DNA of 42,601 nt from Ornithinimicrobium cerasi. GTDB lineage: Bacteria; Actinomycetota; Actinomycetes; Actinomycetales; Dermatophilaceae. A program made the translations under genes and the position numbers. This document shows positions 1-42,601 of this stretch, in pieces; the stretch's first letter is position 1, and each line of letters opens with the position of its first letter. The notes below the pieces were generated by a model that made no database searches, was not told the origin of the DNA, and saw only the letters and a list, made by a program, of their open reading frames with translations. The stretch is from the NCBI RefSeq assembly GCF_003702705.1, contig NZ_QZMN01000016.1:1-42601 (forward strand). The letters run 5' to 3'.

Positions 1-146
1 AATGTGGCGTGGCAAACGCAGTTTCGGAGGAGCAAGCCGCCCACGAGCCTGAACCATCCGACTCTGCCGCGTGGAGGACGGCTACGCTCGTCCGACTTTG
101 CCGCCAGGAGCGCGCACGCTATTGCCGCCTGCTGGATCCGTCCGTC

Positions 147-380
147 CTAGTCGCTCAGGTACCCGGTGGTGGGGTCGATTTCGGCGAGGAATGACCGGAC
201 GGCCTTCTCCAGCTCCCCATGCGACTCCCACTGTTGATCGGAACGCCGCGTCGTGAATCCGTATCCCGCGCTGGGGCCGCTCACCCAAGTCACGTGCCAC
301 GCTCCTGGCTGCTGGGTGTCGGCTTGCGCGCGGAAGGTCTCACCATCGACAGTCAAGACAACCGGTTCTGGAACGTCCAC
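147..380 (-). CDS. Small conserved-looking hypothetical protein, 77 aa
   Basis: A 77-residue leftward frame with a GTG start reads as a compact soluble protein (VVLTVDGETFRAQ, then SGPSAGYGF, and a C-terminal FLAEIDPTTGYLSD). It has no signal peptide, membrane segment or motif I can assign. The periodicity of charged and hydrophobic residues and the strong GC bias in third positions favour real coding over a shadow frame. It lies just outside the presumed end of the ISL3 element at about 459, so it probably belongs to the DNA into which the IS inserted. Function unknown. Confidence 0.55.
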   Translation of the reverse strand: MDVPEPVVLTVDGETFRAQADTQQPGAWHVTWVSGPSAGYGFTTRRSDQQWESHGELEKAVRSFLAEIDPTTGYLSD

Positions 381-458
381 GCCCGAAGTCTCCCATCCGC
401 TCTTGCGCTCAGCGCCGCCGGCTATCCGGCGAGTGCGACAGTTCCCCGACGCTAATCT

Positions 459-1772
459 GGCTCTTCGTCTTTGAGGGTGGGGTCATAGGTTCAGCCCTCC
501 GCCGATGAGGAGCATGCGGAGGCGGTAGTTCTCGAAGTTCGTCAGTCCTCGCGCGATCCGCCGGTGGAGCTCGATGAGGCCGTTGATGGCCTCGGTGCCG
601 CCGTTGGTGGCGCCGGTGGTGAAGTAGGCCAGGAACGCTTCCTTCCACCTGCGCAGGGTCCGACCCAGGCGGGCGACCTCGGGGATCGGGCAGGAGGGGA
701 ACGAGGCGACGATGCGCTCGGCGATCTTGCGGCCCTCGCTCTTGTCGGTCTGCTTGTACGCGGAGCGCAGCTGTTGGGCTTACTGCCAGGTGAGGTCGAC
801 GGCGTCGTGCTCCTCGCGGACGGCAAAGGCCCGCTCGATCCGGGCACGCTGCTTGTCGGTGAGGTTCTCCTGTCCGGCGCGCAGGATGGTCTGGATCCCG
901 TACAGCGGGTCGCCCTTGCGGCCGCGGTGCCCGGTGGTGGCCTGCTGCACCCGACGCCTCACCTCATCGACGCATCTGGTGCCGAGAGCGACGACGTGGA
1001 ACGCATCGAGCACCGCGGTCGCGTCGGCCAGCTCCTCATCGATCGCGGACTTGTACCCCTGGAACGGATCCAGGGTCGCGACGTCGACGGCTGCTCTGAA
1101 CTGCTCCCCGCGGGCCTGCAGCCAGTCGGCGTAGGCGGCCCGGGTGCGACCCTGGACGAGGTCGAGCAGACGTGCCCTGACCTGCCCGTTCTCGTCCGTG
1201 CTCAGGTCGACCATGCCGGTCAGCTCCTTCGGGCCGCGGCCACCGTCGGCGACGGGCTTGGTGGAGACGTGGTGCCACACATGTTCATCTACTCCCAAGG
1301 TGGCCACGCCGGCGAAGCGGGTCTCGTCGGCGGCCGAAGCGGTCAGGATCGGCTTGATCGCCGACCACACGGTGCGCCACCGCACGCCGAGCTGGCGGGC
1401 CACGCCCTGCACGGAGGCGTGCTCGGAGCGGATCTGACCGATCGCCCACCGCGCCGCCCTCGTGGTCAGCAGCCCGCGCGGTCGGACCAGGTCGGGCAGC
1501 TGCTCGGTGAACGTGGCCATCTCGCAGGCGCCCTCGCGGCACCGGTAGCGGCGCTTGCGCCAGATGAGCACGACCGGGGTGTCGAAGCAGGGTGCGTCGA
1601 CCAGGCGCACCACGCGTCGGCTGTGCGCCTCGGCCACCGTCCCGCAGGTCGGGCACCCGGTCGGGACCGGGCCTGACTCGACCGTCACGGTGAGCAGGTC
1701 CGGTTCCCGCCGCACGGCGGTCACGTGCAGGCCCTCCAGGCCCACGAGCAGGTCGCAGTTGTGGCAGTACAG
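459..1772 (-). mobile_element. ISL3-family insertion sequence, 5' end truncated
   Basis: The element holds one leftward transposase gene. Its 3' side appears complete: after the stop codon at 483-485 the sequence runs about 25 bp to GGCTCTTCGTCTTTGAGGG starting at 459, which I take as the terminal inverted repeat because ISL3 elements of actinomycetes often begin GGCTCTTCG. At the other side the transposase loses its start codon at about 1770, where the sequence becomes a TrbL-like conjugation gene on the opposite strand. No matching inverted repeat is visible there, so the promoter end of the IS is gone and the remaining terminus should not transpose alone. Confidence 0.75.
483..1770 (-). 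pseudogene. ISL3-family transposase, 5'-truncated with an in-frame TAA
   Basis: Read leftward, the frame gives the family's N-terminal zinc-finger-like cysteines (CHNCD, then CPTCG), the GVDEH catalytic start of the DDE domain, LDPFQGYKSAI, LDAFHVVAL, and an intact C-terminus FENYRLRMLLIGGGLN. A single TAA at 780-782 interrupts it after LTWQ; translation continues in the same frame for 98 further family-like residues (AQQLRSAYK to the end), so there is no frameshift there, only a nonsense change. No start codon precedes the first cysteine pair. Both lesions make a functional full-length transposase unlikely. The reading frame is otherwise well preserved, which implies recent inactivation or a base-calling error at 780. 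Confidence 0.85.
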
Positions 1773-2200
1773 GTGTACCGGACCACGTTCTGGCTGGCCC
1801 TGGCCCTGGTCCTCATCCTGGCGATGGCCCAGCTGGGCCTGGCCGCGTGGCGCAGGGACGGCGCAGACCTCGCCCAGGCCGGCATCGGGGTCGCGCAGTT
1901 CGTGGTCGTCTTCGCCGGCTGGATCGGGTACTGCGTGATGATCCTGGCTGCGGCGCAGGGTCTGACCCGGTCCCTGATGCGGGCCATGTTCGGGGTGGAG
2001 CTGTTCGCCCACTGGGAACCCTCCGAGGTCTTCGTCATCGCCACCGAGGACGTCACCGACACGCTGCTGGCCACCGTCCTGGGGTTCATGGGCATGTTCC
2101 TGTGGCTGGCTGCGATCGGGTTCCTGCTGGTGATGCTGACCCGGGCCGGTGCCCTGCTGGTGCTGGTCGCCACCGGGCCCATCGCCGCGGCAGGCCTGGC
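1773..2200 (+). pseudogene. Internal fragment of a TrbL/VirB6-like conjugation membrane protein
   Basis: A rightward stretch of about 140 codons encodes very hydrophobic segments (FWLALALVLILAMAQLGLA, FVVVFAGWIGYCVMILAAA, FMGMFLWLAAIGFLLVMLT) separated by polar loops, ending TGPIAAAGLAS. This matches the polytopic core of actinobacterial TrbL-type proteins, which form the inner-membrane channel of type IV secretion systems. It has no start of its own: the left end abuts the truncated ISL3 element and the right end passes at about 2195-2205 into the antisense of another gene's 5' end. It is a piece caught between two rearrangement junctions, not an expressed gene. Confidence 0.7.
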
Positions 2201-2258
2201 CAGCGGGGTCGGAGCTGGCTGTGCCCTCGGGCTGCTCGGCGTAGTTCTCGATGCTCAT
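2196..2258 (-). pseudogene. First codons of a gene following the ParA-like gene, probably TadA/CpaF-like
   Basis: The ParA-like gene ends in an ATGA overlap with a new leftward ATG at 2256-2258, and the reading MSIENYAEQPEGTASSDPAG follows. About twenty codons later the sequence becomes the antisense of the TrbL-like fragment, so the gene is cut off. In related actinobacterial conjugative or pilus-like operons the gene after the SAF and ParA-like proteins is a TadA/CpaF-type secretion ATPase; that identity is inferred from order only, because the remaining residues are not diagnostic. Confidence 0.45.
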
Positions 2259-3049
2259 GCCCGCGCCTCGCTCAGGTCGTTGGTGTTGCTCGCGATCTGT
2301 TTCCGCGCGGCGTCGTCGAGGTGCCGCAGGCAGTACACGAGCTTGCTGGAGTCCAGTCGGCGCACCTGCGCCCCGGCGGAGAACGCGGCAGCCGCCTTGG
2401 GGTCCCAGGCCAAGGACGCCAGGACCGGGGACCGCCCGCCGCACACCGGGGCCAGGACCCTGCCGACCTCGGCCTCGCTGTAGGGCCGACCGGGGCCGAT
2501 GAGCACCACGCCCAGCGACGAGGCCCCACCGACCTCCTCGAGCTCGGTGTGCAGGGTGGCCAGCCACGACCGCAGGGCCGACAACGACACCAGGTCCGCC
2601 CGGCACGCCACCAGGGCCAGGTCCGCCCCGTGCAGCAACGGCGTCGGCGCCCCGGCCAAGCCCAGACGCCCCACGTCGACGAGAACGTCCTGCCCGGTGC
2701 CCTCCAACGCCTTCAGCGCCGCCAGCAACGGCTCCCACAGGCCGACCAGCCCCCGGGCCTGACCGTGCGAACGGGTGCCGGGCAGAAGCCCCACCTGGGA
2801 GTCGGGCAGAGACATGGTCAGCGACGGCAGCGCCGCCCGCAGCCGGCCCTGCTGCTGGGCGGTCCACAGCTCCAGCAACGCGTCCGGCGGCACCATCTGC
2901 CCGCGCAGGTAGCCGGCCAGCATGGACGCACCGCCCGTGGGGTCGGCGTCCACCAGCACGGTGGGCCGCCCACGCGACAGCGCCCATCCCAGGGCGGTCG
3001 TCGTCACCCCCGGGGACCCGGAGGCCGACGTCAACGTGATGACGGCCAT
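2255..3049 (-). CDS. ParA/MinD-like protein with a lysine-less P-loop
   Basis: 264 residues of the MinD/ParA fold: MAVITLTSASGSPGVTTTA at the N-terminus, VLVDADPTGG as the following strand, DVLVDVGRLG and LVACRADLVSL further on. The P-loop is the variant GSPGVTT, which lacks both lysines of a classical deviant Walker A motif; this variant is common in an actinobacterial subfamily associated with SAF-domain and Tad-like secretion ATPases. It may therefore act as an adaptor or assembly factor rather than a conventional partition ATPase. The start lies one base past the stop of the SAF gene, and the stop overlaps the next ATG, so translation is coupled. Confidence 0.8.
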   Translation of the reverse strand: MAVITLTSASGSPGVTTTALGWALSRGRPTVLVDADPTGGASMLAGYLRGQMVPPDALLELWTAQQQGRLRAALPSLTMSLPDSQVGLLPGTRSHGQARGLVGLWEPLLAALKALEGTGQDVLVDVGRLGLAGAPTPLLHGADLALVACRADLVSLSALRSWLATLHTELEEVGGASSLGVVLIGPGRPYSEAEVGRVLAPVCGGRSPVLASLAWDPKAAAAFSAGAQVRRLDSSKLVYCLRHLDDAARKQIASNTNDLSEARA

Positions 3050-3050
3050 C

Positions 3051-3762
3051 TCAGTCGCCCTCCCGGCTGTCCAGCACCAGCGCGGCCCGACCCGCGGAGG
3101 CCCACTGCGCGATCTGCGCCGCGTTCTGCTCCGGGACCAGGACCGACACCACCGTGTGCGGCGACTCGACCGAGGCGGTCACTCCGACCACCTCGGCCCC
3201 GAAGACGGTGTCTGCGGACTCGAACGCTGCGGGGTCTCCGGCCTGGCCGGGTGTGGCCACTACCCGCACCCGGTCCCCAACCATCAGGGGTTCGCCGGGC
3301 ATCAGCCCGGACGTCAGCGCCAGACCCACGACTGATTCACCCCTTCCCGGCACCACGTGCTCGGTCGTCGCGTCGGGGGTCAGCAGGGTGCCGGCGGACA
3401 GGTCCCAAGGCGGCACGCTGGCCGACGAAGGAGTCCAGGTCGCCGGCCGGGACGAGCTGCAGGGCCGGGTCCGGGGTCACCTGGACCGTCATCAGGTCCG
3501 CCACGGTGATCGTCTCGCCACGCATCACCGTGTCCCGCACCGCCACCGCACTCGTGGCATCGGTGTTGGACAGAAACACCCACACGGCCAGCAGGGCACC
3601 CATCACCACCAGCCCGAGCCCTGCCAGGGCCAGCAGCGGCCGACGGCGCAGCTTCGGCGGCGCGGCCACGCCGGCCGTCTCCACCGTCGGTGGGGCGGTG
3701 CCGGGCGGCAAGGACCCGCCGGTGCCGCCCGGGCCCTCCGTGGTGTCGAACTTCTTCGCCAT
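3051..3762 (-). pseudogene. SAF-domain membrane protein (CpaB-like), frameshifted
   Basis: The first part, from an ATG at 3762, has a Pro/Gly-rich N-terminus, one membrane segment (LLALAGLGLVVMGALLAVWV) and the start of a SAF domain (SAVAVRDTVMRGETITVADL), ending GDLDSFVGQRAA. The second part resumes in another frame as WDLSAGTLLTPDATTEHVV through to QWASAGRAALVLDSREGD. One extra base at about 3405-3412 separates them; removing it gives a continuous protein of about 236 residues. SAF proteins of the CpaB/FlgA type support pilus or secretion assembly. The lesion makes it a pseudogene unless it is a sequencing error. It lies directly upstream of, and nearly touching, the ParA-like gene. Confidence 0.75.
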
Positions 3763-3820
3763 GTGCGTCTCCCCGTCTCTGCGCTGTTTGCTTGAGGCCC
3801 CTCCCCGAACGCTCTTGCTC

Positions 3821-4729
3821 CTACTGGCTCAGCACCTGGGCCTCCCCCATGACGATCTGCCCGTCCCGGACCAGGTCCATCTCGATGGTTCCCGACCGGC
3901 CGAGCCCGGCCCAGGTGATGACCCAGTACGAGGTGGCGGAGACCGGGTAGTGCCCCTGCTGCTCGTACCGGTGGCCGCAGTCCGGGCTGTCCATGTCACC
4001 GAACCGGTCCTCGTACGGGGTGCCCGGGGTGGTGCAGACCACCGTGGTCCCATCCCCCATGTGCCACTCGACGCGGTCCACCAGGGCTGTCGCGGTCACC
4101 GACCACGGCCCGCTGGTCGCGGTCCTGGTGATCGGCCCCCACGTCGACCCCTCTAGGTCCTGCACCCACATCCATGTCGGCAACCCCACCAGCCCGACCC
4201 GGCCGGGCCCTTGCTCCGGAACGATCCCGATCTCGATAGCCCTCAGGTGCATCGACTCCACCGCCGCCCGCGCGAGCTCCTCCGGGTCGGGCGGCGCACC
4301 CCACGGCGGGCTGGGTGCCCACCGCGGGATCGTGTCGGGCGGCAGAGGGTCAGTCAGAGTAACGCCCCGGGAGCACCAGAAGATCGCTCCGTCCGTGCGC
4401 CCGCTCCACACCGGGTCCGCCCAGGATGGCTGCGGCTCGGCGTACTTCGTGTAGCAGCCCCAGTCATACGACCAGTACCAGTCATGGACTATGCAGGCGA
4501 CCTCGCGGTCGAACAGCGGGTCCGCGCACACAGGGTCTTCACCGCCCCCGCCACCTCCTGGTCCGTCTCTCGGCGGAGTTGGGTAGTCCGGCGGCGGAGG
4601 CTGCACGTAGATGAGGCACTGTCCCGTGAAGTCGTCCTTCTTGTCGCACTGAGGTTCTGCTTGTGCGGGACCGACCCACAGGAGGGTCATGGCCCATCCA
4701 ATGGTGAGGAGGAAGCCTAGGACTCGCAC
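3821..4729 (-). CDS. Secreted PKD-like protein of the conjugation/pilus operon
   Basis: 302 residues with a signal peptide (MRVLGFLLTIGWAMTLLWVG, likely cut after AQA), a Pro/Gly-rich linker at about 45-63, a cysteine- and tryptophan-rich middle (CIVHDWYWSYDWGCYTKY), and a C-terminal region with the PKD-type pattern VEWHMGDGTTV ... CGHRYEQQGHYPVSAT, which predicts an extracellular beta-sandwich. The GTG start follows an AGGAG six bases upstream. It overlaps the lipoprotein gene by 13 bases and precedes the SAF gene, so it probably works with them at the cell surface. Proteins of this type recur in actinobacterial integrative elements, but their precise role is not known to me. Confidence 0.75.
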   Translation of the reverse strand: MRVLGFLLTIGWAMTLLWVGPAQAEPQCDKKDDFTGQCLIYVQPPPPDYPTPPRDGPGGGGGGEDPVCADPLFDREVACIVHDWYWSYDWGCYTKYAEPQPSWADPVWSGRTDGAIFWCSRGVTLTDPLPPDTIPRWAPSPPWGAPPDPEELARAAVESMHLRAIEIGIVPEQGPGRVGLVGLPTWMWVQDLEGSTWGPITRTATSGPWSVTATALVDRVEWHMGDGTTVVCTTPGTPYEDRFGDMDSPDCGHRYEQQGHYPVSATSYWVITWAGLGRSGTIEMDLVRDGQIVMGEAQVLSQ

Positions 4730-5328
4730 GCTTCACTCCTACTGCTGTCCTGGACGACCACCCACCCGTACTCCGTGGAGCCCTCCCGCTCGAGGACGAA
4801 GTCGTTCAGGATCAGGTCTCCCTCTTCCCGCTCCGGGGTGATCTCGTTTCCGTCGTCATCGAAGACTGCGGTGTCGGAGTAATCCACGCACCCCAAGACC
4901 GTCGCTTGATCGTCGTCCACATCGACCTCCAGTACGGCAAGCTCCCGCCCACCCTCGAAGGTCAACCCCTGTGCCTCATACGACATCAATTGGGTCACCC
5001 ACTGCTCCCGCGCCGCGTCTCGGGACCAGGGGTAGATGCCCTCGATGTCTTTTCCCGCATAGGCCTCGTTCAGTGCATCGACGTAGGCCAGCAGCGTCTC
5101 CTCAATGTCGGCCTCGTCCTGCTCCTCGGCCGACAGCTCCGGGCGCGCAGTGGTGGTCTCGGCGGCGTCGGCCGGCGCTTCGGTCGTCGCAGCAGGTTTC
5201 GATGTTGAGGGCGTCGCCGTGGTCGGTGCCGGCGTCGTGTCCTCGTCATCGGGGCCATCGGCACAGCCAGTGAGGCTCAACACCCCCGCTGCGATCAGAC
5301 TCGCCAGTCTCACCCGAGTACTCGACAT
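4717..5328 (-). CDS. Lipoprotein with acidic C-terminal domain
   Basis: Taken from the ATG at 5328, preceded by an AAGGAAA ribosome site, rather than from the upstream frame start: it then begins MSSTRVRLASLIAAGVLSL with lipobox LTGC, a Thr/Pro/Ala-rich spacer, and an acidic globular domain (ETLLAYVDALNEAYAGKDIEG ... VLGCVDYSD ... YGWVVVQDSSRSEACES). About 203 residues. The domain resembles small exported actinobacterial proteins that pair with transfer apparatus genes, but no catalytic motif is visible. It is the first gene of the leftward operon; the 250 bases upstream up to 5578 contain no gene and should hold its promoter. Confidence 0.75.
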   Translation of the reverse strand: MSSTRVRLASLIAAGVLSLTGCADGPDDEDTTPAPTTATPSTSKPAATTEAPADAAETTTARPELSAEEQDEADIEETLLAYVDALNEAYAGKDIEGIYPWSRDAAREQWVTQLMSYEAQGLTFEGGRELAVLEVDVDDDQATVLGCVDYSDTAVFDDDGNEITPEREEGDLILNDFVLEREGSTEYGWVVVQDSSRSEACES

Positions 5329-5578
5329 GTCTTGTTTCCTTCCATGCCTACCAAAGCGGCCGATCTGCGGTCTGGGTCTCACCCCGCCGACAACTTGGCA
5401 CATTACCGCTAGTCCGACGCGGGCAACCGTCGTCTTCCGGAGGCTGTGGATAACGTGCAGCAACGCACCGGCGACCCCCTCCTGACCTTGTCCCAGGCGA
5501 GCCTAGAGCCCAGGCCTGTCCCCGCCGAGGGTTCTTGCCAAACCTTTACCAAGGTCTGTCAACGTAATCCCGCGAGAA

Positions 5579-6067
5579 TCAGGGCCGCCGGCTCGCGGCA
5601 TCGCGAGCATTCACCAACGCCTCTTCCACCCGTGCGGGCTGGACATCCAGGGCCCGAGCTAGGGCGCGAACAACATCCGCGCCTGGTGCCCTGACGTAGC
5701 TGCCGCCTTCCCACCTCCTCAGGGTGGACGTCGACGTGCTGGCCGCAGCGGCGAGCTCTCTCAGGCTCATCCCTCGGACGACTCGCAACTCTCGTAGAGC
5801 CAGGGCCTCGAAACCGTCTCGCTGCAGCAGGTCGACGGGTTCCACCCCGAAGGCCCGCGCTATGCGCAGCAGTGTGGCCGGCCTCGGCACCGCGAGACCC
5901 CTCTCCCATGCCGAGACCGCAGCAGCGCCCCTGACGCCAACCATCATGGAGAGCGCCTGCTGCGTCCAACCGTTGCTGAGTCGCAGATCGCGCAGACGCG
6001 CGGCGCTCACCGGCACTCTCGCGTACGCAGCAGAGCTCTCGGCGGCCACGACGTCCACGCGCTGCAC
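5579..6067 (-). CDS. Transcriptional regulator with two XRE-type HTH domains
   Basis: 162 residues from a GTG at 6067. Two helix-turn-helix units stand in tandem: about 22-75 (LRDLRLSNGWTQQALSMMVG ... VSAWERG ... LLRIARAFGV) and about 87-145 (LRELRVVRGMSLRELAAAA ... LRRWEGG ... VRALARALDV). Duplicated Cro/CI-type domains in one chain suggest binding to a bipartite operator. A TATAGT hexamer at 6066-6071 overlaps the first start codon, so the true start may be the GTG at 6058, giving a leaderless mRNA. It is divergent from the excisionase-like gene, and its job may be to control the element's transfer or excision genes. Confidence 0.8.
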   Translation of the reverse strand: MQRVDVVAAESSAAYARVPVSAARLRDLRLSNGWTQQALSMMVGVRGAAAVSAWERGLAVPRPATLLRIARAFGVEPVDLLQRDGFEALALRELRVVRGMSLRELAAAASTSTSTLRRWEGGSYVRAPGADVVRALARALDVQPARVEEALVNARDAASRRP

Positions 6068-6092
6068 TATAGGCTCCGATTGTCAGGCGACA
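6066..6092 (-). promoter_or_regulatory. Promoter and palindrome between the dual-HTH regulator and the excisionase-like gene
   Basis: On the minus strand TATAGT (6071-6066) stands seven bases before a GTG at 6058, the spacing of a leaderless transcript. Just upstream is TGTC-AGGC-GACA (6081-6092), a short inverted repeat in the position of an autoregulatory operator. The -35 element is weak. Supported by sequence only. Confidence 0.4.
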
Positions 6093-6175
6093 TTGGCTGT
6101 GGCCAGAGGGCGATGAGCCCCAGCATCCTGCAGATCTGCTGAGACCCTGAGCAGCAACCTGCCGCTTTTGGAGGC

Positions 6176-6388
6176 ATGAGCACTCCAGGCAGACCTGAAT
6201 CGACCCCCCGCCGACGCCTTCAATTCGAGTCGCTTACCGAAGCGGCCAGACGGACCGGCCTGAGCACCCGCACACTTCGCCGCAGGATCGCTGAAGGACG
6301 CTTGCCTGCCTACAGAGCAGGGCAGCGAGTCCTCCGGGTGAACCCCGAGGACGTAGATCGCTTGATGGTTCGCGTGCCGACGGTGTGA
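6176..6388 (+). CDS. Excisionase-type MerR-like HTH protein, 70 aa
   Basis: A small basic protein with the HTH_17 pattern LTEAARRTGLSTRTLRRRIA followed by the wing GRLPAYRAGQRVLRVNPEDV. This is the fold of recombination directionality factors and of small DNA-bending regulators of integrative elements. A GGAGG lies only one base before the ATG, too close for optimal initiation, and no other in-frame start is available downstream, so expression may be low or leaderless. It is divergent from the dual-HTH regulator. An Xis role for the nearby integrases is an inference from size, fold and location. Confidence 0.7.
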   Translation: MSTPGRPESTPRRRLQFESLTEAARRTGLSTRTLRRRIAEGRLPAYRAGQRVLRVNPEDVDRLMVRVPTV

Positions 6389-6719
6389 AGAGCACAAACT
6401 GCGGGGCTGCTGCCGGGCTAGGTAACGCGGGGAACACACCCCCTGATCCGTCGACCCGCCTGGCGGCACGGTGCGTCACCGGCCCGGCGCTGTCCCTCGG
6501 CAGCGCCAGGTCCGTCACTGGATGCGGCTACTAGGATGAGCCTTAAGGAACCCAGGGACGACGCCTTCCAATCGAGCTGGAATCGAGAGCGACCAGCGGA
6601 AAAGTCGTGCACGACCGACCCGGGAGGGCGCGCTCGGCTTACATACCCATCCATCACTGCACATGGTGTCCGGGAAGTATGTTACGTGTCGTTTCTGTCG
6701 CCTATTGCCTGACGAGGAC
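6389..6719. other. Stretch without a gene
   Basis: Between the excisionase-like gene and the convergent end of the TPR gene I see no convincing frame, hairpin terminator or repeat. It marks the left border of the less GC-rich kinase/TPR module. Confidence 0.5.
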
Positions 6720-8483
6720 TCAAAGGGACAAGGGCCACTTGTAGTTGTGCTTTCGGCAGACGTTGTAGATGCGCAAGAAATCGGAACGCTCGTTCCAGTC
6801 TTCTGGAAGATCAACGGGCACCAGCGCAAGCGCAGAAACGATTTCAGCGGGATGGGTCTTGTCGATACCGAGCTCACGCACGATCAAGGCCTGGTAAGCC
6901 GTCATTAAACTGCGACTTGCAGGATCGACCTTTTCTGCCTTGTCTGCCGCCTCACGATATAGTCGCATTCCGCGATGAAGATCGCCATGGGCTAGATAGG
7001 CCAGTCCTAGCGTTGCGCTCAACACGTGGTTGCCCTCCACGGCTGGTTCCAATAATCGAATAGCCTCCTCAGCGCGTCCACTCATCGCAAGCACGTAAGC
7101 AGAGTTGTTTAGGAGAAGACTATCATGCGGGAAGTGGGACAGGGCGTATTCAGCTACTTTGACCGCGTCGTCCCATCGCTCCTGACCGATTCCGATGGAG
7201 ACAACGGCCGCAGCGGCAGACATGACATTCTCAGGCTCAAGTTCAAACCACTCTTCGGCAGCATAGCCAGCTGCATCGTTCTCGCCCTCAAGGACAGCGA
7301 TTCGATGCTTGAAGTATGCGCGGCGAGGCGGCGTTGTGTTATCGCCTAGTCGTGACACCGCTTGACGCAGTTTCGGGGCCTCGGATCGAAGTTGTGCAAC
7401 TTGCGCATAACTAAGCACAATGGCATCATTGTCTGTGATTTTGGAAAGTAGACCGGACAAACGGTCTAGTGCCACCCCCCGACTGATCCTGCCCATTTCA
7501 TACTTCAGGACAGACAAATTAGCTTGCACCGTTCCCTCCAAGGCCTCGTCACCTTCCCTCCGTGCCGCTGTAGCGGCCTGCTCAAGAAGGGAGACCGCTC
7601 TCGCTTTCTCGCCCGCGGCTAGAGCAATGCGAGCCCGCATCTCAAGGAGGGATCCGTCTTCTACGACACCCGACGCGTCCAGAGACGCCATCTCTGCCGT
7701 TGCCCTCGCGATATCCCCCTGTGCCAGGAGCAGCTCCAAGTAGTGCAGCGATATGTCTTTCCGCCCAGGGGCGGTGCGCGTCGCCCGTAGCGCCGCGCGC
7801 GTCGCCTTCTTCTTTGCCCCAAGGTGCCACAAAGAGATGGAAAGATTGAACAAGGAGTCCACGTCCTCTGGCGCTTCATTCACAGCGTGCCGCAGGTCGC
7901 CAACGGCGCTCTGCCAGTTTCCGGACTGTGCATGTAGGTACCCTCGGAAGGACGCCACAAGGGGACCACTGCGGCCGACCAGAGCATCCTCGGCCTCCGC
8001 GATCTCACCCATGCTGCTAGCCAGGAGCGCAAAAGTGACGGAAAGAGCATCGCTCAGGCGCGCTCCGCGAAGTGCGTCGTAGGCATACTCCGCATGTCCG
8101 CAGCGGAGCAGAACCTCTGCGGCGATTCGTGCTGAAGCTGCGTCCGAAGGATCCGTGTCTCCGTGACGGCGTTGCAGGCTCAAGTCCAGAGCCTCCCGGG
8201 CGGCGGCGACGGCCGCGTCGACTTCGTCGAGTGCGATCTGTGTTTGTGCCAAGGCGGCAAGCGTCGTGGAGGTGCGGCAGCCTTCCACCAGGCGCAGCGC
8301 CCGATCCCGTGACCGCTCTGCGTCTACGCGGCGCAAGGCAGCAAGCGACTCGTGAGCCGAGATGCCAAAGGCCCTCTCGGCAGTTCTATGCATGGGGTGG
8401 CTGCCGGCACGCCACGGGCTCACTAGCTCCGGAGTCTTCTGATCGACGGGTCGGATCTCTTCGAGTACTCCTAGACCACTCAC
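6720..8483 (-). CDS. TPR-repeat protein, third gene of the HTH-kinase-TPR operon
   Basis: 587 residues, almost wholly helical, with TPR-like A/B helix pairs from about residue 70 to 540: AALAQTQIALDEVDAAVAAA, FRGYLHAQSGNWQSAVGDLR, LFNLSISLWHLGAKKKATRA, LLNNSAYVLAMSGRAEEAIR, TLGLAYLAHGDLHRGMRLYR. No enzymatic motif, signal peptide or membrane segment is visible, so it is likely a cytoplasmic scaffold or sensor. The N-terminal 30 residues contain EIRPVDQKTPELVSPWRAG and look non-TPR. The GTG start overlaps the kinase stop (GTGA), implying coupled translation and a physical partnership with the kinase. Codon use is visibly less GC-rich than in the flanking genes, suggesting separate acquisition. 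Confidence 0.85.
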   Translation of the reverse strand: MSGLGVLEEIRPVDQKTPELVSPWRAGSHPMHRTAERAFGISAHESLAALRRVDAERSRDRALRLVEGCRTSTTLAALAQTQIALDEVDAAVAAAREALDLSLQRRHGDTDPSDAASARIAAEVLLRCGHAEYAYDALRGARLSDALSVTFALLASSMGEIAEAEDALVGRSGPLVASFRGYLHAQSGNWQSAVGDLRHAVNEAPEDVDSLFNLSISLWHLGAKKKATRAALRATRTAPGRKDISLHYLELLLAQGDIARATAEMASLDASGVVEDGSLLEMRARIALAAGEKARAVSLLEQAATAARREGDEALEGTVQANLSVLKYEMGRISRGVALDRLSGLLSKITDNDAIVLSYAQVAQLRSEAPKLRQAVSRLGDNTTPPRRAYFKHRIAVLEGENDAAGYAAEEWFELEPENVMSAAAAVVSIGIGQERWDDAVKVAEYALSHFPHDSLLLNNSAYVLAMSGRAEEAIRLLEPAVEGNHVLSATLGLAYLAHGDLHRGMRLYREAADKAEKVDPASRSLMTAYQALIVRELGIDKTHPAEIVSALALVPVDLPEDWNERSDFLRIYNVCRKHNYKWPLSL

Positions 8484-9556
8484 GATGCGCTCCTATGGGC
8501 GTTCTTGTTCGAGCGATATATTGGCCGCCGAGAACTGACATTAAGGCGGCGGCCAAGAATGTCGGCCCTTCTCAACAACCAGGCCAGCCCAGGATCAGGA
8601 GCCACACGCTTACCATGGGGTGGGCGTGGTTGACGTTGGGCCGGTACGGGGTCGCAAAGCTGTTTCAGCAGCGCAATTGACTCGTGGCGAATTACTGGTG
8701 GCAATTCGCCACCGAGCTCTTCGATGGCCCGCGAAAATCGCGGCCGCAAAGTTCCCAGGTCGCGCCTGTGGCCACTTAAGAAGTCGCGCTGGCCCTCGGA
8801 CCGGGCATCCTGCCACGAACCGACAGCCAACGCGGTCATGGGGTGACCCGTCGCTAGTTCAACCAACAGAGAGCCAAGCCCGTACAAATCTGCGTTGCGA
8901 AAGTCAGCGGCTGTACTGCCACCTTGAAACCACAGATGCTCAGGGGGTGCATAGCGAAGATCTCCGCGCCCGGAGATATATTCGATTTCCGGCAGGGAGG
9001 GAGGATTCGCAAAGTCCTTTGAACGCCCGAGATCCGCGAGGCGGACTTCACTGTTACCTTTCTGTACCATGAGCAGACAATTACTGCTCTTGAGGTCTCT
9101 ATGTGCTACCATATTCAGGTGCATTTGGTGAACGCCCTTTACTGCTCCCCTCCAGTGGTTCAGACGTTCCCCCCAAGGCAGGGCTTGTCGTCGCGTCGGA
9201 TCAACAATCAACTCTTCTAGTGCGCCTGACGCCATGGCGAGAATGTGATACTTGAAGGGAAGGGGAACGGCAACGCCATTCACCGATACGGACAACGACT
9301 CGCTGCCTGACTCAATCCAATTGATGACGCTGGTGCACCCGGAAAGTTTACACAACAACTCCCCCTCACCGTCGAACTCGGTAGCTGCTTGGGCGTCGTT
9401 ACCGGGCGTCAAGACCTTCATTGCGTACCGGCTACCGGTGCCTAAGTGCACCGCCTCAAAGACCAAGCCAAAGTGACCCTCGCCAACGCAGGCATCGAGT
9501 CTGTAGTCACCAATTACCTGGCCCGAGAGGGCTCCGACCCAGGGGCCGGCCGTCAC
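8480..9556 (-). CDS. Serine/threonine protein kinase, soluble, Hanks type
   Basis: 358 residues. Glycine loop GEGHFG (25-30), ATP-anchoring lysine in YAMKV (Lys47), catalytic loop HRDLKSSN (152-159, Asp154 and Asn159), metal-binding DLG (175-177) in place of DFG, and PPE (204-206) ahead of the F-helix region (DLYGLGSLLVELATG). All catalytic residues are present, so it should be active. The kinase core ends at about 310; the last 48 residues are basic and of unknown role. There is no transmembrane segment or PASTA domain, unlike housekeeping PknB. The GTG start overlaps the HTH gene stop and its own stop overlaps the TPR gene start, so the three genes form one tight operon. Confidence 0.88.
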   Translation of the reverse strand: MTAGPWVGALSGQVIGDYRLDACVGEGHFGLVFEAVHLGTGSRYAMKVLTPGNDAQAATEFDGEGELLCKLSGCTSVINWIESGSESLSVSVNGVAVPLPFKYHILAMASGALEELIVDPTRRQALPWGERLNHWRGAVKGVHQMHLNMVAHRDLKSSNCLLMVQKGNSEVRLADLGRSKDFANPPSLPEIEYISGRGDLRYAPPEHLWFQGGSTAADFRNADLYGLGSLLVELATGHPMTALAVGSWQDARSEGQRDFLSGHRRDLGTLRPRFSRAIEELGGELPPVIRHESIALLKQLCDPVPAQRQPRPPHGKRVAPDPGLAWLLRRADILGRRLNVSSRRPIYRSNKNAHRSAS

Positions 9557-9855
9557 TCCCTAGCCCCGCCGCCATAACGTCGTCTAAGACGATCGAGTTC
9601 TTCGGGGTGTTCTTTGAGAATTCGAATAATGTCTACGGGAACGCCACCCTGGGCGAGCGTCATGACGTCGGCAGAGACTCCGTAGTAGGCCGAGAGCCGC
9701 TCGGACAGTTCAGGCCCTAGACCCCGTTGACCACGTTCTACTCGCGACAGCTGCGAGGGGGCCACGCCAATGTCCGCCGCGGCGCTACGCAGGGAGCGTC
9801 CCTGCTCGCGGCGTAGGCTTCTTAGGAGGTTGGCGGTCGTCGGGGTCGACGTCAT
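9553..9855 (-). CDS. XRE-family HTH regulator heading the kinase-TPR operon
   Basis: 100 residues with a Cro/CI-type domain at about 7-65: LLRSLRREQGRSLRSAAADI, then GVAPSQLSRVERGQ and SERLSAYYGVSADV. The C-terminal part (IIRILKEHPEELDRLRRRYG) is a helical tail probably used for dimerisation or contact with the kinase. A perfect 10-bp inverted repeat overlies its promoter, consistent with autorepression of the whole operon. Its ATG lies about where transcription should start, so the mRNA is probably leaderless. Confidence 0.85.
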   Translation of the reverse strand: MTSTPTTANLLRSLRREQGRSLRSAAADIGVAPSQLSRVERGQRGLGPELSERLSAYYGVSADVMTLAQGGVPVDIIRILKEHPEELDRLRRRYGGGARE

Positions 9856-9861
9856 CAGATC

Positions 9862-9894
9862 AGAATACGCGGTGTTGCCATACTTGGCAACACC
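9862..9894 (-). promoter_or_regulatory. Leaderless promoter with palindromic operator of the HTH-kinase-TPR operon
   Basis: On the minus strand TTGCCA (9890-9885) and TATTCT (9867-9862) are separated by exactly 17 bp, and six bases later comes the ATG at 9855: a canonical leaderless arrangement. The inverted repeat GGTGTTGCCA (9871-9880), TACT, TGGCAACACC (9885-9894) covers the -35 box and the spacer, so a bound dimer would block RNA polymerase. The adjacent XRE protein is the obvious candidate ligand. Confidence 0.75.
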
Positions 9895-10127
9895 GTACAG
9901 GCTCCCTCACCTGCAAGCTCGGGTATGCGGAGTCGCGGCGCCGACGGGTTCCTCGTCGTGGGCGGCGCAGCAAGGCGGACGCAGCCGCTGAGGGGCGCTG
10001 TACTCGGTGTGTGAGCGATGTCCGACCCTCGCGCGTGGCCGACACCGACATATCCCGGATGAGTGCGCGCTCATCGGCGGATCCGGTCTGTCAAGCACCT
10101 CGACGACGGACGCCTTCGTACCTTGAG

Positions 10128-11255
10128 TCAGCTGGGTTGCTGGGCTTGGGCGAGGCGGGAGAGTTGCTCGGCGATGTGGGCGTCGCGGCCGAGGGCGGCG
10201 TGTTGGTAGCGGAGGGCGGCTTGGGGGGTGGAGTGGCCGATGCGGGCCATGAGTTCGGCGAGGGTGGCTCCGGTGCGGGCGGCTAGGACGGCGCCGGTGT
10301 GGCGCAGGTCGTGAATGCGCAGGTCTGGCCGGCCGGCGGCCTCTCGCGCCTTGTGCCAGTGCCGGTAGAGGGTGTTGGGGTGGACCTGGACCTCGGGGTC
10401 GGTGACCGAGGGAAAGACCAGCGCCTCGGGCGCGGGTCCGACGTGGGTGGCCAGGTGGCCGGCCAGGGTGGGGAGCAGGTGGGGTGGGATGGCCACGTCC
10501 CGCACGCCGGCGGCCGACTTGGGGGTGCCGACGGTGACCTGCCCGTTGGTGCGGACCACTCCGCGGCGTACGTGGACCACGCCGGTGGCCAGGTCCAGGT
10601 CGGCGCGGCGCAGCTCGGCCATCTCCCCGAACCGCAGACCGCACCAGGCACCCAGCAGGACCAGGGCCTGGTACCGGTCCGGCATGTGCGCCACCAGGAT
10701 CGTGAGCTGGTCCAGGGTGGCTGGTTCGACCCGGCGGGCGCGGGTGGTGGTCCCGCCGCCGCGGACCCGGCAGGGGTTCGCGGCCAGGATCTCATCGGCC
10801 ACGGCGGTGGCCAGGATCGAGCGGAGCAGGGCGTAGGCGTGGGCGCGCTGGGTGGGCCGGTGCGGGTCCAGGCCGGCGTGCCAGACCCGCACCACGGCCG
10901 GGGTGATGTCCCGCAGCGCCACGTGCTCGAACTCGGGCAGCAGGAACCGTTCCAGCAGGCGCTGGTAGAGGGCGCGGGTGCGGGGCTTGAGGTCGCGCTG
11001 GGACAACCAGGCGGCCGCGTAGGGGCCGAACGCCTCGGCGGTGCGGGCCACCTTTGCCCGCCGCGAACGTGTCGGGGACCAGGTGTCGTCCTGGATCAGG
11101 CGGCGTTCGTGGGCCAGCCACGCCTCGGCGTCGGCGCGGGTCTGGAACGTGGAAGGGGCCCGGTGGAAGTCCTGGTCCGGCCCCATGTAGAACGCCTGGT
11201 ACCGCCCGCCCGACCGGCGGCGGATGGTGCCGAAGTCACGCTTGGACCGAGTCAC
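10128..11255 (-). CDS. int: Tyrosine integrase 1
   Basis: 375 residues. The N-terminus (KRDFGTIRRRSGGRYQAFYM) is the AP2-like arm-binding domain, followed by a SAM-like core-binding domain at about 70-160. The catalytic domain carries Arg in GLRFGEM, HDLRH, GHST and the nucleophile in ALRYQH. It should integrate and excise the element; the adjacent 46-bp tRNA-proline-like sequence is the expected crossover region. It differs from integrase 2 (29293-30420) at about 21 positions by eye, so the two derive from closely related elements stacked at one target. Confidence 0.93.
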   Translation of the reverse strand: MTRSKRDFGTIRRRSGGRYQAFYMGPDQDFHRAPSTFQTRADAEAWLAHERRLIQDDTWSPTRSRRAKVARTAEAFGPYAAAWLSQRDLKPRTRALYQRLLERFLLPEFEHVALRDITPAVVRVWHAGLDPHRPTQRAHAYALLRSILATAVADEILAANPCRVRGGGTTTRARRVEPATLDQLTILVAHMPDRYQALVLLGAWCGLRFGEMAELRRADLDLATGVVHVRRGVVRTNGQVTVGTPKSAAGVRDVAIPPHLLPTLAGHLATHVGPAPEALVFPSVTDPEVQVHPNTLYRHWHKAREAAGRPDLRIHDLRHTGAVLAARTGATLAELMARIGHSTPQAALRYQHAALGRDAHIAEQLSRLAQAQQPS

Positions 11256-11392
11256 GACCCTCCTGTTCGCCGGCAGGTGGGCATAACTGGGGCATAACTG
11301 GTGTCATCTCGTGTCCTCTTGTGCCCGAACCTTTCACGCGCTACTGTACCTGTCATCGCAGGTCAGATGCTTGCGACGCAGGTCAGCCAATC

Positions 11393-11438
11393 GGTGACCG
11401 TGGCGGAGTGATCTTTTCAAATCCTGTCACCCCGACCA
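11393..11438 (+). repeat. Attachment-site repeat, copy 1 (tRNA-Pro 3'-end-like)
   Basis: 46 bp identical to 30700-30745. The last part, TTCAAATCCTGTCACCCC then GACCA, has the T-loop, T-stem and acceptor 3' strand of an actinobacterial proline tRNA gene, including CCA. The rest of a tRNA is absent, as expected for the truncated end left by integration into a tRNA gene. Confidence 0.8.
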
Positions 11439-11442
11439 GAAG

Positions 11443-11467
11443 CCGCAGGTCTCTGACCTGCGGTTTT
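11443..11467 (+). terminator. Rho-independent terminator after att copy 1
   Basis: CCGCAGGTC, loop TCT, GACCTGCGG, then TTTT, immediately after the tRNA-like 3' end. Probably the terminator that followed the ancestral tRNA gene; it differs in sequence from the one after copy 2. Confidence 0.75.
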
Positions 11468-11518
11468 GTCAGTTTTCGGTCGCCAATTCGCGTGAAACTG
11501 TCGTCTCGGGCATAACTG

Positions 11519-11974
11519 CGGCTCAAGTCAGGTGTTGACACAAGCGGCCAGGCGAGGCCAGGTTTGCACGCGCGTTATGCCCGACGCACCTCCTCCAGGT
11601 GTGTCCGGCTCGATCCGCGAGACCCCCCCGGGGCCGCAGGCGCGGGACGGCGCCGCTGTAATCCAGCGTCGGGCCGACGCACGCGACCTCGTGCATGCCC
11701 ACCACCGCACGTCCAGGCTCCCGCCGCTGCCCGGCCGCACCCCCGGCTCCACCAGCCGGCGCCCAGCCTGCCGGGAGCCGCACGGATGGTCAGCTCTCGC
11801 CACAGGACCCTCCCGCCCACGACGGTGCCAACAAGGCGACCACCCGTCGCGCGGGCCGTGCGGCGGCCGACCGGCCTCACCACTCATCCTCGGACTTGGC
11901 CCGGACGGAACCCCGCTGCTCGTACTCCTGCGGGTTCAGCCTTCCGGGGGCGAGACGCTAGTCGAAAGACTGCC
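11519..11974. other. Stretch without a supported gene at the island's left end
   Basis: Open frames run through this GC-rich interval on both strands, but their products are Arg/Pro/Gly-rich with no domain, so I regard them as shadows. It separates att copy 1 from the first copper-island gene. Confidence 0.45.
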
Positions 11975-12604
11975 TCACAGCGCCTCGTGCAGCTGCTCCA
12001 TGCGCTCGATCTCGGCCTCCTGGTCTGTGACGACCTGCTCGGCAAGCTCCTGCACGTCCGGGTGCTGCCCCTCGTCCAGGGCGGTCTGCGCCATGGTGAC
12101 GGCGCCGCGGTGGTGCTCAATCATCAGCTCCAGGAACCGGGCGTCGAACGCCTCACCCGACAGCCCCTCGAGCTCTGCCATGGCCTCCTCCTGGGACATC
12201 CCGTCCATCTCCATACCGCCGGAGTCCCCGTGGTCCATGCCAGCCATGTCGTCGTCGGCCGCGGTCGGCTCGCCCCACTGCTGCAGCCAGGACTGCATGA
12301 GCTCGATCTCAGGGCCCTGGGCCTGCTCGATCTGCCCGGCCAGCTCCTGCACCTCGGGCGTGACCGCCTCCTCCTGCGCCAGCTGCGCCATCTCGACTGC
12401 GCCCTCGTGGTGGACGATCATCATCTGTGCGAACATCGTGTCGGCCTCGTTGTGCTCCTGCGCCGCCTGCTCGGCATCCGTCGTGGTGGTAGCGGTCGAG
12501 CCGCCGCCGCCTGCGGGTTCGGTCGAGTCGCCGCAGGCGGCGAGGAAGGCGGTGACGGCCAGGGCGGCGGTCGCGAGGCGCAGGCGGGGGGTGATGATCA
12601 TCAT
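11975..12604 (-). CDS. DUF305 lipoprotein, copper-associated
   Basis: Starting at the ATG at 12604 gives 209 residues with a lipoprotein signal (LAVTAFLAAC, Cys24), a Thr/Gly-rich spacer and two DUF305 half-repeats: MFAQMMIVHHEGAVEMAQ (His65-His66) and FLELMIEHHRGAVTMAQ (His164-His165). Between them is a Met/His-rich loop MAGMDHGDSGGMEMDGM typical of copper-binding exported proteins. DUF305 proteins are four-helix, ferritin-like bundles that often accompany copper efflux genes; binding extracytoplasmic copper is the likely role. A CTTCATC-type direct repeat lies about 80 bases upstream, so it probably responds to the island's two-component system. Confidence 0.85.
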   Translation of the reverse strand: MMIITPRLRLATAALAVTAFLAACGDSTEPAGGGGSTATTTTDAEQAAQEHNEADTMFAQMMIVHHEGAVEMAQLAQEEAVTPEVQELAGQIEQAQGPEIELMQSWLQQWGEPTAADDDMAGMDHGDSGGMEMDGMSQEEAMAELEGLSGEAFDARFLELMIEHHRGAVTMAQTALDEGQHPDVQELAEQVVTDQEAEIERMEQLHEAL

Positions 12605-12684
12605 CGGGGACAGCTCCAGGGGTCGGGGACGGTGCTCAACGAGTAAACGTTGTCGCACGGTGCGGTTCCACCTGAGAGGGGGCC

Positions 12685-12706
12685 TTTCAGGAAACCTTCA
12701 TCGAAC
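12685..12706 (+). promoter_or_regulatory. 11-bp direct repeat box upstream of the DUF305 gene
   Basis: TTTCAGGAAAC then CTTCATCGAAC, an 11-bp-period tandem repeat matching boxes found upstream of five other units in the island. Here it is in reversed orientation relative to the gene it precedes. Confidence 0.5.
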
Positions 12707-12743
12707 CGACGTCGGACCTTCGTCCCGCGTGGCGCCGGGGGGG

Positions 12744-13358
12744 TCAGAGCCGGGCGGTGGCCTCGCGCAGTAGGTCGTCGGGGTCGAGCCACATCGAGGG
12801 GTAGTTGCCCTGCCACCGCTGCATCCCTTCTGCGTCGACGAGGACGAACCCGTGGCCCGGGAGCCCGGCGTGCATGCCCTTGCCGAGCGTCCCGTAGGCC
12901 TGGGACACGGCCCCGTCGTCGAGGAGGTACGGGGTGCTCACGCCGAACGCGTCCAGGTCGACCTGGATCTGGGCCGCGGTGTTCATCACGATCGGCAGGA
13001 CGACGATGCCGGCGTCGGCGAAGCCGGGGTTCTTCTCGATTTCGGCCATCTGCTGGGTGCACGACGCGCACCCGGCACCCTCGTTGAAGTAGAGGAGCAC
13101 GGGCGAGCCGCGGTAGTCGGCCAGGGACACGGTCTGCCCGGTGGTGCTCGGGAGCGTGAAGGCGGGCGCTGCCCCGCCGCCTGCCTCGTTCGTCGTCGGC
13201 CGGGCCTGCCACAGACCGAAGGCGACCACCGCCACTAGCGCGAGCAGCACAGCCAGACCCAGGAGCCGTCGGCGCTGCCGCACGCGGGTCTGGCGCTCCT
13301 TCTCGAGCCGGATCTGGGCGACGTGCGCCTGGCGACGCGCCTGCTGTGTAGCAGTCAT
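12744..13358 (-). CDS. Membrane-anchored redoxin with a CxxC motif
   Basis: The ATG at 13358 is chosen because AAGGAG stands eight bases upstream; the GTG three codons earlier sits almost on that site. 204 residues: basic N-terminus, one membrane segment (about 31-50), then an AhpC/TSA-type thioredoxin fold (APAFTLPSTTGQTVSLADYR) with GCASC (Cys97 and Cys100), and C-terminal GFVLVDAEGMQRWQ. An extracytoplasmic thiol oxidoreductase or peroxiredoxin that could take electrons from the CcdA-like protein encoded just upstream; together they would keep exported metal-binding cysteines reduced. Confidence 0.8.
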   Translation of the reverse strand: MTATQQARRQAHVAQIRLEKERQTRVRQRRRLLGLAVLLALVAVVAFGLWQARPTTNEAGGGAAPAFTLPSTTGQTVSLADYRGSPVLLYFNEGAGCASCTQQMAEIEKNPGFADAGIVVLPIVMNTAAQIQVDLDAFGVSTPYLLDDGAVSQAYGTLGKGMHAGLPGHGFVLVDAEGMQRWQGNYPSMWLDPDDLLREATARL

Positions 13359-13370
13359 GGTTTCCACTCC

Positions 13371-14303
13371 TTACCGTGGTGCGCCCGTGTGCTCGTGGCA
13401 CGGGTGCGTGGGTGCATCGTCCGCCGCCGCGGTCGTCCTGCGTGTCCGGTCGCGAAGCGTGAACCACACGAACGACGCCGCGAGGGCGAGCAGGCCCAGA
13501 CCGAGCAGCGGTTCCGGCACCGGGGCCACCCAGCCGAGGACCTGCTCCGCGGTGCGCGTGACCCCGTCGCTGGCGACACGCTGGAACCAGGTGGCGTTGC
13601 CGGTCATGGTCGTCGACCCAGCCAGGGAGATCACGGCGATCCCCATCGCGACGAAGGCGACCGCGACGGCCACGTTCACGGTGTTGGTGTGCAACGTCCG
13701 CCCACCGACGCTCCACCGCAGCGCCTTGGCCCTGCCCCACCGCCGCTCGCCCAGACCTGCCGCGTCCCAGGCGAGGGCCATGACGAAGAGCGGGATCACC
13801 ATGCCGAAGACGTACGCCATACCGAGCAGCGCTCCGCCGAGCGCGCTGCCCGAGAGCGCCGAGAGGGTCATCACGCCGGCCAGGACCGGGGCGCAGCAGC
13901 TGGAGGCGATCCCGGAGAACACACCGAGGCTGAAGAACGTGGCCGAGTCGCCCCTGGCGGTGTCCGGGGCGCGCAGCACCGAGGGCATCGACCACATGCG
14001 CCCGGACAGCGCCAGGAGACCGAGCGCGATCATGAGCAGACCGCCGGCCCAGTACAGCTGCACGTGGTACTTCGCGATCGCTCCCGCGACCAGGCTGACG
14101 CCGAGGGTGATGGGCACCAGGACGACGGCGAGTCCGGCGGCGAAGACGAAGGTGAGCGGGAGGAGGCGCCACCTGTTGTTCTTGACCGCCGCGGCGAGGT
14201 AGGCCGGGGCGAGGAAGACGATGCAGCAGGGGGCGAAGAGCGCGACCGCGCCAGCGAAGAAGGCCGCCAGGATGCTGCCCGTGGCCAGCAGCTCGGTGCC
14301 CAT
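13371..14303 (-). CDS. CcdA/DsbD-like membrane thiol transporter
   Basis: 310 residues with about seven hydrophobic segments. The first carries FAPCCIVFLAPAYL and a later one GIASSCCAPVLAG, the paired intramembrane cysteines expected in CcdA-like electron carriers, here as adjacent CC pairs. The C-terminal tail THPCHEHTGAPR is Cys/His-rich and might bind metal. Its ATG overlaps the glutaredoxin-like stop (TGATG) and it is followed after 12 bases by the redoxin start, giving a coherent reducing pathway from the cytoplasm across the membrane. Confidence 0.85.
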   Translation of the reverse strand: MGTELLATGSILAAFFAGAVALFAPCCIVFLAPAYLAAAVKNNRWRLLPLTFVFAAGLAVVLVPITLGVSLVAGAIAKYHVQLYWAGGLLMIALGLLALSGRMWSMPSVLRAPDTARGDSATFFSLGVFSGIASSCCAPVLAGVMTLSALSGSALGGALLGMAYVFGMVIPLFVMALAWDAAGLGERRWGRAKALRWSVGGRTLHTNTVNVAVAVAFVAMGIAVISLAGSTTMTGNATWFQRVASDGVTRTAEQVLGWVAPVPEPLLGLGLLALAASFVWFTLRDRTRRTTAAADDAPTHPCHEHTGAPR

Positions 14304-14617
14304 CAGCCAACCCTCGCTGACCGTAGCGCCGCGCCCAGCCGGCGTCTGGACAGACGCCCGTGCCCGAGGACCCGACCGTCCAGCAGCACCAGCGGGAACA
14401 TCGCGGGGCGGTGTTCGGCGATCAGCCTGCTCCCCTGCTCAGTCTCTGCGGGCACCACCTCGAGGTACAGCTCGCCGCGCGCTGCCCGCCTGCTCAGCTC
14501 CTGGTGCGCGTCCTCGCACAGGTGGCACGCCGAGCTGGTGAGCAGGGTGGCTCGCGGGACGGGCGTGGAGCCCGCGGCGGGTGCGGCGCCCACCCGTGCG
14601 CCGGTGAGGCGGCTCAT
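14303..14617 (-). CDS. Glutaredoxin-like thiol protein, 104 aa
   Basis: Start taken at the ATG at 14617, which overlaps the upstream gene's stop. The protein holds LLTSSACHLCEDAHQELSRR with a CHLC redox pair, a following strand YLEVVPAE, the cis-Pro region AMFPLVLLDGRVLGHGRLSR and a basic C-terminus: a short glutaredoxin/thioredoxin fold of the DUF836 type. Probable cytoplasmic partner of the CcdA-like protein encoded immediately downstream. Confidence 0.8.
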   Translation of the reverse strand: MSRLTGARVGAAPAAGSTPVPRATLLTSSACHLCEDAHQELSRRAARGELYLEVVPAETEQGSRLIAEHRPAMFPLVLLDGRVLGHGRLSRRRLGAALRSARVG

Positions 14618-14898
14618 CGGCGGGTGCCGTGCTGCATGAACAGCATCATCACGGCCATCATGCCCAGGCATGCCAGGGCGTAGACGGTGGCGCCAAGACC
14701 TGCCGAGCCGCTGAGGATCAGCAGGCCCACGATGAGCAGCATGGGCAGGCACATCAGCCACATCGCCCACCCGTGCGCGCCGTGCCCACGGGGGGCCTGG
14801 GCAGGTTCCTCGCGATCTGCCGTCACCGTCGGCAGTTGCGGGGGGCCGCTGATGCTGCCGCGCGGTCCGCTCGCGGGACCATGAGGGAACTGGTTCAT
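14614..14898 (-). CDS. Small membrane protein heading the redox operon
   Basis: 94 residues: a Pro/Gly-rich, His-containing cytoplasmic N-terminus, then two close hydrophobic helices (WAMWLMCLPMLLIVGLLIL and VYALACLGMMAVMMLFMQH) unusually rich in Met and Cys, residues that can ligand copper(I). Small two-helix proteins of this kind are often found next to copper or heavy-metal genes. It overlaps the glutaredoxin-like gene by 4 bases and is the operon's first gene; a regulatory direct repeat lies about 70 bases upstream. Confidence 0.7.
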   Translation of the reverse strand: MNQFPHGPASGPRGSISGPPQLPTVTADREEPAQAPRGHGAHGWAMWLMCLPMLLIVGLLILSGSAGLGATVYALACLGMMAVMMLFMQHGTRR

Positions 14899-14967
14899 TC
14901 CGGGCTCCTCGACTCGTGGTGGTCCTCACAGGCTCCTGCGCAGGGGTTGCCGTTTCGGCACGGGGAT

Positions 14968-14985
14968 GATGAAGTTTTGGTCAAG
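14968..14985 (-). promoter_or_regulatory. 11-bp direct repeat box between the redox operon and the CDF gene
   Basis: On the minus strand CTTGACCAAAA then CTTCATC, the same 11-bp-period tandem arrangement as at 16714 and 20043. It stands about 70 bases before the 14898 start and 52 before the divergent CDF start, so it could control both. Confidence 0.5.
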
Positions 14986-15037
14986 GTCGGACGTCGCCCG
15001 TGGGCAGTGGGGACGCCGACGAAGGGAGGTCACCCTG

Positions 15038-15964
15038 ATGGCGATGTCGCACGGTGCTCACGCCGGGGCCGAGGGGGATCGCAGGGCACTGGTCATCTCA
15101 GGCTGGCTGACCGGTGGCTACTTCGTGGTCGAGCTCGTCGTGGGGCTCTGGTCGGGGTCGGTGGCGGTGCTGTCCGACGCGTTCCACACCTTCTCGGCCG
15201 TCGGCGGGGTGCTGATCGCCCTGGCCGCGCAGCGGCTCAGTCAGCGGCCGGCGACGGCGAGGGAGACGTTCGGGTGGGGCCGGGCCGAGATCCTCGGCGC
15301 GCTGTTCAACGGGGTGTTCCTGGTCCTGATGGCGGGCTACGTCTTCTGGATGGGTGCGATGCGGCTGTCCGAGCCGGTCGAGCTGCCGACCACCGTGATG
15401 CTGTGGGTCGCCGCCGGTGGGATCGCGACCGAGGTCGTGGCGTTCTGGCTGATGTACCAGCGGCAGAAGACCAACCTGAACATGAAGGGCGCCTTCTGGC
15501 ACATCCTGCAGACGTTCGTCGGAAGCCTGATCATCGTCGTCTCCGCCCTCGTCATCCGGTTCACCGGGTTCCTGGCCATCGACCCCCTGCTCGGGATGGC
15601 GTTCGGCGTCGTGCTGCTCTGGGCCTCATGGAGCATCCTGCGCTCCTCTCTTCGGGTCCTGCTACAGGCCACCCCGGAGGGGTTCGACCTCGAGGGCGCG
15701 GTCGAGGCGCTGGCCAGCATCAAGGCGGTGGAGGACCTGCACCACGTGCACGCGTGGAGCCTGACATCCGGCCGGACGGTCTTCTCCGCGCACCTGCGGG
15801 TGGCCGACACAACCGGGAGCGACCGGGTGCTTAAGGAGGCTACGGAGGCGCTGCGCACCGGCTTCGACGTGTACTTCTCCACCCTGCAGGTCGAGCAGGA
15901 GTGCCTCGACGAGCAGGCTGCCGCTGACATCGACATCACCAGGCGCCCGCACCCCGGCAGATGA
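15038..15964 (+). CDS. CDF-family cation transporter with altered metal site
   Basis: 308 residues from an ATG with GGGAGG eight bases upstream. Six membrane segments and a cytoplasmic C-terminal domain (LHHVHAWSLTSGRTVFSAH) define a cation diffusion facilitator of the ZitB/CzcD branch. Zinc transporters of that branch use HxxxD in both TM2 and TM5. Here TM2 reads SDAFHTFSAVGG (His50, Ala54) and TM5 FWHILQTFVG (His155, Thr159), so both aspartates are replaced. Metal specificity is therefore uncertain; monovalent copper, another metal or loss of transport are all possible. Context is copper resistance. Confidence 0.85.
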   Translation: MAMSHGAHAGAEGDRRALVISGWLTGGYFVVELVVGLWSGSVAVLSDAFHTFSAVGGVLIALAAQRLSQRPATARETFGWGRAEILGALFNGVFLVLMAGYVFWMGAMRLSEPVELPTTVMLWVAAGGIATEVVAFWLMYQRQKTNLNMKGAFWHILQTFVGSLIIVVSALVIRFTGFLAIDPLLGMAFGVVLLWASWSILRSSLRVLLQATPEGFDLEGAVEALASIKAVEDLHHVHAWSLTSGRTVFSAHLRVADTTGSDRVLKEATEALRTGFDVYFSTLQVEQECLDEQAAADIDITRRPHPGR

Positions 15965-16117
15965 CGGGCGCCCGTGATCACCCGATGTCGGCGGTACCAG
16001 CCGTCGTCCGGCAGGAGCGACGCCTGCCGCACGTCGGCGCCCGGCTCATCGCGTCCTGGGCCCCCGCCTCCGGCAGCCGATGCCCACGGGGTACCCGTCC
16101 TGTGACCCGTTCCCAAC

Positions 16118-16135
16118 CTGCATCAAACCTTCATG
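16118..16135 (+). promoter_or_regulatory. 11-bp direct repeat box upstream of the His-rich membrane protein gene
   Basis: CTGCATCAAAC then CTTCATG, in 11-bp register, about 80 bases before the ATG at 16216. Same pattern as the other island boxes. Confidence 0.45.
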
Positions 16136-16215
16136 CCTTCTTCGGTGGACCCAGCGGGCTGGTCGGCGATAGTCCTGGTTGACGACCCTCAGGCCGACCA
16201 GAACCGGGGGCCGAC

Positions 16216-16635
16216 ATGTCACACCACCTGCATGACCACATCCCAGCCCCGACCGTGGGAGCAGCCCCGCCCGGCGTCCCGCTACCTCGCCGCGTCGCGG
16301 GTGTGTGGGCCGGTGTCCGCGCCGGGTTGGGTGCCGCGCTCGGGCTGGTGCCGCACCTGCTGCACCACGTGGGCCTGGTGGCCGGTGCCGCGGTCCTGAC
16401 GGGCGCCGTCGGGAACGGGGTCTTCTACGTCGTGGGGCTGGTGTTCAGCATCCCTCTGCTGCGCAGGCTGCGGGCCAGGTTCGGCTCGCGGTGGGCCCCA
16501 GCGGTCGGCGTAGCGGTCTTCACCGCCTTGTTCGCCCTGTCGGCATTCGTCGTCGGGCCCGCGATCAGCGGCGAGGCCGACACCCCGCCACCCGCCGAGC
16601 CTGCCGTGACGCAGGACCACGAGGTGCATCACTAG
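16216..16635 (+). CDS. His-rich small membrane protein, 139 aa
   Basis: The N-terminus MSHHLHDHIP and the C-terminus DHEVHH are histidine-rich. Between them are a basic amphipathic stretch and three hydrophobic segments (LVPHLLHHVGLVAGAAVLTG, VFYVVGLVFSIPLLRRL, WAPAVGVAVFTALFALSAFV). Histidines also occur inside the first segment. The layout suggests a metal-binding accessory membrane protein beside the copper ATPase. I cannot assign a named family. Confidence 0.7.
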   Translation: MSHHLHDHIPAPTVGAAPPGVPLPRRVAGVWAGVRAGLGAALGLVPHLLHHVGLVAGAAVLTGAVGNGVFYVVGLVFSIPLLRRLRARFGSRWAPAVGVAVFTALFALSAFVVGPAISGEADTPPPAEPAVTQDHEVHH

Positions 16636-16713
16636 ACCCGAGGCGTGGGTGAGGGCAGAGCGGCCGCCCCTGTCCAGGGGGTCGGGCACCTAGTCACGAG
16701 GAAACCTCCCGAC

Positions 16714-16752
16714 CTTCATCGAAACTTCACCGATCCCGTCAGATCTTCATCG
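16714..16752 (+). promoter_or_regulatory. Direct-repeat boxes upstream of the copper ATPase
   Basis: CTTCATCGAAA (16714-16724) then CTTCACCG (16725-16732), followed by a further AGATCTTCATCG (16741-16752). The first pair has the exact 11-bp period of an OmpR-family response-regulator site. Confidence 0.55.
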
Positions 16753-16800
16753 CCGTGCCGGCCTGGTTCGGGACATCGCCGGTGTTGTCTACCACGAGAG

Positions 16801-16823
16801 GCCATACCCCACGAGGGTATGGC
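16801..16823 (+). promoter_or_regulatory. CsoR-type operator of the copper ATPase gene
   Basis: GCCATACCC (16801-16809), CACGA, GGGTATGGC (16815-16823): a perfect 9-bp inverted repeat with the TACCC...GGGTA core typical of CsoR operators in actinomycetes. It lies 47 bases before the ATPase ATG, and the CsoR gene is encoded just downstream. Confidence 0.75.
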
Positions 16824-16869
16824 GGCGACCCGGAACTGCCGGGCCGCGCACCGATGGAGGTGGGGTCAC

Positions 16870-19665
16870 ATGACCGTCAACGATGGACTGATCGTCCTGG
16901 TCGCTGCTGTGCTGACCGCTTTGCTCGGCTGGTACTTCTTCGGGCCGAAGAAGTCCCGGCAGGCCGACCTGGAGGACGGGGTGCAGGTCGTGCGGGTGGG
17001 GGTCAGGGGGGGCTACAGCCCGGACCTCGTCGAGGTCCGGGCCGGGGTCCCGGTCCGGATGCTCTTCGACCGTCAGGAGACCGGGGAGTGCACCTCCCGG
17101 GTGGTGATCCCGGGCTTCCGTATCAACCAGCTGCTGCCCGCCCACGAGACGACCGCCGTGGAGTTCCTCCCGGAGGCCGAGGGCGACTACCGCTTCGCCT
17201 GCGGCATGAACATGGTCAACGGCACGGTCAGGGTCGTCGGCGGCCGCACCGAGGCCCCCCCCGCCGCCGTACCGGCCGCCACCCTGACGGCCGAACCACC
17301 CGCAGGCCACCGTCACGGGCAGTCGGACCCTCCCCTCCCCGGCAGCGACACCGACCGGGCCGACCGGGGCCGGTCCTGGCAGACTGCGTCGTCGGTGAAC
17401 GGCCTGGGCGACGATGCCGAGGCGCGCGAGCGGGCGGCGGAGCTCAAGGACCTCACCGGCCGCGTGGTGCTCGGCACGGTCCTGTCGCTGCCGGTCGTCG
17501 CAGCGGTCATGCTCGAGGAGGTGTTCGGCCTGCACTGGATGCCGGACGCCCTGATGAACCCGTGGGTCCAGCTGGCGCTCATCACCCCGGTGTTCCTCCT
17601 CACCGGGTGGCCCATCCACAAGACCGGATGGCTGGCGCTGTCCCACCGCACCGCCGACATGAACTCCCTGATCACGCTGGGCACGATCGCCGCGTTCGGG
17701 TACAGCCTGCTCGTCACGCTCACGCCGCAGCTGCTGCCTGAGCAGGCGCGGTCCGTCTACTACGAGGCGGTCGGGGTGATCATCACCCTGATCCTGCTCG
17801 GCCGGCTGCTGGAGACGAAGGCGAAGGCCGGCACCGGTGAGGCGATCCGCGCGCTGATCGGGCTGCAACCCCGCACCGCCCGGGTCGTGCGCGAGGGGAC
17901 CGAGCTCGAGGTCCCCGTCGAGGCGGTCGTCCTCGGCGACGTCCTGGTGGTCCGCCCCGGTGAGAAGCTGCCCGTCGACGGGCAGGTGCAGGACGGCACC
18001 TCCGCCGTGGACGAGTCCATGGTCACCGGCGAGCCGATCCCGGTCACCAAGAGTTCAGGGGACAGCGTGATCGGGGCCACCATCAACCAGACCGGCTCCT
18101 TCCGGTACACCGCCACCCGGGTCGGCGCCGAGACCCTGCTGGCCCAGATCATCAAGCTCGTGCGGGAGGCCCAAGGGTCCAGGGCACCGATCCAACGCCT
18201 GGTGGACAAGGTCTCCAGCTACTTCGTCCCCGCCGTGATCGGCGTGGCAATCTGGACCTTCGTCGCCTGGGCCCTGTTCGGCCCCCAACCGGCAGCGGTC
18301 CTCGCGCTCGTGGCTGCCGTGTCGGTGCTCATCATCGCCTGCCCGTGCGCCCTCGGCCTGGCCACACCCATGTCCATCACCGTCGGCACCGGCAAGGGCG
18401 CCACCCACGGCATCCTCATCCGCTCCGCCGAGGCGCTGGAGACCGCGCACAAGCTCGACACCGTCGTCCTGGACAAGACCGGCACCATCACCAAGGGCGC
18501 CCCCGCCCTGACCGACGTGCTCCCGGCCGAAGGCATGGGCAGAGACGAACTGCTGCGCCTCGTCGCGGCCGTCGAACGCTCCTCGGAGCACCCGCTGGCC
18601 ACCGCGATCGTGGCCGGCGCCCAGGAGGAAGGGCTGGAGCTGCCGGAGGCCACCGCGTTCGACTCGGTGACCGGGCAGGGCGTGCGCGCGCTGGTCGAGG
18701 GCCGCGAGGTGCTCGTCGGCAACCACCGCCTCCTCGCCACAGCCGGCATCCACGCCGCACCCGCCGACGTCGACCGGCTCGCCGCGGACGGCAAGACCCC
18801 CATGCTGGCCGTCGTCGACGGCCGCTTCGCCGGCGTCATCGGTGTCGCGGACACCCTCAAGGACGGTTCCGCGGCCGCGGTCGCCGCGCTGCGGGCCCGG
18901 GGCATCGACGTCGTCATGATGACAGGAGACAACGCCGCCACCGCGGCTGCGATCGCCCGCCAGGTCGGCATCGGCCGGGTCGTGGCCGAGGTCATGCCCG
19001 AGCACAAGGCCGCCGAGGTCCAGCGCCTGCAGGCCGAGGGCCGTGTCGTGGGGATGGTCGGCGACGGCATCAACGACGCCCCCGCCCTGGCGCAGGCCGA
19101 CGTCGGCTCGGCCATCGGCACCGGCACCGACGTCGCCATCGAGTCCTCCGACATCACGCTGGTCTCCGGGTCCCTGTCCGGGCTGGTCACCGCTGTCGAC
19201 CTGTCACGGGCCACGATGCGCAACATCCGCCAAAACCTGGTCTTCGCGTTCCTCTACAACGGCCTGGGCATCCCCGTCGCCGCCGGCGTGCTGTACCCGG
19301 CCCTGGGCTGGATGCTCAGCCCCATCATCGCCGCCGCCGCGATGGCGTTGTCCTCGCTGTCGGTGGTGGCGAACGCCAACCGCCTGCGGACGTTCACCCC
19401 GCGGGGCGTCCCGGAGGTCACACAGACCCTCGCCACCGAACCGGTGGTCGAGGTCGGGCATGGACCTGAGCAGGACAAGAGCAAGGAGACCTCAATGTCC
19501 CAGACCCCGAACCGCGTCACCGACCCCGTCTGCGGGATGAGCATCGACCCCGACACGGCCGCCGACCACACCCAGCACGAGGGTCTGACCTACCACTTCT
19601 GCTCGGCCCACTGCGCGGCCACCTTCGCCCAGGACCCGACGCGCTACGCCCCCACGGGAGCCTGA
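16870..19665 (+). CDS. copA: Copper P1B-type ATPase with cupredoxin-like and YHS domains
   Basis: 931 residues from the ATG at 16870, which has GGAGG nine bases upstream. A membrane anchor (about 6-24) leads into a cupredoxin-like domain (about 35-120) containing [16 protein letters not shown] and [13 protein letters not shown] His-bearing linker follows, then the ATPase: CPC metal motif (491-493), phosphorylated Asp in DKTGT (535-539), the SEHP motif, MTGD and GDGINDAPA (731-739). Residues about 882-929 form a YHS domain ([10 protein letters not shown] ... YHFCSAHC). CPC with YN and MxxS in the last helices indicates copper(I) efflux. There is no N-terminal CxxC domain; the cupredoxin-like and YHS domains presumably replace it. 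A good internal ribosome site precedes the YHS domain. Confidence 0.93.
19495..19665 (+). CDS. Possible separately initiated YHS-domain peptide within copA
   Basis: AAGGAG at 19483-19488 followed six bases later by an in-frame ATG (19495, codon 876 of the ATPase gene) could start a 56-residue product beginning [15 protein letters not shown] and ending [10 protein letters not shown]. It would be a free YHS metal-binding protein with Cys pairs CGM and FCSAHC, acting as a copper chaperone or buffer, like the short product made from copA in E. coli by a different mechanism. Alternatively it reflects a recent fusion of two genes that kept the old start. No protein evidence is available here. Confidence 0.4.
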
Positions 19666-19670
19666 GCCAA

Positions 19671-19706
19671 CCGGTGGTGCCCACCCTCGCGGGCGGGCAC
19701 CACCGG
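19671..19706 (+). terminator. Strong hairpin between copA and csoR
   Basis: CCGGTGGTGCCC (19671-19682) pairs perfectly with GGGCACCACCGG (19695-19706). There is no U-tract, so it may be a processing or attenuation hairpin rather than a full terminator, allowing csoR to be read at a lower level from the copA promoter. Confidence 0.55.
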
Positions 19707-19736
19707 CCCAGCCATCTACCAAGGAAGGACCCGGGC

Positions 19737-20030
19737 ATGAACGGAGCATCCAGCCCGACACCTGTCCGCCCCGCCGCTACCGCAGAGCTGATCAACCGCC
19801 TGCACAGGATCGAGGGGCAGGTCCACGGCATCACCGCGATGGTCGAGAACGGCGAGCCGTGCGTGGACATGCTGACGCAGATCGCAGCCGCCCGCGGTGC
19901 CCTCCGGGGTGCAGCCCTCGCGCTCCTGGACGAGCACCTGCGCCGATGCCTCGTCGACGTCGCCCCGGCGACCCGAGCGGAGGCCGTCGACGATGCCTCG
20001 GACGCGATCGCACGCCTCCTCCGCAGCTGA
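19737..20030 (+). CDS. csoR: CsoR-family copper-sensing repressor
   Basis: 97 residues from the ATG at 19737, behind an AAGGA site. All-helical DUF156 fold: INRLHRIEGQVHGITAMVEN, then PCVDMLTQIAAARGAL, then LLDEHLRRCLVD. The copper(I)-binding triad of CsoR is present as Cys42, His67 and Cys71 in the expected C/HxxxC spacing, which separates it from nickel/cobalt RcnR (extra N-terminal His) and from CstR (two Cys, no His). Copper binding should release it from the palindrome at 16801-16823. Confidence 0.9.
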   Translation: MNGASSPTPVRPAATAELINRLHRIEGQVHGITAMVENGEPCVDMLTQIAAARGALRGAALALLDEHLRRCLVDVAPATRAEAVDDASDAIARLLRS

Positions 20031-20042
20031 GTCTTTCCTGCA

Positions 20043-20061
20043 CTTCATCGAAACTTCATCG
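20043..20061 (+). promoter_or_regulatory. 11-bp direct repeat box upstream of the beta-propeller gene
   Basis: CTTCATCGAAA (20043-20053) then CTTCATCG (20054-20061), the most perfect copy of the repeat in the window, 87 bases before the ATG at 20148. Confidence 0.6.
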
Positions 20062-20108
20062 TTCCTGCGTCGTCGCTCAGTCCCGGGCACCCAGAGTTGC
20101 TCCCGGGA

Positions 20109-20127
20109 CCGGCCCCGCAGGGGCCGG
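20109..20127 (+). promoter_or_regulatory. Leader hairpin before the beta-propeller gene
   Basis: CCGGCCCC, GCA, GGGGCCGG: a perfect 8-bp stem ending eight bases before GAAGGAG. It may stabilise the mRNA leader or modulate initiation. Confidence 0.35.
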
Positions 20128-20147
20128 CGAACACGAAGGAGCTCCTC

Positions 20148-21353
20148 ATGGCCGGACCGGACGCGAACGGCACGTCGCCACTGAGAAGGGGTCGCCTGCT
20201 CGCCGTCGGGGCGCTGGCCCTGCTCGTCGCGGGTGCCGGGACGGGGACGGCGGTCGTGCTGAGCCAGGACGACGCCGAGCCCACGACCGCGGTGAGGACC
20301 CCACCGGCTCCGGACACGACCACGACCGCGGCACCGAGGGCCCAAGCGAGCGCCGCGCCCGCCGAAGCACCGGGAGGGGTGCAGGGCACCATCTGGGTCG
20401 CCAACGAGGCGCAGGGCAGCCTGACCGCGATCGACGCCACCACCTACGACGTGGTCACGACCGCCACGGGGATCGAGGGGCCCCACAACGTGCAGGTCTC
20501 CCCCGACGGCCGCTCCCTCTGGGCCGTCAGCGGCCACGACGGTGCTGCCCTCATGGTGGACGCATCCACGCTGGCCTCGCACGGGGTGACGGCCACCGGC
20601 GGGTCGCCGGCCCACGTCGTGGTCTCCCCCGACGGACGGACCGCCTACGCGACCAGCTCCGCTGACGGGACCGTCTCGGCGATCGACACCTCGACCATGG
20701 AGGTCGTCGCGACGATCCCCGTCGGTGACGGGGCGCACGGGCTGCGCCCCAGCCCGGACGGGTCCAGCGTGTATGTCGCGAACGTCGGCTCGACCACGCT
20801 CAGCGTCATCGACACCAGCGAGCACGAGAGGGTGGCCACGGTCGAGGTCGGCGAGGCGCCGGCGCAGGTCGCGTTCTCCCCTGACGGTGGGTTCGTGTAT
20901 GCCTCCCTCAGCGGTGAGGGGGCGCTCGCGAAGGTGGACGTCGCATCGCGCGAGCTGGTGGCCACCGTGCAGGTCGGGGACGTGCCGATCCAGACGTACG
21001 TGACCCCGGACGGCAAGCACGTACTGGTCGCGAACCAGGGCACCGAGGACGCACCGGGCACCACCGTGTCGGTCGTCGACGCCGCGGCCATGGAGGTCGT
21101 CGCGACGATCGAGACCGGCCGCGGCGCGCACGGGGTGGTCGTGGAGCCCACGGGCCGCTTCGCCTACGTGACGAACCTCTACGACGACGACGTGGCCGTC
21201 ATCGACCTGGGGCAGTTGGCCGTGGTCGCCAGGGTGCCGGTCGGGGACATGCCCAACGGCATCAGCTTCTCCCCCGTCACCGTCGCTGCCCGGGGGGACG
21301 TCGAGCTGACGATGCCCCACGTCGACAGCGACGCCGGTGGGCACGGGCACTGA
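20148..21353 (+). CDS. Secreted or membrane-anchored YVTN/YncE-type beta-propeller
   Basis: 401 residues; start chosen at the ATG with GAAGGAG upstream. A signal-anchor (about 17-38) and Thr/Ala/Pro-rich linker precede repeats of about 42 residues with the pattern SPDGRSLWAVSGHDG, SPDGRTAYATSSADG, SPDGSSVYVANVGS, SPDGGFVYASLSGEG, TPDGKHVLVANQGT, EPTGRFAYVTNLYDD: a YVTN-family propeller. It ends in a His-containing tail (GGHGH). In copper clusters such extracellular propellers probably bind metal or partner proteins, but no catalytic residues can be named. The upstream box suggests control by the island's two-component system. Confidence 0.8.
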   Translation: MAGPDANGTSPLRRGRLLAVGALALLVAGAGTGTAVVLSQDDAEPTTAVRTPPAPDTTTTAAPRAQASAAPAEAPGGVQGTIWVANEAQGSLTAIDATTYDVVTTATGIEGPHNVQVSPDGRSLWAVSGHDGAALMVDASTLASHGVTATGGSPAHVVVSPDGRTAYATSSADGTVSAIDTSTMEVVATIPVGDGAHGLRPSPDGSSVYVANVGSTTLSVIDTSEHERVATVEVGEAPAQVAFSPDGGFVYASLSGEGALAKVDVASRELVATVQVGDVPIQTYVTPDGKHVLVANQGTEDAPGTTVSVVDAAAMEVVATIETGRGAHGVVVEPTGRFAYVTNLYDDDVAVIDLGQLAVVARVPVGDMPNGISFSPVTVAARGDVELTMPHVDSDAGGHGH

Positions 21354-21363
21354 ACCGGCCCCC

Positions 21364-21379
21364 CCCCGCACGAGCGGGG
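21364..21379 (+). terminator. Possible hairpin between convergent genes
   Basis: CCCCGC, ACGA, GCGGGG just after the beta-propeller stop and before the convergent sensor-kinase gene. The stem is short and lacks a U-tract. Confidence 0.3.
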
Positions 21380-21410
21380 CGGCATACACCTCCGGCCTCC
21401 CCAGATGGCC

Positions 21411-22565
21411 CTACGAGGGACTGGCGCCCTCCTCCCGGAGGGAGTGCTGCCGTGTGAGCAGCGGCAGCCGGAGGGTGAACGTGGACCCATGTCCGGGGCC
21501 GGCGCTGGAGGCGGTGAGGCTGCCGCCGTGCGCGTCCGCGATGGCACGGCTGATGGTCAGGCCGATACCGGAACCCCCGTGGTCCCGGTCCCGTGCGGTG
21601 TCACCGCGGTAGAACCGCTCAAACACATGGCCAAGATGCTCGGCGGGTATGCCGTCGCCGGAGTCGGTGACGATGAGGTGCACCTCCTCGCCCGCCCGCG
21701 CGGCGGAGACCACCACCGTGCCTCCCGGCGGGGTGTGGCGCACCGCGTTGCGCAGCACGTTGTCCATCACCTGACCCAGCCGGTCGGCGTCCACCTGGAC
21801 GATCGCGTCGCCTGCCGACCCGTACTCGCCCGTGAGGCGGACCCCCGCTCGGGCGAACGCGTCCGCCTGCCGCTGGACCGCGGAGCTGACGAGGTCCTTC
21901 GCCCGCACGGGTGCCAGGTTCAGCTCCAGGCGCCCTTCCTCCGCGCGGGAGACCTCGTCGATGTCCCCTGCCAGGCGGGCCAGCCGGGCGGTGTGCTCGG
22001 TCAGGATCCGTTCGGTGCCCTCGTCCCACTGCAGGACCCCGTCGCTGAGACCCTCGCAGCACAGCTGGATCGTCGAGATCGGGGTCCGCAGCTCGTGCGC
22101 CAGGTCGGACAGCAGTCGTCGGCGCGTGGCCTCGGTCTGCTCCAGCTGGCCGGCCATCAGGTTGAAGGCTCCCGCCAGCGTGTCTAGCTCGGCCCCCCCG
22201 CCCGCGCTCGCCACACGCGCCGAGAGGTGACCGCGGGACACCTCGGCCGCGGCCGTGGTGAGCGCGTCGAGCGTGCGCTGCATACCCCTGGTCAGCCACC
22301 AGGTGACCCCGACGGCACATGCGAGCGAGATCAGCAGACCGGCGCTGAGGGCGACGAAGGAGGCGTCCCGGAAGCCCTGCTCGATGTGCTCGAGCTCTGC
22401 GGGGTCCCACACGGGCCGCACCTGGAGCACGTGGGCGTGGAAGAGGCTCGGCCCCAGGAGAAGCGCGACCAGCCCGGCGGTGAGCAGGCTGGCGAGCAGG
22501 ACGACGACCTGCGCCAGCAGCAGCCTGGTGGCCAGCCCGTACCGTCGGCGGGCACCGGTGCTCAT
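21411..22565 (-). CDS. Sensor histidine kinase of the copper-island two-component system
   Basis: 384 residues. Two membrane segments (about 14-37 and 70-92) flank an extracytoplasmic loop of only about 33 residues (FHAHVLQVRPVWDPAELEHIE), which holds two closely spaced histidines that could bind metal. HAMP follows (about 93-150), then the H-box DLAHELRTPI (His157), the N-box DNVLRNAVRH and G-boxes DSGDGIP and GGSGIGL. All catalytic residues are present. It overlaps the response-regulator gene by 4 bases. The ligand is inferred to be copper from context; the sequence does not prove it. Confidence 0.88.
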   Translation of the reverse strand: MSTGARRRYGLATRLLLAQVVVLLASLLTAGLVALLLGPSLFHAHVLQVRPVWDPAELEHIEQGFRDASFVALSAGLLISLACAVGVTWWLTRGMQRTLDALTTAAAEVSRGHLSARVASAGGGAELDTLAGAFNLMAGQLEQTEATRRRLLSDLAHELRTPISTIQLCCEGLSDGVLQWDEGTERILTEHTARLARLAGDIDEVSRAEEGRLELNLAPVRAKDLVSSAVQRQADAFARAGVRLTGEYGSAGDAIVQVDADRLGQVMDNVLRNAVRHTPPGGTVVVSAARAGEEVHLIVTDSGDGIPAEHLGHVFERFYRGDTARDRDHGGSGIGLTISRAIADAHGGSLTASSAGPGHGSTFTLRLPLLTRQHSLREEGASPS

Positions 22566-23308
22566 CCCGAGCCCATCCGGTAGCCCACGCCCCGTACCGT
22601 CTCGATGAAACGCGGCTCCGCCGGGTCGTCGCCGAGCTTGCGACGCAGGTGGGCGATGTGCACGTCGACGATGTGCTCGTCACCGACCCACGCCGGGTCC
22701 CAGACCTGGTCGACCAGCGTCCGTCGGGAGAACGCGAAGCTGGGTCTGCGCGACATCACGTCGAGGATGTCGAACTCCGTCCGGGTCAACGGCACCACCT
22801 GGTCCCCCAGCAGGGCCTGACGCGCACCGGGCTGCACGGTCAGATCGCCGAACACCCGCGGCGGGTCCTCGTCGACGCCCGCACCAGAGCGCCCCCGGCC
22901 GGCCGCCGGCCCGCGCGGTCTGCGCAGCACCGCCTGCACCCGCGCGACGAGCTCCCGGGCGCTGAACGGCTTGGTGATGTAGTCGTCAGCACCGACGGAC
23001 AGGCCGATGACGCGGTCCATCTCGTCGCCACGGGCGGTCAGCATGAGGATGTAGCAGTCGGAGAACGTGCGCACCTGTCGGCACACCTCGATCCCGTCCA
23101 GGCCCGGCAGACCCAGGTCCAGGACGAGAACTTCAGGACCCTCCGCGCGGGCGGTGGCCACGGCCGCAGGGCCGGTGTGCGCGACCGAGACCTCGTACCC
23201 GGCCCGGGTCAGGTAGGTGCCCACCATCTGGGCGATCGCCCGCTCGTCATCCACGACGAGGACCTTCGTGCGTAACAGCTGCGCATCGGCGTGCGGCGTC
23301 GAGTCCAT
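22562..23308 (-). CDS. OmpR-family response regulator of the copper island
   Basis: Taken from the ATG at 23308 (GGGAGAG upstream): 248 residues. Receiver domain with DD at 20-21, phospho-acceptor Asp64 in LVLDLGLPG, Thr91 and Lys113; after a Gly/Arg-rich linker, a winged-helix domain (VFGDLTVQPGARQALL ... LTRTEFDILDVM ... VDVHIAHLRRKLG ... RGVGYRMG). OmpR/PhoB proteins bind tandem direct repeats with about 11-bp period as head-to-tail dimers, which is the architecture of the repeat found upstream of six units in this island, including one just upstream of this gene. Confidence 0.88.
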   Translation of the reverse strand: MDSTPHADAQLLRTKVLVVDDERAIAQMVGTYLTRAGYEVSVAHTGPAAVATARAEGPEVLVLDLGLPGLDGIEVCRQVRTFSDCYILMLTARGDEMDRVIGLSVGADDYITKPFSARELVARVQAVLRRPRGPAAGRGRSGAGVDEDPPRVFGDLTVQPGARQALLGDQVVPLTRTEFDILDVMSRRPSFAFSRRTLVDQVWDPAWVGDEHIVDVHIAHLRRKLGDDPAEPRFIETVRGVGYRMGSG

Positions 23309-23365
23309 AGCGCTGAGTCTCTCCCGACGCAGCATCTGGCGGGGAACCTGCGCACGCACCCGTGC

Positions 23366-23387
23366 AGATCTTCGTCAGATCTTCATA
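23366..23387 (+). promoter_or_regulatory. 11-bp direct repeat box between the response regulator and a small membrane gene
   Basis: AGATCTTCGTC (23366-23376) then AGATCTTCATA (23377-23387). It lies 58 bases from the regulator start and 77 from the divergent start at 23464, suggesting autoregulation. Confidence 0.55.
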
Positions 23388-23463
23388 AGGCCTCAGCGAG
23401 ATCCGCACCCTGAAGCCGTGACCATAGGGGGTGCGACGGCGCCCTCGGGCGAAGGAGGCAGCC

Positions 23464-23766
23464 ATGTGGACCCACGGGATGAGCGCGACAGCGACGTGGT
23501 GGATGTGGGCGCTGATGGCCCTGGCCACGGTCGGCTTCTGGGTGCTGGTCGCCGTCGTCGTGCGGATGGTCGTGACCCGCTCAGGACCCGGCCAGCACAC
23601 CGCGCCGACCACAGCGGACGCCTCCGGCTTCCCGGTGGACCCGGTGCCCCAGAACCACAGGTCATGGATGAGCCCCCCACCCCTACCCGTTCCCGACCCG
23701 GTTCAGACGTCGCCCCAACGGCACGCCTCCCGGCCACCCGGCGACCGCGTCAACCCAACGGGCTAG
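23464..23766 (+). CDS. Small membrane protein of the copper island, 100 aa
   Basis: From an ATG with GAAGGAG five bases upstream: MWTHGMSATATWWMWALMAL leads into one hydrophobic helix and then a Pro/Ser/Thr-rich cytoplasmic or extracellular tail without recognisable domain. Met, His and Trp cluster at the start. It is transcribed divergently from the response regulator, next to the shared repeat box, and is followed after 13 bases by the ligase-like gene. Function unknown. Confidence 0.65.
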   Translation: MWTHGMSATATWWMWALMALATVGFWVLVAVVVRMVVTRSGPGQHTAPTTADASGFPVDPVPQNHRSWMSPPPLPVPDPVQTSPQRHASRPPGDRVNPTG

Positions 23767-23779
23767 GGCGGGAGCCGTC

Positions 23780-25138
23780 ATGCGCACGTCCCTGCTGGTC
23801 AAGGTGCTGCGGGCGAGGCGCCTTCTCAGGCGACGAGAGACCTGGACCGCGGCCCAGCTCGCCGCTCACCAGGCGCGATCGGTCGCTGCCCTTCGGGAGC
23901 ATGCGCGGACCACCTCACCGTTCTACCAGCGGTTCCATGAGGGCCTGGACGATGCGCCTCTCTCCGAGCTGCCCGTGCTCACGAAGACGATGCTGATGGA
24001 GCACTTCGACTCCATCGTGACCAGCCGCGACCTCCACCTGCCCCAGGTCCAGGCATTCCTGACCGGCATGCACCCCGGCGAGCTGTACCGCGACCGGTAC
24101 TACGTGGCCGCCACCGGGGGGACCACCGGCCGGCCCGGAGTCTTCGCGTGGACGCCGGACGAGTGGGCCGGTGTGCTCGCCTCCTACAGCCGGCCCTACG
24201 CCTGGGGACGAGCGCCGCTGAGCCTGACCAGACGCACCCGGATGGCCGTCGTGAGCTCGAGGACACCGTGGCACCAGTCGGCGCTCGTCGCCTCCACCGT
24301 CGACAGCCGCATCGTCCCGACCCTCCGCCTGGACGCCGGCACACCGCTGGAGGACCTGACCGCCAGCCTGGACGCCTTCCAACCAGAGGTACTCGTCGGC
24401 TACGCCTCCATCCTCCGACTGCTGGCCGATGCCCAGGCCGAGGGGCAGCTGCACATCTCGCCGACCGCGATCTTCAGCGCGTCGGAAGTGCTGACGGAGG
24501 CCACGCGACGCCGCACCGACCACGCGTGGGGGCATCAGCCGTTCAACGTGTACGCCGCCACCGAGACGGCCGGGATCGCTGCCGAGTGCGAGCACCACGC
24601 GGGCCTGCACCTCTTCGAGGACCTCGTCGTGACCGAGGTCGTCGACGAGAACCACCACCCGGTGCCCGCCGGCGAGTTCGGCGCCAAGGTCCTGGTCACC
24701 GTGCTCGGATCGCGCACCATGCCGCTGATCCGGTACGAGATGAGCGACAGCGTCCGTCTGTCCACCGCCGAACCGTGCCCGTGCGGCATGCCGTTCCTCC
24801 GGCTCGACGGCATCCAGGGCCGCGAGCAGGAAGCGCTCCGCCTGACCGGCACGTCCGGCACCGACATCGTGGTGCAGCCGGTCGTCTTCCACAGGGTCAT
24901 GGACACGGTCCCCCTGTCCGCGTGGCAGATCATCCAGGACACCGACGGACTGACCGTCCTGGTCGTCGGTCTTCGCCAAGGCGTCGCGCCTCAGGACGTG
25001 GCTGCCAGACTGCATCGCGAGCTCGACCGGATCCGCGTCGCACCCCGGGTGGTCACGGTCCGGGAGGTCGAGAGAATTCCCCGCACCGCCATCGGTAAAG
25101 CACCACTCATCCGCATTCTCCGGTCGCCAACGCACTGA
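23780..25138 (+). CDS. PaaK/CapK-like AMP-forming acyl-CoA ligase family protein
   Basis: 452 residues resembling phenylacetate-CoA ligase: N-terminal FYQRFHEGLDDAPLSELPVL, nucleotide loop ATGGTTGRPG (111-120), adenine site YAATETAGIAAEC, MPLIRYEMSDSVRL, a CPCG pair, and C-terminal lysine in TAIGKAPLI. The ANL catalytic features are present, so it probably adenylates a carboxylate, but neither substrate nor acceptor can be read. No phenylacetate or polyketide genes accompany it, which is odd in a copper island. It follows the small membrane gene closely and may share its promoter. Confidence 0.8.
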   Translation: MRTSLLVKVLRARRLLRRRETWTAAQLAAHQARSVAALREHARTTSPFYQRFHEGLDDAPLSELPVLTKTMLMEHFDSIVTSRDLHLPQVQAFLTGMHPGELYRDRYYVAATGGTTGRPGVFAWTPDEWAGVLASYSRPYAWGRAPLSLTRRTRMAVVSSRTPWHQSALVASTVDSRIVPTLRLDAGTPLEDLTASLDAFQPEVLVGYASILRLLADAQAEGQLHISPTAIFSASEVLTEATRRRTDHAWGHQPFNVYAATETAGIAAECEHHAGLHLFEDLVVTEVVDENHHPVPAGEFGAKVLVTVLGSRTMPLIRYEMSDSVRLSTAEPCPCGMPFLRLDGIQGREQEALRLTGTSGTDIVVQPVVFHRVMDTVPLSAWQIIQDTDGLTVLVVGLRQGVAPQDVAARLHRELDRIRVAPRVVTVREVERIPRTAIGKAPLIRILRSPTH

Positions 25139-25182
25139 CAGCGGCCAGCTCCAACGCGAGACAGCGCCGCGTCCGGCGAGAG

Positions 25183-25722
25183 TCACCCTGTCTCCTGGTC
25201 CAGGACTGTGCCATCTCCCTGCGAGTGCGTGCGCTTGCTCTTGCGCCACCCGTAAGGAGTCATGCCGGGTGGCTTGTAGACGTTGAGCACCTGGATGAGG
25301 AGCAGCAGGACGAGAGCTGCGGCTGCGTGGAACAGGTCACCCCCGTACTGGCCCAGCTCGTCGTCGGCAGTCGTGGCGATCGCCTGCACCACGACGCTGA
25401 CATCGGGCATGTGCACGAGCAGGACGATCACGGCGAGGCTGGTCAGGGCGAAGCTGACCAGCACCCAGTAGTACCTCAACAACCCCCACCTGGTGCCCAG
25501 CGACATGACCAGGCCGGTGACCCAGGATCCGAGGGCAAGCGGCACCAGCACGTACCAGCCGATGATCTCCATCGCCGCCCACGCCCCGCGCACCGAGGTG
25601 GAGCTACCGCTGAACGTCGCGGTCAGGCCGAGGGCGAGATAAGCCATGACCGCACCGATCCAGCCGACCGAGCACGTCAGGTGTATCGACAGTGCGAGCC
25701 GTCGGACGGTCGGCGACATCAC
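25183..25722 (-). CDS. Four-helix integral membrane protein, DUF2269-like
   Basis: 179 residues: four hydrophobic segments at about 7-32, 47-70, 83-104 and 130-147, with His in LSIHLTCSVGWIGAV and another in LLVHMPD, a pattern seen in DUF2269 and copper-resistance-D-like membrane proteins where histidines may bind heme or metal. The C-terminus (PYGWRKSKRTHSQGDG) is basic. The start overlaps the stop of the small gene upstream (GTGATG), so the two are co-translated. Confidence 0.65.
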   Translation of the reverse strand: MMSPTVRRLALSIHLTCSVGWIGAVMAYLALGLTATFSGSSTSVRGAWAAMEIIGWYVLVPLALGSWVTGLVMSLGTRWGLLRYYWVLVSFALTSLAVIVLLVHMPDVSVVVQAIATTADDELGQYGGDLFHAAAALVLLLLIQVLNVYKPPGMTPYGWRKSKRTHSQGDGTVLDQETG

Positions 25723-25973
25723 CCCCGGGTCAGCCCCTCGAACGAGGCGTCAGCGGTGCCTGCGGCGACATACGAGCTGCGCTCCAGGATGCCGCTGCCC
25801 TGATGCCGGCCAGGACCATGCTGTCCCCCTCCGAGCATCGCCAGGAGAAGCACCAGCATCGCCAGAATCGCGAAGACCCCGACCAACGCCTTGAGCCACC
25901 TCGGAACACCGGGTGGACCGGGCGACGGGCGGGGATCCGCACCGTCCCAGTTCTCCCTCTGGAGATCGGTCAT
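25719..25973 (-). CDS. Small single-pass membrane protein, 84 aa
   Basis: From the ATG at 25973: a polar, Pro-rich N-terminus (MTDLQRENWDGADPRPSPG), one strong hydrophobic helix (ALVGVFAILAMLVLLLAML), then a His/Gly-containing segment GGGQHGPGRHQGSGILERSS. First gene of a two-gene leftward unit, divergent from the TetR gene, which probably regulates it. Confidence 0.6.
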   Translation of the reverse strand: MTDLQRENWDGADPRPSPGPPGVPRWLKALVGVFAILAMLVLLLAMLGGGQHGPGRHQGSGILERSSYVAAGTADASFEGLTRG

Positions 25974-25997
25974 CGTGCAGCACCTCCCTCGCGGCAT

Positions 25998-26054
25998 CGA
26001 TACATGGTGTCACCTCCACGACGACCCGTCCACAGCCGGTCGCGATGTATGGTG
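25998..26054. promoter_or_regulatory. Repeat pair in the divergent TetR promoter region
   Basis: CGATACATGGTG (25998-26009) and CGATGTATGGTG (26043-26054) match at ten of twelve positions; ATACAT and ATGTAT are also reverse complements. A candidate TetR-binding region for both divergent units. Confidence 0.3.
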
Positions 26055-26059
26055 CTCGT

Positions 26060-26656
26060 GTGCCCCCATTGTGGACCAACACCGTCGCGAGCCACCGCGA
26101 GGAGGTCCGCCGGACGATCACGGAGGCCGCGTGGTCACTGGCGACCCGTCACGGACCGATGTCGGTCACCATGTCGCAGGTGGCGACGGAGGCGGGCATC
26201 GGTCGGGCGACGCTGTACAAGTACTTCCCGGACGTCGAGTCGATCCTGCACGCCTACCATGAGCGCCACGTCGTTGAGCACCTGGCCCGTCTGAGCCAAC
26301 TGCGTGACGCAGCCGTAGGACCGAAGCGACGGTTGGAAGCTGTGGCAGCCGGGTACGCGCAGATCTGCCATCACCGCACCGGGCACGGCAACGTCGACCT
26401 CGTCGCGCTTGTGCACCAGGCCGACAGGGTCAGTGAGGCCGAGAAGCAGCTCGTCGCGCTCGTGGAGGAGACGCTCGCCGACGCGGTGGCCAAAGGTGTC
26501 GTGAGGGCCGACAACCCGGTGGAGGAACTGGCCCTGTACCTCGTGCACGCCCTGGGAGCGGCCCAGAACCTCAGGTCCAAGGCGGCAGTCCAACGACTGG
26601 TCACTGTCACGCTTGGCGCGCTCGATCACCGCCATCCACGACCTGCCACCGACTGA
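26060..26656 (+). CDS. TetR-family regulator
   Basis: The GTG at 26060 (giving MPPLWTNTVASHREEVRRTI) fits the usual start of this subgroup; an in-frame ATG at 26045 is possible. 198 residues: N-terminal helix-turn-helix ALATRHGPMSVTMSQVATEA followed by GIGRATLYKYFPDVESILHA, the classic TetR signature, and a helical ligand domain without recognisable specificity. Divergent from the two-gene membrane unit at 25183-25973, which it likely represses. Confidence 0.85.
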   Translation: MPPLWTNTVASHREEVRRTITEAAWSLATRHGPMSVTMSQVATEAGIGRATLYKYFPDVESILHAYHERHVVEHLARLSQLRDAAVGPKRRLEAVAAGYAQICHHRTGHGNVDLVALVHQADRVSEAEKQLVALVEETLADAVAKGVVRADNPVEELALYLVHALGAAQNLRSKAAVQRLVTVTLGALDHRHPRPATD

Positions 26657-26719
26657 GGCGTCGTAAGAGCCACCGACCACCTCTCCGATTGAGTCCTGAT
26701 CCCCCGGCTGAGACGCGTG

Positions 26720-27271
26720 GCCAAGGTTGCAGCTGTGGCTCGGACGAGGCGGAAAGGCTTCGTTGGCCATGGGGGCGTCGCGGCCCAGCCTCGTGACGGT
26801 ATCGCAGTGCGACATGGGGTGGAATGACCGATGCGGGTCCAGTGCGCGTTGTAGGTGCTCACGGTCCGGGTGCCCAGGACGGCACCGCTGTGGCGTAAGT
26901 CGCGACTCGGAAAGTGTTGGCCGAACCTGCACCCTCGACAGGCCCAGCGCCAGCGCGGGCGAGGGGCTGGGACGGACCTCCACACCGGGGTTGGTGACGG
27001 AGGGCAACACCAACCCCCGCCCCGGGGACCCACATGAGCGGCAATGGCCTGCAAGGGGGGATAGGGAGGTAGGCACGTCCCGCAGGTATAGGTCGCCCCG
27101 GTGCAGCTCGGTCATCTGGCCCGAGCCGGGAGAGTGAATCACGCACCCAGCAGCACGAGCGCCTCCCACCGGGGCCGGCATGCGCGCCACCGGATCCGCA
27201 ACCCTGCAGCGTGCGCGGGTCCATCCGGCGCGCCTGCGGGATGACCTCAGCGCCGCGGGTCGCCGCGACAC
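26720..27271 (-). pseudogene. Decayed relic of a third integrase
   Basis: Leftward fragments align with integrases 1 and 2 in order: RMPAPVGGARAAGCVIHS against HMPDRYQALVLLGAWCG, GSGQMTELHRGDLYL against RFGEMAELRRADLDL, LVLPSVTNPGVEVRPS against LVFPSVTDPEVQVHPN, then at DNA level the HDLRH and GHST regions with many substitutions, frameshifts and deletions. Catalytic residues are lost. The nucleotide resemblance extends from about 26720 to 27200. It records an earlier element at this site. Confidence 0.7.
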
Positions 27272-27573
27272 CCGGCTGCGACGCTGCGAACGGGGTCAAG
27301 TCCGAGACGGTCCACAAGCTCGCGACGCCGTCGCCGAAGCGTTGGTCACCATGGCTGAATGGGTCGAGTGGTCGCGGTGGCCGGTCAGCGAGGTCGGTCA
27401 CAGCCAGCGCGCGATTCAACCTCATGGGTGGGAGCGGAGCAGATGAGAACCGGACCGAGCCGGCCAAGGTCTCGAGTGGACGACAACGTTGACCGTACAG
27501 AACTGTGACGTTGGGAGTCGGTGCCTGTACGGTGGCGACTGCTCCTCTCCCCTGGAGGAGTCATCCCGAGCGC
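27272..27573. other. Intergenic region upstream of the riboswitch
   Basis: No gene seen. GTGACG followed after 17 bases by TACGGT (about 27506-27534) is a possible promoter for the riboswitch RNA, and CTCCTC/GAGGAG (27542-27560) forms a hairpin just before the aptamer. Confidence 0.4.
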
Positions 27574-27728
27574 ATGCCTAGTCCTGTCGGCGCGCGGAAG
27601 TCGTACGAGCACCGCTTGACAGGAGCGGGGGACCCAGGTTTACGGAGCCAGCCGGCCCCTTGGGGCTAACGATCCGACACAGGATCGGGGAACGTCCATC
27701 CCAGCCCGACAGCTCACCCCGCAGGCAT
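27574..27728 (+). ncRNA. c-di-AMP riboswitch (ydaO/yuaA type)
   Basis: The conserved blocks of the actinobacterial ydaO class appear in order: GGAGCGGGGGACCCAGG, then CCTTGGGG with CTAACG, then CCCGACAGCTCACCCCGCAG. The outer stem is ATGCCT (27574-27579) with AGGCAT (27723-27728). The ribosome site GGAGG of the following gene begins three bases after the stem, so ligand binding could act on translation as well as transcription. In actinomycetes this class typically precedes cell-wall hydrolase genes, as here. Confidence 0.88.
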
Positions 27729-27744
27729 CTTGGAGGACCATGCC

Positions 27745-28572
27745 ATGACGCATCGCCACATTGCCCGGCACCGCAAGGTGAGCCGCCTGGGCACGACCAG
27801 CACCACCCTGACCCGGACCGCGGCTGTCGCCGCTACCTCCACTGGGCTCATAGTCGGCGCGTCCGTTGCCGCCCCCGCCGCCCCTGCACCGACGGACCAG
27901 GCACATGGCGTTGCCAACGCGCCGTTGGCGCTCATGCGCGTCGCTGAGAAGGTCTCCGCCGCCGAGCGTCCTGCGGTTGCGGCGAAGGCTCCCACCGACG
28001 CCTCAGTCACCTTCGGCACCTCGGGGTTCGCGGCGGCAACCACGGTCGAGGCAGCGCCGCACGTGCACGAGGCGGCCGCGTCCGCGCTCGAAGAACGCGA
28101 CGTCAACAGCGCCAGCCGTTCCACCGCACGCACCGCCCCGCCGGTCCAGACGGCTGCCCCTGCCCCGCAGCCCGCACCTGCCCCTCAGACTGCGCCGGCC
28201 CCGGCGGCCGCACCACTGCAGCAGCCCGCGCCCGTCAGTGGTGGCGTCGTTGACATCGCCCGGCAGTACGTCGGATACCCCTACGTCCTGGGCGGCACCC
28301 CGCCCGCCACCTTCGACTGCTCAAGCTTCACCTGGTGGGTCTACCAGCAGGCCGGGATCGACATCCCCCGCACCGTGGCAGGTCAGAAGGCGGCGGTGAC
28401 CCCGGTCTCCAACCCTCAGCCTGGCGATCTCGTCTTCACCAACGACTTCTACCACGTAGGCCTGTATGCCGGGAACGGCATGGTCGTCGAGGCGCTCAAC
28501 GCCGGATCGGGCGTCACCTACGGGGCTCCTGTCTACGGCAGCATCTGGTACGGCCGACTTGGCACACGCTGA
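27745..28572 (+). CDS. Secreted NlpC/P60 peptidoglycan hydrolase
   Basis: 275 residues from an ATG with GGAGG eight bases upstream. A long basic signal peptide (to about the AAPAAPAP stretch) is followed by an Ala/Pro/Gln-rich spacer and, from about 170, a C40 peptidase domain: VVDIARQYVGYPYVLGGTP, catalytic Cys192 in FDCSS, His237 in FYHVGLYAG, and a downstream polar residue. It should cleave peptide stems in the wall. c-di-AMP control through the leader fits regulation by turgor or dormancy signals, as for resuscitation and lytic enzymes in actinomycetes. It is a chromosome-like passenger inside a mobile island. Confidence 0.88.
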   Translation: MTHRHIARHRKVSRLGTTSTTLTRTAAVAATSTGLIVGASVAAPAAPAPTDQAHGVANAPLALMRVAEKVSAAERPAVAAKAPTDASVTFGTSGFAAATTVEAAPHVHEAAASALEERDVNSASRSTARTAPPVQTAAPAPQPAPAPQTAPAPAAAPLQQPAPVSGGVVDIARQYVGYPYVLGGTPPATFDCSSFTWWVYQQAGIDIPRTVAGQKAAVTPVSNPQPGDLVFTNDFYHVGLYAGNGMVVEALNAGSGVTYGAPVYGSIWYGRLGTR

Positions 28573-28700
28573 GAAGGTCTGCCCACCCTTGGCGCGATGT
28601 ATGAGTTGAGGGTCACCGATAAGACCACATGGGCAGCCGTACACGGGTCGATGGACAAGAGTTGGCTTGCGCGGTTGGGTGGGCCTCCGACGTAAGGCTG

Positions 28701-28765
28701 CTACGCCGGTTCAGCGAGGCGGGAGAGGTCGTTGGCGATGTCTGCGTGGGATCGCACCGAGCGGG
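28701..28765 (-). pseudogene. C-terminal relic of a fourth integrase
   Basis: The leftward end RSHADIANDLSRLAEPA parallels the C-terminus GRDAHIAEQLSRLAQAQ of integrase 1, and the DNA GAGGCGGGAGAGGTCGTTGG resembles the same region. The rest of the gene is missing. Confidence 0.6.
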
Positions 28766-29292
28766 CCGCCAGACATACGCCCGCCGCCGTTTCACGGTGA
28801 CAGCATGCGCCAACTTGGGCCCGGCCACGTTCAATGCGCGTCCGTGAGGGGGTTGACCTCTCGACCAGTGGATGACCCCGCCCTGCCTGCGGTCCTCCCG
28901 CGATGATCAACGCTGTCGCACGGGAGGACCGCACCTGTGCTTGAGCATAACGCTGTCGGCGGCCCCGCCGTACTGCTCACACTTCGAGCGCCGTCGACTT
29001 GAGGCGCAGGCGGGGTCTGCGAGGCTTGGTGGGGTGTCGCGCCGAGCGACTCGCACAATGCCTGCGCCCGATCAAGATAGGTGTCCAGATGCTGGTGGCG
29101 GTCCCCGTCCCGGCAATGTGGGGCGGCACCCTCTTCCGCAGCCATGCGCTCCACGTCCTGCACGGCCTCCTGGGGGTGCTCCCTGAACGCATCGGATCTC
29201 GGCAGACCACGTACACCTGACACCGTCGCCGGACGGGCCCAGGGATACCCCGGAGGGTGCCGGCGTCTGAGAGCTCCTGATGTGCCTGGCGC
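28766..29292. other. Stretch without a firm gene, containing a 13-bp inverted repeat
   Basis: TGCGGTCCTCCCG (28888-28900) and CGGGAGGACCGCA (28921-28933) pair perfectly around a 20-base loop. AACGCTGTCG occurs in the loop (28909) and again at 28949. A leftward frame at 28831-29223 could encode a small helical protein, but support is weak. Confidence 0.45.
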
Positions 29293-30420
29293 TCAGGGGT
29301 GCGGCTGGTTCTGGGCGAGTTGGGAGAGTTGGGTGGCGATGTGGGCGTCGCGGCCGAGGGCGGCGTGCTGGTAGCGGAGGGCGGCTTGGGGGGTGGAGTG
29401 GCCGATGCGGGCCATGAGCTCGGCGAGGGTGGCTCCGGTGCGGGCGGCCAGGACGGCGCCGGTGTGGCGCAGGTCGTGGATGCGCAGGTCGGGCCGGCCG
29501 GCGGCCTGTCGGGCCTTGTGCCAGTGCCGGTAGAGGGTGTTGGGGTGGACCTGAACGTCGGGGTCGGTGACGGAGGGGAACACCAGGGCCTGCGGGTGGG
29601 GTGCGACGTGCTCCACCAGGTGATCGGCCAGGGCGGGCAGCAGGTGGGGAGGGATGGCCACGTCCCGCACGCCGGCGGCCGACTTGGGGGTGCCCACGGA
29701 GACCTGCCCGTTGGTGCGGACCACCCCCCGGCGCACGTGCACCACGCCGGTGGCCAGGTCCAGGTCGGCGCGGCGCAGCTCGGCCATCTCCCCGAACCGC
29801 AGCCCGCACCAGGCACCGAGCAGCACCAGGGCCTGGTACCGGGCCGGCATGTGCGCCACCAGGACGGTGAGCTGGTCCAGGGTGGCCGGTTCGACCCGGC
29901 GGGCCCGGGTGGTGGCCCCGGCGCCGCGGACCCGGCAGGGGTTGGCGGCCAGGATCTCATCGGCCACGGCGGTGGCCAGGATCGAGCGGAGCAGGGCGTA
30001 GGCGTGGGCGCGTTGGGTGGGCCGGTGCGGGTCGAGGCCGGCGTGCCAGACCCGCACCACGGCCGGGGTGATGTCCCGCAGCGCCACGTGCTCGAACTCG
30101 GGAAGCAGGAACCGCTCCAGCAGCCGTTGGTAGAGAGCGCGGGTGCGCGGCTTGAGGTCGCGCTGGGACAACCAGGCGGCCGCGTAGGGTCCGAACGCCT
30201 CGGCGGTGCGGGCCACCTTGGCCCGCCGCGAACGGGTCGGGGACCAGGTGTCGTCCTGGATCAGGCGACGCTCGTGAGCCAGCCACGCCTCGGCGTCGGC
30301 CCGGGTCTGGAACGTCGAGGGGGCCCGGTGGAAGTCCTGGTCCGGGCCCATGTAGAACGCCTGGTACCGCCCGCCCGAGCGGCGCCGGATCGTCCCGAAG
30401 TCACGCTTGGTGCGTGTCAT
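29293..30420 (-). CDS. int: Tyrosine integrase 2, at the island's right end
   Basis: 375 residues, same length as integrase 1 and about 94% identical by eye. All catalytic residues are kept: GLRFGEM, HDLRHTGAVLAA, IGHSTPQ, ALRYQHA. Differences cluster in three places: after the core-binding domain, in the segment LPALADHLVEHVAPHPQ, and in the last eight residues. The leader region, arm repeats and att core upstream are also duplicated. It is the natural recombinase for the 19.3-kb island whose right end it occupies. Confidence 0.93.
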   Translation of the reverse strand: MTRTKRDFGTIRRRSGGRYQAFYMGPDQDFHRAPSTFQTRADAEAWLAHERRLIQDDTWSPTRSRRAKVARTAEAFGPYAAAWLSQRDLKPRTRALYQRLLERFLLPEFEHVALRDITPAVVRVWHAGLDPHRPTQRAHAYALLRSILATAVADEILAANPCRVRGAGATTRARRVEPATLDQLTVLVAHMPARYQALVLLGAWCGLRFGEMAELRRADLDLATGVVHVRRGVVRTNGQVSVGTPKSAAGVRDVAIPPHLLPALADHLVEHVAPHPQALVFPSVTDPDVQVHPNTLYRHWHKARQAAGRPDLRIHDLRHTGAVLAARTGATLAELMARIGHSTPQAALRYQHAALGRDAHIATQLSQLAQNQPHP

Positions 30421-30585
30421 GGCCCCTCCCCCGGCGCTGAGTCGTGGAACCGGCCACGCCTGGGCTCAACAGGAGTCATCTCGTTTCCGCTCGTGTCCAC
30501 CCTGACGGCGCCCGCTCACGCCCGGCCGGGAGAGTGTCGCCCACCCGACGCGGGTACCGGGCGTGAACCCCGCGAGGGCGATCTT

Positions 30586-30693
30586 GGGCATAACTGGGGC
30601 ATAACTGGTGTCACCTCGTGTCCTCTTGTGCCCGAAGCTGTCCCGCGCTACTGTACCCGTCATCGCAGGTCAGGTGCTTGCGGTGCAGGTCAG
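30586..30693. repeat. Probable integrase arm-type sites at att copy 2
   Basis: GGGCATAACTG twice head to tail (30586-30596, 30597-30607) and CGCAGGTCAG/TGCAGGTCAG (30664-30673, 30684-30693) 20 bp apart, in the same order and spacing as at copy 1. Confidence 0.55.
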
Positions 30694-30699
30694 CCGGTC

Positions 30700-30745
30700 G
30701 GTGACCGTGGCGGAGTGATCTTTTCAAATCCTGTCACCCCGACCA
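30700..30745 (+). repeat. Attachment-site repeat, copy 2 (tRNA-Pro 3'-end-like)
   Basis: 46 bp identical to 11393-11438, in the same orientation and the same position relative to an integrase. Recombination between the two copies would release a circle of about 19.3 kb. Confidence 0.8.
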
Positions 30746-30753
30746 TGGCACGA

Positions 30754-30794
30754 AAGGGCCGTTGACCTGCGGAAACGCGGGGTCAACGGCCCTT
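30754..30794 (+). terminator. Rho-independent terminator after att copy 2
   Basis: AAGGGCCGTTGACC (30754-30767) pairs perfectly with GGTCAACGGCCCTT (30781-30794), followed by CTGATTTT. It holds the place of a tRNA-gene terminator. Confidence 0.75.
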
Positions 30795-30820
30795 CTGATT
30801 TTGCGGTCGTGCCTTGAACG

Positions 30821-30846
30821 TGCCTGGAGATTTCGTCCTCCAGGCA
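30821..30846 (+). terminator. Second hairpin downstream of att copy 2
   Basis: TGCCTGGAG, ATTTCGTC, CTCCAGGCA: a perfect 9-bp stem without a U-tract, just beyond the terminator. Confidence 0.35.
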
Positions 30847-31202
30847 GCTCTGAGGCCCCCCGGACCCGGTGGCCTGCGCGCCGGCGTCTGGCCCGAGCGC
30901 CGTCGCCCGGCAGGCCCCGGCCGTCGACGGCGCAGCGCGCCCAGCCCCCATGATGCGCCCCGACCGGCGCAGACCGCTGAAGCGTCAGCACCCTCACCAC
31001 GTCAGTCGACCACGACGCCCCGCTCGAGCGCATCCCCGATCCACGCTCCTTGCCCCCACCGTCCCGTCACGCGCACCCCCTTGTCGCGCCCCCTTCACCG
31101 ACGGTCACCACGGCCCTCGCTGCGCTCGAGAAGGACACACCTAGTGCACTCGGCGAAACTCGTGAAACCCTGAGGCTCGTTCGGCCGCCTTTGGTATACG
31201 TG
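30847..31202. other. Stretch without a gene upstream of the relaxase
   Basis: Only Arg/Pro-rich shadow frames are seen. The promoter of the relaxase gene and possibly an oriT should lie here, but no clear inverted repeat with a nick-like sequence was found by eye. Confidence 0.4.
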
Positions 31203-34200
31203 ATGACGTTGCACAAGCTCGCCGCCGGCAGCGGGTACACGTACCTGACGAAGCAGGTCGCTGCCCACGACGCCACCGAGAGCCGGCAGGCCGGCCTCGC
31301 CAGCTACTACGAGGAGAAGGCGAGGCACCAGGTCGGTGGCTCGGCACCGGCCTCGCCGGGCTCGACCTGGCCGCGGGCGAGGTCGTCACCGAGGAGCAGA
31401 TGCGGCTGCTGTTCGGGCAGGGCCGCCACCCCCGCTCCGCCGAGCCGGAGGCCATCGCGCGCGGGTGGGGTGCCTTGGGACGGGCGTTCTCGACCTTCGA
31501 CGCCACGACCCTGCGGCAGGTGACGGCGCGGGCCTTCAGCGAGCACAACACCTCCCGCGGGTTGGCGTGGAACGCACCGATCCTGGCGGAGCAGCGGGCG
31601 GCGATCCGCACCCAGGTCGCCCGGGAGTTGTTCGAGCAGCGGCACGGCCGCGCACCGGTGGACGAGGCCGAGCTGACGAGGTTCGTCGCGAAGGCGTCGC
31701 GGCCGGCGCAGGTGCCGGTGGCGGGGTTCGACCTGACGTTCTCGCCTGTGAAGTCGGTCTCGGCACTGTGGGCCCTGGCGCCGGCCGAGGTCGCCGCGCA
31801 GGTGGAGGCCGCCCACCGGGACGCGGTCCGCGCGACGCTGGCGATGCTCGAGCGTGAGGTCGCGTTCACCCGGGTCGGCAAGGGAGGCATCCGCCAGGTA
31901 CACGTCACCGGGCTCATCGCGGCGGCATTCGACCACCGTGACTCGCGCACCGGGGACCCGGATCTGCACACCCATGTTGTCGTCTCCAACAAGGTCCAGT
32001 CCCTGCCCGAGGAGGGCGGACGGTGGCTGACGCTGGACGGGCGGATGCTCTTCAAGGCCAAGGTGATGGCGTCTGAGCACTACAACACCCACCTCGAAGC
32101 CGGGCTCGTCGAGCGGCTCGGTGTCCGGTTCAGCGAGCGTCCTTCACCGGAGGGCAAGCGGGCGGTGCGGGAGATCGAGGGGGTCGACCCGGCGCTGCTG
32201 GCCGCGTGGTCGTCGCGGCGGCAGGCGATCGAGACCCGGCAGGACGAGCTCGCCGCCACCTTCCGGGCCGACCACGGCCGTACCCCCACCACCATCGAGT
32301 CCCTCGCCCTGGCGCAGCAGGCCAACCTGGAGACCCGCCCGGACAAGCACGAACCCCGCTCGGAGGGCGAACAACGCCAGACCTGGCGGGCGCAGGCCAC
32401 GTCAGTGCTCGCCCGCGACGGACGCAGCCCGGAGGAGATGGTCGCCAGTGCGGTAGGGGCGGGGTGGAGACGCACCCGGGAGCCCAGCAAAGACGTGGGC
32501 ATCGTCGCAGGTCAGGAGGTGGAGACGTTCCAGGGACGCATACCTGCTCTCAGGGGTGGGGGCGTGCGCCCCCAGCTCCTCGCCGCCCGCGTCGTGAAGG
32601 TGCTGGAGGGGTCGCGGGCGACGTGGCAGGTGTGGCACGTGCGCGCAGAGACGCTGCGCCAGCTCCGCACCGCCCAGGTGCCCCCGGCCCGGTTCGAGGA
32701 GCACGCGCGTGAGGTCGAGCGGTGGGTCCTGCAGGGCTTCTCGGTGCCCGTCGGGGTGCCACCGCAGCTGGGCGAACCGGCGGTGCTGCGCCGCCCGGAC
32801 GGACAGTCCGCCCACATCGTGCACGGCAGCCAGGCCTACACGTCCAAGGCGATCCTGGCAGCCGAGGACGAACTCCTCGCCCTGGGGCTGCACCGCGACG
32901 GACGTCAAGCCACCGAGCACGTGGTCGAGACCGTCCTGACCGCCCAGAGCGCGGACGCTCCGAGCCTGGACCGGTCACAGACGGCGATGGTCCGCACCCT
33001 CGCGAGCAGCGGGTGCCGCCTCCAGGTCTGCCTCGCCCCGGCCGGCGCGGGCAAGACTGCCGCTCTGCGGGTGCTGGCCCGGGCCTGGGAGGCTTCCGGT
33101 GGCACCGTCCTGGGTCTGGCGCCCACCGCGGTCGCGGCCGAGGAGCTGGGCCGCGTCACCGGTATTCGTGCCGACACCCTCGCCAAGTACCTCCACCAGA
33201 CCACCGAGGGCGGAGTGGTCGGCCCGGGGACGTTGGTGCTGATCGACGAGGCCGGCATGGCCGGCACCCGTGACTTGGCGGCCGTGGCACGTCAGGTCGT
33301 GGACGCCGGCGGCAGTGTGCGGCTGGTCGGGGACGACCAGCAGCTGTCCGCCGTGGCCGCCGGCGGGATCTTCCGTGACCTGGCGGAGCAGGGCCAAGCC
33401 CACGGCACCACCGCGACCCTGACCGAGCTGCACCGGTTCACCGACCCCGCTGAAGGCGCCGCTACCCTCGGCGTCCGCGATGGTGACCCCGCCGCGCTGG
33501 ATCACTACCTGGACCACGGCCGCATCCACGCCGGCGACACCGGCGACGTGATCGAGGCGGCGTACGCCGCCTGGGCGGCCGACCAACGCGAAGGGCTGTC
33601 CAGCCTGCTGCTGGCCGCGACCCGCGACACCGTGCGCGAGCTGAACCAGCGCGCCCGGGCCGACCGCCTCGAGTCCACCGGGCAGCCGCCCGGGCGCGAG
33701 GTGACCCTGTGCGACGGCACCCGAGCCAGCGCCGGGGACACCGTGATCACCCGCCGTAACGACCGCAGTCTGCGCGCCGGCGACGGGTCCTGGGTCAAGA
33801 ACGGCGACCGATGGCACGTCCTGGAAGCCCATCCTGACGGAAGCCTCTTGGTGGAGCGCCACCGCGATGGCGACAGGAAGCGGCCTCACGTCACCCTGCC
33901 GACGGCGTACGTGACCGAGAATGTGCAGCTCGGGTACGCCAGCACCATCCACGGCGCGCAGGGCGCGACCGTCGACACCACCCACACCGTCCTCACCGGG
34001 GTAGAGACCCGGCAGGGCCTCTATGTCGCGCTCTCCCGCGGGCGTCAGTCCAACCATCTCTATCTCGCCGCGCCTACTGCCTCGTTGGACGGTGTCGCGC
34101 CCGAGGTACAGGACACAGTCGTGGAGCCGCGGGAGCTGCTCACCGACATCCTCGCCCGCGACGGCCGCGCCCTGTCCGCCAGACTGTGGAGCGTGGCGAC

Positions 34201-34968
34201 GCGGCTCAGCTGCTACGGCAGGCGGTGCTGGCCTACCAGGACGCCCTACCGGTCCTGGCCCAGCAGCACCTCGGACACGAGCGCATGGCCGCGCTGGACG
34301 ACGCCCTCGAGCGGTGGATCCCCGGCCTCACCGAGCAACCGGCCTACCCGCACCTGCGGGGCCAGCTCGCGCTGCGCTGGGTCGACGGCACACCACCGCA
34401 GCAGGTGGTCGAAGAGGCGACCTGGTACCGCGGCACCCAATCGCTCACCGAGGCCGACGACCCCGCCGCCGCCCTCGCCTGGCGGGTCGCGGGCACCACC
34501 CCGCCGTCCCACCGGGACGCACCCCTGCCCTGGCTGCCCGACGTCCCGTCGGCGCTCCGGCAGGACGCGGGCACGAGCGACTACCTCGACCGGCTCACCC
34601 AGCGGATCGACGACCGCAAGGACCGCGTCGCCGACGAAGCCCGGCGCGCGGGCACCTCCGACCGGGTGCCCTGGCAACGCAGACTCCCCCCGCACGTCGA
34701 CGGCCAGCTCGTGGGCGACCTCGCCATCTGGCGCGCCGCCCACGACATCCCACCCACGGAGCCGAGCCCGACGGGGCCGCCGACCAAAGAACCCCAGGCA
34801 GCCAGGCACCAGTCTCGGCTCATCCGCCGACTGGCAGTACCGTCACCCGTCTCCTCCACGGCCACCGCAGACGCCGCCAGCGACAGGCTCCGAGCCAGCC
34901 AACGACAGGCAGACCGTCAACGTCTCTATGACGGTGCCACCCGCCACCTCTCTGGTCCGTCGCGATGA
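31203..34968 (+). pseudogene. MobF-type relaxase-helicase (TraA-like), two frameshifts
   Basis: The ATG at 31203 starts MTLHKLAAGSGYTYLTKQV and reaches SYYEEK, the relaxase tyrosine region. One missing base at about 31318-31323 shifts the frame; the next frame continues EAPGRWLGTGLAG and carries the metal-binding HTH in DPDLHTHVVVSNK, then the helicase with Walker A APAGAGKTAAL and Walker B VLIDEAGMAG, to RELLTDILARDGRAL. A second one-base loss at about 34180-34184 shifts into VERGDAAQLLRQAVLAYQ and a C-terminal domain ending ATRHLSGPSR. If both bases were restored the protein would be about 1255 residues, normal for MobF. As read it cannot make a complete relaxase. Confidence 0.82.
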
Positions 34969-35302
34969 CCAAAGAGTCCAGCGCAAGAACCCGGAACCGC
35001 ACGGTCGATACATCGCTGTACCGCCGAGTACAGCGCGTTGCGTCGGACGCCCAGACGCCTGATAGGCAGACGAGTTGGTGGGTACGCAGGCGACGCCGCC
35101 GCACCCACAGAAATGCGCCGAACTGGCTGAGCAGATCCTCGCCTGTCACGCGAAAGACGTTGCCCGAGACGAGAGAGTCCTTCAAACACTGGAAACCGAG
35201 TGCCTAGGACGACGCGATCGGGTGGGGATGACGGGCGGCTGCACTCAGTTCGAGGCCGAACGCGGTCGACGCCGCCACCGCCGCATGAGGTTGCCCAACT
35301 TA
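34969..35302. other. Stretch without a gene
   Basis: Between the relaxase end and the convergent hypothetical gene I see no supported frame, terminator or repeat. Confidence 0.4.
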
Positions 35303-36328
35303 TCAGTCCTGCAGAAACCCGGCCACCAGCTTGTTATTGTTCACAGAAATCGCAGCTAGATGCCCGACGTCGTCGTACGCCACCTGAGCCAGTTCGCCCC
35401 CAGGGACATGCTTTCCCCCTAAGATCTCGGTCTCCTTGATATACTTTCCATTGACTAGTTCATCCAGGGAATCCTCCTGTCGCCCAAGCAACACATGGAA
35501 CGCCTCATCAGTCCTATAGTATCTCGGGAACGCGAAGTGTCTGGTGTCTTTGGGTAGATTGCATATCGTTATTTTCAGAATCTTGAACTGCTCGTCAAGA
35601 AAAACTCTCGCCGCCATTGAGCCATCATCGCGCCGTAATTCAACGATGGAGCCGGAGGGCATAGTCTGCCCTTTGGGGAGAAACAGTGATGAGACATTGT
35701 TGCCGTCGGCTGCATCGAAGTCCAATCGAGCAATTGGCATACCCGCCAATTCCACGGCTTGGCCATTACTCGACACTGCCGCGCTGTGATCTATGACTTC
35801 GCCCTGCTGACCTGTTGTCACGCCAGAGAAGGGCGCGATTCCGATGGGCTCACGCTGACGACGTAATTTGCCGGCCTCGTCCATCAACCACCCTCGACCG
35901 TCACGGTCGACGAAATGCAGTTGGAGCTCGTACTCGATGTGGTTCTTGAAGGTCGCCCGCAATGGAAATTCCACACTGCGCTCCGGTCCCACTGTCTGCG
36001 CTGTGAATAGTTGAGCGTCTCGGTTCCCGGCGCTGCTCTGCTTGGGCTCTTGTTGAGTTGGGCAAACGGCGACGAGTACTTGGTCAATCCGCTGTCGGGA
36101 CGAGTTGCGCACACGAATGAGGGACGTGCCGTCGGCGGTTCTCTCTATCCAGGCGCTGACTTGGAGGGCCTGTTCGCGTTTGCGCGCTGCTCGGGTCCTC
36201 GCGCCTCCGTACAGGACTCCAACCGCACCAGTTAAAGCCCCCACCGCTAGGGGCAGGACGTCTCCTAGAGTGCCAGGCGTGTTCCATGTGAGCACATAGT
36301 CCCAGAGTTGCCGCAGTTCTTCCTGCAT
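35303..36328 (-). CDS. Hypothetical protein with one N-terminal membrane segment, 341 aa
   Basis: A hydrophobic helix at about 24-42 (VLPLAVGALTGAVGVLYGG) is followed by a basic stop-transfer (RTRAARKREQ) and a large, mostly beta-rich polar region (WIERTADGTSLIRVRNSSRQ, VEFPLRATFKNHIEYELQLHF, GSIVELRRDDGSMAARVFL, IKETEILGGKHVPGGELAQV). No enzymatic motif is visible. GC content is clearly lower than in the conjugation genes, indicating separate acquisition. TATAGT six bases before the ATG suggests a leaderless transcript. It lies between relaxase and IS remnants, the typical place for cargo such as defence or surface proteins; no specific role can be given. Confidence 0.75.
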   Translation of the reverse strand: MQEELRQLWDYVLTWNTPGTLGDVLPLAVGALTGAVGVLYGGARTRAARKREQALQVSAWIERTADGTSLIRVRNSSRQRIDQVLVAVCPTQQEPKQSSAGNRDAQLFTAQTVGPERSVEFPLRATFKNHIEYELQLHFVDRDGRGWLMDEAGKLRRQREPIGIAPFSGVTTGQQGEVIDHSAAVSSNGQAVELAGMPIARLDFDAADGNNVSSLFLPKGQTMPSGSIVELRRDDGSMAARVFLDEQFKILKITICNLPKDTRHFAFPRYYRTDEAFHVLLGRQEDSLDELVNGKYIKETEILGGKHVPGGELAQVAYDDVGHLAAISVNNNKLVAGFLQD

Positions 36329-36334
36329 GCGCTG

Positions 36335-36340
36335 ACTATA
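36335..36340 (-). promoter_or_regulatory. Leaderless -10 element of the 35303-36328 gene
   Basis: Minus-strand TATAGT, then CAGCGC, then ATG. The downstream bases resemble TATAGTGCAGCGCGTG before the dual-HTH gene at 6058. Confidence 0.45.
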
Positions 36341-36802
36341 TGATTAGTTGCTCCCATAGGGGCTGAGGGCAGGCCGCCCAGACTGCCCGAAGGCGCCCTG
36401 CGGCGGGCTGGTCGCAGGCTTGCGGCTGGACGCGCTCTGTGGCGGTCATGGCGCGCAGAGCCCATGAGAGGACTTCGACCAGCGTGCCCAGGACTATCGC
36501 GAACGCTCGCAGGTCGCTTCTAGCAACCAGGGCCATCGCCCCGCCCTTGTCGAACTGTTGGGCACCACCGCTGGCGGAGGCCTTCTTGACGCCGAGCTGC
36601 GGCTCGACAGCCCTACTGGCTGCCCGGGTTGCCCCATCACGAGCGGTAGCCAGAACTCCCGCCGTCGCCGCGCTGAGATCGAGCCGCGGAGGCGGACAAG
36701 CCGGTCCCGCACACGACCGCATGCGCTTGATATGTAGGTGATCTTCCGGGTCACCGGCGCGGCATCGTTGGCCTCGTCGATCCGCTCGAGGAGGAGCCTG
36801 CG
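36341..36802. other. Stretch without a firm gene
   Basis: A leftward frame (36336-36722) reads Ala/Arg-rich with no domain and overlaps the promoter of the next gene; I do not accept it. No terminator or repeat is clear. Confidence 0.4.
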
Positions 36803-37214
36803 ATGAGTGCTGTGTTGCCGTGCGTCATCCCATCGGTCCAGGCGGGGACGCCGGGACCGCCGGGGTCGTTGGGTGACCCCTTGTTGGATGCGTACGTGGC
36901 GTTCGTGGCGGCGCGTTCACGCCCGAACACTGTGCTGGCGACGTGGTTCGACCTGAAGGTCTTCGCCACGGTGGTCGCCAAGCCGGTCGATGAGGTCGCC
37001 CCGTGCGACGTGCTGGGCTTCATCACCGCGCAACGGGCTGGACTGGCCAGCCTGCCCGACCCGCACCTGGTCACCGCCGGCGTGCCTGCGGACTGGGCCG
37101 GGGTCTCGACGCGCACGATCCGGCGCCGGCTGTCCACGATCACCGGGCTGTACGCGTTCTTGACGGTGCGCGGTGACGTGCCGGCCAACCCGGTCCCGCG
37201 CGGGCTGCCGACCC
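36803..37214 (+). pseudogene. XerC-like tyrosine recombinase, N-terminal part only
   Basis: About 137 codons encode the SAM-like core-binding domain: DAYVAFVAARSRPNTVLATW, FDLKVFATVVAKPVDEVAPC, TRTIRRRLSTITGLYAFLTV, NPVPRGLPTR. At 37215 the sequence switches to an IS256-type terminus and the catalytic domain is absent. It is unrelated in detail to integrases 1 and 2 and resembles recombinases encoded by transposon-like units. Disrupted by insertion. Confidence 0.75.
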
Positions 37215-38011
37215 GAGCTTGTCAAGATGTCTGTGTAAGTGATTGGGTCACATGGGTTTAGAGGTGGGCGTTGATGCGGTCAGGGTAGACGAGGGCGAGC
37301 TCGCCGAGGGCGGCTTTCCAGCCCTGGATGACGGAGCCTTCGACGAGCTTGCCGGGGGCCTTGCGGGGCGTGCCCTTGGGCAGGCCGGCCTCTTTCGCGC
37401 GTTCTCGGGCGCGTTTGTCCTCGATGTTGCGGATGGCCAGCCAGAGCAGCTTGATCGCGGCGGCGTCGTTCGGGAAGTGGCCGCGGTTCTTGATGATCTT
37501 GCGCAGCTGGTAGTTCAGGGACTCGATCGAGTTGGTCGTGTAGATGACCTTGCGCAGCGCGGGCCCGAACGCCAGGAACGGGATGAACCGGTCCCACGCG
37601 TTCTCCCAGGACGCGACCGCCGCGGGGTACTTCTTGCCCAGGTTGGAGTCGGCGAACGTGGCCAGCGCCATCAGCGCGGCGTCCTCGTTCGCCGCGGTGT
37701 AGATCGGCCGCAGCATGGCGGCGACGGCCTTGCGGTCGGAGTAGGAGACGAACCGCATCGAGGCCCGGATCAGGTGCACGACGCACGTCTGGACCAGCGC
37801 GCCGGACCACGTCGCCTCGATCGCCTCGGGGAAACCGGTGAGCCCGTCGCAGCAGACGATGAGGACGTCCTTGACGCCGCGGTTGGCGAGCTCGGCGCAC
37901 ACGCCGGCCCAGAACTTCGCGCCCTCGGCCGCCTGGACCCAGATGCCCAGGACGTGCTTGACGCCGTCCATGTCGACGCCGACGGCGATGTGCGCGGCCC
38001 GGTTGCACCGT
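37215..38011 (-). mobile_element. IS256-family remnant
   Basis: GAGCTTGTCAAGATGTCTGT at 37215 looks like the terminal inverted repeat, 43 bases from the transposase stop. The other half of the element is missing from about 38011, where IS21-type sequence begins, so no opposite terminus or target duplication can be checked. Confidence 0.75.
37258..38011 (-). pseudogene. IS256-family transposase, C-terminal part
   Basis: Leftward reading starts inside the DDE domain, RNRAAHIAVGVDMDGVKHVL, and runs through ELANRGVKDVLIVCCDGLTG (second Asp), WENAWDRFIPFLAFGP, VIYTTNSIESLNYQLRK (third acidic residue) to YPDRINAHL. The N-terminal DNA-binding half and first catalytic region are lost at about 38011, so the enzyme is inactive. 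The remaining frame has no lesion. Confidence 0.85.
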
Positions 38012-38983
38012 TGACCTACCCACCCCCACCATTTCGCCGAGGCCCTGACCGGCCCTCGGCAAACGAGCCGGGCCGACCCCCGCCTTCAGTTCAGTGAATA
38101 CGGCACCACGGTCCACACGTGCGTGCCGTACGACCCGCAGTCCAAGGGCGGGACCGAGGCTACGGTGAAGATCGCCAAGGCCGACCTGGTCCCGACGCAG
38201 GCGAACCTGGGCGAGGAGTACGTCTCCTTCGACCAGCTGCGGGGTTGCGTGCGAGGCGTTCATGGCCAAGGTCAACGGGCGCAGGCACCGCGAGTCCGCC
38301 CGCGTGCCCGAGCTGGCCCTGGCCACCGAACGGGCCCGGTTGCACACCCTGCCGATGAGCCCGCACACGATGACGCTCGGGACGACCCGGGTCGTGGCCA
38401 CCGACCAGACCGTGCGGTTCGGCTCGGTGCGCTACTCGCTCCCGCCCGGCCTGGTCGGGTCCGCGTGGTCGGGTCCGAGGTGATCATCGTCGCCGACACC
38501 ACGACCCTGCCGGTCGTGCCGGCCTGGGCCGGCGGTGTCGTCGGCCTCGTCGAGGCCGCCCGGCATCAGGCCTCGACCCCGGGCACGCCGCGGATCGACC
38601 CGTCCCACTACCCCCACCACCCGCAGGAGGTCGACGGGACGCCACGGCCACTGCGGCCGCGGGCACGGACCGAGGCCGACCTGGCCCTCGGGGACGGCGC
38701 CAGGGCATGGCTGGTCGAGGCCTCCGCCGCCGGGACCGTGCGGGTCCGGGCCAGGATGGCCGACGCGGTCCAGCTCGCCGCCCTCGTCGGGGCCGAGCGG
38801 GTCGACGCCGCGCTCGGCGTCGCCGCGACCGCCGGGAGGTTCGCCGAGGCCGACCTGGCCAGCATCGTTGACCACCTCGCCACCGGCACCAGCGGCGCCG
38901 ACCTCGTCCTCGCCGACGAGACCGCGACCACCCAGCCCGGCACGAACGGCTGGGCCGGGTTCACCACCGGGAGCACCCGATGA
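38012..38983 (+). pseudogene. IS21-family IstA transposase, C-terminal part with frameshifts
   Basis: The frame begins within the catalytic domain (EYGTTVHTCVPYDPQSKGGT, then ATVKIAKADLVPTQANLGEE). A one-base change near 38241-38246 moves the reading to CEAFMAKVNGRRHRESARVP, and another near 38457-38463 back to VVGSEVIIVADTT, continuing to a normal-looking C-terminus TTQPGTNGWAGFTTGSTR that overlaps the IstB start. The N-terminal HTH and two of the three catalytic residues are missing. Inactive remnant. Confidence 0.78.
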
Positions 38984-39798
38984 GCGCCACCAGCACGAGC
39001 ACGCGCACGAGGACGACGACCACCACCGGGCCGGGGACGGCCCCACCGTTGCCGGCCGACCTTGAGCAGGTGCTGCGCCGGATGCGGCTGCCCTACCTGC
39101 GCGCCGCCGCACCCGATGTCCTGGCCACCGCGAAGGCGCAACGGTGGGACCCGGCCGAGGTGCTGCGCGTGCTGCTCGATGAGGAGGTCCGCGGCCGTGA
39201 CGAGGCCACCGGGGCCATGCGCCGCAAGGCCGCCGGGCTGCCCGCGGGGAAGACGTTCGCGTCCTGGCGTGAGCAGGACTTCTCCATCCCGGCCCCGACC
39301 CAGTCCGCCCTCGCCGCCCTGGAGTGGGTCCACCGCGCGGAGAACCTCGCGATCAGCGGCCCCTCGGGCACGGGCAAGACCATTTCGTGGAGGCCCTGGC
39401 GCACAAGGTCATCGACGAGGGCATGCGGGTGTCCTGGTTCACCCCTGGAGTCCCTCACCGCCGCGATCGGGCGGGCGGCGGTCGACGGCACGGTCAGCAA
39501 GGTCCTGGCCAGGATCACCCGGGCCGAGCTGATCGTGGTTGACGACATCGGCATGCTGCCCTCGGGGCAGGCCGCTGCCGAGGCGTTCTACCGACTCGTC
39601 GACGCCACCTACGAGCGCCGCTCCCTGGCGGTCACCAGCAACATCCACCCCTCGGGGTACGACACGATCATGCCCAAGACGCTGGCCACCGCCGCCGTCG
39701 ACCGGCTCCTGCACCACGCCCACGTCATCATCACCGAGGGCACCTCGCTACGCCTGGCCGAGGCCACCACCGGACGCGGGGTGATCCCCTTGACCTGA
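38980..39798 (+). pseudogene. IS21-family IstB ATPase with paired compensating frameshifts
   Basis: 272 codons stay open, with Walker A SGPSGTGKT, Walker B LIVVDDIGML and the sensor region RSLAVTSNIHPSGYDTIM. However, one base is missing at about 39380 and one extra base is present at about 39442-39446, so the 20-odd residues after the Walker A motif read as noise (SWRPWRTRSSTRACG); shifting the frame restores FVEALAHKVIDEGMRVSWFT. Either a doubly mutated gene or two base-call errors. Overlaps istA by 4 bases, the normal IS21 arrangement. Confidence 0.78.
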
Positions 39799-39895
39799 CC
39801 GCCCGAGGGAGATCAGCTGACCGCGGACAGGGAGATGAGCTGTCCGCCACCGAGGAGATCTACTGTCCGCCTACAGGGAAGTCCCACTGTCCCTT
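39799..39895. mobile_element. Right end of the IS21-family element
   Basis: CTGTCCGCC occurs at 39840-39848 and 39863-39871 and a CTGTCCC variant at 39887-39893, spaced 23-24 bp, with an inverted GGACAG at 39825. Multiple evenly spaced terminal repeats are characteristic of IS21 ends. Confidence 0.6.
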
Positions 39896-40104
39896 GACAG
39901 GGGCTGTTTGAGCCGCAATGACCATGCGGTGCACGTGCCTGCGTCAGACTTGGAACAGTGTCCGGAACCAGCGTGCGTAGCCTTCCGGTTTCGCGCACCA
40001 GAGCAGCGTCCTCACGGACCGAACGTGAGGGCTGACGGACTACTTGACGATCACACCGGGTGGGAGGATCGTCGTCCCTGCGGGCATCTTCGATCGGAGG
40101 GACC

Positions 40105-41748
40105 ATGAGTGAGAACACCCGTCGAACGCCTCCTCCACCTGTCGGGCGCCGCCGGCATCGCGATAGCGGTGACGGACAGATCGGCGGAGGCGGAGCGCCG
40201 GTTCACGACCCCGGCCTGGAGCGTCTCACGCACTTTCTTGTGACAGTTGGCGATCCCGTCTACCTCGGCACGCGAGGTGGCTACTCAACCAGAACCCACA
40301 AGTACAAAGACTCGTTCGTTAATCCGAAAGGCTATGAACTGCATCTGAACGCGCGTGAAGGGCTGATCGCCTACCGCTACCGACGGATCGCAGCTGTCAA
40401 ACGGCGCACCAAGCCCCGCCTTGGCCGTGACGTAGAGGGTTGGCTGGACGAGCGCAACGGTGACCTCGCCCCGCCGGGTGACGGTCCCCCGCTGTACCCT
40501 CCGGAGCTGCACGCGTTCGTGTGGACGGTCAACGAGGTCCGCGGTTCTGGCTTCAATTCGCGCAACATTGTGGATCGCAGAAAAATGCCAATGGAACTGG
40601 GTGCCATTACCATTCCCGGACCAGGCACGTACGACATCTCGCTGCGAGCGGTGACTATTGATAACCGGTACTTCGAACGCACCAACAGGGTGACCATCAA
40701 GGAGTGGTTCATCGCCTCTATAGGCGATTCTAGCGCCTCTGGCGAGGGTAACCCGATGCGCGACGGCACTGCTCACCCGATCTTAGGCCGCCCATTCTGC
40801 GAGGGAGTCACGATCTCAAAGATTATCGACAAGAAGAGCGTCAATATGAACAATAGAGTTGAATGGCTCGAGAAGGAGGCTCACCGGTCCCTCACATCGG
40901 GTCCCGCAATTGCAGCCCAGATGCTCGACAGCCGCTATGCCAGAAGCCGACGCGGCAGCATTCACAGAGTCGACGCCGTAACGTTCGTGACGGTCGCGCG
41001 CAGCGGCGCAGAAATCATCGATGGGTTGCTGCACTCCCAGATTCAGCCACCGTCGTCAGACTTCGTTGGCCATGGCCAGGTTGACGAGCTCGTCGAAACC
41101 GCGAACGGACGTACCATCGACGTCTTGATGATCAATATAGGGGGCAACGACGCTGGCTTCTCCGGTGTGCTCGAAGACCTTGTCAAGGGCGACAGCTATT
41201 TTTCCCTTGGCTTGTCCAAGGCGCTATTCCAAGCCGTCACCGGCATTGGAAACGCCGGTGACGACGCAGCCGCCAGAAGGGACATGAAGAAGCGTCTGAC
41301 GGCGCTGCTAGCGGTCGGAGGGCAAATCGAGGACGACTTCGACCTGCTCAAGTCCAAGATTGACGCCCTGGCCCCCCGAGCCGTCTACATCACCGGTTAC
41401 CCAGTCTGGCTGTTCGAGGACTCCGACGGTTCATTCAAGGCCGATGGGATTTTCTCCGGACCTGACATGAGCATCACCCCAGCCGACTACAGGGAGATCT
41501 TGGCCGCGGGCAGCGCACTGAACGATCTCATCAAGCGGAAGGCAGGGCAGTTCAATTGGCACTATGTTCCGCCTAGCACGGAGTTCCGCAGGCGCGGTTA
41601 CTCCTCGAAGCGGCCGCTATGGCAAGGGGCAACGTCCAGCTGCCTCACCCAAGGCGACTTCGACGGAACGATGCACCCGAACGACGAAGGAGCAGCGGCT
41701 TGGGCGCTGCAATTTGCCACTGAGATTCGGAGGCACACGATGACGTGA
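40105..41748 (+). CDS. SGNH/GDSL-hydrolase-like protein with an N-terminal beta domain
   Basis: 547 residues from an ATG with GGAGGG upstream. No signal peptide. The first 200 residues form a polar, probably beta-sandwich region (HAFVWTVNEVRGSGFNSRN, GPGTYDISLRAVTIDNRYFE). An SGNH domain follows: block I IGDSSASGEGNP (nucleophile Ser209), block III GGNDAGF (346-352) and block V DGTMHPN with His524. Core residues Ser, Gly, Asn and His are all present, so an esterase or lipase activity is plausible. Codon use is less GC-rich than in flanking IS genes. It is followed after 84 bases by a small gene in the same direction. Substrate unknown; a cytoplasmic or contact-delivered hydrolase is possible. 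Confidence 0.8.
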   Translation: MSENTRRTPPPPVGRRRHRDSGDGQIGGGGAPVHDPGLERLTHFLVTVGDPVYLGTRGGYSTRTHKYKDSFVNPKGYELHLNAREGLIAYRYRRIAAVKRRTKPRLGRDVEGWLDERNGDLAPPGDGPPLYPPELHAFVWTVNEVRGSGFNSRNIVDRRKMPMELGAITIPGPGTYDISLRAVTIDNRYFERTNRVTIKEWFIASIGDSSASGEGNPMRDGTAHPILGRPFCEGVTISKIIDKKSVNMNNRVEWLEKEAHRSLTSGPAIAAQMLDSRYARSRRGSIHRVDAVTFVTVARSGAEIIDGLLHSQIQPPSSDFVGHGQVDELVETANGRTIDVLMINIGGNDAGFSGVLEDLVKGDSYFSLGLSKALFQAVTGIGNAGDDAAARRDMKKRLTALLAVGGQIEDDFDLLKSKIDALAPRAVYITGYPVWLFEDSDGSFKADGIFSGPDMSITPADYREILAAGSALNDLIKRKAGQFNWHYVPPSTEFRRRGYSSKRPLWQGATSSCLTQGDFDGTMHPNDEGAAAWALQFATEIRRHTMT

Positions 41749-41832
41749 TCGGGATCCGCTAGAACTTGAGCCTTTGGCAAACGCGCTTGCCCCGCTTCAT
41801 GAAGCGCTTGATGTTCGACTTGGAGGCGAACC

Positions 41833-42204
41833 ATGTCAACGAATTCCCAGCACCTTCCACCCACCACATCGCCCACAAGGACCCGTCGAGTCCCGGCGAC
41901 TTCACCACGCGGAGATGCGCTTGTCATCTCTATAGGTCGCACCGGCCAGACAACTATACGTCCGACGAACGGGACGGGCACTGATCTCGGTTCCATAACC
42001 ATCCGGGGCTTGACTTCGGCCGAAGCGATAAGCAAGTCCAGCGGGTTTTGGGGACGGCTTTGGGATGGCATCAAAGCTGCGGCAAAAGCGGTCGTCGACG
42101 CCGTTACCTTCGGCGTGGCCGGGGCGTCGTGTCGACCAAGCGCGAGCGTGAGCGTGAGTAATGGCAAAATCACGCGGGTAGTTCTAGGCGTGAGCTGCAG
42201 ATAA
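41833..42204 (+). CDS. Small protein with amphipathic C-terminal helix, 123 aa
   Basis: ATG preceded by TGGAGG six bases upstream. The N-terminus is Thr/Pro/Ser-rich and disordered (MSTNSQHLPPTTSPTRTRR), the middle is beta-like (DALVISIGRTGQTTIRPTN), and the end is GFWGRLWDGIKAAAKAVVDA, an amphipathic helix, then VTFGVAGASC and a final strand pair ending VVLGVSCR with a second cysteine. It may be exported, membrane-active or a partner of the hydrolase encoded upstream. I recognise no family. Confidence 0.6.
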   Translation: MSTNSQHLPPTTSPTRTRRVPATSPRGDALVISIGRTGQTTIRPTNGTGTDLGSITIRGLTSAEAISKSSGFWGRLWDGIKAAAKAVVDAVTFGVAGASCRPSASVSVSNGKITRVVLGVSCR

Positions 42205-42601
42205 AGGCTGCCGGCTCCAACGAGAGCCCGCGAGAATAAAAGCGGTGAGCGCGCCTTGATAACCCCTGCGCGTGATCTGCAACTGGCGACGAGCCCGGTC
42301 AAGTTGCGGGGAGCAGTGGAGCGCCGCGCTCCATCGAAATGGGGTTTTGAGCCCGTTAGCGCGGTCTGGCATCAACTCCAATGTCGGGGTTTGGTGGTGG
42401 GCACGATGTTGAGTCGGGCAGCGGGCCAGGGTCCCTGAGTCCGAGGTAGCGGCGGCTTTCGCCCGATTTGCCCCAGGTGCTCGCCCAAAGGACGCACGCA
42501 ACTGCCGCGAGCCGCGAGTTTGCCCTCGCCGGGTGTCCCGCGCAGAACACCCCTTCACGGCGCCGGTCTGACAAGGGCCGACCTCGCCTGGCGGCTGCCC
42601 T
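42205..42601. other. Right end of window, no supported gene
   Basis: Open frames on both strands give Arg/Ser/Pro-rich products without domains. No terminator, repeat or IS terminus is clear. Confidence 0.4.

Follow-up and report, generated by a model that had tools for sequence, protein, structure and literature searches.

An XRE-kinase-TPR operon of Ornithinimicrobium cerasi as a putative distant branch of the phage-defence candidate PDC-M71

PDC-M71 and related systems

PDC-M71 is a candidate phage-defence system of PADLOC-DB that consists of a kinase (M71A) and a TPR-like protein (M71B); we found no use of this term in the literature library searched. The defence library also includes the kinases Stk2 and PD-T4-6. 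An HTH gene followed by a kinase gene, with autoregulation, is the arrangement of HipBA and HipBST. In actinobacteria, the TPR domain of PknG has been proposed to link the sensing of a signal with phosphorylation of the substrate (PMC8546545). We analysed a 42,601-nt stretch of Ornithinimicrobium cerasi (contig NZ_QZMN01000016.1, hereafter the window), which carries an operon encoding an XRE regulator, a protein kinase and a TPR protein (the trio), together with 15 other members.

The trio has the same two-gene core as PDC-M71, in the same order. The M71A model matched the 15 trio kinases (best 2.7e-32) and the M71B models all 16 TPR proteins (best 1.2e-24), being the only PADLOC families that the latter hit at 1e-3; no family cut-off is given for the PDC-M71 models. 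An Arthrobacter plasmid carries a full-length PDC-M71 pair without XRE (M71A 3e-98, M71B 5.6e-110). Its kinase reached 327 bits over residues 6-347, against 85 bits over residues 59-309 for the window kinase (1.2e-24), and its TPR protein 366 bits over residues 7-476, against 52 bits for the best stretch of the window TPR (residues 403-553). On Rhizobium and Deinococcus plasmids, too, relatives of the kinase were found with a gene directly downstream; the two gene products match TPR models and show 31% and 35% identity with the Arthrobacter M71B. Compared with the window proteins, the three plasmid kinases showed 26-32% identity over 213-303 residues and the plasmid TPRs 27-31% over 116-143 residues. 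Unlike the trio, the plasmid pairs have no XRE annotated just upstream in the PLSDB gene tables, which are incomplete. At this place we found a divergent hypothetical gene (Arthrobacter), a histidine kinase gene (Deinococcus) and a MarR-type HTH (Rhizobium; PF12802, 3.6e-8), and no PDC-M71 model matched the window XRE. The catalytic loop also differs, with R-D in 15 of the 15 trio kinases and HQD or HND in the three plasmid kinases. The window kinase fits mad6 (6.2e-28) better than M71A, and the PD-T4-6 models match trio kinases about as well as M71A does. The matches of trio kinases to Stk2 and PD-T4-6 fall within the kinase domain, and that of the window kinase to Stk2 is weak (6.7e-7, residues 130-239). 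The initial annotation did not recognise the set as a described system. This has to be revised, since kinase and TPR match the database candidate, and the comparison of sequences suggests that the trio is a distant branch of PDC-M71 and not wholly undescribed.

Operon layout, promoter and encoded proteins

The operon spans positions 6720-9855 of the minus strand. It starts with the XRE gene (9553..9855, minus strand; 100 aa, Pfam HTH_3 9.1e-12), a predicted autorepressor that shares 38-71% identity with its counterparts in the other 15 members. This is followed by a soluble Hanks-type protein kinase (8480..9556, minus strand; 358 aa, Pkinase 1.5e-24) and a TPR solenoid (6720..8483, minus strand; 587 aa, several Pfam TPR families). 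Both of the latter genes have a GTG start that overlaps the stop codon of the preceding gene, by 4 bases in each case, as originally described.

By sequence match, the predicted promoter of the XRE gene has a -35 element TTGCCA (9885..9890, minus strand) and a -10 element TATTCT (9862..9867, minus strand), separated by a 17-nt spacer, the latter ending 6 nt ahead of the XRE ATG. The -35 lies within the left arm of a predicted operator, the inverted repeat CGGTGTTGCCA-AGTA-TGGCAACACCG at 9870..9895. The palindrome reported earlier over the -35 exists, but its perfect arms are of 11 bp with a 4-bp spacer, instead of 10 bp. A similar repeat, mostly TTGCC-N6-GGCAA, is common to the 16 members, and the -35 of their XRE promoters is part of it. 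The distance from the end of the -10 to the XRE start codon is 5-7 nt in all 16; the start was re-selected with knowledge of the motif in four of them (L013, L020, L026 and L028) and is the first of the ORF in the other 12. Palindromes are not rare in a window of this size: there are two with arms of at least 11, where Markov simulation gives 0.5 per window, and five with arms of at least 10, where it gives 1.4. The weight of the repeat comes from its conservation at the same place in 16 of the 16 members. Promoter-like matches in the window were as frequent as expected (1 found, 0.9 expected). As a control for the motif pattern, which was defined after the sequences were viewed, 60-nt windows were drawn at random from the same loci with the true sites left in: 129 of 32,000 matched, as did 4 of 246 starts of other genes. 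The genome has a single exact copy of the 16-base operator core, the one at the XRE promoter; with 3 mismatches allowed there were 14 matches in the window (10.2 expected), the other 13 all at 3 mismatches. In L024, both half-sites are altered symmetrically (TTGTC...GACAA) and the XRE helix reads GHLSR, while 14 of the 16 members have SQLSR or SHLSR. Since the -35 lies inside a repeat arm, binding of XRE there would block its own operon, which we predict to be autoregulated via the inverted repeat. The XRE start codon lies approximately at the expected transcription start, so the transcript of the trio is predicted to be leaderless.

The catalytic residues attributed to the kinase in the initial annotation are present: K47, E64, R153-D154, K156, N159 and D175 are invariant in the 15 aligned kinases (the alignment and tree leave out the interrupted kinase of L021). 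These kinases accordingly have the catalytic Lys and Glu, the catalytic-loop Asp and Asn and the metal-binding Asp of the Hanks type. A Thr in the P+1 loop is a mark of Ser/Thr specificity; here the residue ahead of the APE-like motif (D199) is Asp in all 15. Pfam identified a single kinase domain and no further domain, and the AF2 model had a mean pLDDT of 90.1. Sequence and fold searches of the kinase against solved structures gave eukaryotic kinases as the best 60 of 1100 and the best 50 of 2000 matches. The absence of a membrane anchor in the kinase was borne out, the highest 19-residue Kyte-Doolittle mean being 1.23 in the kinase and likewise in the TPR protein. The TPR protein agrees with its description as an all-helical scaffold, with a helical AF2 model (mean pLDDT 86.7) and no enzymatic domain detected; its residues 1-41 (pLDDT below 50) are predicted from the model to be disordered. 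Its best 50 Foldseek matches were helical-repeat scaffolds, such as OGT and APC/C subunits, which we take to be TPR proteins. A phosphosite in the N-terminal tail was considered and dropped: a PVRPG-like stretch is found in several members, but the Ser/Thr that follows is not conserved.

Distribution and genomic context

The members were found by a non-exhaustive scan of a genome collection (short patterns, first 100 stretches), and genes in the related loci were called by a custom script. Homologues that never form a trio would have spoken against the initial annotation, as would a chromosomal housekeeping pair; neither was observed. All three genes were found in 16 of the 16 members, always in the order XRE-kinase-TPR. 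In L021, the kinase is split by a transposase-like gene and the XRE and TPR frames remain open. Pairwise identities of the three proteins correlated among 15 members (Mantel test; for each pair, none of 5000 permutations reached the observed value). In a panel of the class, the three profiles matched the same 4 of 394 genomes (own included) with one copy each. At most 5 kinase, 12 XRE and 3 TPR candidates were scored per genome, a limit that may have let diverged copies standing alone go unnoticed. The TPR-based survey of relatives gave 3 of 98 (own included). One of these, G056, is a fragment, an 83-residue TPR tail with no kinase or XRE within the surrounding 19 kb. A search of 396 genomes of the phylum with PDC-M71B gave no match at E<=1e-15, a result of little weight since this cut-off also drops the window's own copy (8.7e-15) and no control genome gave a match. 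The kinase had no match in the IMG/VR viral contigs or phage records searched, and in plasmids the only match found was the distant Arthrobacter kinase; the TPR protein had none in the plasmids searched. Likewise, the Arthrobacter TPR had no match in the phages searched and the Arthrobacter kinase none in the viral contigs searched. The trio is a unit that has spread among distant actinobacteria, and every copy studied brings its own control switch along.

The operon is less GC-rich than its flanks in the window (0.594 vs 0.699), as stated at the outset, and this holds for 16 of the 16 loci. A tyrosine integrase, outside the module, lies directly upstream (10128..11255, minus strand; Phage_integrase 2.3e-14), confirming its reported position, and an excisionase-type HTH lies downstream (6176..6388, plus strand; TIGR01764 excise 2.4e-10, HTH_17 3.6e-9). 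At least 6 of the 16 loci have an integrase no more than 5 kb away, against an expectation of 0.25, and 4 have one within 1 kb (0.06 expected); P values for these counts are rough, since both limits were chosen after the loci were viewed, integrases cluster and flank lengths were entered by hand. The other 10 loci had no integrase within 5 kb among the matches listed, some contigs ending sooner. The phylogeny of the trio is discordant with taxonomy. In the kinase tree, the window copy and a Mycobacterium locus form a group (support 96/94), and a clade with the same-genus member L023, assigned to the genus through proteins identical to G023, was rejected (p-AU 6.6e-51). These results support the view of one co-inherited, cargo-like operon with an XRE-type regulator, often near an integrase.

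Neighbouring genes were sampled as 20 proteins chosen by eye (10 + 10, one of them the L021 insert, no control set), from loci other than L020, L024 and L025. Seven of these, with three proteins of the Arthrobacter plasmid, were scanned with PADLOC. Neighbour proteins matched RT_UG32 (3e-225), AbiEii (4.9e-40), REase_I (1.4e-42) and mREase_IV (E=0), and one matched AriA (2.4e-19) and Old (5e-19); Fic and PIN proteins were also among the neighbours. No PADLOC model matched an L016 neighbour or the NB-ARC protein of L022, and L017 and L019 had no defence or integrase neighbour among the proteins scanned.

Proposed function and alternatives

Signalling in phage defence is the most likely role of the trio, as a relative of the database-listed candidate; this role we infer. 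More fully, we lean slightly towards a self-regulated signalling cassette that moves horizontally and forms a sister branch of PDC-M71, with XRE autoregulation and a homologous kinase-TPR core, in which the TPR protein would be the sensor and the kinase the effector of phage defence. The conserved gene set and operator, the signs of mobility, the PDC-M71 matches, the neighbours that fit defence models and the intact catalytic residues favour this reading. The better fit of the window kinase to mad6, the choice of neighbours by eye, the lack of kinase matches in the phage and viral records searched and the lone TPR tail of G056 count against it. An XRE dimer would hold the operon low, and the TPR protein, as sensor or adaptor, would either restrain the kinase or bring it its substrate. 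Once the TPR solenoid binds a signal from a phage or plasmid, the kinase may be turned on; it would phosphorylate a host or phage protein and halt phage growth, probably via cell arrest. A bolder version, which we consider only tentatively, takes the trio for a mobile module of immune signalling of a class not described before. Its TPR solenoid would detect a phage component and activate a dedicated soluble kinase with a rebuilt P+1 loop (Asp for Thr in the 15 aligned), and its portable, leaderless and self-repressed XRE promoter would co-evolve with the half-sites, PDC-M71 being an XRE-free relative.

It is rather unlikely that the trio is a tripartite toxin-antitoxin system, kept for addiction or element stability and not for phage defence, with XRE as antitoxin-type repressor, the kinase as growth-arresting toxin and the TPR protein as its inhibitor. 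The working mode of HipBA and HipBST is the model for this reading. The trio shares with them an HTH gene followed by a kinase gene; the predicted autoregulatory operator, the mobile context and the interruption of the L021 kinase next to open XRE and TPR frames also favour it. On the other hand, the kinase belongs to PF00069, with no HipA family among Pfam hits at 0.1, and the TPR protein is a third component, a 587-aa solenoid bigger than usual antitoxins. A tuberculosis paper (PMC8485053) is cited in support of the toxin-antitoxin reading.

Housekeeping as the main role was rejected on the sporadic, non-vertical distribution. A host metabolic or developmental signalling pair, in which TPR would couple a nutrient signal to the kinase as in a split PknG, is improbable. 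The proposed link between the PknG TPR domain and substrate phosphorylation speaks for it, and the two halves are here separate, overlapping genes; PknG carries kinase and TPR in one chain, while they are separate reading frames in 16 of the 16 loci. In contrast to PknG, the trio is sporadic and mobile, and its rarity in the class panel and among relatives, its low GC and a tree departing from taxonomy argue against such a pair. We give even less credence to a regulatory module of an integrative element, with XRE repressing integrase or excisionase and the kinase-TPR pair relaying an SOS-like signal. The integrase is 0.3 kb away, with the excisionase-type HTH on the opposite side, and the excess of integrases within 1 kb fits this idea. 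Yet the single occurrence of the operator core in the genome weakens it, and the relaxed operator search and the 10 loci without a listed integrase also count against it.

Where the database merely lists a kinase and a TPR gene as a phage-defence candidate, the analysis describes a defined unit: its regulator is conserved, its predicted operator has a set sequence and position, and its members are named in many families of actinobacteria. Should the trio indeed act in defence, bacterial immunity would gain kinase-based signalling with a dedicated TPR sensor, and the trio would be a clear example of a defence cassette carrying its own switch.

Organization and conservation of the trio

The three genes of the module lie on the minus strand and encode an XRE regulator (9553-9855; Pfam HTH_3, 9.1e-12), a protein kinase (8480-9556; Pkinase, 1.5e-24) and a TPR protein (6720-8483; TPR_2, 6.1e-13, and other TPR models). 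They overlap by 4 bases at each junction, as stated in the initial annotation, which had also described a module of lower GC content, a catalytically complete kinase, the lack of a membrane anchor, and a TPR protein devoid of enzymatic domains, all of which held. The GC content is 0.594, versus 0.699 in the surroundings, and no membrane-like stretch was found in any of the trio proteins (KD19 at most 1.23). The alignment of 15 kinases (excluding the one of locus L021) revealed that K47, E64, R153-D154, K156, N159 and D175 are invariant. The DFG motif is DLG in these proteins, and an invariant aspartate, D199, precedes the APE-like motif, at a position where Ser/Thr kinases usually carry a threonine. 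AF2 models had a mean pLDDT of 90.1 for the kinase and 86.7 for the TPR protein, the latter being helical from residue 43 onward, with residues 1 to 41 under 50. Nothing enzymatic was detected in the TPR protein, and the best 50 Foldseek matches listed were helical-repeat scaffolds throughout. A second regulator, an XRE protein with two tandem HTH_3 domains, is encoded nearby (5579-6067).

The search for the TPR protein in 98 genomes, including its own, gave three positives: the window, a genome of the same genus with an intact trio (G023), and G056, which has a lone 83-residue TPR tail, kinase and XRE being absent from the surrounding 19 kb. This tail (locus L015, 9516-9761) lies within a 177-aa ORF and shares 53% identity with the C terminus of the TPR protein. 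Among 394 genomes of the class, with a limited number of candidates scored per genome, four including its own matched the kinase profile (E ≤ 1e-30), and the XRE (E ≤ 1e-12) and TPR (E ≤ 1e-30) profiles matched exactly these four, with one copy each. A scan of the genome collection with five aligned kinases returned 58 loci separated by a sharp gap in E values: 13 (L016 to L028) at E ≤ 3e-48, the remaining 45 being other kinases with E ≥ 5e-17. Matched by their proteins, L023 and L025 duplicate the trios of genomes G023 and G358, and the distinct members found number 16 (the window, L011, L013 and L016 to L028).

Whether the genes co-occur as a trio was a check proposed in the initial annotation, and XRE, kinase and TPR genes were found in this order in all 16 members. 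The kinase gene of L021 (8327-10759) is broken by a transposase-like gene; in this Nocardioides soli trio, the insert has an rve domain and the XRE and TPR frames are still open. Hosts include Mycobacterium, Myceligenerans, Agromyces, Nocardioides, Aeromicrobium, Asanoa, Actinoplanes, Umezawaea, Cellulomonas, Ornithinicoccus, Solirubrobacter, and Propionibacteriaceae and Acidimicrobiaceae bins. Measured gene junctions range from −14 to +27 nt, except for larger overlaps in L011, L020 and L024, which depend on the choice of the longest-ORF start. Each of 15 member genomes searched whole had one TPR match, and the three proteins are correlated with one another in their pairwise identities across 15 members (0 of 5,000 permutations as high, for every pair).

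A conserved promoter with a predicted operator

The XRE promoter (−35 TTGCCA, 17-nt spacer, −10 TATTCT) had been reported to be covered by a perfect 10-bp palindrome at its −35 and spacer. The perfect palindrome is there, spanning 9870-9895, but its arms are of 11 bp. Taken alone in one window, it and the promoter match would be weak evidence: palindromes with such arms occur twice (versus 0.5 per simulated window), and one promoter-like match was found in the region (versus 0.9 expected). Across all 16 members, with XRE start codons re-chosen in four loci with the motif in view, an inverted repeat TTGNC-N5..7-GNCAA begins 34 to 36 nt upstream of the XRE start, its left arm contains the −35, and a TAnnnT −10 follows at 17- to 18-nt spacing, ending 5 to 7 nt before the start codon. 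The motif was found in 129 of 32,000 random 60-nt windows and at 4 of 246 other gene starts. The half-sites are exactly TTGCC/GGCAA in 13 members, the deviating ones being L019, L024 and L028. In L024 both are altered symmetrically (TTGTC/GACAA), and the XRE of this locus has GHLSR in place of the SQLSR or SHLSR present in 14 of the 16 members.

The distance between the −10 and the start codon predicts a leaderless trio mRNA (cf. PMC8485053, on tuberculosis). Since the exact 16-base operator core occurs once in the genome of the window, and matches with up to 3 mismatches in the window number 14 versus 10.2 expected (the 13 others all at 3 mismatches), its own operon is most likely the sole target of XRE.

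Mobile and partly defense-related surroundings

All 16 trios have a lower GC content than their flanks. The proximity to an integrase noted earlier was borne out: the window trio lies just past the stop of the integrase at 10128-11255, and at least 6 of the 16 trios (window, L013, L018, L021, L027 and L028) are within 5 kb of one, versus 0.25 expected from 156 integrase matches in the 91 Mb of member genomes. Four are within 1 kb (0.06 expected). The integrase of L021 is a profile match (genome G483, C2:1214125-1214679). A tree built from the concatenated proteins (15 rows, long branches, no outgroup) places the window and Mycobacterium hubeiense together (96/94); grouping the window in a clade with L023, of its own genus, is rejected (p-AU 6.6e-51).

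The window carries a second, closely similar tyrosine integrase (29293-30420). A 300-nt repeat (91%) starts at the stop codons of both, and another (94%) lies upstream (11278-11438 and 30585-30745). The TrwC-type relaxase/helicase at 31400-35062 (PF08751, 3e-71) indicates that the contig has conjugative or mobilizable DNA. Also present are a DUF305 gene (11975-12658) and a P-type ATPase with cupredoxin and YHS domains (16645-19665), probably metal-related cargo.

Hand-picked neighbors, scanned with no control set and leaving out L020, L024 and L025, included matches to RT_UG32 (L011, 3e-225), AbiEii (L013, 4.9e-40), a type I restriction-like helicase (L018, 1.4e-42), a type IV methyl-directed REase (L023, E = 0), an AriA/Old-like ATPase (L028, 2.4e-19), and Fic and PIN (L026). 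The UG32-type defense reverse transcriptase of L011 (4886-6571), about 0.5 kb downstream of the trio, has an N-terminal excisionase-type HTH_17. No PADLOC model matched the NB-ARC-TPR protein beside L022 or the 806-aa protein beside L016 (6132-8552; AAA_16, low GC content of 0.53), and none of the neighbors scanned in L017 and L019 gave a defense-type match. The trio kinase was not found in the phage or viral collections searched.

Relation to PDC-M71 and proposed action

The initial annotation did not recognize the set as a described system. PADLOC-DB lists PDC-M71, a phage defense candidate (PDC; PMC11514479), with two models, M71A for a kinase and M71B for a TPR-like protein. M71B matches all 16 TPR proteins and M71A 15 of 15 kinases, but modestly, and mad6 outscores M71A for the window kinase. 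Near end-to-end matches occur in an Arthrobacter plasmid pair (M71A, 3e-98; M71B, 5.6e-110) adjoining a gene that matches another candidate, PDC-S02. Relatives of M71A on Rhizobium and Deinococcus plasmids also have a TPR gene downstream. The Rhizobium pair is preceded by a MarR-type gene and is next to an integrase; in this Rhizobium etli locus (L083, 3570-6684), the integrase is on the other strand and the same core has a second kind of HTH regulator. Unlike in the trio, no XRE is annotated just upstream of any of these plasmid pairs, and the scanned strand of the 12.6-kb Arthrobacter locus lacks the operator motif. Given these differences and the modest model matches, the trio is best seen as a sister branch of PDC-M71 with its own regulator. 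The term PDC-M71 was not found in the literature searched, and no title or abstract describing the trio appeared among the matches listed for kinase, TPR and defense literature (cf. PMC13092281), which covered few subscription papers or bioRxiv preprints.

Most likely, an XRE dimer bound to the half-sites around the −35 would repress the operon and keep its expression low; the TPR solenoid would bind a phage or plasmid product and thereby release or direct the kinase, whose phosphorylation of a target would halt phage growth. That the trio works instead as a toxin-antitoxin system seems to us unlikely. The earlier observation is confirmed as a whole, and its interpretation is partly supported, as regards a conserved mobile unit but not a wholly undescribed set: the trio is a variant related to PDC-M71, itself a candidate.
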